DNA from: Clostridium sp.
Lineage (GTDB): Bacteria; Bacillota; Clostridia; Clostridiales; Clostridiaceae
Reading direction: 5' to 3'
Length of the DNA: 64,000 nucleotides
NCBI RefSeq assembly: GCF_022482905.1
Contig: NZ_JAKVOI010000001.1
Location: 682,001 to 746,000, forward strand
The position numbers were made by a program, and so were the translations under genes. The notes below the pieces were generated by a model, which was not told the DNA's origin, did no database searches, and was given only the letters and a program-made list of their open reading frames with translations. Numbering within the stretch: the first letter of the stretch is position 1; the number at the start of each line of letters is the position of its first letter. Positions 1-64,000 of the stretch are shown piece after piece.

Positions 1-846
1 GCAGCAGGATACTATTATAGCGGAAAAGTATGGGATCTGGTACTGGATAATAGCCTTGTAAAAGAGGCCCTTCCAATTATTACTGTATTGACTTTGGCAG
101 CTACTGGATCTGAAATGGACTGTTTTTCTGTAATTTCCAATGAAGAGACCAATGACAAGATGGAAATTGAAAATTATTTGTTATATCCCAGGTATTCTAT
201 TTTAGATCCGGAAAATACTTTTTCAGTGCCGGCATATCAGACTGCCTGTGGAACTGTTGATATTATCTCCCATCTATTTGAAGTCTATTTTAATGGTGTG
301 GAAGGTACATATTTTCAGGAACGCGTAATTGAAGGAATGCTGAAAACCTGTGTGCACTACGGACCTATAGCATGTAAAAAACCTGATGACTACGATGCAA
401 GAGCCAATTTAATGTGGACGGCAAGCTGGGCTATCAATGGATTTATAGCATGTGGTAAAATGGGACCCTGGCCGGCACATGCCATGGAACACCAGTTAAG
501 TGCATATTACGATGTTACGCATGGACATGGACTTGCAGTAGTTATTCCAGCTTTAATGAAATATATACTGAATGAAAAAACGGCAACGATATTTTCAAAT
601 TATGGTAAAAATGTATTCGGGATAAATTCAGAACTGACCAATATGCAAATTGCGGAGAGAGCCATAGAAAAAACCAGAAAACTATTTGAAGACATGGGAT
701 TGAAGTGCAGATTGAGAGATCTTGGTATCAATACAAAGGACAAATTTGAAATAATGGCTGAAAAGGCCAGCGAATCGGGAACTGAAGAATGTGTTGTACC
801 TCTGTATAAAAGTGATATTATAAAAATTTACGAATTGTGTTTTTAA
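1..846 (+). CDS. Iron-containing alcohol dehydrogenase, 3' part (butanol dehydrogenase type)
   Basis: The reading frame is open from base 1, so the true start lies upstream of the window; 281 residues are visible. It has the group III alcohol dehydrogenase features: the GSEMD loop near the visible N-terminus, the metal-ligand segment DIISH (Asp codon 259, His codon 271), and the segment HAMEHQLSAYYDVTHGHGLA, where the His codons at 478 and 520 fall 14 residues apart as in FucO/YqhD. Family members reduce aldehydes with NAD(P)H in the cytoplasm. The gene ends 22 bp before an ornithine-cyclodeaminase homologue, suggesting co-transcription. Physiological substrate is unknown; aldehyde disposal during amine catabolism is an inference from context. 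Confidence 0.9.
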   Translation, partial: AAGYYYSGKVWDLVLDNSLVKEALPIITVLTLAATGSEMDCFSVISNEETNDKMEIENYLLYPRYSILDPENTFSVPAYQTACGTVDIISHLFEVYFNGVEGTYFQERVIEGMLKTCVHYGPIACKKPDDYDARANLMWTASWAINGFIACGKMGPWPAHAMEHQLSAYYDVTHGHGLAVVIPALMKYILNEKTATIFSNYGKNVFGINSELTNMQIAERAIEKTRKLFEDMGLKCRLRDLGINTKDKFEIMAEKASESGTEECVVPLYKSDIIKIYELCF

Positions 847-868
847 CTGTGAATGGATGGTGTAGATA

Positions 869-2017
869 ATGGGAAAAAATATTGAATTTCTATATTTGAA
901 TGAAGAAGATATGATAGATGCCGGTGTGTTGGAAGCCGAACGCTGCGTAGAAGTTATGGAGGAAGCAAATGTCCTGTTGAGTAAGGGTGATTATTTGATG
1001 GGGGGCAGAGATAACAATGAACATGGTATTGAAGTAATATTTCCTAAAAAATCAGAAATAGAGGAGTTCCCGGTTGCAGATACAAGGGACAGGCGCTTTA
1101 TGGCAATGCCGGCCTATCTTGGGGGAAGATTTCACCTTGCAGGAGAAAAGTGGTATGGTTCCAATGGAAGAAATAGTGAAAAAGGATTGCCGCGTTCTAT
1201 TTTGATGATGATATTGAATGATGTAGAAACAGGCAAACCGCTGGCAATCATGTCTGCCAATCTCCTGAGTGCAATGAGGACAGGTGCCATGTCGGGAGTT
1301 ATAGCAAAACATCTGGCAAGAAAGGACTCCAGGGTTATTGCACTGGTTGGTGCAGGAGTAATAAACAAGGCTTGCATTGCAAGTATTCTGCCATATTTTG
1401 GACATATTGAAAATATCAAGATAAAAGGGAGTTCCAGGACATCAAAAACAGCCAGGAATCTAATGCAGTTTATTCGTGAAAATTATCCATGGGTAAAGAA
1501 TGTAGAAATCTGCGGGACTTTGCAGGAAGCAGTGGAAGATGCTGATATTATTAGTGAAGCTGTATCTGCAAAACAAGATGAATGGCCTGTATTTGATGGT
1601 AACTGGCTAAAGCCGGGATGTATACTTATTTCCTCAGGAACAATGGAAATAGACAGGGATTTTATTTGTAATAGAATAACCAAAGTAGTTGACAATATCC
1701 ATATGTATGAGAACTATATTACGACCTATGAACATCATGATGAGAAAACTGGGAAAAGGATATCCACCGGTACGCCGGGAATGTTTTTTGTCGACATGAT
1801 ACAGGACGGAAAGATAACCGTAAATGACATAAAATCATTGGGCGATATTGTCAGAGGGATTACTCCAGGAAGGATATCTGAAGAGGAGATGTTTTTGATA
1901 AGCTCCGGAGGTATGCCGATTTTAGATATTGCATGGGGATATGAATGTTATAGAAAGGCATTGCTGCTTGGAAAAGGAACAAAACTGAATCTGTGGAACG
2001 AGCCCCATTTATTTTAG
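869..2017 (+). CDS. Ornithine cyclodeaminase / mu-crystallin family protein, copy 1
   Basis: 382 residues, longer than typical ornithine cyclodeaminases (about 330-350). The family core is clear: SAMRTGAMSG followed by a Rossmann start LVGAGVIN that binds NAD(P). Family members deaminate ornithine to proline or reduce cyclic imines and ketimines. The GxGxQA loop usual in the family is GAGVINKA here, so substrate use may differ. I have the impression that clostridial relatives are sometimes labelled tyramine oxidase subunit B; that name is not supported by anything visible. A paralogue of equal length sits at 3226 across the merR gene. The start follows a GGATGGTG-type site 22 bp after the dehydrogenase. 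Confidence 0.8.
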   Translation: MGKNIEFLYLNEEDMIDAGVLEAERCVEVMEEANVLLSKGDYLMGGRDNNEHGIEVIFPKKSEIEEFPVADTRDRRFMAMPAYLGGRFHLAGEKWYGSNGRNSEKGLPRSILMMILNDVETGKPLAIMSANLLSAMRTGAMSGVIAKHLARKDSRVIALVGAGVINKACIASILPYFGHIENIKIKGSSRTSKTARNLMQFIRENYPWVKNVEICGTLQEAVEDADIISEAVSAKQDEWPVFDGNWLKPGCILISSGTMEIDRDFICNRITKVVDNIHMYENYITTYEHHDEKTGKRISTGTPGMFFVDMIQDGKITVNDIKSLGDIVRGITPGRISEEEMFLISSGGMPILDIAWGYECYRKALLLGKGTKLNLWNEPHLF

Positions 2018-2026
2018 ACATGTATT

Positions 2027-2068
2027 AAAATTCAACTGTCTCCTGTTTTTATGAGACAGTTGAATTTT
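2027..2068. terminator. Bidirectional rho-independent terminator
   Basis: A perfect 16-bp inverted repeat (2027-2042 and 2053-2068) with a 10-base loop and A/T tracts on both outer sides. It sits between the convergent ends of the first cyclodeaminase gene and merR and overlaps the last codons of merR. Confidence 0.9.
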
Positions 2069-2921
2069 TAAAGTTTGTATTCAGTCTTATACGTTTTTTG
2101 ACGGGATTTACGGGTATCTGTATTTCGGTTATAAATTCCTCTTCGTCCAAAGTTTCATAGCAGTCTATATGGCCTATTTCAATAGGATGTGAAATAACTT
2201 CAAGGTTATGTTCTCTTGCAAAATCGAGCATTTTAGGGACATATTTTTTAGTCTGTTTCAAGTCACCTCTGTAAAATAAAGACAGATATTTCCCGGCGGA
2301 AAGAAAATAATTTCCTGCATAATTGGCATTTTTGGAATAGAAAAATACATTTTCTGTTTTATAGTAATCAGAATTTGGATTGCTGTTTTCTAAATCAAGG
2401 GTGTAACAGTCACAGGAACCTATCATGGGAAATTTCTGTTTTGTTTTATGCATGTATTCCGTGGCTGCGTATGTAACCATGCGATCTGGAAGATTCGTTT
2501 CACTGATCATGATACAGGATCTTTCCGGAAAACTTAAAATCTTGATCCGGTAGAATTCAATGGAATTTTCCAGAATTGCTTTAATTGAAGAAAGTCTGGC
2601 ATTCAAGCTTTCCTTTATCTGATACAGGTTTACAATGGATTCATTCACGACATTTATTTCATGCTCCAACAATTCCATGGATGTGTTTAAATTCCTGTTC
2701 TTGCCCAGTTCCTTTATTTGCTTTGAGGGAAAACGCAGTTCCATGAGTTCACGAATTATAGCAATTTCACGAATGTCATCGAGAGTATAAATGCGATAAT
2801 TGTTTATAGGATCTCTTTTGGGAGACAAGATTCCTACTTTCTCATAATAACGCAGAGAATCTAATCCTATGTTGAACAACTTTGATATTTCTCCAATTTT
2901 ATAACAATTTTCATCAATCAT
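2049..2921 (-). CDS. MerR-family regulator with C-terminal effector-binding domain
   Basis: 290 residues. The N-terminus (YKIGEISKLFNIGLDSLRYY) is the MerR winged helix, followed by a coiled-coil dimerisation helix (about residues 75-125) and a GyrI/BmrR-like ligand domain to the end. The start at 2921 is chosen because AGGAAGG lies just upstream; an extension to 2999 would have no ribosome site. Proteins of this build activate 19-bp-spacer promoters when bound to small lipophilic or cationic ligands. Two such promoters are present here, at 3145 and 7788, and a matching dyad covers its own -10 region, so autoregulation plus activation of the neighbouring operons is inferred. Confidence 0.88.
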   Translation of the reverse strand: MIDENCYKIGEISKLFNIGLDSLRYYEKVGILSPKRDPINNYRIYTLDDIREIAIIRELMELRFPSKQIKELGKNRNLNTSMELLEHEINVVNESIVNLYQIKESLNARLSSIKAILENSIEFYRIKILSFPERSCIMISETNLPDRMVTYAATEYMHKTKQKFPMIGSCDCYTLDLENSNPNSDYYKTENVFFYSKNANYAGNYFLSAGKYLSLFYRGDLKQTKKYVPKMLDFAREHNLEVISHPIEIGHIDCYETLDEEEFITEIQIPVNPVKKRIRLNTNFKNSTVS

Positions 2922-2950
2922 AAAACAATCCTTCCTTTCGCAATAAAGTG

Positions 2951-2959
2951 GTATTATAC
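2951..2959. promoter_or_regulatory. Putative MerR dyad over the merR -10 box
   Basis: GTATTATAC in the context GTGGTATTATACTATGG. On the minus strand the dyad contains TATAAT, the likely -10 of merR, about 30 bp upstream of its start codon. No good -35 is visible. It matches the dyads inside the promoters at 3145 and 7788, so it probably mediates autorepression. Confidence 0.6.
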
Positions 2960-3144
2960 TATGGATTCTGGAAAATAATTTTACTATATATATTGTCAAA
3001 TATATTTTAAATTTATAAATACTACAAGAAAAAATTAACTATTTATCACCTCATATTGTTTATAATTAATAATTTAATAAATAATATATCATAATATATT
3101 ATTTTGTCAACAAGTTTTATCTTGAAATATGATATTTAATATTA

Positions 3145-3175
3145 TTGACACTGGTATCATACTAGACAATATAAT
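3145..3175 (+). promoter_or_regulatory. MerR-type promoter with 19-bp spacer for the oxidoreductase operon
   Basis: TTGACA (3145-3150) and TATAAT (3170-3175) are both consensus but lie 19 bp apart, the suboptimal spacing MerR proteins correct by twisting DNA. The spacer holds the dyad GTATCATAC (3154-3162), three bases after the -35. The 305-bp gap 2922-3225 otherwise contains only AT-rich sequence. Confidence 0.75.
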
Positions 3176-3225
3176 GTAGGCATATAAGGAAATACAGAAG
3201 TGCATAAAAACCGGAGGAGATATTT

Positions 3226-4374
3226 ATGGAAAGTGATAAAATTGATTTTTTATATTTGAATGAACAGGATATGATAAAGGCTGGTGTATTGGATGCTTCA
3301 AGATGTATACAAGTAATGGGCGAGACAATGGCACTGCTCAGCAACGGGGATTATATAATGGGGGGACCCAACCATAATGCTCACGGAATCATGCTTGAGT
3401 TTCCAAAGAAGTCGTATATTCCGAATTTTCCGTTAAATGATTCTAAAGACAGACGATTTATTGCCATGCCTGCTTACCTGGGTGGGAGATTTCATGTAGC
3501 AGGACAGAAATGGTACGGTTCTAACGGAAGAAATACTAGGCGAGGTCTGCCGAGATCTATACTTATGGTTTCCTTAAATGATGTAGAAACGGGGGTTCCA
3601 ATAGCATATATGTCTGCAAATCTATTGAGTGCGATGAGAACAGGTGCTATGCCGGGACTTGCAGCCAAGCTTCTGGCGCGAAAAGATTCCAGAGTATTGT
3701 CTATTGTTGGCCCTGGTGCCATTAATAGGGCCTGTACGATGGCTATTATTTCATGTTTTCCGAATATTGAGTCTGTAAAAATAAAGGGAAGTTCGCCTGA
3801 ATCAAAAACGGCCAGGAAGATGAAGGAATTTATTAAAAAGAGGTATCCCAACGTGGAAGATATCAAAATTTGCAGTACTCTGGCAGAGGCGATCAGGGAT
3901 GCGGATATAGTCAGCGAAGCTGCCTCTGTGAGGGAAGGACAGTGGCCCAAATATGAGAGGGAATGGTTCAAGGCGGGGGCTGTAATTATTTCAGCCAGTA
4001 CTTTCAACATGGACCATGAAAGTATTGTAGATATCAAGAAAGTAGTGGATGACTATGGTATGTATGAAGATTATTCCAATGAAGATCCTGTGGTGTTAGA
4101 TGAAAATTCAAATAGAAAACCCACGGGATGTATGGGTGAGGACTTTGTAAACATGGTTAAGGATGGACTGATAAAGAGAGAAAGTATTATTAATTTAGGT
4201 GATATTGTTACGGGAAAAGCTTCAGGAAGAACATCCGATGATGAAATTATACTTGTGGCAATTGAAGGACTTCCCATAGAAGATGTAGCCTGGGGATATG
4301 AGTGCTATCAGAATGCACTTAAGAAAGGTCTGGGTACAAAACTTAATCTTTGGGACAGGTCAACTATGATTTAG
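3226..4374 (+). CDS. Ornithine cyclodeaminase / mu-crystallin family protein, copy 2
   Basis: 382 residues, clearly paralogous to the copy at 869 along its whole length (shared IDFLYLNEQDM-like start, SAMRTGAMPG, GTKLNLW end). The nucleotide loop reads VGPGAINRA, again without the usual Gln. A strong GGAGGAG site precedes the ATG. It is the first gene of the operon read from the 19-bp-spacer promoter and is followed 26 bp later by the iron-sulphur subunit of a flavoenzyme complex. A role in reducing or cyclising an imine released by that complex is an inference; the substrate cannot be read from sequence. Confidence 0.8.
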   Translation: MESDKIDFLYLNEQDMIKAGVLDASRCIQVMGETMALLSNGDYIMGGPNHNAHGIMLEFPKKSYIPNFPLNDSKDRRFIAMPAYLGGRFHVAGQKWYGSNGRNTRRGLPRSILMVSLNDVETGVPIAYMSANLLSAMRTGAMPGLAAKLLARKDSRVLSIVGPGAINRACTMAIISCFPNIESVKIKGSSPESKTARKMKEFIKKRYPNVEDIKICSTLAEAIRDADIVSEAASVREGQWPKYEREWFKAGAVIISASTFNMDHESIVDIKKVVDDYGMYEDYSNEDPVVLDENSNRKPTGCMGEDFVNMVKDGLIKRESIINLGDIVTGKASGRTSDDEIILVAIEGLPIEDVAWGYECYQNALKKGLGTKLNLWDRSTMI

Positions 4375-4400
4375 ATGATTATAAAGAAGGAGATAATTAT

Positions 4401-4727
4401 ATGTTGAGAATAGACAAGCATCCGATTCTTGGAGAATATACAGAGAAAAAAAAGATCTCATTTACTTTCGATGAAAAAAAACTGGAGGGATATGAAGGGG
4501 AACCTATTGCAGCTGCATTGAAGGCTGCGGGAATCATGGTACACAGATACACCAAAAAGAGGCATGAGCCGAGAGGAATTTTTTGTGCCATTGGCAGGTG
4601 TACCGATTGCATAATGATTGTAGATGGAAAACCAAATGTTCGCACATGTGTTACTCCTCTTGTCGAGGGAATGGTCGTACAGACGCAGTACGGTGTAGAA
4701 GCAAACAAAAGTTCATTTGAGGAGTGA
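4401..4727 (+). CDS. Small [2Fe-2S] subunit of a multi-component amine/opine dehydrogenase
   Basis: 108 residues. The Cys pattern C-x4-C-x2-C-x12-C around FCAIGRCTDC matches the plant-type [2Fe-2S] fold of the SoxA/HcnA/OoxA N-terminal family, and EPIAAALKAAG is the usual preceding helix. The start at 4401 is preferred over 4350 because AAGGAG lies ten bases upstream, whereas 4350 lies inside the preceding gene. Its TGA is followed closely by the flavoprotein gene. In related complexes (dye-linked proline dehydrogenase, D-hydroxyproline dehydrogenase, HCN synthase) this subunit passes electrons between flavins. Confidence 0.8.
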   Translation: MLRIDKHPILGEYTEKKKISFTFDEKKLEGYEGEPIAAALKAAGIMVHRYTKKRHEPRGIFCAIGRCTDCIMIVDGKPNVRTCVTPLVEGMVVQTQYGVEANKSSFEE

Positions 4728-4732
4728 TTGAT

Positions 4733-6310
4733 ATGCAGAGATATGATTTAATCGTTGTTGGAGCAGGCCCGGCAGGCTTGTCCGCAGCTATAGAGGCTTC
4801 AAAGGCAGGTATGAATACAATTGTTTTTGATGAAAATGCAAAACCAGGAGGACAGCTTTTTAAACAGATCCATAAGTTTTTTGGCTCGAAGGAAAACATG
4901 GCAAAGGTTCGTGGATTTAAAATAGGAGAAGAATTGCTGAAAGAAGCGGAAGAATATGGAGTCGAGGTAAAATTAAATGCTGTAGTAATTGGCTTGTATC
5001 CGGAAAAAGAAATTACAGTGAGGGTGGATGATGAAGTATTTCATTATAAAGGTGACGCTGTTTTAATTGCAACAGGCGCAAGTGAAAATGCATTGAGCTT
5101 CAGAGGGTGGACTCTGCCCGGAGTAATAGGGGCAGGAGCTGCACAGACAATGATGAATTTACATCATATAAGACCGGGAAACAAAGTTCTTATGGTTGGA
5201 ACGGGCAATGTGGGACTGGTTGTAAGTTATCAATTGATGCAGGCAGGCTGTGAAGTTACGGCAATGGTAGATGCATCGCTCAGAATAGGTGGATACGGGG
5301 TACATGCTGCAAAGGTGGCAAGATGCGGAGTGCCATTTTATCTTTCACATACCATTATACGGGCGGAAGGCAAAGAATGTGTGACAGGTGCTGAAATCGG
5401 AGAAGTGGATGACAACTGGAAAATAAAACCTGGAACGGAGAAACATTTTGATGTTGATACCATTTGTATTGCAGTAGGTCTTTCACCTATGTCACAGCTG
5501 TTGAAACAGGCCGGATGCCGGATGAAGAATACCAAAGGCGGATATATTCCTGTCTGCAATGAGTATGGTGAAACCTCCATTTGTGGCATCTTCGTTGCCG
5601 GGGATGTTTCGTCAATTGAAGAAGCGAGCTCAGCCATGATTGAGGGACGTATATCGGGAATAGATATTGCATATACTTTGGGATATTTAAGTGAGGAGAA
5701 AAGGCAAAAATATTGTACAAAGTTAAATAGGGACCTGGCAAATTTGAGAAAAGGCATGTTTGCCCCGGAAAACCGTGGAAAGTTATTGAAAAAGACAGAT
5801 GAGAATATTGATATATCCATGAATCTTATGAATAAAGGCTACATGCTGGATAATGAAATTTTTCGCTATCCAGGGGTAGTTAAAAAATCGGGGATACATC
5901 CTGTAATGGAATGTACGCAGAATATTCCCTGTAATCCGTGTCAGGATGTATGTCCCAAGGGATGTATAACAATTGGCGAAAATATAACATCCCTGCCGAT
6001 TGTTGATTTGGACAAGACATGTATTGGCTGCGGCATGTGCGTGGCGTCATGTCCTGGACAGGCCATTTTTCTAGTAAATGAAGATTTTGAAGAAGAATAT
6101 GCAAGTGTGATGATTCCATATGAGTTTTTACCACTGCCTGAAAAGGGTGAAAAGGGAAAAGCACTGGATAGAAGCGGGAAAGTAATATGTGAGGCGGAAG
6201 TAATTGGAGTGAAAGCTGCAAAACTGTTTGATCATACAAATCTTCTTACAATAAAAGTACCCAGGAATATGGCAATGAAAGCAAGATTCTACCAAAATAG
6301 GAGGCCTTAA
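4733..6310 (+). CDS. FAD/NAD-binding oxidoreductase with C-terminal ferredoxin domain (opine oxidase A / HcnB-like)
   Basis: 525 residues. An FAD Rossmann motif (VVGAGPAGLSAAIEA) opens the protein, a second dinucleotide motif (MVGTGNVGLVVSY) lies near residue 155, and the last third carries two ferredoxin-type Cys clusters, including CIGCGMCVASCP. The start is set at ATG 4733 because GAGGAG ends nine bases upstream; a GTG three codons earlier overlaps that site. Homologues are the large flavin subunit of opine oxidases, HCN synthase and archaeal PDH1-type proline dehydrogenase. The built-in 4Fe-4S domain suggests electrons leave to a ferredoxin or quinone-independent acceptor, fitting an anaerobe. 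Confidence 0.85.
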   Translation: MQRYDLIVVGAGPAGLSAAIEASKAGMNTIVFDENAKPGGQLFKQIHKFFGSKENMAKVRGFKIGEELLKEAEEYGVEVKLNAVVIGLYPEKEITVRVDDEVFHYKGDAVLIATGASENALSFRGWTLPGVIGAGAAQTMMNLHHIRPGNKVLMVGTGNVGLVVSYQLMQAGCEVTAMVDASLRIGGYGVHAAKVARCGVPFYLSHTIIRAEGKECVTGAEIGEVDDNWKIKPGTEKHFDVDTICIAVGLSPMSQLLKQAGCRMKNTKGGYIPVCNEYGETSICGIFVAGDVSSIEEASSAMIEGRISGIDIAYTLGYLSEEKRQKYCTKLNRDLANLRKGMFAPENRGKLLKKTDENIDISMNLMNKGYMLDNEIFRYPGVVKKSGIHPVMECTQNIPCNPCQDVCPKGCITIGENITSLPIVDLDKTCIGCGMCVASCPGQAIFLVNEDFEEEYASVMIPYEFLPLPEKGEKGKALDRSGKVICEAEVIGVKAAKLFDHTNLLTIKVPRNMAMKARFYQNRRP

Positions 6311-6311
6311 A

Positions 6312-6638
6312 ATGTTTGATGTAAGTGAAAATTTGAAGAGAATCGGAAAATATATTCCAGAAGTGGATGATGATATTGTGATTTGCAGATGTGAAGAAGT
6401 TACAAGAGGTGAAATAAGAAGGGCAATTCATCAGGGGATTTTTACAATCGAAGAGATGAGGCGCTATTTAAGGACAGGTATGGGATTATGTCAGGGACAG
6501 ACTTGTGAAAGATTGGTAAAATCCATAATGGCAAAAGAATTAAAAATGTCTTCACTTGAAGTTGAAGCAGCTGTTTCGCGGGCTCCCATGAGGCCAATGG
6601 AGATGAAAATATTAGGAAATGACGGAGGCAATCTGTGA
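6312..6638 (+). CDS. BFD-like [2Fe-2S] protein of the dehydrogenase complex
   Basis: 108 residues. It contains ICRCEEV (Cys-x-Cys) and GLCQGQTC (Cys-x4-Cys), the four ligands of a bacterioferritin-associated-ferredoxin-like cluster. In opine oxidase and HCN synthase this domain is fused to the C-terminus of the large flavin subunit; here it is a separate gene one base after it. It overlaps the following flavoprotein gene by one base (TGATG), so all four subunits are probably translated together. Confidence 0.85.
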   Translation: MFDVSENLKRIGKYIPEVDDDIVICRCEEVTRGEIRRAIHQGIFTIEEMRRYLRTGMGLCQGQTCERLVKSIMAKELKMSSLEVEAAVSRAPMRPMEMKILGNDGGNL

Positions 6639-7774
6639 TGAAGAAAAATGCTGATGTTGTCATAATTGGCGGCGGTATTGTTGGAAATTCAGCAGCATAT
6701 TACCTTGCTAAAAGGGGCATCAAAAATGTAATTGTACTTGAAGAGTCGGAGAGTATAGGCCATGGAGGTTCAAGCAGAAATGGAGGTGGAGTCAGGCAGT
6801 CAGGCAGGGATGAACGTGAACTGCCCTATGCAATATACAGTGTTGAAAAGTTTTGGCCGAATTTGTCGGAAGAACTTGGGATGGACGTAGAGTATTTTCA
6901 ATCGGGCAATTTGAGGCTTGGCAAAACGGAGGCACATATGGCAAAATTGCAAAATCTTGCAGATGGAGCACAGAAACTGGGACTTGATGTGAGGATGATT
7001 GATGGAAAAGAAGTAAAAGAATTATGTCCGTATTTATCTGATGAGATTATTGGTGCAAGCTGGTGTCCTACAGACGGTCATGCAAATCCAATGCTGGCAA
7101 CTCTTGCATATTACAAGAGGGCGGTTGAATTGGGCGTTGAATTTTATACAGAGGCTAAAGTTACAGCAATCAAGAAATTTCATGGAAGGGCACGTCAGAT
7201 AATATTGGAGGACGGCATGATTTTTGAAGGGGAAAATATTATTCTGGCTGCGGGATATGGAAGCCGCCAAATAGCAAGGACAGTTGGAATTGACATACCA
7301 ATGACAAAATATTTTGAAGAGGCACTTGTAACTGAAATGCAGGTTCCCATGTTTGATATGATGCTTGGAACGGCTGATGCAGATTTTTACGGACACCAGT
7401 GCAAGCACGGATCTTTTGTATTCGGGTCAGAGTCCGGGCTTGAGGAGGCAAATGACATGAAATTGTATGACTTGAGGACATCTTCTCTTACCATGTCTGC
7501 CGGCTGCCGTGCCATAATGGGATATATACCTTTTTTAAAAGATGCCAGGATCGTAAGAAGCTGGGGAGGATGGTTGGACTTAAGTATTGACGGGGTACCA
7601 GTTATCAGTTATATTGATGAAGTACCTGGATTGATACTTGCATGTGCATTTACAGGGCATGGATTTGGAACAGCTCCTGCAGTTGGATATATGCTGGCAC
7701 AAATGGTGGAAGGAGAAAGGACTGCAGTTGATATTACAGCGTTGAGATATGACAGGTTTAAAAGTTTGAGATAG
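6638..7774 (+). CDS. FAD-dependent amine/imino-acid dehydrogenase subunit (DAO family, sarcosine oxidase beta-like)
   Basis: 378 residues, the usual length of the DAO family. The FAD motif is VIIGGGIVGNSAAYYLAKRG and is followed by GHGGSSRNGGGVRQ, the flavin-contacting stretch of sarcosine oxidase beta and proline dehydrogenase beta subunits. The C-terminus (FTGHGFGTAPAVG) closes the flavin site. This is expected to be the substrate-oxidising subunit, acting on a secondary amine such as an N-substituted amino acid, proline analogue or opine. Which one cannot be told. GGAGG lies at 6624-6628. Confidence 0.88.
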   Translation: MKKNADVVIIGGGIVGNSAAYYLAKRGIKNVIVLEESESIGHGGSSRNGGGVRQSGRDERELPYAIYSVEKFWPNLSEELGMDVEYFQSGNLRLGKTEAHMAKLQNLADGAQKLGLDVRMIDGKEVKELCPYLSDEIIGASWCPTDGHANPMLATLAYYKRAVELGVEFYTEAKVTAIKKFHGRARQIILEDGMIFEGENIILAAGYGSRQIARTVGIDIPMTKYFEEALVTEMQVPMFDMMLGTADADFYGHQCKHGSFVFGSESGLEEANDMKLYDLRTSSLTMSAGCRAIMGYIPFLKDARIVRSWGGWLDLSIDGVPVISYIDEVPGLILACAFTGHGFGTAPAVGYMLAQMVEGERTAVDITALRYDRFKSLR

Positions 7775-7787
7775 ATAAAATATTGTA

Positions 7788-7818
7788 TTGACAATAGTAT
7801 TATACGATAGTTTATAAT
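7788..7818 (+). promoter_or_regulatory. Second MerR-type promoter with 19-bp spacer
   Basis: TTGACA (7788-7793) and TATAAT (7813-7818) are separated by 19 bp and enclose GTATTATAC (7797-7805), placed three bases after the -35 exactly as in the promoter at 3145. It should drive the P-II / transporter / amidohydrolase operon in parallel with the oxidoreductase operon. Confidence 0.75.
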
Positions 7819-7861
7819 CATTTTTATAAAAATAAAGGTGGTTATTGGGGAGGTAAGTATT

Positions 7862-8203
7862 GTGAAAAAAATTGAAGTGATTATAAGACCGGAAAAATTA
7901 GATGATCTGAAAAAAATTCTATCCAGGAATGAATACAGCGGACTTACAGTAATGTCCGCCATGGGATGTGGACATCAAAAAGGATTTAAAAACCCGGAGT
8001 TTGAAAAATTGGGCTTGAGTATTAATTTGATACCAAAGTTATATGTTATGACAATTGTATGGGACGAGGATTTGGAGAGCATATTGTCTCAAATGGTGGA
8101 AAGTCTGTCAACAGGCAATGTAGGAGATGGAAAAGTATTTATATCGGATGTGGAGGATGTAATGAGAATACGTACAGGTGAGCGGGGCAAGGATATTTTA
8201 TAA
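7862..8203 (+). CDS. P-II family signalling protein with divergent T-loop
   Basis: 113 residues from GTG 7862, matching the usual P-II length of about 112; GGGGAGG sits eight bases upstream. Conserved P-II signatures are present: KKIEVIIRPEKL at the start, MGCGHQKG before the T-loop, GDGKVFISDVEDV and RIRTGERG near the end (nucleotide binding). The T-loop lacks the uridylylated Tyr of GlnB/GlnK (no YRGAEY). It lies first in an ABC-transporter operon, as P-II proteins often do next to the transporter they gate, but the partner here is PotABC-like rather than AmtB. Control of that transporter by ATP/ADP or 2-oxoglutarate is an inference. Confidence 0.85.
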   Translation: MKKIEVIIRPEKLDDLKKILSRNEYSGLTVMSAMGCGHQKGFKNPEFEKLGLSINLIPKLYVMTIVWDEDLESILSQMVESLSTGNVGDGKVFISDVEDVMRIRTGERGKDIL

Positions 8204-8238
8204 AATTGTTGAGTCTAATAATATAAGGGGTGGTTGCT

Positions 8239-9360
8239 ATGGATTATGAAAATGCTGTTCCTATTGTACAAGTAAAAAATGTGAGTAAATATTTCGGAGA
8301 CAATCAGGTTTTGAAAAAAATAAATCTGGATATCTATAAAGGAGAATTTTTAACCCTGCTTGGATCTTCAGGTTGTGGAAAGACTACGACCCTCCGCATT
8401 ATAGCGGGCTTTGAAAGGCCCACAGAGGGAAACGTCATAATTGCAGATAAAGATGCAACTGATCTGCAGCCATACAATAGGGATGTAAATACGGTATTTC
8501 AGAGTTATGCGCTGTTTCCACATATGAATGTTTTCGACAATATAGCATTTGGACTTGTGGAAAAAAAGATGAAAAAAAGTGAAATCAAGAAGAAGGTTGA
8601 AGAAATTCTGGAACTTGTTCAGCTGAGCAATTTTGAAAAGAGGAAGCCAGGTGAAATGTCAGGTGGACAAAAACAACGTGTTGCCATAGCCAGAGCGCTT
8701 GTAAACAATCCGAAGGTTCTTCTTCTGGATGAGCCCTTGGCAGCACTTGATTTAAAACTGAGAAAGCAGATGCAGCTGGAGTTAAAGCACCTTCAGCAGC
8801 AATTGGGAGTTACTTTTGTGTATGTCACACATGACCAGGAGGAAGCACTAACCATGAGCGATCGTATTGCAGTCATGAACAGGGGGACACTTGAACAGCT
8901 TGGAACTCCGAAGGAAATTTATGAACAACCGAAAACCATGTTTGTAGCTGATTTTATTGGAGAATCAAATATATTTGAAGCAACAGTTTCAAAGAAAATC
9001 GGAAAAAACCTTCAACTTGTTGCAGAAGATGGAACTGTGTCAGCTGCTGGAGATAAATTTAAAGAGAATGAAATAGTCTGTATATCAGTCCGTCTTGAAC
9101 ACACCAAATTGTCAAAAGAACCAATAGAAGGATTTTGCTTAAGCGGTGTTGTAAAAGAACATATATATACAGGTTCCAATATAAAGACAGTAGTTCAGTT
9201 GCCAAGTGGAAAGTGTATAAAAGTAAACAACCACCCTGATATGAAACCTGATTCCAACGGTACTCTTGTAAATGTCTATTGGGATTTGGAAAAAGCAGTT
9301 GTAATGCATACTAAAGATGACTCACTTTATAATATAATCAACGATGCAGTATTCAAGTAA
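8239..9360 (+). CDS. ABC transporter ATPase, spermidine/putrescine type (PotA-like)
   Basis: 373 residues. Walker [10 protein letters not shown], signature MSGGQKQR, Walker [13 protein letters not shown], and the H-loop in [14 protein letters not shown] are all intact; the last third is a TOBE domain as in PotA. ATG 8239 is chosen over GTG 8230 because AAGGGG lies just upstream of both and ATG gives better spacing. It powers the permeases encoded next. PotA relatives import polyamines but also other cationic or amino compounds, so substrate remains open. Confidence 0.9.
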
Positions 9361-9374
9361 AGGAGGGAAGACTC

Positions 9375-10247
9375 ATGGTTTTACAAAAAAAGGAGAATAG
9401 AGAAAGTAATAATAGATTGACAGTTTTATCCATGGTTGGACCTATAGGAATATGGCTTTTTTTATTTCTCTTGCTGCCTCTCGTCTATGTGCTTGCAATA
9501 AGCTTTGCAACGCGGGGACAATATGGAGGCGTGGAATGGAAGTTTTCCCTGGACAGCTACAAGCAGATATTTAATCCGTTGTATATGAAAGTAGTATGGA
9601 AGTCCATAGTTCTGGCATTTAACAGCAGCTGGATATGTCTTGTCATTTCTTATCCTTTTGCATTTTTAGTAAGCAAGGTGGAACCTAAAAAGAGGGCATT
9701 TTTGCTGCTGCTCATCATGCTTCCCTTTTGGGTAAATGGTTTAATAAGGTTAAATGGCTGGTCAAATATATTAAGGGATTCCGGGATAATAAATACCTTG
9801 TTGATGAAATCCGGGATAATTTCTTCTCCGGTTAAAATGCTGTATACGGATAACTCCGTATTATTCGGCATGGTATATGAATTTTTCCCATTTATGATTT
9901 TGCCGCTTCAAACATCCATTTCAAAAATAGACCCTACTTTGATAGAAGCTGCCAATGACCTTGGGGCAAAAAAGGTGCATACATTCCTTAGAGTTGTCTT
10001 TCCTTTGACGCTGCCGGGTATTTTTGCAGGTACAATCCAGGTGTTTATTCCAAGTCTGGGAGCATTTTATGTAGCGGATGTCATGGGTGGAGGAAATTCA
10101 ACCTATCTTGGAAATTTGGTTCAAAATCAATTTATGGTAGCACGTAACTGGTGTTTTGGTGCAGCATTTTCAGTGTTGTTGATTGTGTTTACTCTGGTGA
10201 TTATAAAGCTGTATTCCAAAGTTGGAAACATGGATGAACTGGCATAA
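9375..10247 (+). CDS. ABC transporter permease (PotB-like)
   Basis: 290 residues with about six membrane helices. The cytoplasmic coupling loop EAANDLGAKKVHTFLRVVFP is the EAA motif that docks on the ATPase. AGGAGG precedes the ATG, 14 bases after the ATPase gene. It would form a heterodimeric membrane channel with the product of the next gene. Confidence 0.9.
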   Translation: MVLQKKENRESNNRLTVLSMVGPIGIWLFLFLLLPLVYVLAISFATRGQYGGVEWKFSLDSYKQIFNPLYMKVVWKSIVLAFNSSWICLVISYPFAFLVSKVEPKKRAFLLLLIMLPFWVNGLIRLNGWSNILRDSGIINTLLMKSGIISSPVKMLYTDNSVLFGMVYEFFPFMILPLQTSISKIDPTLIEAANDLGAKKVHTFLRVVFPLTLPGIFAGTIQVFIPSLGAFYVADVMGGGNSTYLGNLVQNQFMVARNWCFGAAFSVLLIVFTLVIIKLYSKVGNMDELA

Positions 10248-10259
10248 GGGGGGAAAATA

Positions 10260-11072
10260 ATGAAAAATGTTAGACGCAAAGAAAAGAAAAAATTAGGATT
10301 TTTCTCCTATACTATTATGTTTTTAGTATACTTGTTTTTATACCTTCCAATTATAATGGTAGTAATTTATTCATTTAATGTAAATGACAGCAATATTGTA
10401 TTTAAAGGATTTACGTTGGAATGGTACAGGCATTTGTTTCAGGGAGATCAGTTGATAGACTATATGATTTTAACAATAGAACTGGCAGTTGTGAGTACAG
10501 TCATTTCAGTTGTTTTAGGTACACTTGCGACAATATGCATGTATCGATATGATTTCAGGTTGAAAAAATTCATCAATAATCTTCTCTACATACCAATTGT
10601 AATTCCGGAACTGATAATAGGTATAGCTTCTCTGGCAGCATTTACACTGATGGGTTTCAGCATGGGGTTTGCTACTCTGGTTTTTGCACACGTTACATTT
10701 TGTGTGCCATTTGTAATTATTACATTGAGAGCCCGTATTGCCGATTTTGACAGGTCAATTGAAGAGGCGGCAATGGATTTGGGGGCAAATCAGTGGCGTA
10801 CATTGAAAAGAGTTACTCTTCCTATGCTGGTTCCAGGTATTGTTTCAGGTGCATTTTTGTCAATAACATTATCTGTTGATGATGTTATTATAAGTTATTT
10901 TGTCTGTGGAGCCGGACAAATTACATTTCCAATCAAGGTATATGGCATGGTAAGAGGGAAAATATCTACTGACGTGTATGCATTATCTTCACTTGTTGTA
11001 TTCGTAATTGTATTTTCATATTTAATGTACCTGTTGGTGAAAAAAGTATTTCTCAGAAAAAGGGAGGCCTGA
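10260..11072 (+). CDS. ABC transporter permease (PotC-like)
   Basis: 270 residues, about six membrane helices, EAA loop EEAAMDLGANQWRTLKRV. The N-terminus is rich in Lys (cytoplasmic). A GGGGGG-like site overlaps the end of the preceding intergenic gap of 12 bases. Partner of the PotB-like permease; the gene order A-B-C is that of the potABCD operon, except that an amidohydrolase is inserted before the binding-protein gene. Confidence 0.9.
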   Translation: MKNVRRKEKKKLGFFSYTIMFLVYLFLYLPIIMVVIYSFNVNDSNIVFKGFTLEWYRHLFQGDQLIDYMILTIELAVVSTVISVVLGTLATICMYRYDFRLKKFINNLLYIPIVIPELIIGIASLAAFTLMGFSMGFATLVFAHVTFCVPFVIITLRARIADFDRSIEEAAMDLGANQWRTLKRVTLPMLVPGIVSGAFLSITLSVDDVIISYFVCGAGQITFPIKVYGMVRGKISTDVYALSSLVVFVIVFSYLMYLLVKKVFLRKREA

Positions 11073-11074
11073 TT

Positions 11075-12715
11075 ATGGAAGCAGATCTTATTGTGAGAGG
11101 GAAAATATTTACGGCAGACAAGTTTCTGCCATTTGCAGAGGCATTTGCAGTAAAGGACGGTAAAATAATATTTGTCGGAAAGCAAAATGAAGTTTCAAGA
11201 TATTTTGGACATGATACCAAAGTTGTTGACAGCAGGGAAGGAATTGTCATACCAGGAATGACTGACGGTCACGCACATGTTACAAGCACTGCCGATATTG
11301 TATTTGGAGTAAACCTTCATGAAGTAGAAACTGCTGAAGAGTATCTGGAAAAAATAGGCCGATTTTATCAAAACAATAGAAACATCGATATAATTTTTGG
11401 ACAGGGATACCAGAACGGGGCTTTTGACGAGATTGGACCTACAGCGGCCATGCTTGATAAAATTTCAGATGAAATTCCAATAGTAATGGTAAGTGAAGAC
11501 GAGCATTCCTTTTGGATCAATTCCAAAGTTATGGATATGGCTGGAATAGATGAAGAAACTCCCGAGGTTGATGGTGGAATAATAGTGAGATATCCATATA
11601 CTGAAAAGCCTACGGGATGGCTGAAAGAGATGGCAGGCAATCTGATACAGGATATTATGCCGGCTTATACTAAAGACAATTATAAAAAGGGTATTTTGGC
11701 ATATCAGGATATGGCTCTTTCAACAGGAGTAACCAACGTATTTGAACCGATGATTGACAAGAGAAAGGATTATGATTTAAGATATGAAGCTTATGCAGAA
11801 CTTGCCAGGGAAGGGAAATTGAAAATTACCTTTACAGGAGCATATGCATTGGAGCCGGATGATGATTATGAAGAAGTATTTGAAAAAGCAAAGATTCTTA
11901 AAAGTAAAATTGACTATGACAAAGTACGTCTTACAACATTGAAAATATTTGTAGATGGCGTGGTTGAAGCCCATACTGCATTCTTAAAGGAAGAATACAG
12001 TGATGCACCGGGAGATTTCGGAAGAAGCCTGTTTACTCAGTATCAACTTAATGAACTGGTAACGAGGGCCATGAAAGAAGGATATGTAGTCCATACACAT
12101 GCAATAGGAGATGCAGCACTTGATTATATTTTAAATGCATATGAATATGCCCAAAATAAAACTGGAATTTCTGACAGGAGAAATGCAGTTACACATTTAC
12201 AGGTAGTTAAAAAAGAACAAATAGATCGCATGAAACAGCTGAACACGGTAGCAGTAATAAATCCATACTGGCATTTTAAAAATCCGATCTATTATGGAAG
12301 TCTGGAGGTTCCATTTCTTGGACAAGAACGTGCAGACAGGGAATATCCTGCAGCTTCTTTCATAAAGAAAGGTGTTGTTACGAGCCAGGCAAGTGACTGG
12401 CCGGTTACTGTTCCCGCAGATACGATGACAAGTCTTCATCTCATGGTAAATCGTGTGGAACCTGGCAGTAAAGGAATGGAAGCACTTAATCCTGACGAGA
12501 GAATTTCTGTAGAAGAAGCACTTATGGTGCTCACAGTAAATGGAGCTTATGAAAGCAACCTTGAGACTAGAAAGGGGACAATTTCAGCTGGAAAAGATGC
12601 CGATTTTGTTGTTCTGGATAAAGACGTGCTGTCTATTGATGCTCCTGAGCTTTATAAGACAAAAATATGTCAAACATATATAAATGGAAAATTAGTATTC
12701 AATAAGGGGGAATAA
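11075..12715 (+). CDS. Metal-dependent amidohydrolase, YtcJ-like
   Basis: 546 residues. The N-terminal metal site motif is GMTDGHAHV (His-x-His), with later HTHAIGDAALD on the barrel, and an N- and C-terminal beta sandwich around the TIM barrel as in the YtcJ/NfdA group. These enzymes hydrolyse amides such as N-formyl or N-acyl amines. No signal peptide is seen, so action is cytoplasmic on imported substrate. Placement between permease and binding-protein genes (gaps of 2 bases each side) argues that it processes the transported compound, for example removing an acyl group before oxidation. Confidence 0.85.
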   Translation: MEADLIVRGKIFTADKFLPFAEAFAVKDGKIIFVGKQNEVSRYFGHDTKVVDSREGIVIPGMTDGHAHVTSTADIVFGVNLHEVETAEEYLEKIGRFYQNNRNIDIIFGQGYQNGAFDEIGPTAAMLDKISDEIPIVMVSEDEHSFWINSKVMDMAGIDEETPEVDGGIIVRYPYTEKPTGWLKEMAGNLIQDIMPAYTKDNYKKGILAYQDMALSTGVTNVFEPMIDKRKDYDLRYEAYAELAREGKLKITFTGAYALEPDDDYEEVFEKAKILKSKIDYDKVRLTTLKIFVDGVVEAHTAFLKEEYSDAPGDFGRSLFTQYQLNELVTRAMKEGYVVHTHAIGDAALDYILNAYEYAQNKTGISDRRNAVTHLQVVKKEQIDRMKQLNTVAVINPYWHFKNPIYYGSLEVPFLGQERADREYPAASFIKKGVVTSQASDWPVTVPADTMTSLHLMVNRVEPGSKGMEALNPDERISVEEALMVLTVNGAYESNLETRKGTISAGKDADFVVLDKDVLSIDAPELYKTKICQTYINGKLVFNKGE

Positions 12716-12717
12716 TT

Positions 12718-13797
12718 GTGAAAAAGAAAATTCTTGTTGTTTTAATGTGTTGTATCATGATTATGGGAGTTTTTTCAGGATGTAAAAATTCCGAAGCCAA
12801 AAAAAACGGATATGCGGACAAAATTTATCTGTATAATTGGTCTGAATATATGACACAGGATGTACTTGACGGCTTTGAAAAGGAATATGGAATTCAGGTT
12901 GTACAGTCAACATATGAATCAAATGATGAGATGATGGCCAAATTGACTGCAGGGAAAAAGGGAGAATATGATATTGCCGTTCCGACCAATTACTATATAA
13001 GATCGATGAAGGAAAAAGGACTTTTGGAGCCTTATGACAAAAATGCAATTACGAATCTGAAAAATATAGATCCTAGTTATAAAAATTTACAGTATGATCC
13101 TGGCAATCAGTATACAGTGCCATATATGGGAACTGTAAGTCTGTGGGTTGGGAATAAAAAAATGCTGGATAAATCAGGTATAACCATAAAAAAGATGAGT
13201 GACCTGAAAAATAATGCATTGAAGAACAATATTGTTTTGACAGATGATCCGCAGGATGATGTATGTATCGCATTGACTGGAATGGGTAAGGATCCACTGA
13301 CAAATGACTTGAATACAATTAAATCCACAGCGGATTATTGGATTGATATGAAGGATTACATTAAATCAATTTCAGATGTAAGTGATGCCAGAACCATGCT
13401 TGCAAGAGGCGAAATTGCCCTGGCCAATGTATACAGTGGAGATGCACTTCAGGCCATGGAAGAGAACAAAGATCTTCAAATTGTAATGGATGATGAAAAA
13501 AAATCATTCTCTGTTGATAATTTTGTACTGCTTAAGGGAAGCAAGCATAAAAAGGAAGCAGAATTATTTATTAATTACTGTTTGAGACCGGATGTATCGG
13601 CAAAACTTACAGAAGCTTATAAATATGTGTGTATGAATAAAGCAGCAGTTTCACATTTGCCAGATAGTCTTGCGAAAAATACAGCCTGTGTATTAACGGA
13701 TAAAATGAAAAAGCAGTTGTTTTATATTAATGATTTTAATCCGGAGTCTACTTCTGCAATGGTAGATGTTATGACAAAGGTAAAATCTTCAAGATAA
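12718..13797 (+). CDS. Extracellular substrate-binding lipoprotein (PotD-like)
   Basis: 359 residues from GTG 12718. A Lys-rich start, hydrophobic stretch and the lipobox VFSGC (Cys 22) mark a lipoprotein anchored outside the membrane. The mature part opens with IYLYNWSEYM and continues as a PotD/PotF-type periplasmic-binding-protein fold. It delivers substrate to the PotABC-like transporter. PotD family pockets bind linear amines through acidic residues and Trp/Tyr; specificity cannot be assigned here. Ends at a strong terminator. Confidence 0.88.
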   Translation: MKKKILVVLMCCIMIMGVFSGCKNSEAKKNGYADKIYLYNWSEYMTQDVLDGFEKEYGIQVVQSTYESNDEMMAKLTAGKKGEYDIAVPTNYYIRSMKEKGLLEPYDKNAITNLKNIDPSYKNLQYDPGNQYTVPYMGTVSLWVGNKKMLDKSGITIKKMSDLKNNALKNNIVLTDDPQDDVCIALTGMGKDPLTNDLNTIKSTADYWIDMKDYIKSISDVSDARTMLARGEIALANVYSGDALQAMEENKDLQIVMDDEKKSFSVDNFVLLKGSKHKKEAELFINYCLRPDVSAKLTEAYKYVCMNKAAVSHLPDSLAKNTACVLTDKMKKQLFYINDFNPESTSAMVDVMTKVKSSR

Positions 13798-13801
13798 AAT
13801 T

Positions 13802-13843
13802 AAAAAATCGGGACTGTTACATTTGTAATAGTCCCGATTTTTT
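13802..13843 (+). terminator. Rho-independent terminator of the transporter operon
   Basis: Arms 13802-13815 and 13830-13843 (ATCGGGACT core) extend inward through a G-U pair and GTAA/TTAC to a four-base loop, and end in TTTTTT. Only 14 bases separate the T tract from the next start codon, whose ribosome site AGAAGGG abuts the hairpin. Confidence 0.92.
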
Positions 13844-13857
13844 AGAAGGGAAATAAT

Positions 13858-14733
13858 ATGGATGAAAACATGAAAGCTAGGGGAATTGGATATTTACTGA
13901 TTTGCAGTTTGATATGGGGAAGTTCCTTTGCAGTCGTAAAAGATTCTCTAAAATCGTTGACACCAATGTGGAATCTGGCAGCAAGGTTCATATTTGCCTC
14001 AATTTTTATGGTTTTGTTTTGTTGTAAAAGTTTAAGGGGACTTTCAAAAAGAAATATAAAAGATGGAGCAATACTAGGGAGTATCCTATTTTGTGCGATG
14101 TTTTTTCAAAGTGAAGGAATTAACAGGACAACCGCAGGGAAAAGTGCATTTATTACAAATATATATGTAATACTGATTCCATTTACAGAGTTTCTTTGGA
14201 AGGGAAAAAAATTAAGATTGAAGGATATAGTTGCTGCAGTTATCTGTATGTCGGGAATTGGGTTCATTACTTTGGACGAAGGATTGGGCATTGGTTCAGG
14301 TGATATATTGTGTCTGGTTTGTGGAGTCATTTATGCATTTTATATTATAAAAATTGATGACATCCCACAAAAAGTGTCATCAGAAGGAATCCATACGATC
14401 CAGATTATAACATGTGGTGTTTTTTCAGTTATGGCTGCTTTTTTACTGGAGCCTTTTCCAAAAAGCATAGCTGGAAAAGCTGTATTAGGAACTTTTTACT
14501 GTGGAGTATTTGAACTTGGAATAGGCTTTTTATTTCAATTGAAGGGGCAAAAAATTATTTCACCTACAATATCAGGGTTGGTTATGTCATTGGAAAGTAT
14601 AACAGCATGTATTTTTTCTTATTTTATATTAGGAGAAAATGTTTCTTTTAAGATGTTTATTGGTTGTATCATGGTTTTAATTTCAATTTTGATTCCAGAT
14701 CAATCGAATATTAAAAAAAGTGAAATAATATAA
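13858..14733 (+). CDS. DMT-superfamily (EamA) transporter
   Basis: 291 residues with about ten hydrophobic helices in two EamA repeats; the motif LICSLIWGSSFAVVKDSL opens the first repeat and the second ends with MSLESITACIFSYFILGE. EamA proteins export amino acids or metabolites. No separate promoter is apparent between the terminator at 13802 and the start, so expression may depend on read-through. Linkage to the upstream amine regulon is possible but not shown. Confidence 0.85.
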   Translation: MDENMKARGIGYLLICSLIWGSSFAVVKDSLKSLTPMWNLAARFIFASIFMVLFCCKSLRGLSKRNIKDGAILGSILFCAMFFQSEGINRTTAGKSAFITNIYVILIPFTEFLWKGKKLRLKDIVAAVICMSGIGFITLDEGLGIGSGDILCLVCGVIYAFYIIKIDDIPQKVSSEGIHTIQIITCGVFSVMAAFLLEPFPKSIAGKAVLGTFYCGVFELGIGFLFQLKGQKIISPTISGLVMSLESITACIFSYFILGENVSFKMFIGCIMVLISILIPDQSNIKKSEII

Positions 14734-14747
14734 CTCGTTTTTTTTAT

Positions 14748-14776
14748 TTGGACTAATTCAATAAAAATGATATAAT
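14748..14776 (+). promoter_or_regulatory. Promoter of the DUF362/EcsC operon
   Basis: TTGGAC (14748-14753), 17-bp spacer, TATAAT (14771-14776), 36 bp upstream of the DUF362 start codon. Confidence 0.7.
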
Positions 14777-14812
14777 TATTACACTAAAAAGGATTTAGTA
14801 TGGAGTGATAAA

Positions 14813-16006
14813 ATGGAAAGTTGCAATTCTAAAAAAAGCAAGGTAGTATTGCTTGAATGTGCGGAATATGATGAACACAAAGTATACAGTGCCGTTAAAA
14901 CCGGACTGGACCTTCTGGGAGGAATAGAAAAGTTTATAGAAAAGGATGAGAAAATTCTTTTAAAACCCAATCTTTTGAAAAAAGCACTGCCGGAACAGGC
15001 TATAACCACTCATCCTGCTGTATTTAATGCCATAGCAGAAATTTTAAGGGAAGAAGGGTACAATAGAATATATTATGGCGATTCACCTGGAAATGGCAAT
15101 CCTATAAAAATATCCAATTATGCCGGAATTTCAAAAGTGGCAGAAAAATTTGGAATTGAAGAAGCTGATTTCACCCAGGGGAAAAAGGTTGATTTTACAG
15201 AGGGAAAGGTTGCAAAAGAATTTACAATAAGCAGTGGAGTCCTGGATTCCGACTGTATTATAAATATATGCAAAATGAAGACCCATGCGCTGGAACGTAT
15301 TACCGGTGCTGTGAAGAATACATTCGGATGTGTATATGGCTTCAATAAGGGACTGAGTCATGCCAGATATCAAAATGCAGACCGGTTTGCAAAGATGCTC
15401 TGCGATCTGAACAAAATGCTGAAACCGCGGCTTCATATTATGGATGGAATTGTTGCTATGGAGGGAAATGGACCTTCATCAGGGACTCCTGTAAAGATGA
15501 AGGTTATTCTAATGTCCAGTGATCCTGTTGCTCTTGACAGTGTTTTCTGCAGACTTATCAATCTTGATCCTGCTTCAGTACCAACCAATGTAAATGGTGA
15601 AGAATGGAGTGTCGGCAATTGGAGGGACGATTGTATAGAAATTTTAACTCCTCAAGGAGAAAAATCAATGGATGAGGTCGTACGGGAGTACGGCAGGAAA
15701 GATTTTGACGTTTACAGAGGTGACATAAAAAAATCGGCCTTTCACAGAATAGAATGGCTTATGAAGCTTATAAGCCAGAGACCATATGTAGTTGAGAAAA
15801 AATGTATCCGCTGCGGCATATGTGTAAAAAGTTGCCCTGTTGAGGGAAAAGCCATAAGCTTGAACAAATCGAATGGAAGAGCTCCGGAATATAACTATGA
15901 CAAATGTATTCGGTGTTACTGCTGTCAGGAAATGTGTCCTGAAAAGGCAATTGAAATAAAAACTCCATTATTGAGAAAAATTTTAGATAAAGTGGTGGGC
16001 TTATGA
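14813..16006 (+). CDS. DUF362 domain protein with C-terminal 2x[4Fe-4S] ferredoxin
   Basis: 397 residues. The DUF362 domain (LLKPNLLKKALPEQAITTHP, later CKMKTHALERITGAVKN) is followed by two ferredoxin clusters, CIRCGICVKSCP and CIRCYCCQEMCP. DUF362 proteins are widespread in anaerobes; their biochemical role is not settled and no function is claimed. Its stop overlaps the start of the EcsC gene by four bases (ATGA), so the two proteins are probably made together. Confidence 0.88.
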   Translation: MESCNSKKSKVVLLECAEYDEHKVYSAVKTGLDLLGGIEKFIEKDEKILLKPNLLKKALPEQAITTHPAVFNAIAEILREEGYNRIYYGDSPGNGNPIKISNYAGISKVAEKFGIEEADFTQGKKVDFTEGKVAKEFTISSGVLDSDCIINICKMKTHALERITGAVKNTFGCVYGFNKGLSHARYQNADRFAKMLCDLNKMLKPRLHIMDGIVAMEGNGPSSGTPVKMKVILMSSDPVALDSVFCRLINLDPASVPTNVNGEEWSVGNWRDDCIEILTPQGEKSMDEVVREYGRKDFDVYRGDIKKSAFHRIEWLMKLISQRPYVVEKKCIRCGICVKSCPVEGKAISLNKSNGRAPEYNYDKCIRCYCCQEMCPEKAIEIKTPLLRKILDKVVGL

Positions 16007-16722
16007 TATCATATGAAGACAAAGCATTTGAGGAATTATTGGCTTGGCAGGAAAAAGTTAGAAAGGAACCTGGTCTGGCAAATGAATTTGCAAAAAATAT
16101 TCAAAATAAAATGACAGGTATAATTCCGGAAAAAGTCAACGATGCAATCACTGATTCTATAAAAAGCATGGTAAAGGCAGTCATATATGGCAGCGGATAT
16201 AGAGCAAAAGCTCCTCTTCAGAGGATGGATCTGAAAACCAGGGAAGATCTGGTTCGGCAAAAGATAAAATTCTACAAAAAGACCGCCGCTTTAAGCGGTG
16301 CCGGGACAGGTGGAGCTGGAATTCTGCTTGGATTGGCCGATTTTCCAATACTTTTGGGGTTGAAGATAAAATTTCTCTTTGATACGGCAGGTATTTATGG
16401 TTTCAACATGAAAAACTACAAAGAGCGTCTGTATATATTGTATATATTTCAAATAGCTTTCTCAAGTGACAAGAGAAGAATTGCGATTTATAATATTGTA
16501 TCTGATTGGGAGAAGTATTCCCAATCACTTCCTGAGGATAAGGATAGTTTTGACTGGAGAACCTTTCAACAGGAATACAGGGACTATATCGATATTGCGA
16601 AAATGCTGCAGCTGGTACCTGGAATTGGAGCAGTGGTCGGCGCATATGCCAACTATAAGCTTATGGATAAACTCGGTGATACGGCTATGAATGCTTATAG
16701 ACTTAGAATTTTTAAATACTAG
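16003..16722 (+). CDS. EcsC family protein
   Basis: 239 residues. A Gly-rich hydrophobic segment (GAGTGGAGILLGLADFPILL, about residues 100-120) and a C-terminal LQLVPGIGAVVGAYANY are typical of EcsC-type proteins, which associate with membranes and have no defined activity. Translationally coupled to the DUF362 gene. The stop codon lies within the following terminator hairpin. Confidence 0.8.
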   Translation: MISYEDKAFEELLAWQEKVRKEPGLANEFAKNIQNKMTGIIPEKVNDAITDSIKSMVKAVIYGSGYRAKAPLQRMDLKTREDLVRQKIKFYKKTAALSGAGTGGAGILLGLADFPILLGLKIKFLFDTAGIYGFNMKNYKERLYILYIFQIAFSSDKRRIAIYNIVSDWEKYSQSLPEDKDSFDWRTFQQEYRDYIDIAKMLQLVPGIGAVVGAYANYKLMDKLGDTAMNAYRLRIFKY

Positions 16723-16748
16723 CTCTGATATAAACAGGGCTAGTATTT
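16714..16748. terminator. Bidirectional terminator
   Basis: Arms 16714-16727 and 16735-16748 (AAATACTAGC core, one G-U pair), loop of seven. It serves the EcsC gene on the plus strand and the thiamine-binding gene on the minus strand and overlaps the ends of both. Confidence 0.85.
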
Positions 16749-17051
16749 TATTTTCTCTGTTTTTATATGATGTTTTTTTGTCTTTTTTTCGATGCTCCAT
16801 ACACCTTTTGGATTGTAATTTATTTTAACATAGGACATTACACTTGGGGCTCCCTGCTCTATGCATATAAGCTGACATTTTTTTACTATGTCCATCAATT
16901 CATCATAGTCACCTTCAATAGTTGTCTCAAAAGGGCCTACAAACATGCTTACACCTCTGGATTTAATATAGGAAATAACCTTGTCCACAATAGGAATAAC
17001 ATTTTCATCCTCTACATTTGGTAATACTTGAATTGCTACGCTTGCATTCAT
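16740..17051 (-). CDS. MTH1187-family thiamine-binding protein
   Basis: 103 residues, the normal size for this family. Start VAIQVLPNVEDE and the segment VGPFETTIEGDYDELMDIV match the MTH1187/YkoF-like fold that binds thiamine. GGAGG lies 9 bases before the ATG. Probably cytoplasmic vitamin binding or buffering; no TPP riboswitch is visible upstream. The last 25 residues are Lys-rich and may be a lineage-specific tail. Confidence 0.85.
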   Translation of the reverse strand: MNASVAIQVLPNVEDENVIPIVDKVISYIKSRGVSMFVGPFETTIEGDYDELMDIVKKCQLICIEQGAPSVMSYVKINYNPKGVWSIEKKTKKHHIKTEKIKY

Positions 17052-17066
17052 TTTAAAAATCCTCCT

Positions 17067-17506
17067 TTATTTATTTTGTCTATTTAGCAAAACACCTAGA
17101 TTACGGGAAAGCAAATAATAATATTCTATAAAATTGATTAACTCTAGTTTATTGTATGTTGTTTGTGAAAATTTATTTAATGGAGTTTTTGATAATATCA
17201 TTTGTGTCTCCTGTTCATCGAATTCGGTCAAATTTTTTATGTGATTGATATGTTTTCTATTTACAGGACAGATAATTTGACACCTTATACATCCTATTAC
17301 AGAGTTGTTCCATTTCGGGTTCAACCATTCAGGAAAATCTTTTTCACTTTCATTTTGCAGTGTAATGCAATTTCCCGCATGCACTATAAATCTATTCCTC
17401 TCAAGTGCTTCCGTTGTATTTCTTTCATATGCCTAATGGAAATAACTCTTGCTTTAAAACCATAAGATTCGATTTGTTTTATAAAATTACCAACATAATT
17501 TTTCAT
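17067..17506 (-). pseudogene. Epoxyqueuosine-reductase-like 4Fe-4S protein, internally deleted
   Basis: An ATG at 17506 with an AGAGGA site begins a plausible N-terminus (KQIESYGFKARVISI), but after about 30 codons the frame shifts straight into RNRFIVHAGNCI and FPEWLNPKWNN, followed by CIRCQIICPVN, which are C-terminal motifs of QueG-like double-cluster proteins. Intact relatives of this type are about 300 residues; roughly 200 central residues, including the first 4Fe-4S motif, are missing and the two ends are out of frame. Hence a deletion pseudogene. Confidence 0.75.
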
Positions 17507-17628
17507 TTATTCCTCTTTTTATTACGGCTAGTATAACTGTTTATTTTGCATAATGTGGTTACATTGTTATAATAAAATAATAGCATGCATCTATGTAACG
17601 GTCAATATTATAAATGGGGGTTACAAAA

Positions 17629-18193
17629 ATGGAATTCTTATGTATTGATTTTATTAATAGTCAGTGGTATAAAACGCATAAAATTTTTAAAGAACCTTTA
17701 AAGGACAAAAACTGGTTCAAAAATTTTTGCGTAAAGTGAAATTTATCATTTAACTATATAAATTATGAAGAAATAATTGATACATTATTGGAAATTAGAG
17801 ATTTTTTGAGCAGTGCTGCAAATGATATATGTTCGAGAAACACAATAGATTTTAGAAGATATTAATAAAATAAATGAATATCTTAAAAATTTCTCATTTT
17901 GTAAAGTATTAAAAAAGGATAAAAATAAATTGTTTTTAAGAACAATTCCAATTGGTTCTGATTTAGATTTGATTATATTTGAAATTGTTTTTTCTTTTGC
18001 TGAGTTAATAACTAAATATGACATAAAAAGAGTTAAATTTTGTAAAAATCTTGAATGCAGATGGATTTTTTATGACGAAAGCAGAAATCATACCCGAAGA
18101 TGGTGTGACAATACGTGTGCAACACTTATGAAAGTTCGAAGGTTCCGAGAAAATCGGAAATATGGAAAAGGAAAAAATTCAAACGAAACTTAA
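17629..18193 (+). pseudogene. CGNR zinc-finger (ABATE-type) regulator, disrupted
   Basis: ATG 17629 starts 36 codons (MEFLCIDFINSQWYKT) ending at TGA 17737; the same frame continues with FLSSAANDICSRNT and then needs a +1 shift near 17860 to reach the intact C-terminal zinc finger CKNLECRWIFYDESRN followed by RRWCDNTCATLMKVRRF. The order matches ABATE plus CGNR regulators of about 180-200 residues. One stop and one frameshift make it inactive unless these are sequencing errors. A plausible promoter (TTGCAT, 16 bp, TATAAT) precedes it. Confidence 0.75.
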
Positions 18194-18443
18194 ATTATAT
18201 TGGGAGTATACACCAGAAAATTTAATTTCCCAATTGAGGGACTATGGAAGTGGCTAAAAGCTGACATAATTAACAATACCTTTAATTAAAATTCTGATGA
18301 AATATATAGTATTATATTGATTCTATCCGCAATTATGATATAATAAAATTATCACTTATATAAAAATTATATATACTTTAACTATATCATAAAAGAAAGA
18401 AAATGTCAAGCACTCAAAATTAAAATTTTAATGGGGGAAAATA

Positions 18444-18908
18444 ATGTATTTGCCGGAAATTTTTAATTCAATAAGCATGTCTCGATACGACAGGACAAAT
18501 GAAATTATAAAATTAAACAAACAATTGAAGAAAGAAGGTATTGTACTTACTGTAAAAGATGCAAAAGAAATAATTACAGAAAGAGACAAAACTTTAAAAT
18601 CTACAGGCAGGATGGAAATCAATATGGATGTTATCCACTCTATTATAAAAGAAGTTGGAAAATCACCCTATGTAAATCAAGAAAATGCTGTGGAAACTGT
18701 AAATGATATTTATGAAGTTTTTCACTATTTAAAAAATTCCACATCTGATCTTCTGTCTGATAGTGAAATTCTTGAGAGTATAATGTTTTTTTATAATGAA
18801 ATTTATAGAGGATCAATTGAACTTGTAATGGGAAAGGGAGTTGAAAAGATAGTATGCAATTTTAAAAATGGCAGAGATCTTATCAACACGAAAGAGGAGG
18901 AAGATTAA
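18444..18908 (+). CDS. DUF6323-like hypothetical protein
   Basis: 154 residues, soluble, helical. No catalytic motif is visible. Size, acidic C-terminus and tight pairing with the 424-residue gene two bases downstream suggest the DUF6323/DUF6179 pair of clostridia (recognised from memory, not searched). GGGGG precedes the ATG. A -10-like TATAAT and TTGATT lie about 100 bp upstream in the 250-bp gap that follows the pseudogene. Confidence 0.65.
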   Translation: MYLPEIFNSISMSRYDRTNEIIKLNKQLKKEGIVLTVKDAKEIITERDKTLKSTGRMEINMDVIHSIIKEVGKSPYVNQENAVETVNDIYEVFHYLKNSTSDLLSDSEILESIMFFYNEIYRGSIELVMGKGVEKIVCNFKNGRDLINTKEEED

Positions 18909-18910
18909 TA

Positions 18911-20185
18911 TTGAAAGAATCCATTTCATTTATTCTTCAGAATTTGATAAAAAGATATACGAAAGGAAAGTGCAGTTCTTTGAAAGAGGATACTGTTTTT
19001 CATATGTTAAATTCGATTTATTATACTATTGAAGCAGGAAAGAGAGAAAAGATATATGCTGAAGCTTTATATCCATCACATTTACAAGATGAATTTGATC
19101 TCTACAATAGAGGAATTAAAGTTATTGAAAAGACTGTAGATGAATGTAAATTGCTCTATGAGGATATAAAGGAGAACAGGCTTAATGTTCCCGTTCTTAT
19201 ATATAATGACACAATAGATAATGCACTTCCCGAGTTTTTCAAGAATTATGATATAGTTTTTGCAGCCCAGGACACAGTTTCCAGCATGGATTATCCTCTG
19301 ATCTTTGATGATATGAGTATAAAAGGCATTTTTTATATAAAACAGTATCTTGAAGAGTTGAAACTTGAAACAGATTTCTGCAGACTTTTTGGAGATTGCC
19401 TTGTTAAAAAAATACTTTTGAATTATGGGAAAAAGTACAGGGCAGATGTTTTTGAATTACCGGTTAATATATTTCAAGTGGTTTTTGACCAGTGCTTTTT
19501 TCTGACTTTATGCGGAAGTTTTGAAAAAAGGACTGCGGTATCCATAGTTGAATTTAATATGTTAGAAAAGATTCTCTCAAGTAAAAATCAAGATAAGCTT
19601 CTTAATGCTGCAGATAATGTTTTAAAAAAAATTATAGACAAATATCATATTAAAGATTCATTACTTGTGGATTATCTGAATAAGTATGGAAATTCATTTA
19701 GGATAAGATTCTCCAAAACCTGCAGCAGTGGTAATCTTTCCAGTATGGTTATTGTAGAGGAACAGGAAAGCGTAGAGAAAAAATTTATTTTTCAAGATGG
19801 AGCGAGGATGAGTAATTATGAATTCAACAAAGTTGTAGATGAAATCTCAAAATCTCAGGATGTAAAAAACAAAGTTGCCATTATACAAGAAAATGTACAT
19901 TCCCTGGAAGATTATATAGACATTTTGAATTCTGAATGCTTCTTTGGAGATGAATACAGTATTGTCATGCGAAATGCTGATGACATTTATCTTGCCTTGC
20001 TTGGTGCAAATGTATTCTATGATGATCTGGAAGATGACGATTTTAAGCTTTCCTTTGAGTACTTGACAAACTACAGGGAAAGTTTTGAAGATGAATGGAA
20101 AAATTACTACGTGGATTTTTTGCTGGTACAGAAAGAGGAGAGAATAGAGAATATATCAAAAATTATTATGGATATTCACACATAA
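18911..20185 (+). CDS. DUF6179-like hypothetical protein
   Basis: 424 residues from TTG 18911, with GAGGAGG immediately upstream. It is acidic, mostly helical and has no signal peptide or membrane segment. I see no catalytic motif. It is evidently co-translated with the preceding gene; the pair probably forms one functional unit of unknown role. Confidence 0.65.
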   Translation: MKESISFILQNLIKRYTKGKCSSLKEDTVFHMLNSIYYTIEAGKREKIYAEALYPSHLQDEFDLYNRGIKVIEKTVDECKLLYEDIKENRLNVPVLIYNDTIDNALPEFFKNYDIVFAAQDTVSSMDYPLIFDDMSIKGIFYIKQYLEELKLETDFCRLFGDCLVKKILLNYGKKYRADVFELPVNIFQVVFDQCFFLTLCGSFEKRTAVSIVEFNMLEKILSSKNQDKLLNAADNVLKKIIDKYHIKDSLLVDYLNKYGNSFRIRFSKTCSSGNLSSMVIVEEQESVEKKFIFQDGARMSNYEFNKVVDEISKSQDVKNKVAIIQENVHSLEDYIDILNSECFFGDEYSIVMRNADDIYLALLGANVFYDDLEDDDFKLSFEYLTNYRESFEDEWKNYYVDFLLVQKEERIENISKIIMDIHT

Positions 20186-20220
20186 AAAGTTAGAAGACTG
20201 CATCATTTTATCGACAATAT

Positions 20221-20523
20221 ATGGATATAAAGCTAATTTGCGATAAAAATAGGCAGAAGATCAATGAATTCATAAGGAATAACTGGTTTTCAACAGATAT
20301 GGTAGTTAGAGGAAAAATAATAGATATGACAACGCTGAATGGTTTTGTTATGTATGACAATGAAATAATTGTTGGGCTTGTAACCTATAAAATTGAAAAT
20401 TGCGAGTGTGAAATAATATTCCTGGACAGTTTAAGAGAAAATCGTGGAATTGGAACTACTCTTTTGAAGAATGCAATTCAAGCAGCAGTGAAACAAAAAT
20501 GCAGAAAATTGAATTGGAAATAA
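20221..20523 (+). pseudogene. GNAT acetyltransferase, 3'-truncated
   Basis: 100 residues. The acetyl-CoA loop is present (LRENRGIGTTLLKNAI, the R-x-x-G-x-G signature), but the protein stops at KCRKLNWK, exactly where the family continues with a strand such as LITTNDN and the FYxKxGF motif (about 50 further residues). There is also no ribosome site before the ATG. Probably a remnant rather than a working enzyme. Confidence 0.6.
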
Positions 20524-20634
20524 ATCTGCTGGAATAGAAACTATTTTGAATGGAGAATGAAAATATGATTGACTATGGTAAAATTTTAAAAGATGACTGG
20601 ATGCAAATGATATAGTTGAAAAGGGGAATTGCTG

Positions 20635-21102
20635 ATGGAGATTAATTTTAGTTTGCTTGAAAAGGAAATTTTTAACTTGCTTGATGACAAGAGAGTAATG
20701 GTTCTTGCAACGAGTTGCAATGATCTAGTCACAGCTGGAAGCATGAGCTGTGTAATAATTAAAAATAAAATTTACTTTCAAACTGATAAAACATTTTTAA
20801 AATATAGGCAGATACTTGAAAATCCCAATGTGGCATTATGTGTAGATAATGTTCAAGTTCAAGGTGTTGCATCCATAAAGCAGCATCCTTTTTTAGGTGA
20901 AAACAGAGAATTTATTGATAAATTCAGAGAAAGGTATAGAAGTTCCTATGATAAATATTCACATATGACAAATGAAGTAGTTATAGAAGTTGAACCTACG
21001 TTTATAGTTGTTTGGAAATATGAAAATAATCAGCCTTTCAGGGAGTTTTTAGATATTAGAAATCATAAAGCATACAGAAAAAATTATGATATTACTGTTT
21101 AA
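20635..21102 (+). CDS. Pyridoxamine 5'-phosphate oxidase-like flavin-binding protein
   Basis: 155 residues with the split-barrel FMN-binding pattern: VMVLATSCNDLVTAG, then IYFQTDKTFLKYRQILENPNV. Start ATG 20635 is chosen because AAGGGGAA lies six bases upstream; TTG 20629 falls inside that site. Members of this group bind FMN or F420/haem and often protect or modify small molecules. Substrate unknown. Confidence 0.8.
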   Translation: MEINFSLLEKEIFNLLDDKRVMVLATSCNDLVTAGSMSCVIIKNKIYFQTDKTFLKYRQILENPNVALCVDNVQVQGVASIKQHPFLGENREFIDKFRERYRSSYDKYSHMTNEVVIEVEPTFIVVWKYENNQPFREFLDIRNHKAYRKNYDITV

Positions 21103-21126
21103 ATTTAGAAAAGAAGGTTAAAATTT

Positions 21127-21519
21127 ATGTGGGAAAAATTAAAAATAAAATTATTAGAGAAAAAATTCTGTGTTTGCAGGTTAAATAAAAATGATACTGT
21201 CCCTGAATGGACAAGAAATAACGACTTTTGTTCAATAACAAGAACTTCAGAAGAGTTATCTATCGTTTGTATGCAAAATAATGTTCCCGATGATATAAAA
21301 TGTGAAAAAAATTGGAGAATTTTAAAAATTGAAGGACCACTTGATTTTTCATTGGTAGGTATTTTAGCTTCAATTAGTGAAATATTGTCGCAAAGCAAAA
21401 TAAGTATATTTGCAATTTCTACATATAATACAGATTATATTCTTGTCAAGGATTCAGAAATATCAAATGCTGTGAATGAACTTTCAAAGTCGGGATATGA
21501 AATTATACAGAAATATTGA
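21127..21519 (+). CDS. ACT domain-containing protein
   Basis: 130 residues. The C-terminal half (WRILKIEGPLDFSLVGILAS, then SIFAISTYNTDYILVK) is an ACT fold of the CASTOR/aspartokinase-like type that binds amino acids; the N-terminal half resembles the companion domain of the same family. It is a stand-alone sensor-like protein. An AGAAGG site precedes the ATG, 24 bases after the preceding gene. Confidence 0.8.
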   Translation: MWEKLKIKLLEKKFCVCRLNKNDTVPEWTRNNDFCSITRTSEELSIVCMQNNVPDDIKCEKNWRILKIEGPLDFSLVGILASISEILSQSKISIFAISTYNTDYILVKDSEISNAVNELSKSGYEIIQKY

Positions 21520-21597
21520 TAAAGGTAATACACAATAACATAAACTAGGGGTTAGTTTGATTTTAAAATTAAAAGATGTTGAAGGGAGATTTTATAA

Positions 21598-22377
21598 ATG
21601 AAATACTATGTAGTTGATGCGTTTACCGATCGTGTTTTCAAAGGAAATCCTGCAGGGATATGTGTACTTGATAGAGCAATAGATGAAGAGTTGATGCAGA
21701 AAATTGCATATGAAAACAATCTGTCGGAAACAGCATTTGTAGTTAAAAACGGAAACAGCTATGACTTGAGGTGGTTTACACCAAAAGCTGAAATAGATTT
21801 ATGTGGACATGCAACCCTTGGAACGGCGTATGTTATATCCAATTATGTTGATGTTGGAATAGATGAAATGAAATTCAATACTGTGAGTGGAGTTCTTGGA
21901 GTTAAGAGAATAAACGATCTTTATGAGATGGACCTCCATTCAAGGGAACCCAGAAAAGTTGAAATTTCCAGAGTAGAAATTGAAGATGTTTTGAAGACAA
22001 AAGTTGAAGGCATATATTTGTCCAGAGATTTATTTGTCCTGCTTCAAAATGAGCAGCAGGTAAAAAATATTTCACCGGATTTTTCTAAAATGATAAAAGT
22101 GAAGGAAGGACTTGGGGTTATTGTTACTGCGAGGGGAAATGATGTGGACTTTATATCACGATGCTTTTACCCGAAACTTGGAGTAAATGAAGATCCTGTA
22201 ACAGGTTCCGCACACAGCAGCTTGATACCATTTTGGTCGAAGAAACTGGGAAAAGAAAAAATGCTGGCACAGCAAATTTCAAAACGCGGTGGAATGCTAT
22301 ATTGTGAAATGGCTGAAAGCAGGGTCAAAGTCAGCGGGAAAGCTGCAATATACATGGAAGGGAATATAAATATCTAG
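21598..22377 (+). CDS. PhzF-family isomerase/epimerase-like protein
   Basis: 259 residues. Motifs of the diaminopimelate-epimerase-like fold are in place: GNPAGICVL, NNLSETAFV (with the catalytic Glu), LCGHATLGTAYV and DPVTGSAHSSLIPFW. PhzF relatives isomerise small carboxylic acids; no phenazine genes are nearby, so the name indicates family only. AGGGAG lies ten bases before the ATG. Confidence 0.88.
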   Translation: MKYYVVDAFTDRVFKGNPAGICVLDRAIDEELMQKIAYENNLSETAFVVKNGNSYDLRWFTPKAEIDLCGHATLGTAYVISNYVDVGIDEMKFNTVSGVLGVKRINDLYEMDLHSREPRKVEISRVEIEDVLKTKVEGIYLSRDLFVLLQNEQQVKNISPDFSKMIKVKEGLGVIVTARGNDVDFISRCFYPKLGVNEDPVTGSAHSSLIPFWSKKLGKEKMLAQQISKRGGMLYCEMAESRVKVSGKAAIYMEGNINI

Positions 22378-22421
22378 AAGGAAAAAATCCTATGGTATTT
22401 ATATTTTAAGGAGGAGAGAAA

Positions 22422-22940
22422 TTGAGCAACATAAAAGCATGCGATGGTATCCACAAAGCTGAAATAACAGACTTGGCCCGATTAACAGAAATCTATAACC
22501 AGGCAATTTTAACACAGCGCTGTACCTGCGATATACGAACTTTTACAGTGAGAGAACGTCAACTGTGGTTCAGCGAACATCAAACAGGCAGGTTCCCAAT
22601 TTTTGTTTATGAAATGAAAGGGAAAGTTGTAGGTTATTCATATATTTCTCCATATCGTCCCGGTCGGAAAGCATTATGTGATGTTTGCGAAATAAGTTAT
22701 TATATCGACTTTGACTACCATAGAAGAGGAATTGGAAGCCGATTGATGGAGTATACTATTCAGAAGGCCGTGGAGAAAGGTTTCGTAAATATGATAGCCA
22801 TTTTATTGTCATGCAATAGTGGAAGTATTGCCCTCCTGAAAAAATTTGGGTTTTCAGAATGGGGTGCATTGCCTGAAATTGCACAGATGGACAATGCTTT
22901 GTATTCGCATCTTTATTATGGTAAGAAACTTAAAAAATAA
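22422..22940 (+). CDS. GNAT acetyltransferase, phosphinothricin-acetyltransferase-like
   Basis: 172 residues from TTG 22422, preceded by AAGGAGGAG. The order AEITDLARLTEIYNQAI, then YHRRGIGSRLMEYTI (acetyl-CoA loop), then SGSIALLKKFGFSEWG is that of the PAT/YwnH group. These enzymes acetylate the amine of amino-acid analogues. Thirteen bases separate it from the YitT gene. Confidence 0.85.
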   Translation: MSNIKACDGIHKAEITDLARLTEIYNQAILTQRCTCDIRTFTVRERQLWFSEHQTGRFPIFVYEMKGKVVGYSYISPYRPGRKALCDVCEISYYIDFDYHRRGIGSRLMEYTIQKAVEKGFVNMIAILLSCNSGSIALLKKFGFSEWGALPEIAQMDNALYSHLYYGKKLKK

Positions 22941-22953
22941 AGGAGTTATTGAA

Positions 22954-23817
22954 ATGGCCAATAGTAAGTATCATTATTTAGTTCAGTATATGAGAATGCT
23001 GATTGGATGTATAATAGTGGCATTGGGGTTCAATTTGTTTTTAAAACCCAATCAGATAGCTGGTGGTGGAATTGTGGGAATATCTTTGCTGACACAAAGA
23101 TTATTCAATATAGAACCTGCAATTGTACAATGGAGTGGAAATATTCCAATACTTTTTTTGGGACTATTTATAATGGGTAAAAAGTTCACTGCAAGGAGTG
23201 TATTTGGATCATTGATTTTGCCGTTATGTATATTTTTTACAAGAAATATGCATTATGTAACCTTGAATCCACTTTTGGGAACTATATTTGGAGGACTGCT
23301 TTCTGGAATAGGGCTTGGACTTGTATTTAAAAGCAATGGCTCTACCGGGGGTACTTCCATAATAGCCAGCATTGTCAATAAATATACGGGAATAAGTATG
23401 GGAAATTCTCAAGGAATAATAGATGGCATTGTAGTAGTTGCTGCAGGATTTGTATTCGGTGCAGACAGGGCACTATATGCCATAATAGCATTGTTTATAA
23501 CCAGCAGGTCCATTGATTTGATACAATTGGGATTTACAGCATCAAAAATGGCTTTTGTAGTTTCCGACAGAATAGAAGATATAAGAATTGCAGTATTGAA
23601 GAATTTAAATAGAGGAGTTACAAAGATTTCAGGTTTTGGAGGATATACCGAAGAAAAACGTATGATACTAATGGTTGTTATGAGTCAATCAGAATTAAAT
23701 AAATTTGAGGAATTGATAAAAAGTATTGATCCAGGTGCATTTGTAATAATAAGTAACACCCATGAAGTGCTGGGACAGGGATTTAACATAAGTAGAAAAA
23801 GCAGCCCGGAAAATTAA
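22954..23817 (+). CDS. YitT family membrane protein with C-terminal DUF2179
   Basis: 287 residues. Five to six membrane helices (GCIIVALGFNLFLKPNQIAG is the hallmark first one) are followed by the cytoplasmic DUF2179 domain (GVTKISGFGGYTEEKRMILM and TNTHEVLGQGF-like end). The start at 22954 has AGGAG nine bases upstream; an open extension to 22846 overlaps the acetyltransferase gene in another frame and is rejected. Function of YitT proteins is not firmly known. Confidence 0.88.
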   Translation: MANSKYHYLVQYMRMLIGCIIVALGFNLFLKPNQIAGGGIVGISLLTQRLFNIEPAIVQWSGNIPILFLGLFIMGKKFTARSVFGSLILPLCIFFTRNMHYVTLNPLLGTIFGGLLSGIGLGLVFKSNGSTGGTSIIASIVNKYTGISMGNSQGIIDGIVVVAAGFVFGADRALYAIIALFITSRSIDLIQLGFTASKMAFVVSDRIEDIRIAVLKNLNRGVTKISGFGGYTEEKRMILMVVMSQSELNKFEELIKSIDPGAFVIISNTHEVLGQGFNISRKSSPEN

Positions 23818-23897
23818 GTTACCTTCATAATATCTCCATATCTTTTTGATAAAATCCTACTGTAATTAATACTTAAAATTGTTGGAGGTTAATAATT

Positions 23898-24380
23898 ATG
23901 AATATGACACACTATATGTCACTGCTGATGGACAACCAGCCCTGGAATTTGATTATATTTATGGCTGTGCCTGTAATATGTGCGGAAGCTCTTACTATTA
24001 CAGAATTTTTCATAATATACAATAGGGTTGAATCAGGTGGAATAAGAACCCTAAATAAAATTGTGGGAATTTTTGATGGTTTCTATTTTACAGGAATATT
24101 CATCTATTTATTTATAAATGCAGTTGTACCGCTTACAAGCGGGGGTGGATGGCACACTTGGGTTGATGTGGTTGCAGTAGGATTTTATTTAAGTGGAGTA
24201 GTCTTCCTGCTGCCAATAGCACTTATGGAATTGGGTATAATATATAGAAACAGGACCAGTGAAGAAAAACTGAAAATCCATTTTATCCTTGTAGGAGGAT
24301 TTTTAATAGTTGCACATGTTGCAATGATATTTGGAATGGTAAATCCTGAAATTATAGGTACCATGCCGGGTATGCACTAA
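23898..24380 (+). CDS. Conserved integral membrane protein (DUF6803-like)
   Basis: 160 residues with four predicted helices. The segment TSGGGWHTWVDVVAVGFYLSG holds His and Trp between helices two and three, and the C-terminus is GMH. I believe this is the DUF6803 family, from memory only. Strong TTGGAGG site before the ATG; single-gene unit ending at the terminator at 24406. Confidence 0.65.
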   Translation: MNMTHYMSLLMDNQPWNLIIFMAVPVICAEALTITEFFIIYNRVESGGIRTLNKIVGIFDGFYFTGIFIYLFINAVVPLTSGGGWHTWVDVVAVGFYLSGVVFLLPIALMELGIIYRNRTSEEKLKIHFILVGGFLIVAHVAMIFGMVNPEIIGTMPGMH

Positions 24381-24405
24381 TATATAGGAAATAAATGAAA
24401 AGTTA

Positions 24406-24451
24406 AAATAAAAGGTCATAAGCAGCTTGAACTGCCAATGGCCTTTTATTT
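24406..24451 (+). terminator. Rho-independent terminator
   Basis: Arms AAATAAAAGGTCAT (24406-24419) and ATGGCCTTTTATTT (24438-24451), one G-U pair, AT-rich outer ends on both sides. Confidence 0.85.
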
Positions 24452-24554
24452 ATGTCAAAAACTTTTATTGAGGATGTTGTAGGTGTTATAATAATTATAT
24501 ATTTTTTGTATTTAATCTGATTACACAAGAAGATTTAAAAATGAGAAGATTTAA

Positions 24555-25445
24555 ATGGAAGAGAGAAAAATTATGGAAAAACAATTGACTGTAGTTAATC
24601 CCAAGATACTTTTGCTGTTTGGTGTGTTTGGAGTATCATTTTCATCTATATTTATAAAATATTCAGAGGCTCCAAGTCTGGTAATAGCAACCTACCGTCT
24701 GGGCTGGACGGTTTTCATCCTGCTTCCGATAGTAGTAACAAAATTTCGAGGTGAAATCTCGAAGTTAGAAAAAAATGATGTGCTTTGGAACATACTGAGT
24801 GGATTTTTCCTTGCAATTCATTTTTCGGTATGGTTTGAGTCCCTGAAATTTACATCAGTTGCCAGTTCAACAATATTGGTAAGTACAGAGGTTATTTTTG
24901 CTGCTATTGGATTTGTAGTTATATTTAAGGGTAAAATAAATAAAAAGGGAATACTTGCAATGGCAATTACTTTTGCAGGCAGTGTTGTAATTGCCATGAA
25001 TGATTGCAGCGGCGGTAAAAATGTATTGTATGGAGATTGCCTGGCATTGTTGGGGGCTGTTATGGTTGCAGTGTATACATTGATCGGGAAAAAACAGAGG
25101 GATCATATTAGTACAACTGTATATACATTTATAACCTATAGTGCATGTCTTGTGACACTTTTGTTATTCGACTTTTTCACTGATACAGCAATTTATGGAT
25201 ACGGAATCAAGGAAATTATTCTTGGACTTTTGCTTGGAATTTCCTGTACATTATTAGGACATAGTGTATTCAGCTGGTGTCTCAAATATTTAAGCCCTTC
25301 TTTTGTATCTTCCACTAAATTATTGGAGCCGGTATTTGCTTCTGCTTTAGCAGTTCTTATTTATGGAGAGGTTCCGGGTGTTTTGCAGATTATAGGAGGT
25401 ATAGTGGTCATTGGTGGAGTGTATTTGTATTCCCAATATGAGTAA
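24555..25445 (+). CDS. DMT-superfamily (EamA) transporter
   Basis: 296 residues (290 if ATG 24573 is the start; neither has a strong ribosome site). Ten hydrophobic helices in two repeats, the first beginning LLFGVFGVSFSSIFIKYSEA and the second ending ASALAVLIYGEVPGV. Probably a metabolite or amino-acid exporter. It is only distantly similar to the DMT protein at 13858 and converges on the aldo/keto reductase gene with three bases between stops. Confidence 0.85.
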   Translation: MEERKIMEKQLTVVNPKILLLFGVFGVSFSSIFIKYSEAPSLVIATYRLGWTVFILLPIVVTKFRGEISKLEKNDVLWNILSGFFLAIHFSVWFESLKFTSVASSTILVSTEVIFAAIGFVVIFKGKINKKGILAMAITFAGSVVIAMNDCSGGKNVLYGDCLALLGAVMVAVYTLIGKKQRDHISTTVYTFITYSACLVTLLLFDFFTDTAIYGYGIKEIILGLLLGISCTLLGHSVFSWCLKYLSPSFVSSTKLLEPVFASALAVLIYGEVPGVLQIIGGIVVIGGVYLYSQYE

Positions 25446-25448
25446 ATT

Positions 25449-26591
25449 CTATTCAAATATTTTTATAACATTTTTCAATTCCCTGCGAATTGATATATTT
25501 TGTGGACAATGACTTTCACAGATTCCGCATTCTATACAGTTTGATGCTTTTTCTCGTTGCAAAAGAAATCGATCATAATCTTCTTTTTTGCCGAACATAT
25601 TATAGTTGTTGTAAAAAGTAAAGCACCTGGGAATACAGACTCCGTTGGGGCATGGCATGCAGTATTCGCAGCCAGTGCAATTTACTTTGATTTTTTTCAT
25701 AAATATGGTTTTGACTTTATCAACTATATCAAGTTCTTGTTTTGTCAATGAATTTGGACAGGCTTCATTTGCTGAATTTATATTCTCTTTAATTTGATCC
25801 ATTTCATTCATGCCGCTTAAGACTACTGATACCTCGGGATGATTCCAGACCCATCTCAACGCCCATTCTGCCGGAGTCCTTTTTATATCCGATTTATTAA
25901 AAATCATTTTGGCTTTTTCAGGCAGGCTATTGACAAGATTACCTCCCCTTAAAGGTTCCATGATTGTGATTCCAAGTCCCTTTTGAGACGCATACCTTAG
26001 GCCTTCCGTCCCGGCCTGGAAATTTTCATCCAGATAATTGTATTGTATCTGACAGAAAGACCAGTTGTAATGATCTATTACTTCTTTGAAGAGATTCAAT
26101 TTATCATGAAATGAAAATCCTGCATAGCTTATTTTCCCGTCTTTTAATGCTTGATCCAGAAATTCATTAATTCCGGCCTTTTTTAGTGTGGACCACACTT
26201 TGCTGTTTATATTGTGTACAAGATAAAAATCTATGTGGTCTGTTTCCAATCTTTCCAGCTGCTCATTTAAATATTTATCCATGTCCTCCCTTGTCTTTAT
26301 AAGCCAGCTGGGAAGCTTGGTGGCCAGGTTTATTTTTTCCCTATAACCATCCTTTAATACTTTTGCGACGAAAGGCTCACTTTGACCTCCTTTGTTCATA
26401 CCTGTGCCGTGATAAGGATACGCAGTATCTATATAATTTACTCCATGATCAATTGCATAGCGGATAAGCTCTTTTGATTTTTCTTCATCTATTTTGCTCG
26501 GGTTTCCTCCGGACAGTAGAGGAAGCCTCATACATCCAAAGCCTAGAATTGAAACCATTTCATTTGTGTTGCCGAATTTTCTATACAGCAT
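25449..26591 (-). CDS. Aldo/keto reductase with C-terminal ferredoxin domain
   Basis: 380 residues. The barrel contains the catalytic tetrad in context: NYIDTAYPYHG (Asp, Tyr), LATKLPSW (Lys) and FYLVHNIN (His). Residues about 290-375 carry CTGCEYCMPCPNGV and CIECGICESHCP, a 2x[4Fe-4S] module typical of anaerobic members. GGAGG lies before the ATG at 26591. The protein presumably couples carbonyl reduction to ferredoxin-level electrons; substrate unknown. Confidence 0.9.
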   Translation of the reverse strand: MLYRKFGNTNEMVSILGFGCMRLPLLSGGNPSKIDEEKSKELIRYAIDHGVNYIDTAYPYHGTGMNKGGQSEPFVAKVLKDGYREKINLATKLPSWLIKTREDMDKYLNEQLERLETDHIDFYLVHNINSKVWSTLKKAGINEFLDQALKDGKISYAGFSFHDKLNLFKEVIDHYNWSFCQIQYNYLDENFQAGTEGLRYASQKGLGITIMEPLRGGNLVNSLPEKAKMIFNKSDIKRTPAEWALRWVWNHPEVSVVLSGMNEMDQIKENINSANEACPNSLTKQELDIVDKVKTIFMKKIKVNCTGCEYCMPCPNGVCIPRCFTFYNNYNMFGKKEDYDRFLLQREKASNCIECGICESHCPQNISIRRELKNVIKIFE

Positions 26592-26659
26592 TATATTCCT
26601 CCTTTAATTTATTCATCATGTATAATTCTAACCGGTAAATATTGCTTAAGTCAATACTA

Positions 26660-26710
26660 TTGACAGTGTAAAAAAAGTAGTATAAAATCAAGTAAACTAA
26701 TAGTTTACTT
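26660..26710 (+). promoter_or_regulatory. Promoter and perfect palindromic operator of the tetR-acg operon
   Basis: TTGACA (26660-26665), 17-bp spacer, TAAAAT (26683-26688), followed at once by the perfect 10-1-10 palindrome AAGTAAACTA/TAGTTTACTT (26690-26710). Position over the transcription start suits autorepression by the TetR protein encoded 36 bp downstream. A half site AAGTAAA recurs at 26721. Confidence 0.8.
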
Positions 26711-26746
26711 TACAACACTCAAGTAAATCAAGAGAGGTGTATATTA

Positions 26747-27418
26747 TTGGGAATCAATGAGCGCAGGGAGAAAGAAAAGGAGATTCGCAGAAAAGATATT
26801 ATTGAAGCAGCCGAGAGAATTTTTTTTGCAAAAGGATATGACAATACTACCATGGATGATGTGGCCAAAGAGGCTGAGTTCAGTAAGAGAACAGTGTATG
26901 TGTATTTTAATAGCAAAGAGCAGATTTATTTTGAAGTTATGACAAGAGGATATAAGTTATTGATTGATATGCTTCAGAAGAAATTAAAGGAAGGAGAGAA
27001 ATGTAATGCAATTGGAGAAATTAAAAGGATGGCTCTTATAATATATAAATTTAGTAATGATTATCCAGAATATTTTGATGCAATTATGGAATATGAAAAT
27101 GGTGAAATGGACTTTCAAAAGGGGATTCCAGACCAATCACGAGAAGAATGTTATGCTCTTGGGGAAAAAATACTGGGATATTTGACAGGAACATTGAAAA
27201 AGGGTATTTTGGAAAAATCCATCCTCAGTGATCTGGATGTTGTAAAAACAGCTCTTGTCTTGTGGGCTTGTATGCTGGGGGTATACAATACTGCAAATAA
27301 AAAGAAGAACTATATTGAAAATTATCATGGGACAAAACCTGAAGAGTTAATATCATTCGCCTTTGAGCTTATTATGAGGTCAATAAAAACTGCAAATGGA
27401 GGAATTGTCAATGGATAG
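26747..27418 (+). CDS. TetR-family regulator
   Basis: 223 residues from TTG 26747 (AGAGAGG site upstream). N-terminal helix-turn-helix: IIEAAERIFFAKGYDNTTMD then EFSKRTVYVYFNSKEQIYF. The C-terminal ligand domain is about 160 residues with no recognised signature. It overlaps the start of the Acg-like gene by eight bases, so repressor and target are one transcript controlled by the palindrome at 26690. Confidence 0.9.
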   Translation: MGINERREKEKEIRRKDIIEAAERIFFAKGYDNTTMDDVAKEAEFSKRTVYVYFNSKEQIYFEVMTRGYKLLIDMLQKKLKEGEKCNAIGEIKRMALIIYKFSNDYPEYFDAIMEYENGEMDFQKGIPDQSREECYALGEKILGYLTGTLKKGILEKSILSDLDVVKTALVLWACMLGVYNTANKKKNYIENYHGTKPEELISFAFELIMRSIKTANGGIVNG

Positions 27419-28610
27419 AAAGAAGGTTAAAAAAATGATAACTATTATATTTTCCTGTTTTGGAATAATACTTGTTGGTGCCTTTGCTTCCTTATTTTTG
27501 GTAAGTGGAATTTTTGAAAAGCCAAAATACTTGGAGCCGTGGCAAAAGACCTATTCCCAGAAATTTGATGATCCCAGGATACGTCTTGTGGCTCATGGAC
27601 TGTTATCCTCAAATGGGCATAATATGCAGCCGTGGAAAATCAGGCTGGACAAAAATAACGACAGGATATTTTATTTATATGCTGATAATGAAAGATTGAC
27701 GAGTGCAGTGGACCCTCTTGCTCGGCAAATGATGATTACACAGGGAACATTCCTGGAGTATGTCAGTGTGGCAGGAGATGAGCTGGGATACAGAACTACA
27801 ATAGATTTATTCCCTGAAGGCGGTTATGATGAAAAGGAATTATTGAAAAGCATGGCAAACAAACCGGTTGCAAAAATCACATTGACAAAAACAAATCCTA
27901 TAAATAATTCTTTGTATAAATTCATGTTTTTACCTGATACTAACAGGCTGGCATATTTGTCCGCCAAGTTGTCCCCTGAACAAGTAGATCATTTGGAAAG
28001 AATCAATGGCAATAATGAAATGTCGGTAAAAGTTTTTCAAGATAAGAAAAATGTTGAAAAATTAAGTAATTATGTAATGAGGGGAGCAGTCATCGAAGCA
28101 GGTGTAACTGATGCAATGAAAGAATCACAAATTATATTTCGTCCCAATGAATACCAGAAAAACAAATATCGCTATGGCTTTTCTGTTGAAGGTCAGGGAA
28201 CTTCTGGAATTATGAAGCACCTTGTTCAGGGGGTGGTTACTATTTTCCCGGGGATGAATACTGGAAAAGCTGCATCGGATAATTTTATCAAGTCTACCCG
28301 TGTATCTGTTGATAATACGCCCGCTTATGCAATGATTATTACAAAAGACAACAGCCGTTTGAGCCAGGTAAAAAGTGGCATGCTTTACAGCAAATTAATA
28401 CTGGAAGCTCATGGAATTGGACTTGTCATGCAGCCGCTCAGTCAGGTACTAGAGGAATATCCTGAAATGAAAGAGCCATATAAAAGTATTCATCAAAGCT
28501 ATGCTCCGGATGGATATACCATACAGATGCTTGTGCGCTTGGGTAAACCGTCAAAAGAAGTTCCTCAAAGCATGAGAAGGGATGTGATGGATCTTATTAT
28601 AGCGAAATAA
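27411..28610 (+). CDS. Acg-family FMN-binding nitroreductase-like protein, membrane-anchored
   Basis: 399 residues. One N-terminal membrane helix (ITIIFSCFGIILVGAFASLF) is followed by an outward domain with SSNGHNMQPWKIRL, the FMN-contacting start of the Acg branch of nitroreductases, and VMQPLSQVLEEYPEM near the end. Start ATG 27411 follows GGAGG. Acg proteins are FMN sequesterers or reductases of unclear role. Induction through the overlapping tetR gene suggests response to a toxic compound (inference). Confidence 0.82.
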   Translation: MDRKKVKKMITIIFSCFGIILVGAFASLFLVSGIFEKPKYLEPWQKTYSQKFDDPRIRLVAHGLLSSNGHNMQPWKIRLDKNNDRIFYLYADNERLTSAVDPLARQMMITQGTFLEYVSVAGDELGYRTTIDLFPEGGYDEKELLKSMANKPVAKITLTKTNPINNSLYKFMFLPDTNRLAYLSAKLSPEQVDHLERINGNNEMSVKVFQDKKNVEKLSNYVMRGAVIEAGVTDAMKESQIIFRPNEYQKNKYRYGFSVEGQGTSGIMKHLVQGVVTIFPGMNTGKAASDNFIKSTRVSVDNTPAYAMIITKDNSRLSQVKSGMLYSKLILEAHGIGLVMQPLSQVLEEYPEMKEPYKSIHQSYAPDGYTIQMLVRLGKPSKEVPQSMRRDVMDLIIAK

Positions 28611-28692
28611 ATTTTACATTGTTTTAACGCATATTGAATTTTTAAATGATACAATGATTTAAAGGGAATTCATTATGTTGGAGGTTAAGATA

Positions 28693-29208
28693 ATGATGGT
28701 ATTGATGCATGAATTTGATATGTGCATAATGCTTTTTATAAGCAAATATTTAAAAAACAAATATATGGATGTATTTATGCGGATGATGACAAAGCTGGGA
28801 AATGCGGGAGCTGTCTGGATTGCCATATCCAGTTATCTATTAATGAACAGGCAGTATAGATATGAGGGAAAAGTTGTACTGATAACCTTGATAATAAGTA
28901 CAATTATTGGAGAGGGAGTGCTGAAAAATTTGATAAAACGTTCCAGACCTTTTAATGTGTCCAACAATATCAAGTTGATAATTGCAAAACCAATAACCTA
29001 TTCTTTCCCTTCCGGGCATACTTTATCATCTTTTGCTGCAGCAGGAGTTCTTTCCGAATATTTTGCAGAGTATGGACTGATTTTCATGAGCCTGGCATTT
29101 TTTATATCCATTTCAAGAATATACCTATATGTTCATTATCCTACTGATATTATAGGGGGTATTATAATAGGAACGGTAGTATCAAGGGTCATTCTTGCAT
29201 TCTTGTAG
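28693..29208 (+). CDS. PAP2-family membrane phosphatase
   Basis: 171 residues from ATG 28693, with TTGGAGG ten bases upstream (28675 would put the ribosome site inside the gene). The three phosphatase motifs are complete: K-x6-RP in KNLIKRSRP, PSGH, and SR-x5-H-x3-D in SRIYLYVHYPTD. Five or six membrane helices. It probably dephosphorylates undecaprenyl-pyrophosphate or another lipid phosphate at the membrane face. Confidence 0.9.
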   Translation: MMVLMHEFDMCIMLFISKYLKNKYMDVFMRMMTKLGNAGAVWIAISSYLLMNRQYRYEGKVVLITLIISTIIGEGVLKNLIKRSRPFNVSNNIKLIIAKPITYSFPSGHTLSSFAAAGVLSEYFAEYGLIFMSLAFFISISRIYLYVHYPTDIIGGIIIGTVVSRVILAFL

Positions 29209-29256
29209 TATCAGGTTTAAAATGATATTACAATATTATTGATTAAGGAGAATTTT

Positions 29257-29958
29257 ATGAAAATTGTGGCAGTGTACGGCACGGAACATCGGGGAAGTAC
29301 CTATAATATTTCACGACTATTTTTGGAAGAATTAAAACCGGAAACAAGTGAAGTTATAGAATTTTTTCTTCCTAAAGATATGTCTGATTTCTGTTGTGGA
29401 TGCAGCTCATGTTTCACCATAAGTGAAAAATCATGTCCCCATTACAGTCAGGTTAATCTAATAAGGGAAGCAATTGAAAAATCGGATCTCATGATTTTTG
29501 CGAGTCCCGTATATGTTTTTCATGCAAGTGGACAGATGAAAGCACTGCTCGATCATTTTGGCTTTCAATGGATGGTGCACCGTCCCAATAAAACTATGTT
29601 TTCCAAAATTGCTCTGGTTGTTTCAACGGCTGCCGGAGGGGGTATAAAATCGACCAATAAAGATATAGTGGATAGTCTGACATTTTGGGGTGTGGGCAGG
29701 ATATTTACCTATGGTAAAGCAGTTGCAGCTGTAAATTGGCAGGGAGTAAGTGAAAAGAAAAAGGCCGGAATTAAAAAAGATGTAGCAAAGCTGTCTGCCA
29801 AAATTCTACGTAAATCCAATAATGTAAAACCGAGTACGAAAGTAAAAATTCTCTTTTATATAATGCGTTTTGTGCAGAAAAAATTTACTATCAATCCTGT
29901 TGATAAAGAATACTGGCAAAATCAAGGATGGCTGGGAAATAAACGTCCATGGAAATGA
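29257..29958 (+). CDS. Flavodoxin-fold NAD(P)H oxidoreductase
   Basis: 233 residues. FMN loop YGTEHRGSTYNISRLF, a Cys-rich stretch FCCGCSSCFTISEKSC and FASPVYVFHASGQMKALLDH match the iron-sulphur-flavoprotein/NADPH-FMN-reductase superfamily. AAGGAG lies nine bases before ATG 29257. The C-terminal 60 residues are basic. Role likely small-molecule reduction; no partner is apparent. Confidence 0.83.
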   Translation: MKIVAVYGTEHRGSTYNISRLFLEELKPETSEVIEFFLPKDMSDFCCGCSSCFTISEKSCPHYSQVNLIREAIEKSDLMIFASPVYVFHASGQMKALLDHFGFQWMVHRPNKTMFSKIALVVSTAAGGGIKSTNKDIVDSLTFWGVGRIFTYGKAVAAVNWQGVSEKKKAGIKKDVAKLSAKILRKSNNVKPSTKVKILFYIMRFVQKKFTINPVDKEYWQNQGWLGNKRPWK

Positions 29959-30043
29959 TATGGTAAATTGATGAAGTGTTGTTATTATGGTATTATTGAT
30001 TTATAGTATACAAATACATGTATAAGGTTTGGAGGATGATATT

Positions 30044-30226
30044 ATGGGCTTTTTTTCAAGATCATCGGATAGACGGCGCTATGGAGATTATAAGAAAGGC
30101 AGCAATTATTACAAACGAGAAGGATTTTTAAGACGGCTTTTGAGTGGCTTTGCCTCATTTTCTAGGTCCTATTCTGATGATTCCACAAGAAGACGTAGAA
30201 GGTACTACAGAAGTTCACGGTCATGA
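30044..30226 (+). CDS. Small Arg/Ser/Tyr-rich basic protein
   Basis: 60 residues. About a quarter are Arg, and the tail is a run of RRRRRYY and RSSRS. GGAGG lies 10 bases before ATG 30044. The stop codon overlaps the start of a protein-kinase gene (ATGA at 30223), so the two are translationally coupled. The Ser/Tyr-rich basic tail would suit a phosphorylation substrate or a nucleic-acid or membrane-surface binder; this is inference. I recognise no family. Confidence 0.7.
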   Translation: MGFFSRSSDRRRYGDYKKGSNYYKREGFLRRLLSGFASFSRSYSDDSTRRRRRYYRSSRS

Positions 30227-30945
30227 TTTCGTTTTTTAAGAAAAAGATATGCCCACCAGGTTCTTTTTATGGTGGGTATGTAATTGTAAAGTTTTTAGGA
30301 GAAGGACGGTTTGGAATATGTTATCTGGTTGAATTGAATGGAAGACAGTATGTACTTAAAGAAATAAAACCTAAAATAATGAAAAGGCAAGAGTACAAGA
30401 TCCTGCTCGAAAAGGAGATACTTGCCTCAATAAATCATCCTTCAATTCCCAAAATATTTGATATAATAAAAAATGGTAGAACCTATGCCTATATTATGGA
30501 ATATAAGAAGGGAAAAACTCTGGAAGATATGATATTTAATGATATGTATAAGTTTAACCAAAGAGAGATTTATAAAATAGGAATTGAAATAATAAATATA
30601 ATGCAGTATCTTCACGAAAGGAATATTGTGCACAGGGATATAAGAATACCCAATGTAATTATAGATAAGAATAGAATAAGTCTTGTAGATTTTGGGCTTG
30701 CAAGACACGTTGATAATATAAAATATAAATTTTATGATGATTTCTCATATTTTGGGCATTTACTTCTTTATTTATACTATTCTTCTTTTGTAAAAAAGTC
30801 GAGAATAAAAAAACCCTGGTATGAAGAATTGGAATTGTCACACCGTCAGATAAATTTCCTGAAAAAATTATTTGATTTGAATGGGGGATACAAAAGTATT
30901 TATGGTATAAAGGAAGAATTCTTAAAACTGTACTCAATGAGCTAA
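30223..30945 (+). CDS. Small Hanks-type Ser/Thr protein kinase
   Basis: 240 residues, close to a minimal kinase domain and without membrane or PASTA segments. The Gly loop is LGEGRFG (residues 25-31), the ATP-binding Lys lies in YVLKEIKP (46), catalytic loop HRDIRIPN (137-144) and DFG (156-158). The usual Lys of HRDxKxxN is Arg here, a conservative change seen in some active kinases. There is no clear APE motif, and the C-lobe is shortened. Coupled to the 60-residue basic protein upstream. Confidence 0.85.
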   Translation: MISFFKKKICPPGSFYGGYVIVKFLGEGRFGICYLVELNGRQYVLKEIKPKIMKRQEYKILLEKEILASINHPSIPKIFDIIKNGRTYAYIMEYKKGKTLEDMIFNDMYKFNQREIYKIGIEIINIMQYLHERNIVHRDIRIPNVIIDKNRISLVDFGLARHVDNIKYKFYDDFSYFGHLLLYLYYSSFVKKSRIKKPWYEELELSHRQINFLKKLFDLNGGYKSIYGIKEEFLKLYSMS

Positions 30946-30951
30946 AAACAA

Positions 30952-31242
30952 TTATTTATTATAAATCTGTATATATGTGTTATCATTTAATATTATCAAT
31001 ACAGCCTGCAGTCCTCCACAGACGTCTTTGGTGCAATTTTTTATAGAAGATAATTCCACCTCAAATTTATTATCTTTCTTTACCGAATCCACTATAATAC
31101 TAGTATCGTCTTTATAAAATACAGGATTGTCATAGGATAATAATCTGCTTGATTCGCCCTCTATACTTATGCTTATATTCTTGTCTTTAAAATATTCAAG
31201 GTATTGTTCCAGTTTTTTAATTATATTTTCATTCTCAACCAA
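30952..31242 (-). CDS. Hypothetical protein, 96 aa
   Basis: Starts at TTG 31242 with GGAGG nine bases upstream. Sequence is mixed alpha/beta with a lone CTKDVC pair near residues 70-75; no family recognised. It converges on the kinase gene with six bases between. Confidence 0.55.
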   Translation of the reverse strand: MVENENIIKKLEQYLEYFKDKNISISIEGESSRLLSYDNPVFYKDDTSIIVDSVKKDNKFEVELSSIKNCTKDVCGGLQAVLIILNDNTYIQIYNK

Positions 31243-31367
31243 AATGGTTCCTCCGCAAACATAGACATATTAATTTTATATCTATTATATCATACTTTGA
31301 ATATTGACTTAAAGTATTTATTTCACTATATTTTAGTATATATTTATATTGTGATTGGGGTAGTAAA

Positions 31368-31871
31368 ATGAAATTATTGATACATGATTTGAAAGTTAAT
31401 GAGTTTGAAAAAATATTTTTTAAATTATCAGATGAAGTAAAAGTTGTTTCAAATGATGATATGATACATCACTGCATAGGATGTTTTGGATGCTGGGTAA
31501 AGACACCAGCAAAGTGTGTGATACGTGATAAGTATAGTGATATGGGAGAATATCTTTCAAAATGTAAAAATTTTATCATTATAAGCAAGTGCTGTTATGG
31601 TGGATATAGTCCATTTGTGAAAAATGTGCTGGACCGGAGTATTTCATATCTGCACCCGTATTTTGTGGTGAAGAATGGAGAAATGCATCATAGAAGGCGC
31701 TATAACAACCATATGGATATGAAGGTATGGTTTTATGGTGAAGATATAACGGAAAAAGAAAAATGTACCGCACAAAAGCTGGTGAGGGCAAACTCCATTA
31801 ATCTGGCTTGCAGTGCAAATGAAGTTACATTTATTCATGACATTAATGAAATGAAAGGACAGATATTATGA
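31368..31871 (+). CDS. Flavodoxin-like protein, first of a coupled pair
   Basis: 167 residues. CIGCFGCWVKTPAKCVIRD and SKCCYGGYSPFVKNVLDRS are the Cys-rich active loop and the FMN loop of the NADPH-FMN-reductase-like family, but the N-terminal phosphate-binding loop is shortened (MKLLIHDLKVN). It overlaps the next gene by four bases (ATGA). The two probably form a heteromer. Confidence 0.75.
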   Translation: MKLLIHDLKVNEFEKIFFKLSDEVKVVSNDDMIHHCIGCFGCWVKTPAKCVIRDKYSDMGEYLSKCKNFIIISKCCYGGYSPFVKNVLDRSISYLHPYFVVKNGEMHHRRRYNNHMDMKVWFYGEDITEKEKCTAQKLVRANSINLACSANEVTFIHDINEMKGQIL

Positions 31872-32506
31872 AAATAGCTCTTATTAATGGAAGTCCCAAA
31901 ATTGAAAATAGTGCCTCTGGTTGTATATTACAGGATTTGAGGCCACTTTTAGATTGCAGCAACAGTATAATTTCTGAATATCACTTTAACAAAGGACAAT
32001 TGGCTGTTAAAGAAATGAAAAAATTAGCTGACTGTAATATTCTTGTATTTGTTTTTCCTCTATATGTAGATGGAATTCCATCTCATTTGTTAAGCTGTCT
32101 TGTTCAGCTGGAAATGTTCTTTGCATCTATAGGGGAAAAAGAAATTACAGTTTATTGCCTGGTGAATTGTGGATTTTACGAGGGCCATCAAAATAAGCTG
32201 GCAATTGAAATAATGGAGAATTGGTGCATGAAATCAGGGCTTAAATGGGGACAGGGGATTGGAATCGGGGCAGGTGGAATGCTTATATCGTTAAAAAATG
32301 TCCAAATTGGACATGGACCTAAAAAGAACCTGGAGAAAGCATTTAAGCAGCTTGCAGATAATATATTGAAATGTACTTCAGAAGAAAGTATATTTATTAC
32401 AGCAAATTTTCCAAGATTTTTGTACAAACTTGCTGCTGAAATGGGGTGGAGAAGGTTAATCAGGGCAAATGGGTTAAGTACACGATATTTGTTCCTGAAA
32501 AAATAA
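31868..32506 (+). CDS. NAD(P)H-dependent FMN reductase-like protein, second of a coupled pair
   Basis: 212 residues. It begins with the canonical flavodoxin loop ALINGSPKIENSAS and has VFPLYVDGIPSHLLSCLVQL, the second FMN-contact strand. The partner upstream lacks that N-terminal loop, so the pair may share one site or one may be regulatory. Function otherwise unknown. Confidence 0.78.
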   Translation: MKIALINGSPKIENSASGCILQDLRPLLDCSNSIISEYHFNKGQLAVKEMKKLADCNILVFVFPLYVDGIPSHLLSCLVQLEMFFASIGEKEITVYCLVNCGFYEGHQNKLAIEIMENWCMKSGLKWGQGIGIGAGGMLISLKNVQIGHGPKKNLEKAFKQLADNILKCTSEESIFITANFPRFLYKLAAEMGWRRLIRANGLSTRYLFLKK

Positions 32507-32621
32507 AGCTAAATGAGTGGCAGGGGAACTACAAGATATGATACTTCAAAAAATGATTGCAGATAAAGTTGGAAAAAGTTCTTGAGTAGTGAAAAAAGGT
32601 TACTGCAGCTATAAATTAAGA

Positions 32622-33866
32622 TTATTGTAATTTTGCTGTAATTTTTCTTGACATGTTTCCCCAAAAATCAATAGTTCTTATTTCATATTTTGATTTTAAT
32701 GGAGCATTCTTGTATATAAATTCTCCCCAGGGCTGCTTTTTATTGCCGCCGTAGTTTCTTTGGACTGTGGAAGAGTAAATTTCCTCCCCGTTGCAATACA
32801 ATTTGTAGCCTGCTGCATTTCTGGATATTTCCCATTGAATCAAAGTGTTGTTATTTACTTTGCCGATTTTAAACCACTTTGGTGTTTCAGGACGTCCGTC
32901 ATAAATTTTATGCTGGTATATGTATGTTTTATAGGCTCTATGGAAACCGTTTTTTATATTATTCGGGCTGTAGTAGTGGCTATAGGAAAAGGTAATTATA
33001 TTGTCTACAAAGGGATTTTCAATTCTCATCTGTCTTATGAATCTCTTCATGGGTGCACTGCACCAGTTATTATGATCAAAGGTTTCAACATTAGCCCAGA
33101 ATAAGAGTTCCTTTGTTGATCTTACAGCTTTATTAAGATGTTTAAACCATTCTCTCAATTCTGATATATTCAGACCACCTCCTCCTATGGAATCCTGGGG
33201 ACAGAAGATGTCTCCTTCTTTAAAATTGCACAGTTTGAAAAAATATCTCCAGTTGTCGGCATAAGTTTCTGGAGATGAATATTTTGAGTTCATAAAAGGT
33301 GATATCATAACGGGCAGTCTTGTATTACTTTTTCCCATATAATTCAAGTTTATATTGACAGCATTGGCCAGTATCTTAAAATCATTCCGCTTTTTAAAAT
33401 TGAGATTATCAACTTCATACACCCAGTACCAGCCAAAGAAGGCATTTTTATATTTTTTATGGTATTTTTCGTATAATTCCTGAATTGCAAAATTATCCTT
33501 TCTCATTTGTTTATACAGCCAGGTGGGTTTCCTGGGTCCTATTTTCCACCACATGGTATTATAATTGATTCCAAGGAATACTTTAAATCCAGATTTTTCA
33601 CAGTTTCTTAGACATATATCCACTGTATCAAGGGAACCCGTTTCAGATTCATCTTTTATTGAAGTCTTGTATACTCTTCTAATACTTTTATTCTGGACGA
33701 TAAAAGTATTTATGACAATGTATTTCATTCTGACTTCCTTTAAATATGAAAGCTCCTTCTGCCACTTTGAATCATCCCAGTCCAGTACCATGTCCGGCTG
33801 AATAAATGTACCGGATGCTTGTGGAAAATGTTTATTTATTAATGCATTGAGAAATTTATTAAACAT
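32622..33866 (-). CDS. DUF4434-type glycoside-hydrolase-like protein
   Basis: 414 residues. ASGTFIQPDMVLDWDDSKW at the start and FFGWYWVYEVDNLNF (with a candidate catalytic Glu) are typical of DUF4434 TIM-barrel proteins, and the last 90 residues look like a fibronectin-III-type sandwich (RNAAGYKLYCNGEEIYSS). No signal peptide is visible, unusual for a polysaccharide-active protein. Substrate unknown. Confidence 0.75.
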   Translation of the reverse strand: MFNKFLNALINKHFPQASGTFIQPDMVLDWDDSKWQKELSYLKEVRMKYIVINTFIVQNKSIRRVYKTSIKDESETGSLDTVDICLRNCEKSGFKVFLGINYNTMWWKIGPRKPTWLYKQMRKDNFAIQELYEKYHKKYKNAFFGWYWVYEVDNLNFKKRNDFKILANAVNINLNYMGKSNTRLPVMISPFMNSKYSSPETYADNWRYFFKLCNFKEGDIFCPQDSIGGGGLNISELREWFKHLNKAVRSTKELLFWANVETFDHNNWCSAPMKRFIRQMRIENPFVDNIITFSYSHYYSPNNIKNGFHRAYKTYIYQHKIYDGRPETPKWFKIGKVNNNTLIQWEISRNAAGYKLYCNGEEIYSSTVQRNYGGNKKQPWGEFIYKNAPLKSKYEIRTIDFWGNMSRKITAKLQ

Positions 33867-34040
33867 ATCATGCCCTTCGGATAACCTTTCAATTAATTTA
33901 TATCTTCTACAATATAAATATTACTTTTATTGATGTTATAGAACACAATTTAACTTTAAATCAATGTATTTATGGTATAATTTAACTAATAGATAACCTT
34001 TAAATCCGGATGTATGAAAAATAAATGAGGAGATGGACTG

Positions 34041-35729
34041 TTGTTTGCAATTATAGTATATTTGATAATAGTATTTATAATACTTGCTGTTATTTCAATT
34101 ATATCAAACTTAAGAAATAATGGTGAAATAAGACGAAAAATAGAAGAACAGTGGGGCAAAAGATCGGATAAAAAGTATAATAAAGAAGAAATCAATGATA
34201 TATCTGGATATTTTAAAAATATGAGGCTTTATAAAAAGGATAGTTTTTTTATTGATGAAATTACATGGAATGACCTGGGGATGGATGAAATATTTAAGGA
34301 TATAGATACTACATTTAGTACACCTGGAGAGGAAGTACTCTATCTCATATTAAGAAAACCCATATATAATGATGAAAATTTCAAATATAGAAATAAAATT
34401 ATACAATATTTCATAGAAAATCCTGACAAGAGGGAAAATATACAGTATATACTTGGTAAACTCGGAAGGAAGAGAGGAATTTCCATAACCAACTATTTTT
34501 ATAATGATAATAGTTATGAACCCAGGCGTTCTTTTCTGCATATGTTTAGATTATTTAGGCTTCTGCCTATTGTTTCAATTGCACTGATCTTTGTAAATGT
34601 ATATCTTGGAATATTCTGTGTAATTACATGCTGTTTTATAAATTTAGCAATTCATTATTTTTTTAAAAGGAAATTGGATTATAAGCTTAGAGATTTTGCC
34701 TACATAATCAATATGGTAAAGTGCTCCAATTCAATATTGAAAGCGCAGGTGGAAGAATTGGGGCAATGTGTCACTAAGCTCAAAAAAGCTACTGATTCAG
34801 TAAAACAAATCAGGAAATTCTATTTTAATTTATTCAACGATGGCACAGATGTTGCAATGTTAGTGGAATACAAAAATATATTGTTTTTAACTGATTTAAT
34901 AAATTATGAAAAAATGAGTTCTATACTTATGAGAGAGAGCGATGAATTCAAAACCATTCATTCTGTAATTGGAAATATAGACAGCTGCATAGCAATTGCT
35001 GCATACAGAGTTAGAATAAAAAACTATGCTATCCCCAAACTACATATGTGCAATAATAAACAAAATCAAAACATTATAATTAAAGAGGCAGTTCATCCAC
35101 TTATAGAAAAAGCAATACCTAATTCTTTGAAAATTGCAGATTCTATTTTGATTACAGGTTCCAATGCATCAGGCAAATCTACTTTTTTGAAGACTGTAGC
35201 TTTAAATATAATATTTGCACAGACTATATGTACATGTACCGCCAGTTATTTTGAGGGCTTTTATGTAAAAATCTACACATCAATGGCTTTGAGGGATGAT
35301 GTATTGAGTAGGGAGAGTTACTATGTAGTGGAAACCAAATCATTAAAAAGAATTATAGACAATATAGATGAATCACTGCCGACTATTTGTTTTGTAGATG
35401 AAATACTTAGGGGGACAAACACCGTTGAAAGAATAGCAGCTTCATCACAGCTGCTTAAGTATATCACCTTGGAAAATTGTATATGTGTAGCTGCAACTCA
35501 TGATGTGGAATTGACTTATATACTCGAGAATTATTTTGAAAATTATCATTTTCAGGAAAATATCGTGGACAATAAAATATTGTTTGACTACAAAATTTAC
35601 AGAGGAAGATCCATGACTCAAAATGCCATAAAGCTTTTAAGTATTTTGGGATATAAAGATGATATAGTAGATAGAGCACAGAAAAAAGCTGAAGATTTTT
35701 TGAAAAGCGGCATATGGAAAGTGGAATAA
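34041..35729 (+). CDS. Membrane-associated MutS-like ATPase
   Basis: 562 residues from TTG 34041 (GAGGAGATGG upstream). One N-terminal helix and two more near residues 170-210 are hydrophobic. The C-terminal third is a MutS ATPase: ITGSNASGKSTFLKT (Walker A), ICFVDEILRGTNTVER (Walker B and signature) and AATHDVELTY. Mismatch-recognition and Smr domains are absent. This clostridial branch of MutS relatives has no established role; membrane location makes mismatch repair unlikely. Confidence 0.85.
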   Translation: MFAIIVYLIIVFIILAVISIISNLRNNGEIRRKIEEQWGKRSDKKYNKEEINDISGYFKNMRLYKKDSFFIDEITWNDLGMDEIFKDIDTTFSTPGEEVLYLILRKPIYNDENFKYRNKIIQYFIENPDKRENIQYILGKLGRKRGISITNYFYNDNSYEPRRSFLHMFRLFRLLPIVSIALIFVNVYLGIFCVITCCFINLAIHYFFKRKLDYKLRDFAYIINMVKCSNSILKAQVEELGQCVTKLKKATDSVKQIRKFYFNLFNDGTDVAMLVEYKNILFLTDLINYEKMSSILMRESDEFKTIHSVIGNIDSCIAIAAYRVRIKNYAIPKLHMCNNKQNQNIIIKEAVHPLIEKAIPNSLKIADSILITGSNASGKSTFLKTVALNIIFAQTICTCTASYFEGFYVKIYTSMALRDDVLSRESYYVVETKSLKRIIDNIDESLPTICFVDEILRGTNTVERIAASSQLLKYITLENCICVAATHDVELTYILENYFENYHFQENIVDNKILFDYKIYRGRSMTQNAIKLLSILGYKDDIVDRAQKKAEDFLKSGIWKVE

Positions 35730-35824
35730 GATTTATTAAAAGATAATTAATTTAAATTAATCATATTGGGTTTAAATAGAAAAGAAGATACTGTATAATT
35801 AACTTATGAGGGGAGATGATTTCA

Positions 35825-37516
35825 ATGAATTTTAAGTTAAACGATGAACAGAATGCAATTAAAAATACTGTGAGGGAATTTGCTGAGACGAAGATACAGC
35901 CTATTGCTTTCCAGCTTGATGAAGAAAATATGTTTCCAGAAAAAATTGTAGAAGAAATGGGACGATTGTCTCTTATGGGGATTCCATATCCGGCAAAATA
36001 TGGCGGTGCAGGTAAGGATGTGCTGAGTTATGCTATTGCTGTGGAGGAATTATCACGAATAGATGCAGGTGTGGGTGTTATTTTATCTGCACATGTTTCC
36101 CTGGGGTCATGGCCGATTATGGAGTTTGGGACAGAAGCTCAAAAAGAAAAATATCTTGTACCACTGGCCTCCGGGAAGAAAATTGCCGCTTTTGGTCTGA
36201 CTGAAGACAATGCCGGAAGTGATGCCGGTGGAACCGAGACTACAGCTGTTCTTGAAGGTGACCACTATGTTCTTAACGGTTCAAAAGTTTTCATAACAAA
36301 TGGTGGCTATGCAGATACTTATGTTATATTTGCAGTTACAACTCCCGGAATAGGTACAAAGGGAATCAGTGCATTTATAGTTGAGAAAGGCTGGAAAGGA
36401 TTCACTTTTGGAACACATTATAACAAGATGGGAATCAGATCTTCTGCTACTGCAGAATTGCTTTTTCACAATGTAGAAGTTCCAAAGGAAAACCTTCTTG
36501 GGAAAGAAGGAGAAGGTTTTAAAATTGCCATGCAGACCTTGGAAGGCGGACGAATTGGTATTGCGGCCCAGGCGCTTGGAATTGCACAGGGAGCTTATGA
36601 GAAGGCACTTGATTATGCTAAAAGGAGAATTCAATTTGGAAAACCTATTGCGAGACAACAGGCTGTTGCATTCAAGCTTGCGGATATGGCAACCAAAATC
36701 CGTGCAGCAAGGTTTATGGTGTACAGTGCAGCTGAATTAAAAGAGGAACATACATCATATGGAAAAGAATCTGCCATGGCGAAATTATATGCTTCGGATA
36801 TTTGTCTTGAGGTTGTCAATGATGCTGTACAGATATTCGGAGGATCAGGATACATAAAAGGATTTGACGTTGAACGTATGTATCGTGATGCTAAAATATG
36901 TACGATATATGAAGGTACGAATGAAATTCAAAAATTGGTTGTTTCAAACTTTATTATAGGAAGACCCAAGAAAAAGCAGCCTGAAAAAGCAGCCAAGACA
37001 GGTCCGAAGGCTATAACCGGAGACCGCAAAAAGGTTGTTATAAAAGAAGGATCGCCAGAAGAAAGAGTAGCTGAATTCCTGAAATATCTTCAAAATGAAA
37101 ATATCAAGGTTAAATCGGATTCAACTGTAGATGGAAGTATAAGCAGTGCTGATATAGTTTGCAGTGCAGGACGGGGATTTGCTTCAAAGGAGGATCTGCC
37201 TATAATACAAAAATTGGCTGAAACCATGGGAGCGGCAGTCGGGTGCTCAAGACCTGTTGCAGAGCAGAACAAATGGATGCCGCTTGATCGTTTTGTAGGT
37301 ATATCCGGTCAGAAATTCAAGGGGTCATTATACATTGCTGTAGGTATATCCGGCCAGATTCAGCATCTGGGTGGTATTCGTGATGCAGGTATAATTGCTG
37401 CCATCAACATTGATGAAAACGCCCCGATATTTGCCCAGGCGGATTATGGCATTGTAGGTGATTTGTATGAAATTGTGCCTCTCCTTACCAAAGCTTTGAC
37501 GGATAAAGGATTATAA
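35825..37516 (+). CDS. Acyl-CoA dehydrogenase fused to an ETF-alpha FAD-binding domain
   Basis: 563 residues. Residues 1-378 are a complete short-chain acyl-CoA dehydrogenase, with FGLTEDNAGSDAGGTET and the catalytic Glu in IYEGTNEIQKL. After a Lys-rich linker (about 380-405) the rest matches domain II of electron-transfer flavoprotein alpha, with SRPVAEQNKWMPLDRFVG and AVGISGQIQHLGGIRDAG. The fusion would carry two flavins in one chain. No etfB/etfA genes adjoin it. GGGGAG lies nine bases before ATG 35825. It may oxidise or reduce acyl-CoA with an intramolecular electron acceptor; direction is not known. Confidence 0.88.
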   Translation: MNFKLNDEQNAIKNTVREFAETKIQPIAFQLDEENMFPEKIVEEMGRLSLMGIPYPAKYGGAGKDVLSYAIAVEELSRIDAGVGVILSAHVSLGSWPIMEFGTEAQKEKYLVPLASGKKIAAFGLTEDNAGSDAGGTETTAVLEGDHYVLNGSKVFITNGGYADTYVIFAVTTPGIGTKGISAFIVEKGWKGFTFGTHYNKMGIRSSATAELLFHNVEVPKENLLGKEGEGFKIAMQTLEGGRIGIAAQALGIAQGAYEKALDYAKRRIQFGKPIARQQAVAFKLADMATKIRAARFMVYSAAELKEEHTSYGKESAMAKLYASDICLEVVNDAVQIFGGSGYIKGFDVERMYRDAKICTIYEGTNEIQKLVVSNFIIGRPKKKQPEKAAKTGPKAITGDRKKVVIKEGSPEERVAEFLKYLQNENIKVKSDSTVDGSISSADIVCSAGRGFASKEDLPIIQKLAETMGAAVGCSRPVAEQNKWMPLDRFVGISGQKFKGSLYIAVGISGQIQHLGGIRDAGIIAAINIDENAPIFAQADYGIVGDLYEIVPLLTKALTDKGL

Positions 37517-37530
37517 AATATCTGCTGCCC

Positions 37531-37566
37531 AAAATAGCTGTATGATTATATTCATGCAGCTATTTT
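37531..37566. terminator. Bidirectional terminator
   Basis: AAAATAGCTGTATGA and TTCATGCAGCTATTTT arms with a short loop between the convergent acyl-CoA dehydrogenase and permease genes. Confidence 0.85.
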
Positions 37567-37573
37567 GATTATT

Positions 37574-38956
37574 TCAATTGTTCTCTTTATTCAGGAGGCT
37601 GTTTTTCATTCCATACAGAAAATAAATGGCAAGGCCTGCACCTGTCCAGATCAGAAATCTTATCCAGGTAACTGATGGCAGACTTATCATAAGATATATA
37701 CAGAACAATATTGTAAGTATTGGAGTAAATGGTACACCGGGACACCTGAATTTTCTCTGTATATCAGGCATTGTTTTTCTCAGGACAATGATACCGGCAG
37801 ATACGAACAAAAATGCCGACAGCGTACCAATATTGCAAAGCTCTATTATTATATTAAGCGGGAAGAAACCACATATGAGAGCCGTTATACATCCTGTCAC
37901 TATAGTACAAATACCTGGAGTTCTGTGGCTTTCATTTATACTGGAAAAGACTTTGGGAAGCAGTCCGTCTCTTGCCATCACCATAAATATTCTGACCTGC
38001 CCGTATAGTATTACGAGGATAGTGGAAATCATTCCTATGACGGCACCCGTACCGACCAATGCGGAACCCCAGTTGATGCCTATTTTTGCTAATGCTCCTG
38101 GTAGAGCATTGTTTACATCTATGTATTTAAACGGAACCATTCCTGTAAGTACACATGCTACAGCTATGTACAGTATGATTGTAAGTCCCAGGCATATAGC
38201 CAGTCCGATTGGCACATCTCTATATGGATTTGATGTTTCCTCTGCTGCAGTGGATATAGAATCAAATCCTATAAAAGCAAAAAATATAATTGCAGCACCC
38301 GACATTATTCCATTTATGCCATAAGGGGCAAAAGGATGATAGTTTACAGGATTTATATGTGTCACACCAATGAATATAAAGACCAGTATTACAAATATTT
38401 TTATAAATACTATTATTGTATTTATTTTACTACTTTGTGTTACACCTATGTATAATATCCACGTTATTATGGCTACAATTAACATTGACGGTAGATCCAC
38501 AATGCCGCCTGAAAATGGAGAATGTGTCAGTTGTTCCGGTAAATTGACACCACCTGATTTCAAAAGATCCACGAAGGTACTTGACCATCCTGAGGCAACT
38601 GCTGATCCTGAAACGAGATATTCAAGCATTAGATTCCATCCAATAATCCAGGCAATGATTTCACCAAATGCCACGTAACAATAAGAGTAGGTACTTCCTG
38701 CAACAGGAAACATGGTTGCAAGTTCCGAATAGGTGAGTGCACAGAGAGCACATGTCACAGCGGCAACTATAAATGATATTATGACTGCGGGACCGGCCAG
38801 CTTGGCACCTTGTCCGGTAGAAACAAAAACACCCGTACCGACTACCGAACCAATACCGAGGCATGCGAGATCAATGTAGTTCAATTCCTTTTTAAGATGA
38901 CTTTTTTTAATGGAAGTTTTAAAATCATCTATACTTTTTTTCCTAAATAAGTTCAT
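37574..38956 (-). CDS. APC-family amino acid permease (YfnA/CAT-like)
   Basis: 460 residues, twelve membrane helices. The helix-1 unwinding motif is LGIGSVVGTGVFVSTGQGAK; helix 6 has FFAFIGFDSISTAAEET, both hallmarks of cationic/branched amino acid permeases. AGGGG lies before the ATG. It has its own consensus-like promoter (39020-39048), which matters because a SAM riboswitch lies upstream on the same strand. Substrate could include methionine but cannot be assigned. Confidence 0.88.
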   Translation of the reverse strand: MNLFRKKSIDDFKTSIKKSHLKKELNYIDLACLGIGSVVGTGVFVSTGQGAKLAGPAVIISFIVAAVTCALCALTYSELATMFPVAGSTYSYCYVAFGEIIAWIIGWNLMLEYLVSGSAVASGWSSTFVDLLKSGGVNLPEQLTHSPFSGGIVDLPSMLIVAIITWILYIGVTQSSKINTIIVFIKIFVILVFIFIGVTHINPVNYHPFAPYGINGIMSGAAIIFFAFIGFDSISTAAEETSNPYRDVPIGLAICLGLTIILYIAVACVLTGMVPFKYIDVNNALPGALAKIGINWGSALVGTGAVIGMISTILVILYGQVRIFMVMARDGLLPKVFSSINESHRTPGICTIVTGCITALICGFFPLNIIIELCNIGTLSAFLFVSAGIIVLRKTMPDIQRKFRCPGVPFTPILTILFCIYLMISLPSVTWIRFLIWTGAGLAIYFLYGMKNSLLNKENN

Positions 38957-39019
38957 GTTTAATCCCCTTCTGATTATGTAGTGATTTAAAATGATAAAGT
39001 TATGATGCTTTACTACACA

Positions 39020-39048
39020 ATTATATTATTAATATGTACAAGTGTAAA
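39020..39048 (-). promoter_or_regulatory. Promoter of the amino acid permease gene
   Basis: On the minus strand, TTTACA (39048-39043), 17-bp spacer, TATAAT (39025-39020), about 64 bp from the start codon. Confidence 0.72.
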
Positions 39049-39074
39049 TATTTCAATCTGTATTTTATTTATAC

Positions 39075-39103
39075 TTGACATTAACAAAATAATCTAATAA
39101 AAT
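39075..39103 (+). promoter_or_regulatory. Promoter of the Cys-rich / Met-rich gene unit
   Basis: TTGACA (39075-39080), 17-bp spacer, TAAAAT (39098-39103), 50 bp before the Cys-rich peptide. It is divergent from the permease promoter. Confidence 0.7.
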
Positions 39104-39152
39104 TATATTGTAATAAGGATGCTATAATTATTTTATGTGGAGGTATAAATAT

Positions 39153-39257
39153 ATGTTAATGGAAAAAATGTATATGGAAAAAGAAAATAATTGTAGTTGC
39201 TGTATGTGTTGTTGTGAATTGTTTGTTGACTGTAGTAGTATTTGTATTTTCTTATAA
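39153..39257 (+). CDS. 34-residue Cys-rich peptide
   Basis: A complete small frame with GGAGG nine bases before its ATG and a good promoter upstream. Of 34 residues eight are Cys, clustered as CSCCMCCC near the middle, with Met enriched in the first ten residues. The composition resembles that of the larger Met/Cys-rich protein encoded 320 bp downstream, whose C-terminus is also a Cys run. Metal binding or thiol storage is possible. No known family recognised. Confidence 0.6.
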   Translation: MLMEKMYMEKENNCSCCMCCCELFVDCSSICIFL

Positions 39258-39299
39258 ATATGAATATTGCTGCAGTTTTTGCGCTTGAATTAAAACGGC

Positions 39300-39532
39300 T
39301 GACTAGAAAAACTAGAGGCCTAACGATATAAAGAGTATGATGTTATTGACTAGAAAAACTAGAGATAAACTTACTGGATGTGCCAGAGGTAAAGTTATAC
39401 TTGTGATTATGAAAATATAATAAACAGTATAATTCTATAGTGATTGAAATAAACTAGTCGTGAATTGTACTGGAAAGTAAAATGGAAAGTGAAAGTATAA
39501 CGGGTAAGCTGACTGGATATACCAGAGGTAAG
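39300..39532 (+). repeat. Four copies of a 17-base hairpin motif in the leader of the Met-rich gene
   Basis: Copies at 39302-39318, 39349-39365, 39373-39389 and 39512-39528 fit ACTRGANNNNCYAGAGG. The stem is CUAG/CUAG in the first two and CUGG/CCAG in the last two, a compensated A-U to G-C change, with variable loops. The first two are part of an identical 18-mer. In one frame each copy also reads L-T-(R/G)-x-(T/A)-R, so a coding origin is possible. The 320-bp stretch 39258-39578 holds nothing else I can name. Confidence 0.6.
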
Positions 39533-39578
39533 AACTATTTATACTTCAAACAAATTAAATTTGTAGGAGGAATAAAAA

Positions 39579-40037
39579 ATGGAAATGACAAAAATGAACA
39601 TGATGATGGGAAAGAGAATGATGATGAACAATAATATGGGTATGGATATGTCGATGCCTATGAATCAGATGAACATGATGATGATCCCACGTGCAACCAT
39701 GAAGATGGAAAAATGCGAAAATGGAATGAAAATGATGTGCATGACTAAAGATGAAACTGCGGCTGCAATGATGCAGAACCTGTGCTCTATGTTAAATGGC
39801 GGAATGACAAGCGTATGCATGATGATGAACGGAATGAAAATGATGGAATGCAATATGATGATGGGAATGTGCAAATGCGAAATGACCATGGACGGTATGA
39901 TGATTACATGGACTAGTGGAGATGAAATGATGTGCAACATGATCCAAAAATGCTGTGACTGTATGATGAAAATGATGGAATGCGGCTACACTGCAGTAAT
40001 GTGTATGAATAATACACCGGTTTGCTGTTGTTGTTAA
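39579..40037 (+). CDS. Met- and Cys-rich protein, 152 aa
   Basis: Counted directly, 51 of 152 residues are Met and 17 are Cys. The first 35 residues are almost only Met, Asn, Lys and Gly; residues 36-150 look like a compact domain (IPRATMKMEKCENGMKMMCM onward) in which hydrophobic positions are filled by Met, and the chain ends in a run of four Cys. AGGAGGA lies nine bases before the ATG, so translation should be strong. There is no signal peptide. Copper/silver binding through Met and Cys, or a reservoir of sulphur amino acids, are the obvious ideas; neither is proven. A terminator follows at 40104, and a SAM riboswitch points at it from the other strand. Confidence 0.85.
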   Translation: MEMTKMNMMMGKRMMMNNNMGMDMSMPMNQMNMMMIPRATMKMEKCENGMKMMCMTKDETAAAMMQNLCSMLNGGMTSVCMMMNGMKMMECNMMMGMCKCEMTMDGMMITWTSGDEMMCNMIQKCCDCMMKMMECGYTAVMCMNNTPVCCCC

Positions 40038-40103
40038 TGAAACATAATGTGGTTTTGAAATATGATTATTGATTTAAGAAATTAAAGGGGTTTCTTACTT
40101 GTA

Positions 40104-40140
40104 ATGGCAAAGTATTGGCAGATACTTTGCCATCTTTTTT
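40104..40140 (+). terminator. Terminator of the Met/Cys-rich gene
   Basis: ATGGCAAAGTAT (40104-40115) pairs perfectly with ATACTTTGCCAT (40122-40133) and is followed by CTTTTTTT on the plus strand only. On the minus strand no T tract follows, so it should not stop antisense transcription. Confidence 0.92.
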
Positions 40141-40189
40141 TATCAAAAAACAACAGCAAACTTAAAACTAAATAAATTGCAAATTAAAA

Positions 40190-40219
40190 AGTGCTATCTC
40201 CATATAAGGAAATAGCACT
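40190..40219 (-). terminator. Intrinsic terminator of the SAM riboswitch
   Basis: On the minus strand AGTGCTATTTCC and GGAGATAGCACT form a 12-bp stem (one U-G pair) followed by TTTTTAATT. The 5' arm contains CCTTAT, which can pair with ATAAGG at the 3' side of riboswitch P1, giving a mutually exclusive antiterminator. Confidence 0.88.
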
Positions 40220-40256
40220 AAATACCCGTACCAATAAAAGTATTATTACTAATATC

Positions 40257-40364
40257 CTTATCTGTCAGGAATAATATCCTGCAGGAATTGACACCACTGC
40301 ATTCTAATGAAAAATGCTGGTTGTCGGGTTTCATCGGGCCAGTCCCTCTACCTCTCTTGATAAG
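40257..40364 (-). promoter_or_regulatory. SAM-I (S-box) riboswitch aptamer
   Basis: Read on the minus strand: P1 arm CTTATC (40364-40359), then AAGAGAGGTAGAGGGACTGG, CCCGATGAAACCCGACAACC, a variable P3 hairpin, GGTGTCAATTCCTGCAGG and the closing P1 arm GATAAG (40262-40257). These are the conserved core blocks of the S-box in order. SAM binding stabilises P1 and favours the terminator at 40190. No gene in the same direction follows before the permease at 38956, which has its own promoter; the RNA would instead run antisense through the Met/Cys-rich gene. Confidence 0.93.
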
Positions 40365-40383
40365 TTATTTTGTTTATGAACTG

Positions 40384-40412
40384 ATTATATAATAATTATT
40401 TTATAATGTCAA
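40384..40412 (-). promoter_or_regulatory. Consensus promoter of the SAM riboswitch
   Basis: On the minus strand TTGACA (40412-40407), 17-bp spacer, TATAAT (40389-40384): a perfect sigma-A consensus, about 20 bp upstream of riboswitch P1. This argues for strong, regulated-by-termination transcription toward the Met/Cys-rich gene. Confidence 0.85.
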
Positions 40413-40536
40413 TACTTAAAAAGCAATTTGGCAGGGCATAAATTATTATAGCAGTGGCCAATATGATATAATTTATTTATAAATTAATTTACAGCAGTAA
40501 GATTGTTGTGTTATAGAATAGGAGGTAACAGGATAT

Positions 40537-41034
40537 ATGGGAAATAAACTTAAAATATCAATAACTATAATAATAATTTTATTATTAGGTTTAATAAGTT
40601 TCAGAATTAACTCTTTCAAAATATCCAATCAAAGTCCAGAAGCTAAATCACAAGCTAAAACCTATGATTTGATTAAATACAAAGACTCATATGTAGGCGA
40701 TAATAGCTCTGTAGGTAATATAATATCAAGGTTACCTGCTAATGCTTATAATACAGGATTTAGTCTGCAAACCAGTAAAAAGCCCTATGGAATAACTATA
40801 AATTATAAAGCAATCCAAGATTTGAAGGAAAAGGATTATAATAATTTTTTAGAGAAAAATGCAGCAGTATTATTTTTTCTTATACAAAATGCTGATTTTG
40901 TAGAATTTAATGTAGAAAATATAAATGAAAAATCTTATAAATATAATAGAAAAAATTTAGAAGAAAAATATGGTATCAATTTGAAAAAATTATTCACAGA
41001 TGATATTTCAATTAAGAAATTTTTAAATAGCTAA
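40537..41034 (+). CDS. Membrane-anchored DUF4825 protein
   Basis: 165 residues: one N-terminal membrane helix (about 7-25), a Ser/Gln/Lys linker and an extracellular domain with YKDSYVGDNSSVGNIISRLP, typical of DUF4825. These domains occur in clostridial surface or anti-sigma-like proteins of unknown function. AGGAGG precedes the ATG. Confidence 0.78.
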   Translation: MGNKLKISITIIIILLLGLISFRINSFKISNQSPEAKSQAKTYDLIKYKDSYVGDNSSVGNIISRLPANAYNTGFSLQTSKKPYGITINYKAIQDLKEKDYNNFLEKNAAVLFFLIQNADFVEFNVENINEKSYKYNRKNLEEKYGINLKKLFTDDISIKKFLNS

Positions 41035-41081
41035 TAGTTCATGGTGTTGTAGATGGAGAATTGTATGGGAGGGTGGAGATT

Positions 41082-41324
41082 ATGAAAGAAGTAATCGGCA
41101 TAGTAATGTTTATGATACTTGCAATTTATTTTTTTATAAGATTTGTTGAAAGTAAGAAAATATATAATCTATTCATAGTAGGTACTTCACTATGTGCTGT
41201 ATTTATCAATACACCATTTGCAAAAAATATAAGTGAATTTATTGAAAATATAATAGTTTCTGGTGTACTCATATTTGGATTTCTTGCTATATATTTAAAA
41301 AATCAAGAAGATAAAAGTTTATAA
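41082..41324 (+). CDS. Small membrane protein, 80 aa
   Basis: Three hydrophobic segments and a short charged tail (NQEDKSL). GGTGGAG precedes ATG 41082. No family recognised. It may belong with the preceding DUF4825 gene, 47 bases upstream. Confidence 0.6.
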   Translation: MKEVIGIVMFMILAIYFFIRFVESKKIYNLFIVGTSLCAVFINTPFAKNISEFIENIIVSGVLIFGFLAIYLKNQEDKSL

Positions 41325-41419
41325 TTTTAAGGTGGGATTATTAGTCTAAAAGTATTAAGCAAAAAGCAGTTAAGGACATATAGTATCAAGTTAGAAAATC
41401 TGTATGAAGGTGAAAAATA

Positions 41420-41968
41420 ATGAAGCACATTCCCAACTTAATTACACTAATGAGAGTATTAGGAACAGTGGTTTTAGTGTTTATAGAACCATTTTCAGGA
41501 TTGTTCTTTATTATATATTTTATATGTGGTATCAGTGATGTTTTAGATGGAATTATTGCACGAAAAATGAATCTGGTAAGTAAAAAGGGGCAAATCCTTG
41601 ATAGTATTGCAGATTTTTTCATGGTTATAGTATTGTTGTTCATATTTGTGCTTAATTTTAAGTTTCCTTTATTAATCATATATTGGGTAATTATTATTGC
41701 GGTTATTCGCTTGACATCGTTGGGTATTGGTTTTATGCGTTATAAGCAGCTTGCCTTTTTACATACTTATGCCAATAAGCTGACAGGAATGATTTTATTT
41801 TGCTCACCATTTATGTATATTGGATTAGGATTGTATACAACAACTGTTTTAGCTTGCTGTATTGCAAGCATTTCAGCGCTGGAAGAATTAATTATCAACG
41901 CTGTTTCTAAAAAATTACATAGAGATATTAAATGTATATTTTCAGTTTTGAAGGGAAGGGGAATATGA
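41420..41968 (+). CDS. CDP-alcohol phosphatidyltransferase
   Basis: 182 residues, about six helices. The family signature is complete: DGIIARKMNLVSKKGQILD followed by SIAD, i.e. D-G-x2-A-R-x8-G-x3-D-x3-D. Such enzymes join CDP-diacylglycerol to an alcohol in the membrane (phosphatidylglycerolphosphate- or phosphatidylserine-synthase type). The C-terminus is shorter and more divergent than PgsA, so the alcohol acceptor is uncertain. Four-base overlap with the next gene. Confidence 0.86.
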   Translation: MKHIPNLITLMRVLGTVVLVFIEPFSGLFFIIYFICGISDVLDGIIARKMNLVSKKGQILDSIADFFMVIVLLFIFVLNFKFPLLIIYWVIIIAVIRLTSLGIGFMRYKQLAFLHTYANKLTGMILFCSPFMYIGLGLYTTTVLACCIASISALEELIINAVSKKLHRDIKCIFSVLKGRGI

Positions 41969-42426
41969 AAATAGTTGATGGAAGAATATATCTGACACAA
42001 ATAAAAGATTTAATTATCGAATATACAAAATCACTTAATAGGGACTTGACTTTTCAACACCTGACAGAGGAATTAAATGATTTGAAAAGCAAATATACAA
42101 AGCCTAATGGAGAAATTTTGGCAGCTATTTCTGATAAAGGAAATGTAGTTGGCTGTGTTGCATTTTACAAGCATACTGATAAACGCTGTGAAATGAAAAG
42201 ATTATATGTAAAACCGGAATATAGAAAATTGAAAATTGGTCAGAAACTAATAAAAGATATAATTGAATTAGCTTCTAAAGATGGATTTGAAGAAATAGTT
42301 TTAGATACAATAAGACCATTAAAGAGAGCCATTTATTTATACAAAAAATTTGGCTTCCGAGAAATTCCAGCATATTATGATAATCCAATGGATGATGTTA
42401 TATATATGAGGCTAGTCCTGAGTTAG
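41965..42426 (+). CDS. GNAT acetyltransferase
   Basis: 153 residues from ATG 41965 (AAGGGAAGGGG upstream), coupled to the phosphatidyltransferase gene by ATGA overlap. The acetyl-CoA loop is VKPEYRKLKIGQKLIKDII and the terminal motif LYKKFGFREIPAYYDNP, close to the amino-acid-acetylating group with MKRLYV preceding. Acceptor unknown. Confidence 0.85.
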   Translation: MKIVDGRIYLTQIKDLIIEYTKSLNRDLTFQHLTEELNDLKSKYTKPNGEILAAISDKGNVVGCVAFYKHTDKRCEMKRLYVKPEYRKLKIGQKLIKDIIELASKDGFEEIVLDTIRPLKRAIYLYKKFGFREIPAYYDNPMDDVIYMRLVLS

Positions 42427-42476
42427 TAATTCTTAATAATGAAAGAAATTGAAATTTATTTTACAAGGAGATGTAA

Positions 42477-42953
42477 ATGAAGATTAAAAAGAATAAATAC
42501 GACATTGTCGTTAATTTTTTAAGTTTACTGTGTCTGGTAGGAACAGTTATTTTCTTGATTATTTCATGGGAAACAATACCAGCTGAAATACCAGGACATT
42601 ATAATGGTGCTGGTGAGGTTGATAAAATAACAGATAAAAATTCCCTGATTGTGCTTTTGGCGGTTGAATGGATTATGTTTATTGGATTATCCGTTGTAGA
42701 AAAATTTCCGCAAATATGGAATACGGGAATACAAGCAACGGAGCAAAACACGGAAAAAGTATATAGAATTTTAAAAACCATGATAGGTACTATAAAATTG
42801 TTATTTGTCCTGGTATTTTCATATTTAACGATACACTCAACCACCGGGGAAAATTTATCATTCTTATTCTTACCGGTTGTTCTAATTTTGATATTTGGAG
42901 CGATGGCATTTTTTATATTTCAACTAGGAAAAGAAAAGTGGATAAATGTTTAA
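42477..42953 (+). CDS. DUF1648 membrane protein
   Basis: 158 residues, four helices. WETIPAEIPGHYNGAGEVDK is the DUF1648 signature (cf. SdpI-type immunity proteins, in which it is one domain). Here the SdpI extension is replaced by only two further helices. AAGGAG lies eight bases before the ATG. Confidence 0.82.
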   Translation: MKIKKNKYDIVVNFLSLLCLVGTVIFLIISWETIPAEIPGHYNGAGEVDKITDKNSLIVLLAVEWIMFIGLSVVEKFPQIWNTGIQATEQNTEKVYRILKTMIGTIKLLFVLVFSYLTIHSTTGENLSFLFLPVVLILIFGAMAFFIFQLGKEKWINV

Positions 42954-42957
42954 ATCT

Positions 42958-42995
42958 CAAGCAGTTTAGCTATATTCTCCCCCAATACTGCATCT
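42958..42995 (-). pseudogene. Remnant of an amidohydrolase 3' end
   Basis: 38 bases match the last codons of the amidohydrolase gene at 52549-52586 with two mismatches, in the same orientation relative to the neighbouring HxlR gene. The rest of that gene is missing here. Confidence 0.8.
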
Positions 42996-43048
42996 TTAGG
43001 ATGGTATGTGGTTTTTTGTGATATACTATCGTAAAGGAGAGTAATAGT

Positions 43049-43384
43049 ATGCCGCAGAAATTATGTTATTTGGGAAACAAAGAACCATTCGAATATACGC
43101 TATCTGTCATAGGAGGAAAATGGAAACTCAAAATCATTTATGTTCTTGCATGCATGGAAACTGTGAGATATGGTGTTTTGAAAAGAAATATCGGTGGAAT
43201 TACACATAAGATGTTAAGTTCACAGCTTAAAGAGCTGCAGAGTGAGGGTGTCATATCAAGGAAACAATACTCACAAATTCCACCTAAAGTAGAATATTCA
43301 CTTAGTAAAAAGGGAGAAAGTCTTATTCCTATTGTAAAATCCATATGTAAGTGGGGAAAAGAATATAATACGGTGAATCATTGA
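43049..43384 (+). CDS. HxlR-family regulator
   Basis: 111 residues, normal length. PFEYTLSVIGGKWKLKIIYVL and GITHKMLSSQLKELQSEGVI form the HxlR winged helix, and the end IPIVKSICKWGKEY is typical. The start codon sits inside ATACTAT(n14)ATAGTAT, a possible autoregulatory dyad. A deleted second copy is at 53439. HxlR proteins sense aldehydes, thiol-reactive or redox signals; the original divergent target seems to have been the amidohydrolase now lost here. Confidence 0.88.
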   Translation: MPQKLCYLGNKEPFEYTLSVIGGKWKLKIIYVLACMETVRYGVLKRNIGGITHKMLSSQLKELQSEGVISRKQYSQIPPKVEYSLSKKGESLIPIVKSICKWGKEYNTVNH

Positions 43385-43412
43385 ATTCAATTGACGAAGG
43401 GGATGTGAATTA

Positions 43413-43580
43413 GCGAAAGGAGTAATATTAGGTTGTACGGAAATACCTTTATTCATAAAACAACAGGATGTTAGTATTCCGATTTTTGATACGACAACAA
43501 TACATGCTGTTGTTGTAGCTGAATTTGCTTTGGATTTGATATTAGAGGGCTTAGAAAATATGCTGGATTTTGAATTATAA
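43413..43580 (+). pseudogene. Aspartate/glutamate racemase, C-terminal fragment
   Basis: 56 codons open to a stop: AKGVILGCTEIPLFIKQQ and IPIFDTTTIHAVVVAEFAL are the last third of an Asp/Glu racemase, including the second catalytic Cys (GCTE). The N-terminal two thirds and a start codon are absent; upstream sequence belongs to the HxlR gene end. Confidence 0.8.
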
Positions 43581-43718
43581 AAATAGTAAAAGTATTTGTT
43601 GATAATATGAAAGTCAATGAATGCTTTATTTTTTTATTTGGATGAGGGTAGGTGTGTTGACCTTATAGAATCCTTATAATTATCTGTTATCATCTTTGTA
43701 CAGGAAAGGATGATTGAA

Positions 43719-44426
43719 ATGGATAATTTGATTTTGGAAACCAGTGATCTCTGTAAAGCCTTCAAGGGAGAATATGCGGTGAAGAACATATCCCTCAAGA
43801 TAAAGAAAAATTCCATCTATGGACTTCTGGGACCCAATGGGGCGGGAAAATCCACCACACTGAAGATGCTGACAGGCATGCTGCGTCCCACAAGCGGGAA
43901 GATCTTATTTGAAAACAAGTCCTGGAGCAGGAGCAATTTAAAGGATATAGGGGCACTTATTGAGTCCCCGCCTCTTTATGGAAACCTTACTGCCAGAGAA
44001 AATCTCAAGGTGAGAACTACAGTTTTGGGACTGCCGGAGAGCAGAATTGACGAAGTTCTGGGTATGGTTGACCTTGAAAATACGGGAAAAAAGAGGGCAC
44101 ATCAGTTTTCCATGGGTATGAAGCAGCGCCTTGGTATAGCTCTGGCCCTTATAAACCATCCGAAGCTTTTAATTCTGGACGAGCCCACCAACGGACTTGA
44201 TCCTTTTGGAATACAGCAGTTAAGAGAGCTTGTAAGATCATTTCCAAAGCAGGGTATAACAGTTATACTGTCAAGTCATATACTTAGTGAAGTAGAACAG
44301 GTGGCCCGGGAAATAGGAATTATTTCAGGTGGAGTTTTGGGATATCAGGGAGATATGAAAGCAGGAGAGGATCTGGAAAAACTTTTTGTGGAAGTTGCAG
44401 GAAAATACAGAAGGGAGGGCGAATAA
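43719..44426 (+). CDS. Lantibiotic-resistance ABC transporter ATPase (CprA/NisF-like)
   Basis: 235 residues. Walker A GPNGAGKST, signature FSMGMKQRLG, Walker B LLILDEPTNGLD. The pairing with MutE- and MutG-like permeases and a two-component system is the build of C. difficile CprABC-CprRK and other lantibiotic immunity sets. AGGAAAGGA precedes ATG 43719 (ATG 43710 lies within it). No lanthipeptide precursor or modification gene is in the window, so resistance rather than self-immunity is likely. Confidence 0.88.
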   Translation: MDNLILETSDLCKAFKGEYAVKNISLKIKKNSIYGLLGPNGAGKSTTLKMLTGMLRPTSGKILFENKSWSRSNLKDIGALIESPPLYGNLTARENLKVRTTVLGLPESRIDEVLGMVDLENTGKKRAHQFSMGMKQRLGIALALINHPKLLILDEPTNGLDPFGIQQLRELVRSFPKQGITVILSSHILSEVEQVAREIGIISGGVLGYQGDMKAGEDLEKLFVEVAGKYRREGE

Positions 44427-44427
44427 C

Positions 44428-45177
44428 ATGGCAGCATATTTTAAGTCCGAGTCTTTAAAGATAAAGCACGGATTTTCAAAAAAACTTGTTTTTTTGGCAC
44501 CTGTTTTTACAATAATAGTGTCCCTTTTTCTTTCTGCAGCTTATTTCCATGAGACTGTCTATAACTGGTGGTATGTAATGATACTTCCGGGAATGATGTC
44601 CATACTGTGCACCCTTGTGGCGAAACAGGATGGCAGAATGAAAAACATGGCGGTGATACCACTGTCGGTGGATCTTAAAAAAGTGTGGATGTCAAAGATA
44701 TTTTTGTGCATGATTATTATGGCGGAGGCTTCAGCTGTTGTTCTGGCAGGTGCTGTAGTTATCGGCAACCTCCTGGGTATAGGTGTTTTCAAATTGCCTC
44801 TTTTAAATCAGTTTGAAGGAATTTCAGTGCTTGCACTCACTTTTTTGTGGCAGATTCCACTCTGCCTTTTTCTTGGAAGCAAAATAGGAATGTTCCCCAC
44901 AATTATCATAAATATGGCAGCTTATATGGTGCTTGGGATATTGTGTGCGGTAAAAGGTTTTCTCTGGATGATACCATATGCCATTCCCGCAAGGCTCATG
45001 TGTCCCATTTTAAAGATTCTTCCAAATGGCCTGCCGACTGTTCCGGGAAATCAGACCTTCAGGCCGGAGCTTCTTTCAAAGGGTGTCATTTTACCTGGAA
45101 TTGCAATTTCTCTGGTTTTGTTTTTAGTACTTGCATTTGCAACTTCAAAGTGGTATGAAAGACAGGAGGCAAAATAG
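44428..45177 (+). CDS. Lantibiotic-resistance ABC permease, MutE/EpiE type
   Basis: 249 residues, six helices. Start SESLKIKHGFSKKLVFLAP and MLPGMMSILCTLVAKQD-like helix 2-3 region match the MutE/CprB permeases. ATG 44428 follows GGGAGGG; one base separates it from the ATPase stop. Expels or detaches cationic peptides at the outer membrane leaflet. Confidence 0.85.
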   Translation: MAAYFKSESLKIKHGFSKKLVFLAPVFTIIVSLFLSAAYFHETVYNWWYVMILPGMMSILCTLVAKQDGRMKNMAVIPLSVDLKKVWMSKIFLCMIIMAEASAVVLAGAVVIGNLLGIGVFKLPLLNQFEGISVLALTFLWQIPLCLFLGSKIGMFPTIIINMAAYMVLGILCAVKGFLWMIPYAIPARLMCPILKILPNGLPTVPGNQTFRPELLSKGVILPGIAISLVLFLVLAFATSKWYERQEAK

Positions 45178-45933
45178 ATGGTTCAGTTGTTTAGGCTTGT
45201 CAGGGCGGATTTCCAGAAAATAAAGAGGAGCTCTCTTTTGTGGATTCACGTTCTTGTACCATTTTTTATATCGGCGGCATTTGTGGCCTACTATTCAAAT
45301 TCCACTGTAAATACAGTTTCGAAGATATCCGGATATTTCCAAGTATTCTCCATAGGGTTTCCTCTCATAATAGGAATAGTGACAGGTAGTGCAGCGGAGC
45401 AGGAAGCAGATGCGGCAAATTTTCAGCAGCTTTTGACGGCAGAGTACAAGACGGCCGGATTTTTAAGCAAAATAGTCATGCTTTTCTTGCTGGAGTTATT
45501 TTCCCTGTCCATTGCAGCAGGTGTTTTTGCAGCTGGAATGAAGTTTTCAAAGGTTGATAATCTCATTTCTGCAGCAATTTATGGAAAAATTGTTTTACTG
45601 CTTTTTTCAAGCATGGTATTCCTATATTTTCTCCATGTACTCTGCAGCCTGAGATTCGGCAGCGGGGCGTCCATAGGTCTTGGAATCGGGGAAAGTCTCA
45701 TTTCAGCTCTGATGCTCACAGGCCTTGGAGATGGAATATGGAAGTGGATTCCCTGTGCCTTTGGAGTGAGATTTTCCTATTATTATATTGGTTTAAATGC
45801 AAATACTGCAAACAGTGCCTATATTATAGAAGATTTTAAAAGTGGAATTTATACCTGCACTGCAATGACAATTGCTATAATTATAATAAGTGTGGTTTTC
45901 TTTCATTCTTTTGAGGGAAGAAACGGAGATTGA
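45178..45933 (+). CDS. Lantibiotic-resistance ABC permease, MutG type
   Basis: 251 residues, six helices, starting directly after the stop of the MutE-like gene. SGYFQVFSIGFPLIIGIVTG and LLTAEYKTAGFLSKIVMLF are MutG/CprC-like. Second half of the heterodimeric permease. Confidence 0.85.
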   Translation: MVQLFRLVRADFQKIKRSSLLWIHVLVPFFISAAFVAYYSNSTVNTVSKISGYFQVFSIGFPLIIGIVTGSAAEQEADAANFQQLLTAEYKTAGFLSKIVMLFLLELFSLSIAAGVFAAGMKFSKVDNLISAAIYGKIVLLLFSSMVFLYFLHVLCSLRFGSGASIGLGIGESLISALMLTGLGDGIWKWIPCAFGVRFSYYYIGLNANTANSAYIIEDFKSGIYTCTAMTIAIIIISVVFFHSFEGRNGD

Positions 45934-45950
45934 GCAGATGAGGTGATAAA

Positions 45951-46610
45951 ATGGCTAGGATACTGGCAATTGACGATGAAGAGGGTATTCTTGAAATTAT
46001 AAAAGCTGCACTTTCCAGGGAAGGACATGAAGTTACTGCTGTCAGCAATTTTTCAAATTTTACGGTGGAAAAATGTCAGGATTACGATCTGATACTTCTG
46101 GATATAATGATGCCGGATATGGACGGATTTACCCTCTGCAGGAAGATCCGGGATATGGTGGATTGCCCTATTATATTTTTGACGGCGAAGACCTCTGAAG
46201 AAGACATTATAAAGGGACTTGGACTGGGTGGAGATGATTATATTACAAAACCTTTTGGAATTGGAGAGCTCAGATCCCGTGTGGCAGCTCATCTAAGAAG
46301 AGAGCACAGGGAGAAACACAACAGTTTTGCCCTGGGAAAAATTAAATTTAAAATGTCCGCAAAAGAAGTTTATGTAAAAGACAAACTGGTGTCTCTGACA
46401 AAGGGCGAGTATGAAATCAGTGAATTTTTAGCACTAAACCACAGCCAGGTGTTTTCCAGGGAGAAGATATATGAGTCCGTATTTGGATTTGACGGGAAAA
46501 GTGACAGCTCTGCCGTAGTGGAGCATATAAAAAACATAAGGGCAAAGTTTGGCAGCGTTAATTGCAATCCAATAAGGACAGTCTGGGGGATTGGTTACAA
46601 ATGGGTTTAA
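45951..46610 (+). CDS. OmpR-type response regulator (CprR/NisR-like)
   Basis: 219 residues. Receiver with phospho-acceptor Asp in LILLDIMMPDMDG, Lys in YITKPFG, then a winged-helix output domain ending VWGIGYKWV. GAGGTG precedes the ATG, 17 bases after the permease. Probably activates the transporter genes upstream when the adjacent kinase senses peptide. Confidence 0.9.
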   Translation: MARILAIDDEEGILEIIKAALSREGHEVTAVSNFSNFTVEKCQDYDLILLDIMMPDMDGFTLCRKIRDMVDCPIIFLTAKTSEEDIIKGLGLGGDDYITKPFGIGELRSRVAAHLRREHREKHNSFALGKIKFKMSAKEVYVKDKLVSLTKGEYEISEFLALNHSQVFSREKIYESVFGFDGKSDSSAVVEHIKNIRAKFGSVNCNPIRTVWGIGYKWV

Positions 46611-47980
46611 AGAATAGTAAAAGCTTTAGAAGTTTATTTGTGGAATATATTATATATTTTATTTTCAGCACTTTTATACTCTTTCTGTTTGTCTTCTTTG
46701 GATTTGATTTTATGCTGAAAGCAAATATTGTATTTCCAGCCAATTATTTTGAAAAGAAAATCCAGCAAAATGGGAATGAAATTGCAAGGGCGGAGAAGGT
46801 AACTGAAGCTCTGGTGCCTGAAGGCTGCCAGTATGGTGTTTACAGCAGACAGGGCAAAGTTCTCTATGGAAATTTTAAAGCCGGGGAATTTCAGGAGGTC
46901 TGGAGGGATTTTAAAAACAATAAAATGAATTCAGGGAGAAATGGCTATTACAAGTTTTTTTACAGAAATGATGAAATCTGTATTGTCAGATATCCACTGA
47001 CGGTGCAATTTACAAATTTATTTCTCAGGAAATATTTTCCTAATGTTGAAAATGTCTCATATATTTTTGTATTCTTAATTTTTATAGTGGGGATACTTTT
47101 ACTCTCCGGGAAATTTGGCAGGTATTTCTCAAAAGAGATGGATATACTGATGAAAATTGTAGAGCGGATAAAACAGCATAATCTTGATTTCAATCCCCGG
47201 CATTCAAGAATCCATGAAATTGATAAGGTCATAAATTCTTTGGATGAAATGAAAAGGACACTGAAGGATTCACTGGAAAAACAGTGGGATATGGAAAGTG
47301 CAAGAAAAAATCAAATATCTTCACTGGCCCATGACATAAAGACACCACTTACCATTATAAAGGGAAATGCAGAACTTATGAAAGAGAGCTGCAGTGATTC
47401 TGCGGCTATGAAATACAACCAGCATATTCTTGAAAGTGCCGGTGAAATTGAACGTTATCTGGAATTGCTTATGGATATGATAAAATCGGAAAGCAGTATT
47501 GATTTTAATCCGGTTAAAATAGACACGAAAACATTTTTTAAAAAGTTGGAAAGCCAGGGGAAGGCTCTTGCAGCTAGGAGGGATCTTCAATTTGAGATCA
47601 GCAAAGGGGAAAATGTACCGGAATTTTTTCGTGGAGATGAAAATTTACTGTACAGGGCCCTTTTAAATGTTATATCAAATGCAGTTGAATATTCTTCAGA
47701 AGGTGGAAAGATTAATTTCAAACTGGAGAGAAAGGATCACAGGATAAGTTTCTCAGTTGAAGATAGTGGCATGGGATTTTCAAAGGAGGAGCTGCAGCTC
47801 GCCGTGGAACAATTTTACAGGGGTGACAGCAGCAGAACCTCAAGAACTCATTATGGCATGGGGCTTTTTATTGCAAAGTCCTTTATGAAACTTCATGGGG
47901 TCTGTATGAAGCTGTTGAATTCTGAAATTACAGGGGGAGCTCTTGTAATACTCGAGATGCCACTTGATGTACCAGAGTAA
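46601..47980 (+). CDS. Sensor histidine kinase (CprK/NisK-like)
   Basis: 459 residues from ATG 46601, overlapping the regulator gene by ten bases. Two membrane helices (about 12-40 and 150-170) flank a roughly 110-residue outer sensor; H-box SSLAHDIKTPLTIIKGNAEL, G boxes EDSGMGFSKEEL and HYGMGLFIAKSF. The build matches kinases that detect lantibiotics or other cationic peptides. Ends in a perfect palindromic terminator. Confidence 0.9.
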   Translation: MGLKNSKSFRSLFVEYIIYFIFSTFILFLFVFFGFDFMLKANIVFPANYFEKKIQQNGNEIARAEKVTEALVPEGCQYGVYSRQGKVLYGNFKAGEFQEVWRDFKNNKMNSGRNGYYKFFYRNDEICIVRYPLTVQFTNLFLRKYFPNVENVSYIFVFLIFIVGILLLSGKFGRYFSKEMDILMKIVERIKQHNLDFNPRHSRIHEIDKVINSLDEMKRTLKDSLEKQWDMESARKNQISSLAHDIKTPLTIIKGNAELMKESCSDSAAMKYNQHILESAGEIERYLELLMDMIKSESSIDFNPVKIDTKTFFKKLESQGKALAARRDLQFEISKGENVPEFFRGDENLLYRALLNVISNAVEYSSEGGKINFKLERKDHRISFSVEDSGMGFSKEELQLAVEQFYRGDSSRTSRTHYGMGLFIAKSFMKLHGVCMKLLNSEITGGALVILEMPLDVPE

Positions 47981-47993
47981 AATTTTACTCTGG
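47972..47993. terminator. Perfect palindromic terminator, copy 1
   Basis: CCAGAGTAAAATTTTACTCTGG, an 11-bp perfect inverted repeat without spacer, followed by TTTTTG. It overlaps the last codons of the kinase gene and is identical to the core of the palindrome at 49885. Confidence 0.85.
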
Positions 47994-48048
47994 TTTTTGT
48001 CTTCCAATGAAAAAACGATTTCACATACAATCACATATGCCAGAATTA

Positions 48049-48077
48049 TTGACAAATATATTAAAAAAGGATATTAT
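48049..48077 (+). promoter_or_regulatory. Promoter of the AbrB-ABC operon
   Basis: TTGACA (48049-48054), 17-bp spacer, TATTAT (48072-48077), 61 bp before the AbrB-like start. AT-rich direct repeats AAATCATAC (two copies, near 48085-48100) follow it and could be regulator sites. Confidence 0.65.
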
Positions 48078-48138
48078 TATAATAAATCATACAAATCATA
48101 CTTATCACACCAAAAAATAAATTTTAGGGGGAATAAAG

Positions 48139-48372
48139 ATGGCAGGACCAAAGGGAAAATATGCGTGGACAGTTAAAGTTGGAGAAAAAGGGCAGATTGT
48201 AATACCAAAAGAAGCAAGAGATGTTTTCAACATTAAACCAGGTGACACACTGATTTTGCTGGGGGATGAAGAGCAGGGGATTGCAATTCCACCTCAAAGT
48301 ATGTTTTCAAAGCTTACACAGATGATTTTTGACGGAAAACTGCCCGATTCCCACAAGGAGGAGAAAAAATGA
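48139..48372 (+). CDS. AbrB/SpoVT-type DNA-binding protein
   Basis: 77 residues. WTVKVGEKGQIVIPKEARDV, then IKPGDTLILLGDEEQGIAI, is the swapped-hairpin AbrB fold. GGGGG precedes the ATG. Four-base overlap with the ATPase gene downstream indicates it regulates this transporter operon, probably itself included. Confidence 0.88.
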   Translation: MAGPKGKYAWTVKVGEKGQIVIPKEARDVFNIKPGDTLILLGDEEQGIAIPPQSMFSKLTQMIFDGKLPDSHKEEKK

Positions 48373-49205
48373 GCATTTTATCAGTTATGGATTTAAATAA
48401 AAAATATGAACGCTTTGAACTGAGCAATGTTTCGTTTAGTTTAGAAAAGGGGACAATTACCGGTTTTATAGGTCGTAATGGTGCAGGAAAAACCACAACT
48501 CTGAAGTCACTTCTGAATTTTGTCCATCCGGATAGGGGTGAGATCGTGTTTTTCAGCAGGAAATTTAAAGACAGTGAATTTGAAATAAAGCAAAAAGTAG
48601 GGTTTGTTTCAGGGGGAATTAATTATTATCCCAAAAAGAAGATAAAGGTAATTTCAGCAACTACCCGCCGTTTTTATAAGCAGTGGGATAATAGGGCATA
48701 TAGTCATTACATGGACATGTTCAAACTGGATGAAAATAAAACTCCTGATGAGCTATCAGAAGGGATGAAAGTAAAGTATTCACTTGCTCTGGCGCTTTCA
48801 CATAATGCTGAGCTTTTAATTCTTGATGAACCCACAAGCGGGCTTGATCCTGTATCAAGGGATGACCTGCTTGGTGTTTTTCTGGAACTTGAGGCAAAGG
48901 GTATTACAATTTTATTTTCTACTCATATTACCTCTGACTTGGATAAATGTGCAGACAATATCCTATATATTAAAAATGGAAAAATTCTTGCAAATGCCCA
49001 TATGAATTCATTTTTATCACAATATAGAGTATTGGAGCTTACAGAGGAACAATTGACGGATGACCTCAAATTAAAATTGATTGGGTGCAAAAAGAGCAAG
49101 TATGGATATAGTGCTTTAATTAAAACTGCAGATTGCAGGAACGTAAACGCAAAAATGTCAGATGTTGATTTGGAATCAGCTATGGTCCACTTGGAAAGGG
49201 AGTGA
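48369..49205 (+). CDS. ABC transporter ATPase
   Basis: 278 residues. Walker A GRNGAGKTT, degenerate signature LSEGMKVKYSLALAL, Walker B LLILDEPTSGLD, and a C-terminal extension of about 60 residues. This form is the YtrB/EcsA-like exporter ATPase that often pairs with a small regulator and one ABC-2 permease. Substrate unknown; cell-envelope stress response is likely from the family. Confidence 0.87.
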   Translation: MSILSVMDLNKKYERFELSNVSFSLEKGTITGFIGRNGAGKTTTLKSLLNFVHPDRGEIVFFSRKFKDSEFEIKQKVGFVSGGINYYPKKKIKVISATTRRFYKQWDNRAYSHYMDMFKLDENKTPDELSEGMKVKYSLALALSHNAELLILDEPTSGLDPVSRDDLLGVFLELEAKGITILFSTHITSDLDKCADNILYIKNGKILANAHMNSFLSQYRVLELTEEQLTDDLKLKLIGCKKSKYGYSALIKTADCRNVNAKMSDVDLESAMVHLERE

Positions 49206-49212
49206 TCAAGAT

Positions 49213-49860
49213 ATGAAAAATATGCTTTACAAAGAATTTAATCTTGCCATGCATCCAACATCCATTATGTTTCTATTGCTGTCAGCGATGCTGCTTATAC
49301 CCAATTATCTTTATTATGTGACATTCTTCTATACTGCTCTGGCAATTTTTTTCACTTGTTTGAGCGGCAGGGAAAATAACGATATATTTTATTCCATGAC
49401 ACTTCCTGTGCGTAAAAGGGATATTGTGAAATCCAGGTTTTTACATGTTGTCATACTGGAGCTTGTTCAGATTTTAACTGCTGTTCCCTTTGCGTTGATT
49501 AGGAGAACATATACTTTGCCTGGAAATATTGCCGGTATTGATGCCAATGTTGCATTTTTCGGGTTTTCATTTATGATGCTTGGTATCTTCAATCTTGTTT
49601 TTTTCACCAGGTATTATAGGAATACAGATAAAGTCGGAACAGCCTTTGCTGTGGGGAGTACTGCAATTGCCGTATTTATGCTGGCTGCAGAATCAGGTGT
49701 TCATATTGTACCTTTTATGAAAAATGTTCTTGATACCAGAGATCCGGATTTCATTTTATACAAGGTTGCAGTGTTAATTGGAGGAATCATTTTATATGTG
49801 CTGATGACATTCTTCTCGTATATGAAATCCGCCAGGTCTTTTGAAAAATTGGACCTGTAA
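49213..49860 (+). CDS. ABC-2 type permease
   Basis: 215 residues, six helices. It begins NMLYKEFNLAMHPTSIMF and has FYSMTLPVRKRDIVKSRF, typical of this permease family. GGGAGTG precedes ATG 49213, a few bases after the ATPase stop. An identical palindrome to the one before the operon lies 23 bp downstream. Confidence 0.85.
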   Translation: MKNMLYKEFNLAMHPTSIMFLLLSAMLLIPNYLYYVTFFYTALAIFFTCLSGRENNDIFYSMTLPVRKRDIVKSRFLHVVILELVQILTAVPFALIRRTYTLPGNIAGIDANVAFFGFSFMMLGIFNLVFFTRYYRNTDKVGTAFAVGSTAIAVFMLAAESGVHIVPFMKNVLDTRDPDFILYKVAVLIGGIILYVLMTFFSYMKSARSFEKLDL

Positions 49861-49882
49861 GTATATTTTGACAATGAAGAAA

Positions 49883-49908
49883 CACCAGAGTAAAATTTTA
49901 CTCTGGTG
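49883..49908. terminator. Perfect palindromic terminator, copy 2
   Basis: 26-bp perfect palindrome with core 49885-49906 identical to 47972-47993. The 230 bp that follow, up to 50140, contain a weak open frame but no supportable gene. Confidence 0.75.
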
Positions 49909-50140
49909 AAATTTTAAAATCACAGTTTTTTGTCATCTATTAAATTGAACCAGCCATTTATGGAGTTCATGATTGAATCTATGAAGAAAGAATCGATGAT
50001 GACCTTGAGAAAGTCAATAATTACTGCTGTATTTAAAGCAGATATTAAAAAAGAAACTGGGAGAATAAATTTTATACAAGGCCATTTTTATAAAAGATCC
50101 GTACATCGAATAACGGTGCACGGAGAAATTATGGTATGTT

Positions 50141-50434
50141 TCAAGCAATTATGCTATAAATCTTTACATCCGGATCAGCATTCCAGAGTGTCTTGAGACC
50201 AGCAAAGACATTATTTTTGAACAGTGAGCTAGATAAGTAAGCCTGTGCATGTTCTACGCTGTCGAAGCCGTGAAGTACCTGAACATCTTCGGTACGAATC
50301 AGTAGGTCTTTAGTCAGAGCACCTTCAATTGTTTTCAGAAACGGGCCGCGATAATCAGTATAAACCTTGGCAGCATCTGCACGGTTGGATTCTTCGATTT
50401 TCATTGTAATTTGCAAATAAGCATTTACTTTCAT
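50141..50434 (-). CDS. Dimeric alpha-beta-barrel (antibiotic monooxygenase-like) protein
   Basis: 97 residues. AYLQITMKIEESNRADAAKV at the start and HGFDSVEHAQAYLSSSLF in the middle fit the small ferredoxin-like barrel fold of ABM/monooxygenase-like proteins. GGAGG precedes the ATG at 50434. Function unknown. Confidence 0.7.
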   Translation of the reverse strand: MKVNAYLQITMKIEESNRADAAKVYTDYRGPFLKTIEGALTKDLLIRTEDVQVLHGFDSVEHAQAYLSSSLFKNNVFAGLKTLWNADPDVKIYSIIA

Positions 50435-50623
50435 AAATTTACCTCCAAGTTTGTGATATGACTCATTTTGTCCATCTGAGCCTGATATAATTATACTTCA
50501 ATCGCTTCAAAAGAAAAATATATTTACAAATTTATGAGTTACTAATAAATTTCATAGTTACTTGCTAATATGTATACAGCCTTCTATAATAATATTACAT
50601 TTGTTTTAACACAGGAGGTTAAA

Positions 50624-51211
50624 ATGTCACTAGCAGTTTTTTGGACAATGTTGATATATATGCTGATTTGTTCTTTTACACCTGGTCCTGGGAATATTTT
50701 AGCTCTAAATACTACAACTCACTTTGGCTGGCAAAGAGGAAAACGACTAATATTTGGTATTTGTGCAGGTTATGCCTGTGTACAGATTCTTTGTACCTTG
50801 GCAATATACGGATTGAATACTTTCCTCACGCCAGCACTTCATATTCTCAAATATATTGGGAGTATATATATGGTATGGCTGGCAGTACATATTCTTTCGA
50901 GTAAGCCATTAAAAAATGGGGAGAACGAACAAGCATCATTTAGAGATGGATTCTCTCTTCAATTTGTAAATGTAAAGATCTATTTTTATATTATAACTTT
51001 GTTGATGAGTTATCTTGTCCCCTATATTAGCACTTTGTATGTCTTACTTTTGGCAGGTATCGGGGTGGTTGCTGTTGGAGGCACAGCTTGTTTAACATGG
51101 GCATTACTTGGAATTAAGATGCAGCGTATTTACGAAGAACACTACAAATTTATTAATTCTATATTGAGCCTGTTTTTGCTGTATTGTGCTTGGGATATTG
51201 CAAGGGGGTGA
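50624..51211 (+). CDS. LysE-family exporter
   Basis: 195 residues, six helices. CSFTPGPGNILALNTTTHFG is the family's first-loop motif. ATG 50624 follows AGGAGG. Six bases separate it from an HxlR regulator, suggesting efflux of an amino acid or related compound under HxlR control. Confidence 0.86.
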   Translation: MSLAVFWTMLIYMLICSFTPGPGNILALNTTTHFGWQRGKRLIFGICAGYACVQILCTLAIYGLNTFLTPALHILKYIGSIYMVWLAVHILSSKPLKNGENEQASFRDGFSLQFVNVKIYFYIITLLMSYLVPYISTLYVLLLAGIGVVAVGGTACLTWALLGIKMQRIYEEHYKFINSILSLFLLYCAWDIARG

Positions 51212-51217
51212 AATTTG

Positions 51218-51592
51218 ATGTATCAACATAAAATGCAGAAGGACATTCGATGTCCTCTTGAATATGGTCTTGAAATTTTTGGCGGAAAATGGAAATCACG
51301 AATCATATGTGTTTTAGCTGAAAAAGGCACTTTACGATACAGTGTACTTCGAAAAGAAATGAGCAATATAACGGATACAGTTTTGACATCTACTCTCAAG
51401 GAACTAATTGCAGATGGTATTGTACATAGAAAGTCATTTGATGAGATTCCGCCTCATGTAGAGTATTGCCTTACAGAAAAGGGCAATTCTGTAATTCCTA
51501 TTTTACAGAGCATCTGTAAATGGTCTGGAGCTTATCACAAGGAGGATAATGAAAATACAATGGCACACTGTAAAAAATGTGACTATAAATAA
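51218..51592 (+). CDS. HxlR-family regulator
   Basis: 124 residues. CPLEYGLEIFGGKWKSRIIC and ITDTVLTSTLKELIADGIVH form the winged helix. The C-terminal tail CKKCDYK adds a Cys pair, which together with the N-terminal Cys could serve redox or metal sensing. GGGGGTG precedes ATG 51218; co-transcribed with the LysE-like exporter. Confidence 0.88.
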   Translation: MYQHKMQKDIRCPLEYGLEIFGGKWKSRIICVLAEKGTLRYSVLRKEMSNITDTVLTSTLKELIADGIVHRKSFDEIPPHVEYCLTEKGNSVIPILQSICKWSGAYHKEDNENTMAHCKKCDYK

Positions 51593-51615
51593 TAAAAAGG
51601 AGAGATTCTCTAATA

Positions 51616-52026
51616 ATGATTACTTATACAAAGGAAAAAAAATTTAACCAAGAAGAAGTACAGCAATTATTCTTATCAGTTGGATGGATATCTGGACAGT
51701 ACCCAAGTCGATTGTATAAGGCATTGATGAATTCTTCCACAGTACTGACAGCTTGGGATGGAAATAAACTTGTAGGTCTCATACGTGTACTGGATGACAG
51801 CGAAATGGTGGCATATATGCACTATGTTTTGGTGCATCCCGATTATCAAGGACAGAAAATTGCAGGAACAATGATTGAAATGATTAAAGAGAAATATAAG
51901 GATTATTTATATATTGAAATTATGCCAGAACAGAGCAAAAATTCAGTTTTTTATGAAAAGTTTGGTTTCAAAATTATGGCAGATGGTGTAGCAATGCAAC
52001 TTTGTAATTTTAATAATCAATACTAG
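51616..52026 (+). CDS. GNAT acetyltransferase
   Basis: 136 residues. VHPDYQGQKIAGTMIEMIKE is the acetyl-CoA loop and YEKFGFKIMADGVAMQL the terminal motif; WISGQYPSRLYKALMNSSTV at the N-terminus is typical of the small YjgM/YitI-like group. Follows the HxlR gene by 23 bases. Confidence 0.85.
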   Translation: MITYTKEKKFNQEEVQQLFLSVGWISGQYPSRLYKALMNSSTVLTAWDGNKLVGLIRVLDDSEMVAYMHYVLVHPDYQGQKIAGTMIEMIKEKYKDYLYIEIMPEQSKNSVFYEKFGFKIMADGVAMQLCNFNNQY

Positions 52027-52153
52027 CAGATATAGAAAAGCCCTAATTATTGAATTCTATACAATACAAATGATAAATAAGCATGGTAGTAAAAACTCTG
52101 TAGTCATACTTGCTGGAATAAATTTTATGATGTAACTTCGTAAATTTCTTAAA

Positions 52154-52357
52154 ATGAGGAACAAAGATTATTTAAAAGTAATATACAGACAAATAATAGA
52201 GTTAGAGTCTAGTATTATAAATAGTAAGAAGATTATATTTCGCCTATATGGCCAGAAGAAGAAGGCAATATTTCAATTTGGTGGAAGTGAATGGGTTACT
52301 ATGATAGATCCTGCAGGACACCCTTTTTGCCTTTGTGCTCAAGAAAATAAAGCATGA
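52154..52357 (+). pseudogene. VOC/glyoxalase-type protein, C-terminal fragment
   Basis: 67 codons. FQFGGSEWVTMIDPAGHPFCLC is split here as FQFGGSEWVTM and DPAGHPFCLC, the last strands of small glyoxalase-like proteins. The first two thirds are missing and no ribosome site precedes the ATG. Likely a remnant. Confidence 0.65.
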
Positions 52358-52484
52358 TTATAGCTAATTTCAATTAAGTCATTTGAGAAAATTTCCAATT
52401 TAAGTTTGAGTAATATAAAATAGTAAATTTCAAAGGAAGTTTTATTATGTTTGAAGGGATAACCTATTGCTTACCAAAAAATCG

Positions 52485-52528
52485 GCACTATCGTCATTGT
52501 AAAAAATAAGATGCAGTGATGATAGTGC
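52485..52528. terminator. Terminator upstream of the convergent amidohydrolase end
   Basis: Arms GCACTATCGTCATTG (52485-52499) and CAGTGATGATAGTGC (52514-52528) with G-U pairs, then TTATTTTTT on the plus strand; on the minus strand it lies 13 bp after the amidohydrolase stop. Confidence 0.75.
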
Positions 52529-52540
52529 TTATTTTTTGGA

Positions 52541-53329
52541 TTAAATTCCAAGCAGCTTAGCTATATTCTCTCCCAATACTGCATCTGCAATAAATTTGGA
52601 TTCAGCAGTTTTAAGTATGGCTTCTATGGAAAGTTCAAGGTCACCAAAAGGTCTGTCTACTCCAAAGATACATTTTTCAGGGATTTCATTGATTACAGTT
52701 TTCAGTACGAATGTAGAATAGTATGCAGAAGTATCAAGAAATAAATTGGAAGTTTCTTTTACAATATCCATTGTCTCAAGCCAGTTAACTCCTCCCAGAT
52801 GTCCTAGAATAACAGGTACCGAAGGATAGTTGTGTGCAAATATAGATATGGATTTAATATCTTCAAGTGTAGTCGGGAAAAAGGCATGTATCCAAATAGG
52901 AAGGTTATTGAATTCACTTGATACTTTGAATATATTTTTTAAAAGATGAGACTGTCCGCTTCCCAAAGTAAATTCTCCAATACCAGCTAAATGATTCTTG
53001 AAAATAGTATTATTTACATATTCAGTTGTATCTTTTAAATTTAAAACTGGAGGTACGGCACCAAATCCAACATAACGATCTGGGTATTTTTTTATAGCAT
53101 TTACTAATTCATGGACTGATTTTTTGCGTACTTCAGTCATATTTCCTTTCCTGCCAGCTAATAAGTCATTTAGATATTGCATTGAATCTTTCACCTGTAT
53201 TGCATTTTTAGCTAATTCAGGATGAAAAGATGTAGAAAATAGCACTGTTTTATCGACTCCTGCCTTATTCATGGTTTCTATATGATTTTGGATAGGTAGA
53301 GTAAGATGAGAATGTCCGTCAATAATCAT
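52541..53329 (-). CDS. Amidohydrolase-2 family metal-dependent hydrolase
   Basis: 262 residues. DGHSHLTLPI gives the His-x-His metal site; PIWIHAFFPT, VILGHLGGVNW and the closing DRPFGDLELSIEAI carry the later metal and acid residues of the TIM barrel. The family includes decarboxylases and lactonases. It is divergent from an HxlR gene remnant at 53439; a 38-bp remnant of the same gene lies next to an intact HxlR gene at 42958. Confidence 0.85.
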   Translation of the reverse strand: MIIDGHSHLTLPIQNHIETMNKAGVDKTVLFSTSFHPELAKNAIQVKDSMQYLNDLLAGRKGNMTEVRKKSVHELVNAIKKYPDRYVGFGAVPPVLNLKDTTEYVNNTIFKNHLAGIGEFTLGSGQSHLLKNIFKVSSEFNNLPIWIHAFFPTTLEDIKSISIFAHNYPSVPVILGHLGGVNWLETMDIVKETSNLFLDTSAYYSTFVLKTVINEIPEKCIFGVDRPFGDLELSIEAILKTAESKFIADAVLGENIAKLLGI

Positions 53330-53438
53330 AAAATCTCATTCCTTTCTTAAATTGAAGTTATCTTAATTATAGCTAATGTAAATATAATTAATAGTATGCA
53401 CTTTTTTGTAATATACTATGGCAAAGGAAAGTAATAGT

Positions 53439-53524
53439 ATGCCGCAGAAATTATGTTATTTAGGAAACAATACTCACAAATTCCACCTAAAGTAGAATGT
53501 TCACTTAGCAAAAAGGGAGAAATC
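53439..53524 (+). pseudogene. HxlR regulator, internally deleted copy
   Basis: The first 24 bases and the last 50 or so match the intact gene at 43049, but 187 bp between two GGAAACAA direct repeats (43073 and 43260 in the intact copy) are missing, leaving a single GGAAACAA at 53463. The match ends at 53524, seven bases before the tetR stop. Confidence 0.85.
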
Positions 53525-53531
53525 TCGACCT

Positions 53532-54110
53532 TCAATATTTTTGTAATGCATCCAAAAGATACTTCAGATACTTATGTGCCTTAGTCTTAGAACATACACT
53601 TCCTCGAAAAAAGCTCCATTCTAAAATGAGAAATACGGTATTGCTGTAATGATCTGCAATAATCTCATAGGGAATTTCATAGTGATCCTTGCACGAAGAC
53701 TGCCGAAAAATTTCCCGCATTTTGGTACTCAGATATCCACGGAAATGATTCAGCAAGAAACTTTCCGTGGAATTGAATTTCAGAATGCATTGGATATTTT
53801 TCAGATAAGTAGATGCAAAATCATATGCACGGTTGAAAATGATATATAGACATTCCTTAGGATCAAGCTCTGCATATTGCTCAAGATGGATCTGCCTGCC
53901 GATGGTGTACCAGCAATAATTCAGTAAATCATATTTATCATCAAAATAGTTGTAAAACGTAGCGCGGGGATAATTGCTTTTCTCACAAAGCTCGTTTACC
54001 GTGATCTCCTCAAAAGGTTTTGCCGTGAGCAGTTCAAACATCTTATCTGAAAATGCACTTAATGTCCTTTCTGCTCCTTTAGTTGATTTTTTTGTAATAT
54101 CATATTTCAT
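53532..54110 (-). CDS. TetR-family regulator
   Basis: 192 residues. ITVNELCEKSNYPRATFYNY is the helix-turn-helix, with FYNYFDDKYDLLNYC completing it. The ligand domain is of the TetR C-terminal clostridial type. A near-perfect palindrome lies 28 bp upstream. Divergently placed to the EFR1/MMPL/GLUG genes, which it probably represses. Confidence 0.88.
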   Translation of the reverse strand: MKYDITKKSTKGAERTLSAFSDKMFELLTAKPFEEITVNELCEKSNYPRATFYNYFDDKYDLLNYCWYTIGRQIHLEQYAELDPKECLYIIFNRAYDFASTYLKNIQCILKFNSTESFLLNHFRGYLSTKMREIFRQSSCKDHYEIPYEIIADHYSNTVFLILEWSFFRGSVCSKTKAHKYLKYLLDALQKY

Positions 54111-54137
54111 AAATATATCCCCTTTGCAGATTCATAA

Positions 54138-54159
54138 TTTTGTCTAAATTTAAACAAAA
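54138..54159. promoter_or_regulatory. Candidate TetR operator
   Basis: TTTTGTCTAAATTTAAACAAAA, palindromic except one base pair, 28 bp upstream of tetR. The 420-bp gap 54111-54531 also contains a tiny frame at 54435 (12 codons, MSIVVITALPM) with an AGGAG site, possibly a remnant or leader; nothing else is identifiable. Confidence 0.65.
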
Positions 54160-54531
54160 ACTATTATCTGATTCTTGTTATCTTTTGTAAATTAGTTTAT
54201 CATAAAGTACAAAAAGTTTGCAACTGACTAAAATTTTTCACATGAAAATTATTTATAATTGCACCAATTTTCCATCTGTCCCGATCTGATACAAAATTTC
54301 ACGTCGATGACAAATGCATGGCTGTTTGTCTATATCCAATATTCGGATGGAGAATGACAGACTCGTCTGGTATTTAGGTACTGTGGGAAAATGAAGAAAT
54401 TAAAGTTATAAAGAACAGAAAGGAGTCACTACAGATGTCTATTGTAGTTATAACTGCTTTGCCAATGTGATTCGCCGCTGAATAGTCCTATAATTTTGGT
54501 GTTATATTAGAAAGATAAGGAGGATACAAGT

Positions 54532-55299
54532 ATGATCTTTTATTTTTCAGCAACAGGAAACAGCAAATATGTAGCTTTAAAAATCGTAGCAGGGACAGAG
54601 GAAGAAATCATTGACATTGCAGATTGTGTTAAAAATTGGAGGTTCACATTTGCGATAAGGGATAAAGAAAAAATTGGATTTGTTACACCAACCTATTTTT
54701 GGGGAGTACCTTCCATTGTATATGAGTTTCTTGAAAAATTGAAACTATGGATTCCGGATTCATACGAACCTTATATTTATCATGTGGCGACATTTGGAAC
54801 CACAACTGGGCAGGTGGGACGTATGGTCAATGAGCTTCTAAAAAAAAGAGGCTTGTACTTAAACAGCAGGTTTAGTGTGCGGATGCCTGATACATGGACT
54901 CCGGTCTTTGATCTTACCGATAAAAAGAAAATAGAGAAAATCAATCACGAGGCCGAGAAGCAGATTGAGGAAGTGGTCGGGAAGATCAAGCGGGAGATTG
55001 ACGGAGATTTCAGTCACCGAAAGATGCCTATGCTAGCGGTCAAATTATTATATCCCCAGTATGAAAAAAAGCGGCAGACAAAGTATTTTACAGTGGATGA
55101 TAGTTGTATCAGCTGCGAGCTCTGTGCTAAAAAATGTCCGATTGCGGCTATTGAGATACAGAATGGCAGGCCGGTATGGGTTAAGGAAAAGTGCACATTA
55201 TGTCTTGGGTGTCTGCATCGCTGCCCGAAGTTTTCAATTCAATATGGAAATAAAACTAAAAATCACGGCCAGTATGTCAATCCAAATGTAACAATATAA
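54532..55299 (+). CDS. EFR1-family flavodoxin-ferredoxin protein
   Basis: 255 residues. FYFSATGNSKYVALKI is the flavodoxin phosphate loop, TPTYFWGVPSIVYEFLEKL the second FMN contact, and CISCELCAKKCP plus CTLCLGCLHRCP are two [4Fe-4S] sites. EFR1 proteins are anaerobe electron carriers. AAGGAGG precedes the ATG. It is the first gene of the MMPL/GLUG locus, though an energetic link to the exporter is not demonstrated. Confidence 0.9.
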   Translation: MIFYFSATGNSKYVALKIVAGTEEEIIDIADCVKNWRFTFAIRDKEKIGFVTPTYFWGVPSIVYEFLEKLKLWIPDSYEPYIYHVATFGTTTGQVGRMVNELLKKRGLYLNSRFSVRMPDTWTPVFDLTDKKKIEKINHEAEKQIEEVVGKIKREIDGDFSHRKMPMLAVKLLYPQYEKKRQTKYFTVDDSCISCELCAKKCPIAAIEIQNGRPVWVKEKCTLCLGCLHRCPKFSIQYGNKTKNHGQYVNPNVTI

Positions 55300-55387
55300 A
55301 ATTCTTCCCCATGATTTGATGGCTTCGTTTGCAAAAGGGTAAATTAACTGTCACAAAAAGATCAGAACATGGAGGTTCATATTATAA

Positions 55388-57856
55388 ATGGAAAATAAAT
55401 CACAAGATAATAATATTATGAAGAAAATTTCAACATTTATTGTGGATAAACGGCATGGATTTTTTCTGATGTTTATCGTTGCCATAATCTATTGCATTGT
55501 TTCGATTCCAAAAGTCTCGATTAACAATGATATTACCAGCTACCTGCCGGCTGATTCTGAAACACGCCTTGGCCTGAACGTAATGAACAAAGAATTTACT
55601 ACATTTGGTACAGCCAGTGTAATGGTATCTAATATCAGCTACGATCAGGCAGAAGAACTCAGTAAAAAAATAAAGGAAACAGAAGGGGTTTCTTCTGTTG
55701 ATTTCGATAACAGCAGCAAGCATTTCAAATCGGCATCTGCCCTGTTTGACATTACATTTGACGGACAGGAAAAGGATAAAATAAGCATTGATGCCATGTC
55801 CAATATCAGAAAAATGCTTTCAGGATATGATTTTTACGTATCAAGTACTGTGGGGGCAGATAGTGCGAAGGACCTGGCAAAAGAAATGACCTCTGTCCTC
55901 ATAATTACGGTTATAATTGTTTTGGGAGTTTTGCTGTTTACCTCCAAGACATATATGGAAATTCCTGTTCTATTAATTGTATTCGCTGTTGCAGCTGTTC
56001 TGAATATGGGGACCAATTATTTATTGGGCACAATATCTTTCATTACAAATTCCATAGCTATTGTGCTGCAATTGGCCCTTGCTATTGACTATGCTGTTGT
56101 TCTATGCCACCGTTATACCGAAGAAAGAGAAACAAAAGAACCAAGGGAGGCCACTATTACAGCATTGAGCAAGGGTGCTATAGAAATTGGCTCCAGCAGT
56201 CTTACCGCTATCGTAAGTTTGGCTGCTCTAATGTTTATGCGATTTCGACTGGGTTATGATATGGGAATTGTCATGATCAAGGCCATTGTATGCAGTCTTA
56301 TGAGCGTTCTTCTTTTAATGCCTGGATTACTCATGCTTTTTCATAAAGGAATTGACAAAACCGGCCACCGGACATTTGTACCTACAATAGGTTTTATTGG
56401 AAAGCTGGCTAACACGACAAAGTATATCGTGCCTTTGTTATTCATACCTCTTCTGATTGTAACTTTTTATCTGAGCCGTCAAACTGAATTTGCCTTTGGT
56501 CAGAAGGACATCCCGACAATTAGACAAAGTGAAACACAGATTGCCGATCGGAAAATAAAAGAAACTTTCGGGCAGCCGAATATTCTGGCAGTGGTTGTTC
56601 CTTCCGGGGATTATGAAAAAGAAGGGGAGCTGCTTACTGCTCTGAGCAAAATAAAACATGTCACAGCAGTCACTGGTCTTGGAAATATAAAAGTAGACGA
56701 TTATGTGCTGACAGATAAGATGACTCCGAGAATGTTTGCCGAACTTACAAATATGGACATTAATGACACAAGACTGCTTTATGCAGCCTATAGCCTCGAG
56801 CATGAAGAATATGGGTATCTGGTAAACGAGTTTAATAATCGGAGTGTAACACTTTATGAAATTTTCATGTATGCATATCAAAAGGTTCAGGAAGGCTATG
56901 TGACACTGCCTTCCGATACAGGAGAAAATTTAGATGAAATCCATAAGCAGCTTGTAATGGCGACAAAACAACTGCAGGGTAAAAATTATTCTCGAATGGT
57001 TATTAAACTGGATCTGCCGGAAGACAGTGAGGAAACCTTTGAGTATCTGCCGACCATACGGAAGGTGGTATCGGAATTTTACAAGGAAAATACTTTCCTT
57101 GTAGGAGAGTCAATTAATAATCATGATCTGGCAACCTCATTTGAAATTGACGATATAGTTATATCTGTATTGACTTTATTGTTTGTTGTATTTGTTTTGC
57201 TGTTCACATTCAAGTCTGCAGGATTACCCATACTTTTGGTCACTACGATTCAGGGAAGCATTTGGATTAATTTTGCGATTCAGGCATTATCCCATAATCG
57301 TGTTCATTTTATAAGTTATCTGATTGTTTCAGCGATTCAGATGGGGGCCACCATCAACTATGCTATTTTTATAACAAACAGATATCTTGTGGCAAAGAAA
57401 CATATGTCTATTTCGGAAGCAATCGGCGAGGCAGTCAATGGAGCCTTTCCAACGATTATGACGTCGGGTTCTATCCTCTCGTCAACTGGAATTCTGATAG
57501 GCCTCCTCAGCTCGGACCCTGTCATCTCTGCCATAGGCAGCTGTCTTGGGAGGGGAACAATCATTTCCATTTTTCTTGTTTTATTTGTTCTGCCTCAGAT
57601 ACTGCTCCTCGGTGATATTATTATCGAAAAAACAAGATTCACACTACAAGCGGACACTTATCAAAAAGTCCAAAGCGGCAATGTACGTCTGAACGGGCAT
57701 ATTAGAGGCTATGTTTCGGGTATGATAAATGCCAACATCAAGGGAGACTTGAAAGGAAAAATTGATGCGGTGATTGACAGCCAAAATACATCAGTAGAAC
57801 GTATTGATGAAACCGAAAGTACAGCACAGGAGGAGAAAAATCAGGATGAAACTTAA
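55388..57856 (+). CDS. MMPL/RND-superfamily exporter
   Basis: 822 residues. Two repeats, each with one helix, an outer domain and five helices: the first membrane block lies around residues 170-330 (LALAIDYAVVLCHRYTEERE is the proton-relay helix), the second around 590-750 (QMGATINYAIFITNRYLVAK). The cytoplasmic tail carries short repeats (GHIRGYVSGM, then INANIKGDLKGKIDA). It overlaps the start of the surface-protein gene by 11 bases. Family members export lipids or small compounds using the proton gradient. Confidence 0.88.
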   Translation: MENKSQDNNIMKKISTFIVDKRHGFFLMFIVAIIYCIVSIPKVSINNDITSYLPADSETRLGLNVMNKEFTTFGTASVMVSNISYDQAEELSKKIKETEGVSSVDFDNSSKHFKSASALFDITFDGQEKDKISIDAMSNIRKMLSGYDFYVSSTVGADSAKDLAKEMTSVLIITVIIVLGVLLFTSKTYMEIPVLLIVFAVAAVLNMGTNYLLGTISFITNSIAIVLQLALAIDYAVVLCHRYTEERETKEPREATITALSKGAIEIGSSSLTAIVSLAALMFMRFRLGYDMGIVMIKAIVCSLMSVLLLMPGLLMLFHKGIDKTGHRTFVPTIGFIGKLANTTKYIVPLLFIPLLIVTFYLSRQTEFAFGQKDIPTIRQSETQIADRKIKETFGQPNILAVVVPSGDYEKEGELLTALSKIKHVTAVTGLGNIKVDDYVLTDKMTPRMFAELTNMDINDTRLLYAAYSLEHEEYGYLVNEFNNRSVTLYEIFMYAYQKVQEGYVTLPSDTGENLDEIHKQLVMATKQLQGKNYSRMVIKLDLPEDSEETFEYLPTIRKVVSEFYKENTFLVGESINNHDLATSFEIDDIVISVLTLLFVVFVLLFTFKSAGLPILLVTTIQGSIWINFAIQALSHNRVHFISYLIVSAIQMGATINYAIFITNRYLVAKKHMSISEAIGEAVNGAFPTIMTSGSILSSTGILIGLLSSDPVISAIGSCLGRGTIISIFLVLFVLPQILLLGDIIIEKTRFTLQADTYQKVQSGNVRLNGHIRGYVSGMINANIKGDLKGKIDAVIDSQNTSVERIDETESTAQEEKNQDET

Positions 57857-60800
57857 AAAGAGAATTGCAGTTTTATTGATAATTATTGCAGTATTTATTA
57901 ATATTGCCGGTATTCCTGCAATGGCGGCACAGGATGAAAAAACTATTTATATAAATTCCGTAGAGGATCTTGTCAAACTCAGCAATGACTGTTCTTTGGA
58001 TACATATTCGCAGGGAAAAACGGTATATCTGAAGCATGATCTGGATGTTTCCAATAGTAAATTTGCCGCCATTCCGACGTTTGGAGGAACTTTCAATGGT
58101 GGCGGGCATACAATCAGCGGATTGAAGATTACAAAAGCAGGTTCTGTACAGGGGTTATTCAGATATATACAGAACAGCGGCAAAGTTATTAATTTAAATG
58201 TATCGGGAACTATCCAGCCATCTGGAAGCAAGCAGGAATTGGGAGGAATTGCCGGAATCAATTATGGAGAAATACTGAAGTGCTCTTTTTCAGGATCTAT
58301 TGTAGGGAGTAAGTCTGTTGGAGGCATTGTAGGTGTAAATGAAACTACAGGCTCAATCAAAGGCTGCAGCTCCTCTGCTTCGATTACGGCTGACCGTTGG
58401 GCGGGAGGCATTACAGGTAAGAATTTGGGTTCTGTTTTTTATTCCGCCAATAAAGGCAAAGTTAATGCAGTCTATACGCAAAAGCGCACTCCCAATACGA
58501 CTGTCGATTCTAAAAACAGTAATTCTGATATTCTTCCAAAGTTTGGTGTGGGAACCGATGCTTCAAAAAATCAAACATCGGAAACCGATACAGGAGATTT
58601 GCTGAATGAGCCGGGAAGTTATATGGATGCCGGTGGGATTGCTGGGCATTCTTCCGGAATAATACAGTATTGTAAAAACTCAGGGAAAATAGGCTATCCA
58701 CATGTAGGCTATAATGTAGGTGGTATTGCGGGCAGACAAAATGGTTATCTTACAAACAGCAGCAACCAGGGAGAAATTCAGGGCCGTAAAAATATAGGCG
58801 GTATCGTGGGGCAGATGGAGCCTAACCTTTCTCTTCAATATTCAGAGGATACCTTTCAAAAAATAGGAAGCCACCTTCAGAAGATGTCAGGTCTGTTTGA
58901 CAACCTGCTGGATGATGTACACGGCAGCTCGAATTCCATATCAAATCAGATTACTGACACTATGAGAGCGGTTGACAGTGCTTTGACGACAACAAACACC
59001 CTGGCCCATCAGACAACCGACTTGATTTCGGAAGGTAGTGAGTCCATCAATAACTCAAGCGAGAGAATAACAAACTCCCTGGCAAAATCAGAGCAGGTTT
59101 TCGAACAACTGGAAAGCGCAGCAGACAACATGTCGGCTGCTGCCAAAAACGCTGCAGATGGATTTGATAGTTTTAAGGGAGGCAGTTCCAAGGCAGCTGA
59201 GGCAATGGATGATTTATCAGATGCTTTCGATAAATTCGGAGATGGTTCAGATAAGCTTCAGGATGCTTCGGATAAAGTTGTTGAAGCTCTTGATAAACTG
59301 ATAGCAGCACCAGACGAGGACGAAAGAAAAGCTGCCCTGGAAAATCTGCAAAATGCTCTGGCTAGTGCCCAGTCTGCTGCTGAAGATATGAATTCCGCTC
59401 TTCAGAATGCAGTGACTGCTCTACAAAAAATACGCGAAGAAGATCCTGAAGCTTATGATGAACTCAATCAGGCGCTTGCCGATTTGTCTTCCGGTACTAC
59501 GAAGCTCATTACAGCTTTTTCACAGATTAGTGCCGATTTGTCCGCTGTTATTGGCAATTCATTACCCTCAATCGATCTTGATGGTTTTGCAAGTAGAATG
59601 GCTTCTGCTTTGGAATCTTTTAATGAAGCGGTTGATAATGTGACCGAAGGTTTCGATAAAATTAGTGGTGCTTTTAATGAAATGTATAAGGCAAGTAATG
59701 ATCTTGGTGAAGGTCTTGGATCTTTTAAGGACGCATCAAACAACCTGTCTTCCGCACTTGCCGATTTGAGTGATGCCTCTGCAAAAATGGAGCAAATTAT
59801 TTCAGAATTGACAGAAGAGCCGATTATTCAGCTTCCAGTTCCTGATGAATCCTATTCTGATCATCTGGATCAGCTTTATGAATCCCTTTCTGAAATAACC
59901 TCCGGCATTGAAACAATAAACAACCTTGCGGCAGATGCTGGCACTGCGGTAACAAATGATCTAAAAGCGATTACTGCGGAGATGAATAATATTGGTGAAG
60001 AATTAGCCAGCTCCAATGAACAAAAGGAGGATGCCAACCTTTTTCAAGACATTTCGGATAAAGAACTGGCCGATGCTAAGGAAGGAAAGGTTGCCTTCTC
60101 TGAAAACACCGGTGTTGTGAGCGGAGATGTTTCTGCAGGTGGGATAGCGGGTTCCATGTCAATATTTTATGAATTTGACCGGGAGAATGATGTTCTCAAT
60201 CCTCAAACTACTGGAACAAAATCACTGAATTTCGCATACAAAACAAGAGCTGTCATTTATCAATCCTATAACAGAGGAGAGATTACTACAAAAAAGAACT
60301 GCGCCGGCGGAATTGCAGGAGAAGCAGATTTAGGAACGGTATATGGCTGCCAGAATTATGGTAATATTAAAAGCACCGATGGAAATTATGCAGGAGGCAT
60401 TTCTGGCAGTTCCCTGTCCACAATTCGCCTTAGCTATGCTCTCACGGAGATTTCCGGAAAAAGCTATGTTGGAGGCATTGCAGGTTCGGGAGAAAATATT
60501 GATAACTGTTATGCTTTCGTTAGAATAAACAGTGATGGAGAGCACACGGGATCTATTGCAGGAGCTGGTGACGGGAACATTACTGATAACTATTTTGTTG
60601 AAAATCAGTGGAATGGGGTTGACGGAATAAGCTATAGTGGAAAAGCGGTTCCTCAGGAATATAATAATTTTATCATGGCAGAAGACATGCCGACTGAATT
60701 TAAAAATCTAAAACTCCGCTTTCTGGTGGACGGCAAGGAAATAGCCGTAATTCCATTCCATTATGGGGAGTCTATCTCCACCAAGATGCTGCCTGAAATC

Positions 60801-61397
60801 AAACTAAAATCCGGGTATTCTGCGAAATGGCCTGATTATGATTACAGCAATTTGACTTTTAATGAGACATTTGAAGCAGAGTATGACCCTCTGGTTACTG
60901 CCATTGCCAGCAAGCGAACTCGAGGGAAACCTGCACGCCCAATTCTTATAGCGGAGTCCTCTTTCGAGAAGGGCGCAGTCATTACCCTGTCTAAAGCAGA
61001 AACGAAAAGCAAAATGATTTCAGTAAATGATCAGAGTATCCTGGAGTCTTGGAAGGTGGCGGTCAACGGCCTACACGTAAGTGCAACAAAAATCAAATTT
61101 CGATACCTTGCACCCAAAACAAGTGGTAAAATTCATATTTTGGTCAAAAAGGGTTCTGGTTGGGAAGAAGAAGCTTATAAAGCGGATGGCAGCTATCTAG
61201 TTTTTATGATGGAGCCACAGAGCGTGTTTGCTGTTACGATGCAGCCCAATATTTTTCTGGAATATCTGGCTGCCTGGATAGCTTTAGCTAGTTTGTTCAT
61301 CATTATTACGATACTGTTCCTGTTGTATCGCAGAGGAAAATTGATTCAGATAAAGGCCTATTTTAAGAAACTAATAAAAAAAATGGGAAATAGATAA
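57846..61397 (+). CDS. Giant GLUG-repeat surface protein with inserted coiled-coil and C-terminal anchor helix
   Basis: 1183 residues from ATG 57846 (CAGGAGGAG upstream). A signal peptide (RIAVLLIIIAVFINIAGIPA, cut near AMAAQ) precedes GLUG beta-solenoid repeats (GGIAGINYGEI, GGIVGVNETTG, GGIAGRQNGYL; about residues 120-330). A heptad-like helical region rich in Asp, Ser and Ala fills about 331-745, and GLUG repeats resume (GGIAGEADLGT, GGISGSSLST, GGIAGSGEN) to about 930. A last membrane helix (LAAWIALASLFIIITILFLL) and basic tail end the protein. Co-translation with the MMPL gene suggests an exported partner or adaptor of that pump. Confidence 0.87.
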   Translation: MKLKKRIAVLLIIIAVFINIAGIPAMAAQDEKTIYINSVEDLVKLSNDCSLDTYSQGKTVYLKHDLDVSNSKFAAIPTFGGTFNGGGHTISGLKITKAGSVQGLFRYIQNSGKVINLNVSGTIQPSGSKQELGGIAGINYGEILKCSFSGSIVGSKSVGGIVGVNETTGSIKGCSSSASITADRWAGGITGKNLGSVFYSANKGKVNAVYTQKRTPNTTVDSKNSNSDILPKFGVGTDASKNQTSETDTGDLLNEPGSYMDAGGIAGHSSGIIQYCKNSGKIGYPHVGYNVGGIAGRQNGYLTNSSNQGEIQGRKNIGGIVGQMEPNLSLQYSEDTFQKIGSHLQKMSGLFDNLLDDVHGSSNSISNQITDTMRAVDSALTTTNTLAHQTTDLISEGSESINNSSERITNSLAKSEQVFEQLESAADNMSAAAKNAADGFDSFKGGSSKAAEAMDDLSDAFDKFGDGSDKLQDASDKVVEALDKLIAAPDEDERKAALENLQNALASAQSAAEDMNSALQNAVTALQKIREEDPEAYDELNQALADLSSGTTKLITAFSQISADLSAVIGNSLPSIDLDGFASRMASALESFNEAVDNVTEGFDKISGAFNEMYKASNDLGEGLGSFKDASNNLSSALADLSDASAKMEQIISELTEEPIIQLPVPDESYSDHLDQLYESLSEITSGIETINNLAADAGTAVTNDLKAITAEMNNIGEELASSNEQKEDANLFQDISDKELADAKEGKVAFSENTGVVSGDVSAGGIAGSMSIFYEFDRENDVLNPQTTGTKSLNFAYKTRAVIYQSYNRGEITTKKNCAGGIAGEADLGTVYGCQNYGNIKSTDGNYAGGISGSSLSTIRLSYALTEISGKSYVGGIAGSGENIDNCYAFVRINSDGEHTGSIAGAGDGNITDNYFVENQWNGVDGISYSGKAVPQEYNNFIMAEDMPTEFKNLKLRFLVDGKEIAVIPFHYGESISTKMLPEIKLKSGYSAKWPDYDYSNLTFNETFEAEYDPLVTAIASKRTRGKPARPILIAESSFEKGAVITLSKAETKSKMISVNDQSILESWKVAVNGLHVSATKIKFRYLAPKTSGKIHILVKKGSGWEEEAYKADGSYLVFMMEPQSVFAVTMQPNIFLEYLAAWIALASLFIIITILFLLYRRGKLIQIKAYFKKLIKKMGNR

Positions 61398-61528
61398 AGT
61401 CATAGGAGTATTGAAGTATTTTTTATGGGTTGGGGAATAAGTTTAACTACAAAAAGAGTGTTGTAAAAATTATTGTTTATAAATTGAGAGCAAAGGATAC
61501 TGAGATTATTTATAGGTGGGTGAGAAAG

Positions 61529-62206
61529 ATGTATAAGATATTAATTGTAGAGGATGATCCTGAAATCAATAAAATGCTGCAAACTTTGTTGAGAAAAAAT
61601 AAATACACAGCGGAAGCTGCATTTTCTGGCACAGAGGCGCTTTTGTTATTGGGAAAAGAGTCTTTTGATTTGATTTTATTGGACTTGATGCTGCCCGGAT
61701 TGAGCGGGGAAGAGATTTTAACGAAAATTAACGAACAATTCCCAATTCCTATTATATGTGTATCTGCAAAAGATGATTTAGACACTAAACTTGGACTGAT
61801 TCGAGATGGGGCAGATGATTATATAACAAAACCCTTCAATAATGAGGAATTAATTGTGAGAATAGGCGCAGTATTGAGAAGAGTGAACAAGGATACAAAC
61901 ATAGATAAATCCAATATATTTCAATTCAAAGATATGATTTTGGACAGTGAAAATCATATCGTAACTGTCAAGGGCCAGCCCATTGAACTTACAATGAAAG
62001 AATATAGTATATTGCAATTGTTAATTAGTAATCCCAGGAAAGTATTTACCAAACAGAATATATTTGAAAGCGTCTGGTCTGAGGAATGTATTGTGGATGA
62101 AAGAGTAGTTACGGTACATGTCAGTAATTTGCGCAATAAATTAAAACATGGAGAAGTATACATAAAAACAGTTTGGGGAATAGGATATAAAATGCAGGAC
62201 AGTTAA
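61529..62206 (+). CDS. OmpR-type response regulator
   Basis: 225 residues. LIVEDDPEINKML, phospho-Asp in LILLDLMLPGLSG, YITKPFN, then a winged-helix domain ending TVWGIGYKM. ATG 61529 follows GGTGGGTGAG; earlier in-frame codons to 61430 lack a site. No kinase gene is adjacent inside the window; it may lie past the edge or be elsewhere. Probably controls the ABC transporter downstream. Confidence 0.88.
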   Translation: MYKILIVEDDPEINKMLQTLLRKNKYTAEAAFSGTEALLLLGKESFDLILLDLMLPGLSGEEILTKINEQFPIPIICVSAKDDLDTKLGLIRDGADDYITKPFNNEELIVRIGAVLRRVNKDTNIDKSNIFQFKDMILDSENHIVTVKGQPIELTMKEYSILQLLISNPRKVFTKQNIFESVWSEECIVDERVVTVHVSNLRNKLKHGEVYIKTVWGIGYKMQDS

Positions 62207-62322
62207 TTTATAAACTTTATACTTTCTTGATAAATTCTAAACCCTATTTTAATATCTTTTATTTATTATTTAAATGTAGGCTTAAATAATATTTTGATTA
62301 CAGAAAATAGGAGGCAAAATAT

Positions 62323-63228
62323 ATGGGGTTGGTATTACAGACTGATGGACTGACTAAAAAATATGGAAAACAAACAGCTGTAAACAAGGTTGACTTGAAT
62401 ATTGAGAAAGGTGATATCTACGGACTAATAGGGAAAAATGGTGCAGGCAAAACAACAATTATGAAAATTGCCTGTGGATTGATTTACCAGGATGAGGGTG
62501 ACATCCAGCTGTTTGAAAGCAGTAATTTAGAAAAAAGCAGAAAAAGAATGGGATGTGTTATTGAACAGCCGGCACTTTATCCTGACATGACAGCAGGGGA
62601 AAACCTGATTTATTATGATAAACTGCTTGGTATTACGGACTATGGAAATGTGGATGAGGTTCTAAGCCTGGTTGGTTTACAAAATACAGGCAAAAAGAAA
62701 ACTAAAGCCTTTTCTCTTGGCATGAAGCAGCGTTTATCTATTGCAATTTCCTTATTGGGCAGTCCTGATTTTCTTATTCTGGACGAGCCTATCAATGGAT
62801 TGGACCCTTCTGGTATCAAAGAAGTTAGAGAACTGCTGTTAAAACTCAATAGTGAAAATGAAATTACTATATTGATTTCCTCTCACATTTTAGGAGAGCT
62901 TGCCAGGATCGCAACAAAATATGGAATTATAGATAAAGGAGTACTTGTGGATGAGTTTCAAGCAGTGGAATTGGAAGAGCGCTGTAAAAAATGTCTTGCC
63001 ATTTCGGTAAATGATTCTGAAAAAGCAGCCTACATTTTAAAAAACAACATGGAAAGTGAAGATTTCAAAGTATTTGATGAAGGGAAAATCTGTATTTATG
63101 ACTGCCTGGATACACCTGAACAGATCAATAAGGAATTGGTTGAAAATGGTGTTTTAGTATCAGAAATTTGCCTGGAAGGAAATGATACAGAGGCATATTT
63201 CCTTAAGATGATGGGAGGCAGTCAATAA
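62323..63228 (+). CDS. ABC transporter ATPase (BcrA/peptide-resistance type)
   Basis: 301 residues. Walker A GKNGAGKTT, signature FSLGMKQRLS, Walker B FLILDEPINGLD, then a 90-residue C-terminal domain as in bacitracin- and lantibiotic-resistance ATPases. AGGAGG precedes the ATG; the stop overlaps the permease start by one base. Confidence 0.88.
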   Translation: MGLVLQTDGLTKKYGKQTAVNKVDLNIEKGDIYGLIGKNGAGKTTIMKIACGLIYQDEGDIQLFESSNLEKSRKRMGCVIEQPALYPDMTAGENLIYYDKLLGITDYGNVDEVLSLVGLQNTGKKKTKAFSLGMKQRLSIAISLLGSPDFLILDEPINGLDPSGIKEVRELLLKLNSENEITILISSHILGELARIATKYGIIDKGVLVDEFQAVELEERCKKCLAISVNDSEKAAYILKNNMESEDFKVFDEGKICIYDCLDTPEQINKELVENGVLVSEICLEGNDTEAYFLKMMGGSQ

Positions 63229-63965
63229 TGATGAATGTTGTTTCCAGTGAATTCTATAAAATATTTAAAAGCAGGGTCTTTTATGCCATATCAATTATAT
63301 TGCTGGCAATGAATTGTATTTCTTTTGCAGCCTCTGTTTCTCTCAAGGTAAAAGGGAAGATGTCAGGAACGGGATTTTCCAATTATCAAGGATCCTATAG
63401 TGCAGATTTTATCTTCTATATCATCCCTATTTTTATAGCCTGCCTAATTACTGCTGAATATTCAAATGGCAGTATACGGCAAATGGCCTGTCATGGAATA
63501 GCCAGATGGAAATTGGTTCTTGGACAGTATATAGCCATGTCTTTTGTTATTACGATAATTCTATTGGGGTTTGGAATTTTAAATTTATTATCATGTACAA
63601 TATTATCTGAATTAGGAGAAGTTGATACAGCTGCATTTATTCGGATGAATATTGGGGTGATTTGCATGTTCTGGGGTACTGCAGGAATTGGCACTTTCTT
63701 ATCTTATCTATTAAAAAACGAAGGTATTGCAATTATAGTTTCTATTTTACTAGTTACAGGCAGTAATTTTATAGCAAATCTGCTTGCTTTATTAACCAGA
63801 AATGATGTTTTTACAAGATACTCTCTTACAAATATGCGTAAGACTATAATTGATTTCACTTCAAAACCAGAGGAGGTTATGAAGTATTCAATTGTATTTT
63901 TCTTAATTGGAATAATTACAATTCTGGGGTCCAGTTTGTTGTTCTCAAAAAGAGATGTAGATTGA
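63228..63965 (+). CDS. ABC-2 type permease
   Basis: 245 residues, six helices. SSEFYKIFKSRVFYAISIIL and the conserved TAEYSNGSIRQMACHGIARW loop are those of BcrB-like permeases. Partner of the preceding ATPase. Confidence 0.86.
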   Translation: MMNVVSSEFYKIFKSRVFYAISIILLAMNCISFAASVSLKVKGKMSGTGFSNYQGSYSADFIFYIIPIFIACLITAEYSNGSIRQMACHGIARWKLVLGQYIAMSFVITIILLGFGILNLLSCTILSELGEVDTAAFIRMNIGVICMFWGTAGIGTFLSYLLKNEGIAIIVSILLVTGSNFIANLLALLTRNDVFTRYSLTNMRKTIIDFTSKPEEVMKYSIVFFLIGIITILGSSLLFSKRDVD

Positions 63966-63994
63966 CTGACAAGAAAAAGAGAGGAGAGAATATT

Positions 63995-64000
63995 TTGAAC
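63995..64000 (+). CDS. Probable start of the next gene, cut by the window edge
   Basis: A TTG codon at 63995 is preceded by GAGGAGAG with suitable spacing, 30 bp after the permease. Only two codons are visible; likely another permease or a histidine kinase. Confidence 0.35.

Follow-up and report, generated by a model that had tools for sequence, protein, structure and literature searches.

What does a riboswitch control when no gene follows it? In the window, i.e., the whole stretch of 64,000 nucleotides of Clostridium sp. that was analysed, the first-pass annotation had described a minus-strand S-box with no minus-strand gene behind it for about 1.2 kb, transcribed toward the 3′ end of a plus-strand gene for a protein rich in methionine and cysteine, and had proposed that it governs this gene through antisense RNA. 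The S-box RNA comprises three elements.

40384-40412, minus strand: promoter of the S-box RNA, TTGACA-17-TATAAT, 0 mismatches to consensus
40255-40366, minus strand: SAM-I riboswitch aptamer (S-box), RF00162, 88.0 bits
40186-40219, minus strand: S-box terminator and T run; hairpin 40219-40190 with a short T run after it, dG −18.6 kcal/mol

The sigma-A promoter, the S-box core, and the terminator with a competing antiterminator, all claimed in the first-pass annotation, held up on inspection. The RF00162 match covers the full model (positions 1-108) at 88.0 bits against a gathering score of 44.4, and it is the sole Rfam match at gathering score within the window. The 3′ strand of P1 (ATAAGGA, 40261-40255) is complementary to TCCTTAT in the terminator (40210-40204; duplex −7.9), and the antiterminator segment of this genome folds at −13.5. 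By score and platform the match is a SAM-I riboswitch, and SAM binding is predicted. This genome (G000, 3.57 Mb) carries 24 S-boxes. For 23, an ORF of 70 aa or more on the same strand starts at the aptamer end or at most ∼280 nt past it. The S-box studied here is unique among the 24, its first such ORF being a shadow ORF at ∼320 nt. The gene-free interval was found as claimed: between the S-box and the permease gene (from 38956), the only listed minus-strand ORF of at least 60 aa is a 91-aa frame (39665-39940) within the Met-rich gene. We took this frame to be a shadow of the ATG-rich gene rather than a gene; the extent of such shadow frames varies among homologues, and by eye this one has no ribosome site. 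The S-box thus has the placement of an antisense-acting riboswitch, lying 3′ of a gene, being transcribed toward it, and having no gene of its own close behind.

The gene that would be met on read-through, and the terminator that closes it, are as follows.

39579-40037, plus strand: Met/Cys-rich protein gene, 152 aa, the proposed antisense target (ORF list, homologue search, dN/dS)
40106-40140, plus strand: terminator of the Met-rich gene, hairpin from 40106

The composition claimed for the protein (152 residues, 34% Met, 11% Cys) agrees with our count of 51 Met (33.6%) and 17 Cys (11.2%), so that Met plus Cys make up ∼45% of it. The protein matched nothing in Pfam (E 0.001) or NCBIfam (E 1). 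A family search found the gene in 7 of 206 genomes, and it is full-length in five, namely G000, G004, and G008 and, in another genus, G147 and G148, the last of which has it twice in tandem plus a 3′ fragment. The G003 gene is shortened and by eye lacks a ribosome site, yet retains an open frame of 91 aa, and that of C. tyrobutyricum (G012, L061) is broken by an internal stop and, by eye, has lost its start. Differences among the intact homologues of G000, G004, and G008 fall mainly at third positions (7, 10, and 44 changes at codon positions 1, 2, and 3 between G000 and G004, over 151 codons), with dN of 0.05-0.10, dS of 1.3-2.2, and dN/dS of 0.03-0.05. The protein is under purifying selection, and this ratio together with the five intact copies counters the notion that the gene is a recent insertion. 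We infer that it serves as a sulphur sink or reserve, i.e., that it has a storage role; copper binding would be an alternative role. The Met-rich seed storage proteins of plants share its very high methionine content; the bacterial protein differs in being Cys-rich as well, and its storage role is putative.

Read in the minus-strand direction, the sense terminator by eye lacks a T tract, as had been claimed, and comparable sense hairpins in G004 and G008 apparently lack one too (also by eye). Just 3′ of this terminator, at window 40149-40161, AACAACAGCAAAC repeats in reverse complement the last part of the coding sequence (40020-40032); an alignment of five loci, including some that have lost the S-box, shows ten of its bases unchanged throughout.

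At high SAM, the S-box transcript would stop at its terminator after ∼190 nt. At low SAM, the antiterminator would form and polymerase would continue into the Met-rich gene, across its 3′ end and then its body, yielding RNA complementary to its mRNA. Such RNA would reduce the mRNA through transcription collision, RNA pairing, or both, so that a sulphur-costly protein would be made only when SAM is plentiful. We infer the read-through, as well as the sign and size of its effect on the Met-rich gene. That the S-box is an antisense-acting SAM riboswitch for this gene is in our judgement probable because its platform is intact and its promoter matches consensus, because it alone of the 24 S-boxes lacks a close same-strand gene, because the protein it faces is under purifying selection, and because its conservation, described next, follows the gene. 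If this is true, the bacterium gates a sink or store of sulphur amino acids by SAM via antisense RNA.

All three genus members whose Met-rich gene is intact have a convergent S-box, lying 217 nt past the stop codon in G000, about 252 nt in G004, and 234 nt in G008, whereas neither damaged locus (G003, C. tyrobutyricum) has one and none occurs within ∼5 kb of the intact gene in G147 or G148. Within the genus, the arrangement is kept with the target rather than with a neighbour. What surrounds it varies, G000 having a permease, G004 a plus-strand gene, and G008 another gene behind the S-box. By eye, we take the G004 gene to resemble a thioredoxin-domain protein and the G008 gene to be chemotaxis-receptor-like. 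Both the persistence of the S-box despite these flanks and its absence from the damaged copies argue for the antisense reading, as does the fact that G000, G004, and G008 share the aptamer, the promoter (at most 1 mismatch in G004 and G008), and the competition between P1 and terminator, although the terminator stem has changed to another paired sequence.

Several findings count against the antisense reading. The intact genes of G147 and G148 do without an S-box, which makes the S-box a lineage-specific input, and the arrangement occurs in three genomes only; because G003 and G004 are close relatives with identical neighbours, the S-box losses may represent few events. The shortened G003 frame is still open, and in G004 and G008 the segments excised for folding give terminators that are weak (−6.2 and −7.3) relative to the antiterminators (−12.2 and −11.7). 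The original interpretation is partly supported. Its refuting condition on genome comparison, a Met-rich gene recently inserted between the permease and an S-box that normally precedes it, did not hold (see below). The S-box is, however, specific to one lineage, and the sense leader has a separate sulphur-linked control that the first-pass annotation did not mention.

Andre et al. (2008) reportedly described S-box antisense control of ubiG-mccBA in Clostridium acetobutylicum. The precedent, which had been invoked for this locus and lends it further support, is indeed described in two papers (PMC2940859, PMC9943018), in which the S-box lies behind the gene. In both systems an S-box behind a sulphur gene is transcribed toward it with repression expected at low SAM, and a second, cysteine-linked control sits in the sense leader. 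They differ in target, which there consists of enzymes converting Met to Cys and here is a protein of 45% Met plus Cys with no Pfam or NCBIfam match, so our locus is not an operon of the ubiG-mccBA type; they differ also in the leader, which there is a Cys T-box and here a Cys-run peptide attenuator with a hairpin array. Similarly, pocR of Listeria is subject to antisense control by a B12 riboswitch 3′ of the gene (PMC9943018), likewise a 3′ antisense riboswitch permitting its gene only when ligand is plentiful, with a different ligand and a different type of target. Supplementary tables with 292 proposed cases accompany that paper. Among the papers listed by searches of a partial literature, with species names and supplementary tables outside it, there was none on this locus, the hairpin described below, or a bacterial Met-rich sulphur store, and no description of a sulphur-amino-acid sink or store as the target of an antisense riboswitch. 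Antisense S-boxes are thus already known from ubiG, and it is this target and its leader that look new.

The sense leader contains the following elements.

39075-39103, plus strand: promoter of the Met-rich transcript, TTGACA-17-TAAAAT (from sequence)
39153-39257, plus strand: leader peptide MLMEKMYMEKENNCSCCMCCCELFVDCSSICIFL, 34 residues with the run CSCCMCCC; its ORF ends inside the leader terminator
39229-39280, plus strand: leader intrinsic terminator (by folding), overlapped by the leader peptide ORF
39294-39323, plus strand: leader array hairpin, copy 1 (model R1, 40.4 bits)
39341-39370, plus strand: leader array hairpin, copy 2 (R1, 40.7 bits)
39374-39386, plus strand: core of a further hairpin copy, seen by eye and not among the R1 matches
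39504-39533, plus strand: leader array hairpin, copy 3 (R1, 34.6 bits)

We folded eight leaders: five from genus members, each ahead of an intact or decayed Met-rich gene; one from G148; and two without a protein gene. All eight have a terminator hairpin, located via a hand-made list of T-run patterns, and six have a Met- or Cys-rich leader peptide, none being found in the G004 and G003 leaders. The peptide ORF ends within the hairpin, shortly before it, or runs through it (G148, 89 residues); in G147 a similar Cys-run ORF passes through the leader terminator by eye. Because translation enters the terminator itself, a good supply of Cys should favour read-through, and the leader would thus be a second input, ample charged tRNA-Cys giving read-through and shortage giving termination, the sign of this response being presumed from the layout. 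The leader holds a second sulphur-linked control system, present in both genera, and carries a sulphur-linked RNA element that is apparently undescribed.

The array hairpin is a 30-nt element with a lower stem, a UGA/AG internal loop, CURG paired with CYAG, and an ANNNA loop. Across 31 aligned sites, 85.3% of cells pair versus 76.1 in shuffles (0 of 500 as high), seven of nine pairs have both partners altered, and covariation scores 0.391 versus 0.224 (0 of 500), with slid registers at 0.03-0.11. The pattern GACTRGANNNACYAGAGG has 20 exact matches across 13 genomes (8 with a match), and its reversed control has none. At E 0.1, model R1 recovers the hairpin from 11 of the 13 genus genomes; at E 0.001, it does so from 46 of the 200 family genomes, representing 13 of 46 genera. 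Since R1 was built partly from sites that it later matched (those of the window and the exact-pattern matches), those matches are not independent. In Rfam, the hairpin had no match at gathering score in the window, and the leader hairpins drew none even with the E limit relaxed to 10. The hairpin loci are window 39294-39533, L092-L121, and L132-L150.

Outside the Met-rich leader, the hairpin is mostly coupled to a terminator-like fold. Of 26 R1 matches in G000, 22 were listed and four left out; setting aside the three that lie in the Met-rich leader leaves the 19 considered here. At 18 of these 19, a terminator-like fold follows, its 5′ arm starting from the hairpin AG. The same test is positive at 61 of 400 positions drawn at random from the window and at 21 of 152 after shifting, and at −14 kcal/mol or better the respective counts are 16 of 19, 25 of 400, and 10 of 152. 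The hairpin and the terminator-like fold share a strand and are mutually exclusive, which is the layout of an antiterminator. Moreover, 7 of the 22 listed hairpins start 48-82 nt past a same-strand S-box (random placement, mean 0.02). Downstream of the G000 hairpins are genes for a SAM synthetase, an NMT1-type binding protein, and a Cys/Met PLP enzyme; three nitrogenase-component-1-like proteins; NifH-like and FeMo-co-type proteins; and a glutamine-synthetase-type protein, permeases, two cell-wall-binding proteins, and others. The nitrogenase-like set presumably recalls methylthio-alkane reductase. The hairpin thus looks like an antiterminator element serving sulphur genes, apparently not described before, and would be widespread in the sulphur metabolism of clostridia, standing behind S-boxes and before nitrogenase-like genes. 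We rejected HutP (PF09021) as its binder; it occurs in 122 of 200 genomes, yet is missing from the hairpin-rich G000, G008, and C. tyrobutyricum.

The hairpins of the Met-rich leader differ from the rest. In 30 loci (L092-L121), a terminator-like fold overlaps the hairpin at 25 of 25 sites outside Met-rich leaders and stand-alone arrays and at 0 of 5 inside them. The Met-rich leader of G147 has ten R1 matches and 8.3 copies of a 42-nt repeat with one hairpin each (L125:585-931), and ∼1 kb of other sequence separates it from the gene. A leader peptide, terminator, and hairpin array also occur without a protein gene in G001 (L066:1300-1700) and, convergent with metK, in C. tyrobutyricum (L061:5890-6330); these gene-less arrays are candidate decoy RNAs. 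Separately, by eye, L122 and L123 (G147 and G148) hold gene-less units of two hairpins with promoter and terminator beside an ACT-domain-like gene.

These findings suggest another view of the locus, in which the leader is the main control of the Met-rich gene, its array is a decoy (sponge) for a putative hairpin-binding antitermination factor, and the S-box is a minor modifier. The array hairpin is presumably different from the ANTAR type of EutX. The logic is nonetheless that of EutX/Rli55, in which a terminator-less binding site (PMC5821096) on a metabolite-controlled RNA titrates an antiterminator protein; in both cases terminator-less hairpins ride on a metabolite-controlled RNA while the same hairpins with terminators head target genes, the differences being another hairpin, a binder that here is hypothetical, and an array that lies mostly on an mRNA leader. 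By this analogy, the Met-rich leader may be a sponge for such a factor. However, the binder is only hypothetical, HutP being excluded by its distribution, the Met-rich protein is itself under strong selection, and a single leader hairpin is left in G003; we therefore regard primary control by the leader as a real possibility that falls short of being probable. More tentative still, and in our opinion rather doubtful, is the idea of an undescribed circuit of sulphur economy with this locus as its hub. In such a circuit the hairpin would be the antiterminator site of the putative factor across a sulphur-scavenging regulon, the leader array would be a decoy made only when Cys (sensed through the leader peptide) and SAM (so that S-box RNA does not oppose it) are plentiful, and the same transcript would store surplus sulphur in the protein; scarcity would halt both store and decoy, thereby switching scavenging on. 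The hairpin and its arrays are less expected than the S-box and may be more important.

The antisense reading must also be weighed against the S-box being a functionless remnant of a gene that was lost or moved. A 72-aa protein is encoded behind a normally oriented S-box in G000, G004, G008, G147, and G148 and, as a broken copy, in C. tyrobutyricum (the G003 copy has none); in G003, G004, and G008, no more than 3 kb separates its gene from the Met-rich one. S-boxes are thus common in this neighbourhood, as the S-box-led gene near the locus in G004 and G008 indicates, and the Met-rich gene does without one in G147 and G148. However, promoter, aptamer, and platform have stayed intact in all three species while the terminator stem diverged, making a remnant unlikely.

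The 72-aa protein, which has no family match above cut-off, has homologues in 7 of 200 genomes, exactly those that have the Met-rich gene, a co-occurrence that spans two clades and is uncorrected for descent. The two proteins may be partners. Should each S-box act as predicted, SAM would control their genes oppositely, which would suit store and release. One S-box-led copy lies at L018:1752-1970, and in L085/L088 the S-box heads the 72-aa gene, adjoining a Met-rich 3′ fragment. With 7 of 200 genomes against 46 of 200 for the hairpin, the protein was rejected as a general hairpin binder.

Trans-acting SAM riboswitch RNAs are known from Listeria, and a strong promoter with no gene behind it would suit a terminated S-box RNA that acts as a small RNA in trans, with read-through over the gene playing no role. 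Because the position and orientation of the S-box at the Met-rich gene are kept in three differently flanked genomes and lost with the gene, we consider this quite improbable. Finally, that the S-box serves the permease (37574-38956, minus strand) through a 1.2-kb leader, with the Met-rich gene between them by accident, is hardly credible: although this is the first minus-strand gene downstream and encodes an amino-acid permease, nine permease loci from other genomes, of which six hold orthologues with 78-81% identity, all lack an S-box within 1.5 kb, an absence that in turn favours the antisense reading, and S-box and Met-rich gene occur together in G004, yet with plus-strand ORFs beyond, and in G008, where the contig ends ∼400 nt further. 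Elsewhere in the window, a single ORF (35816-37516) fuses an acyl-CoA dehydrogenase with an electron-transfer-flavoprotein alpha FAD-binding domain.
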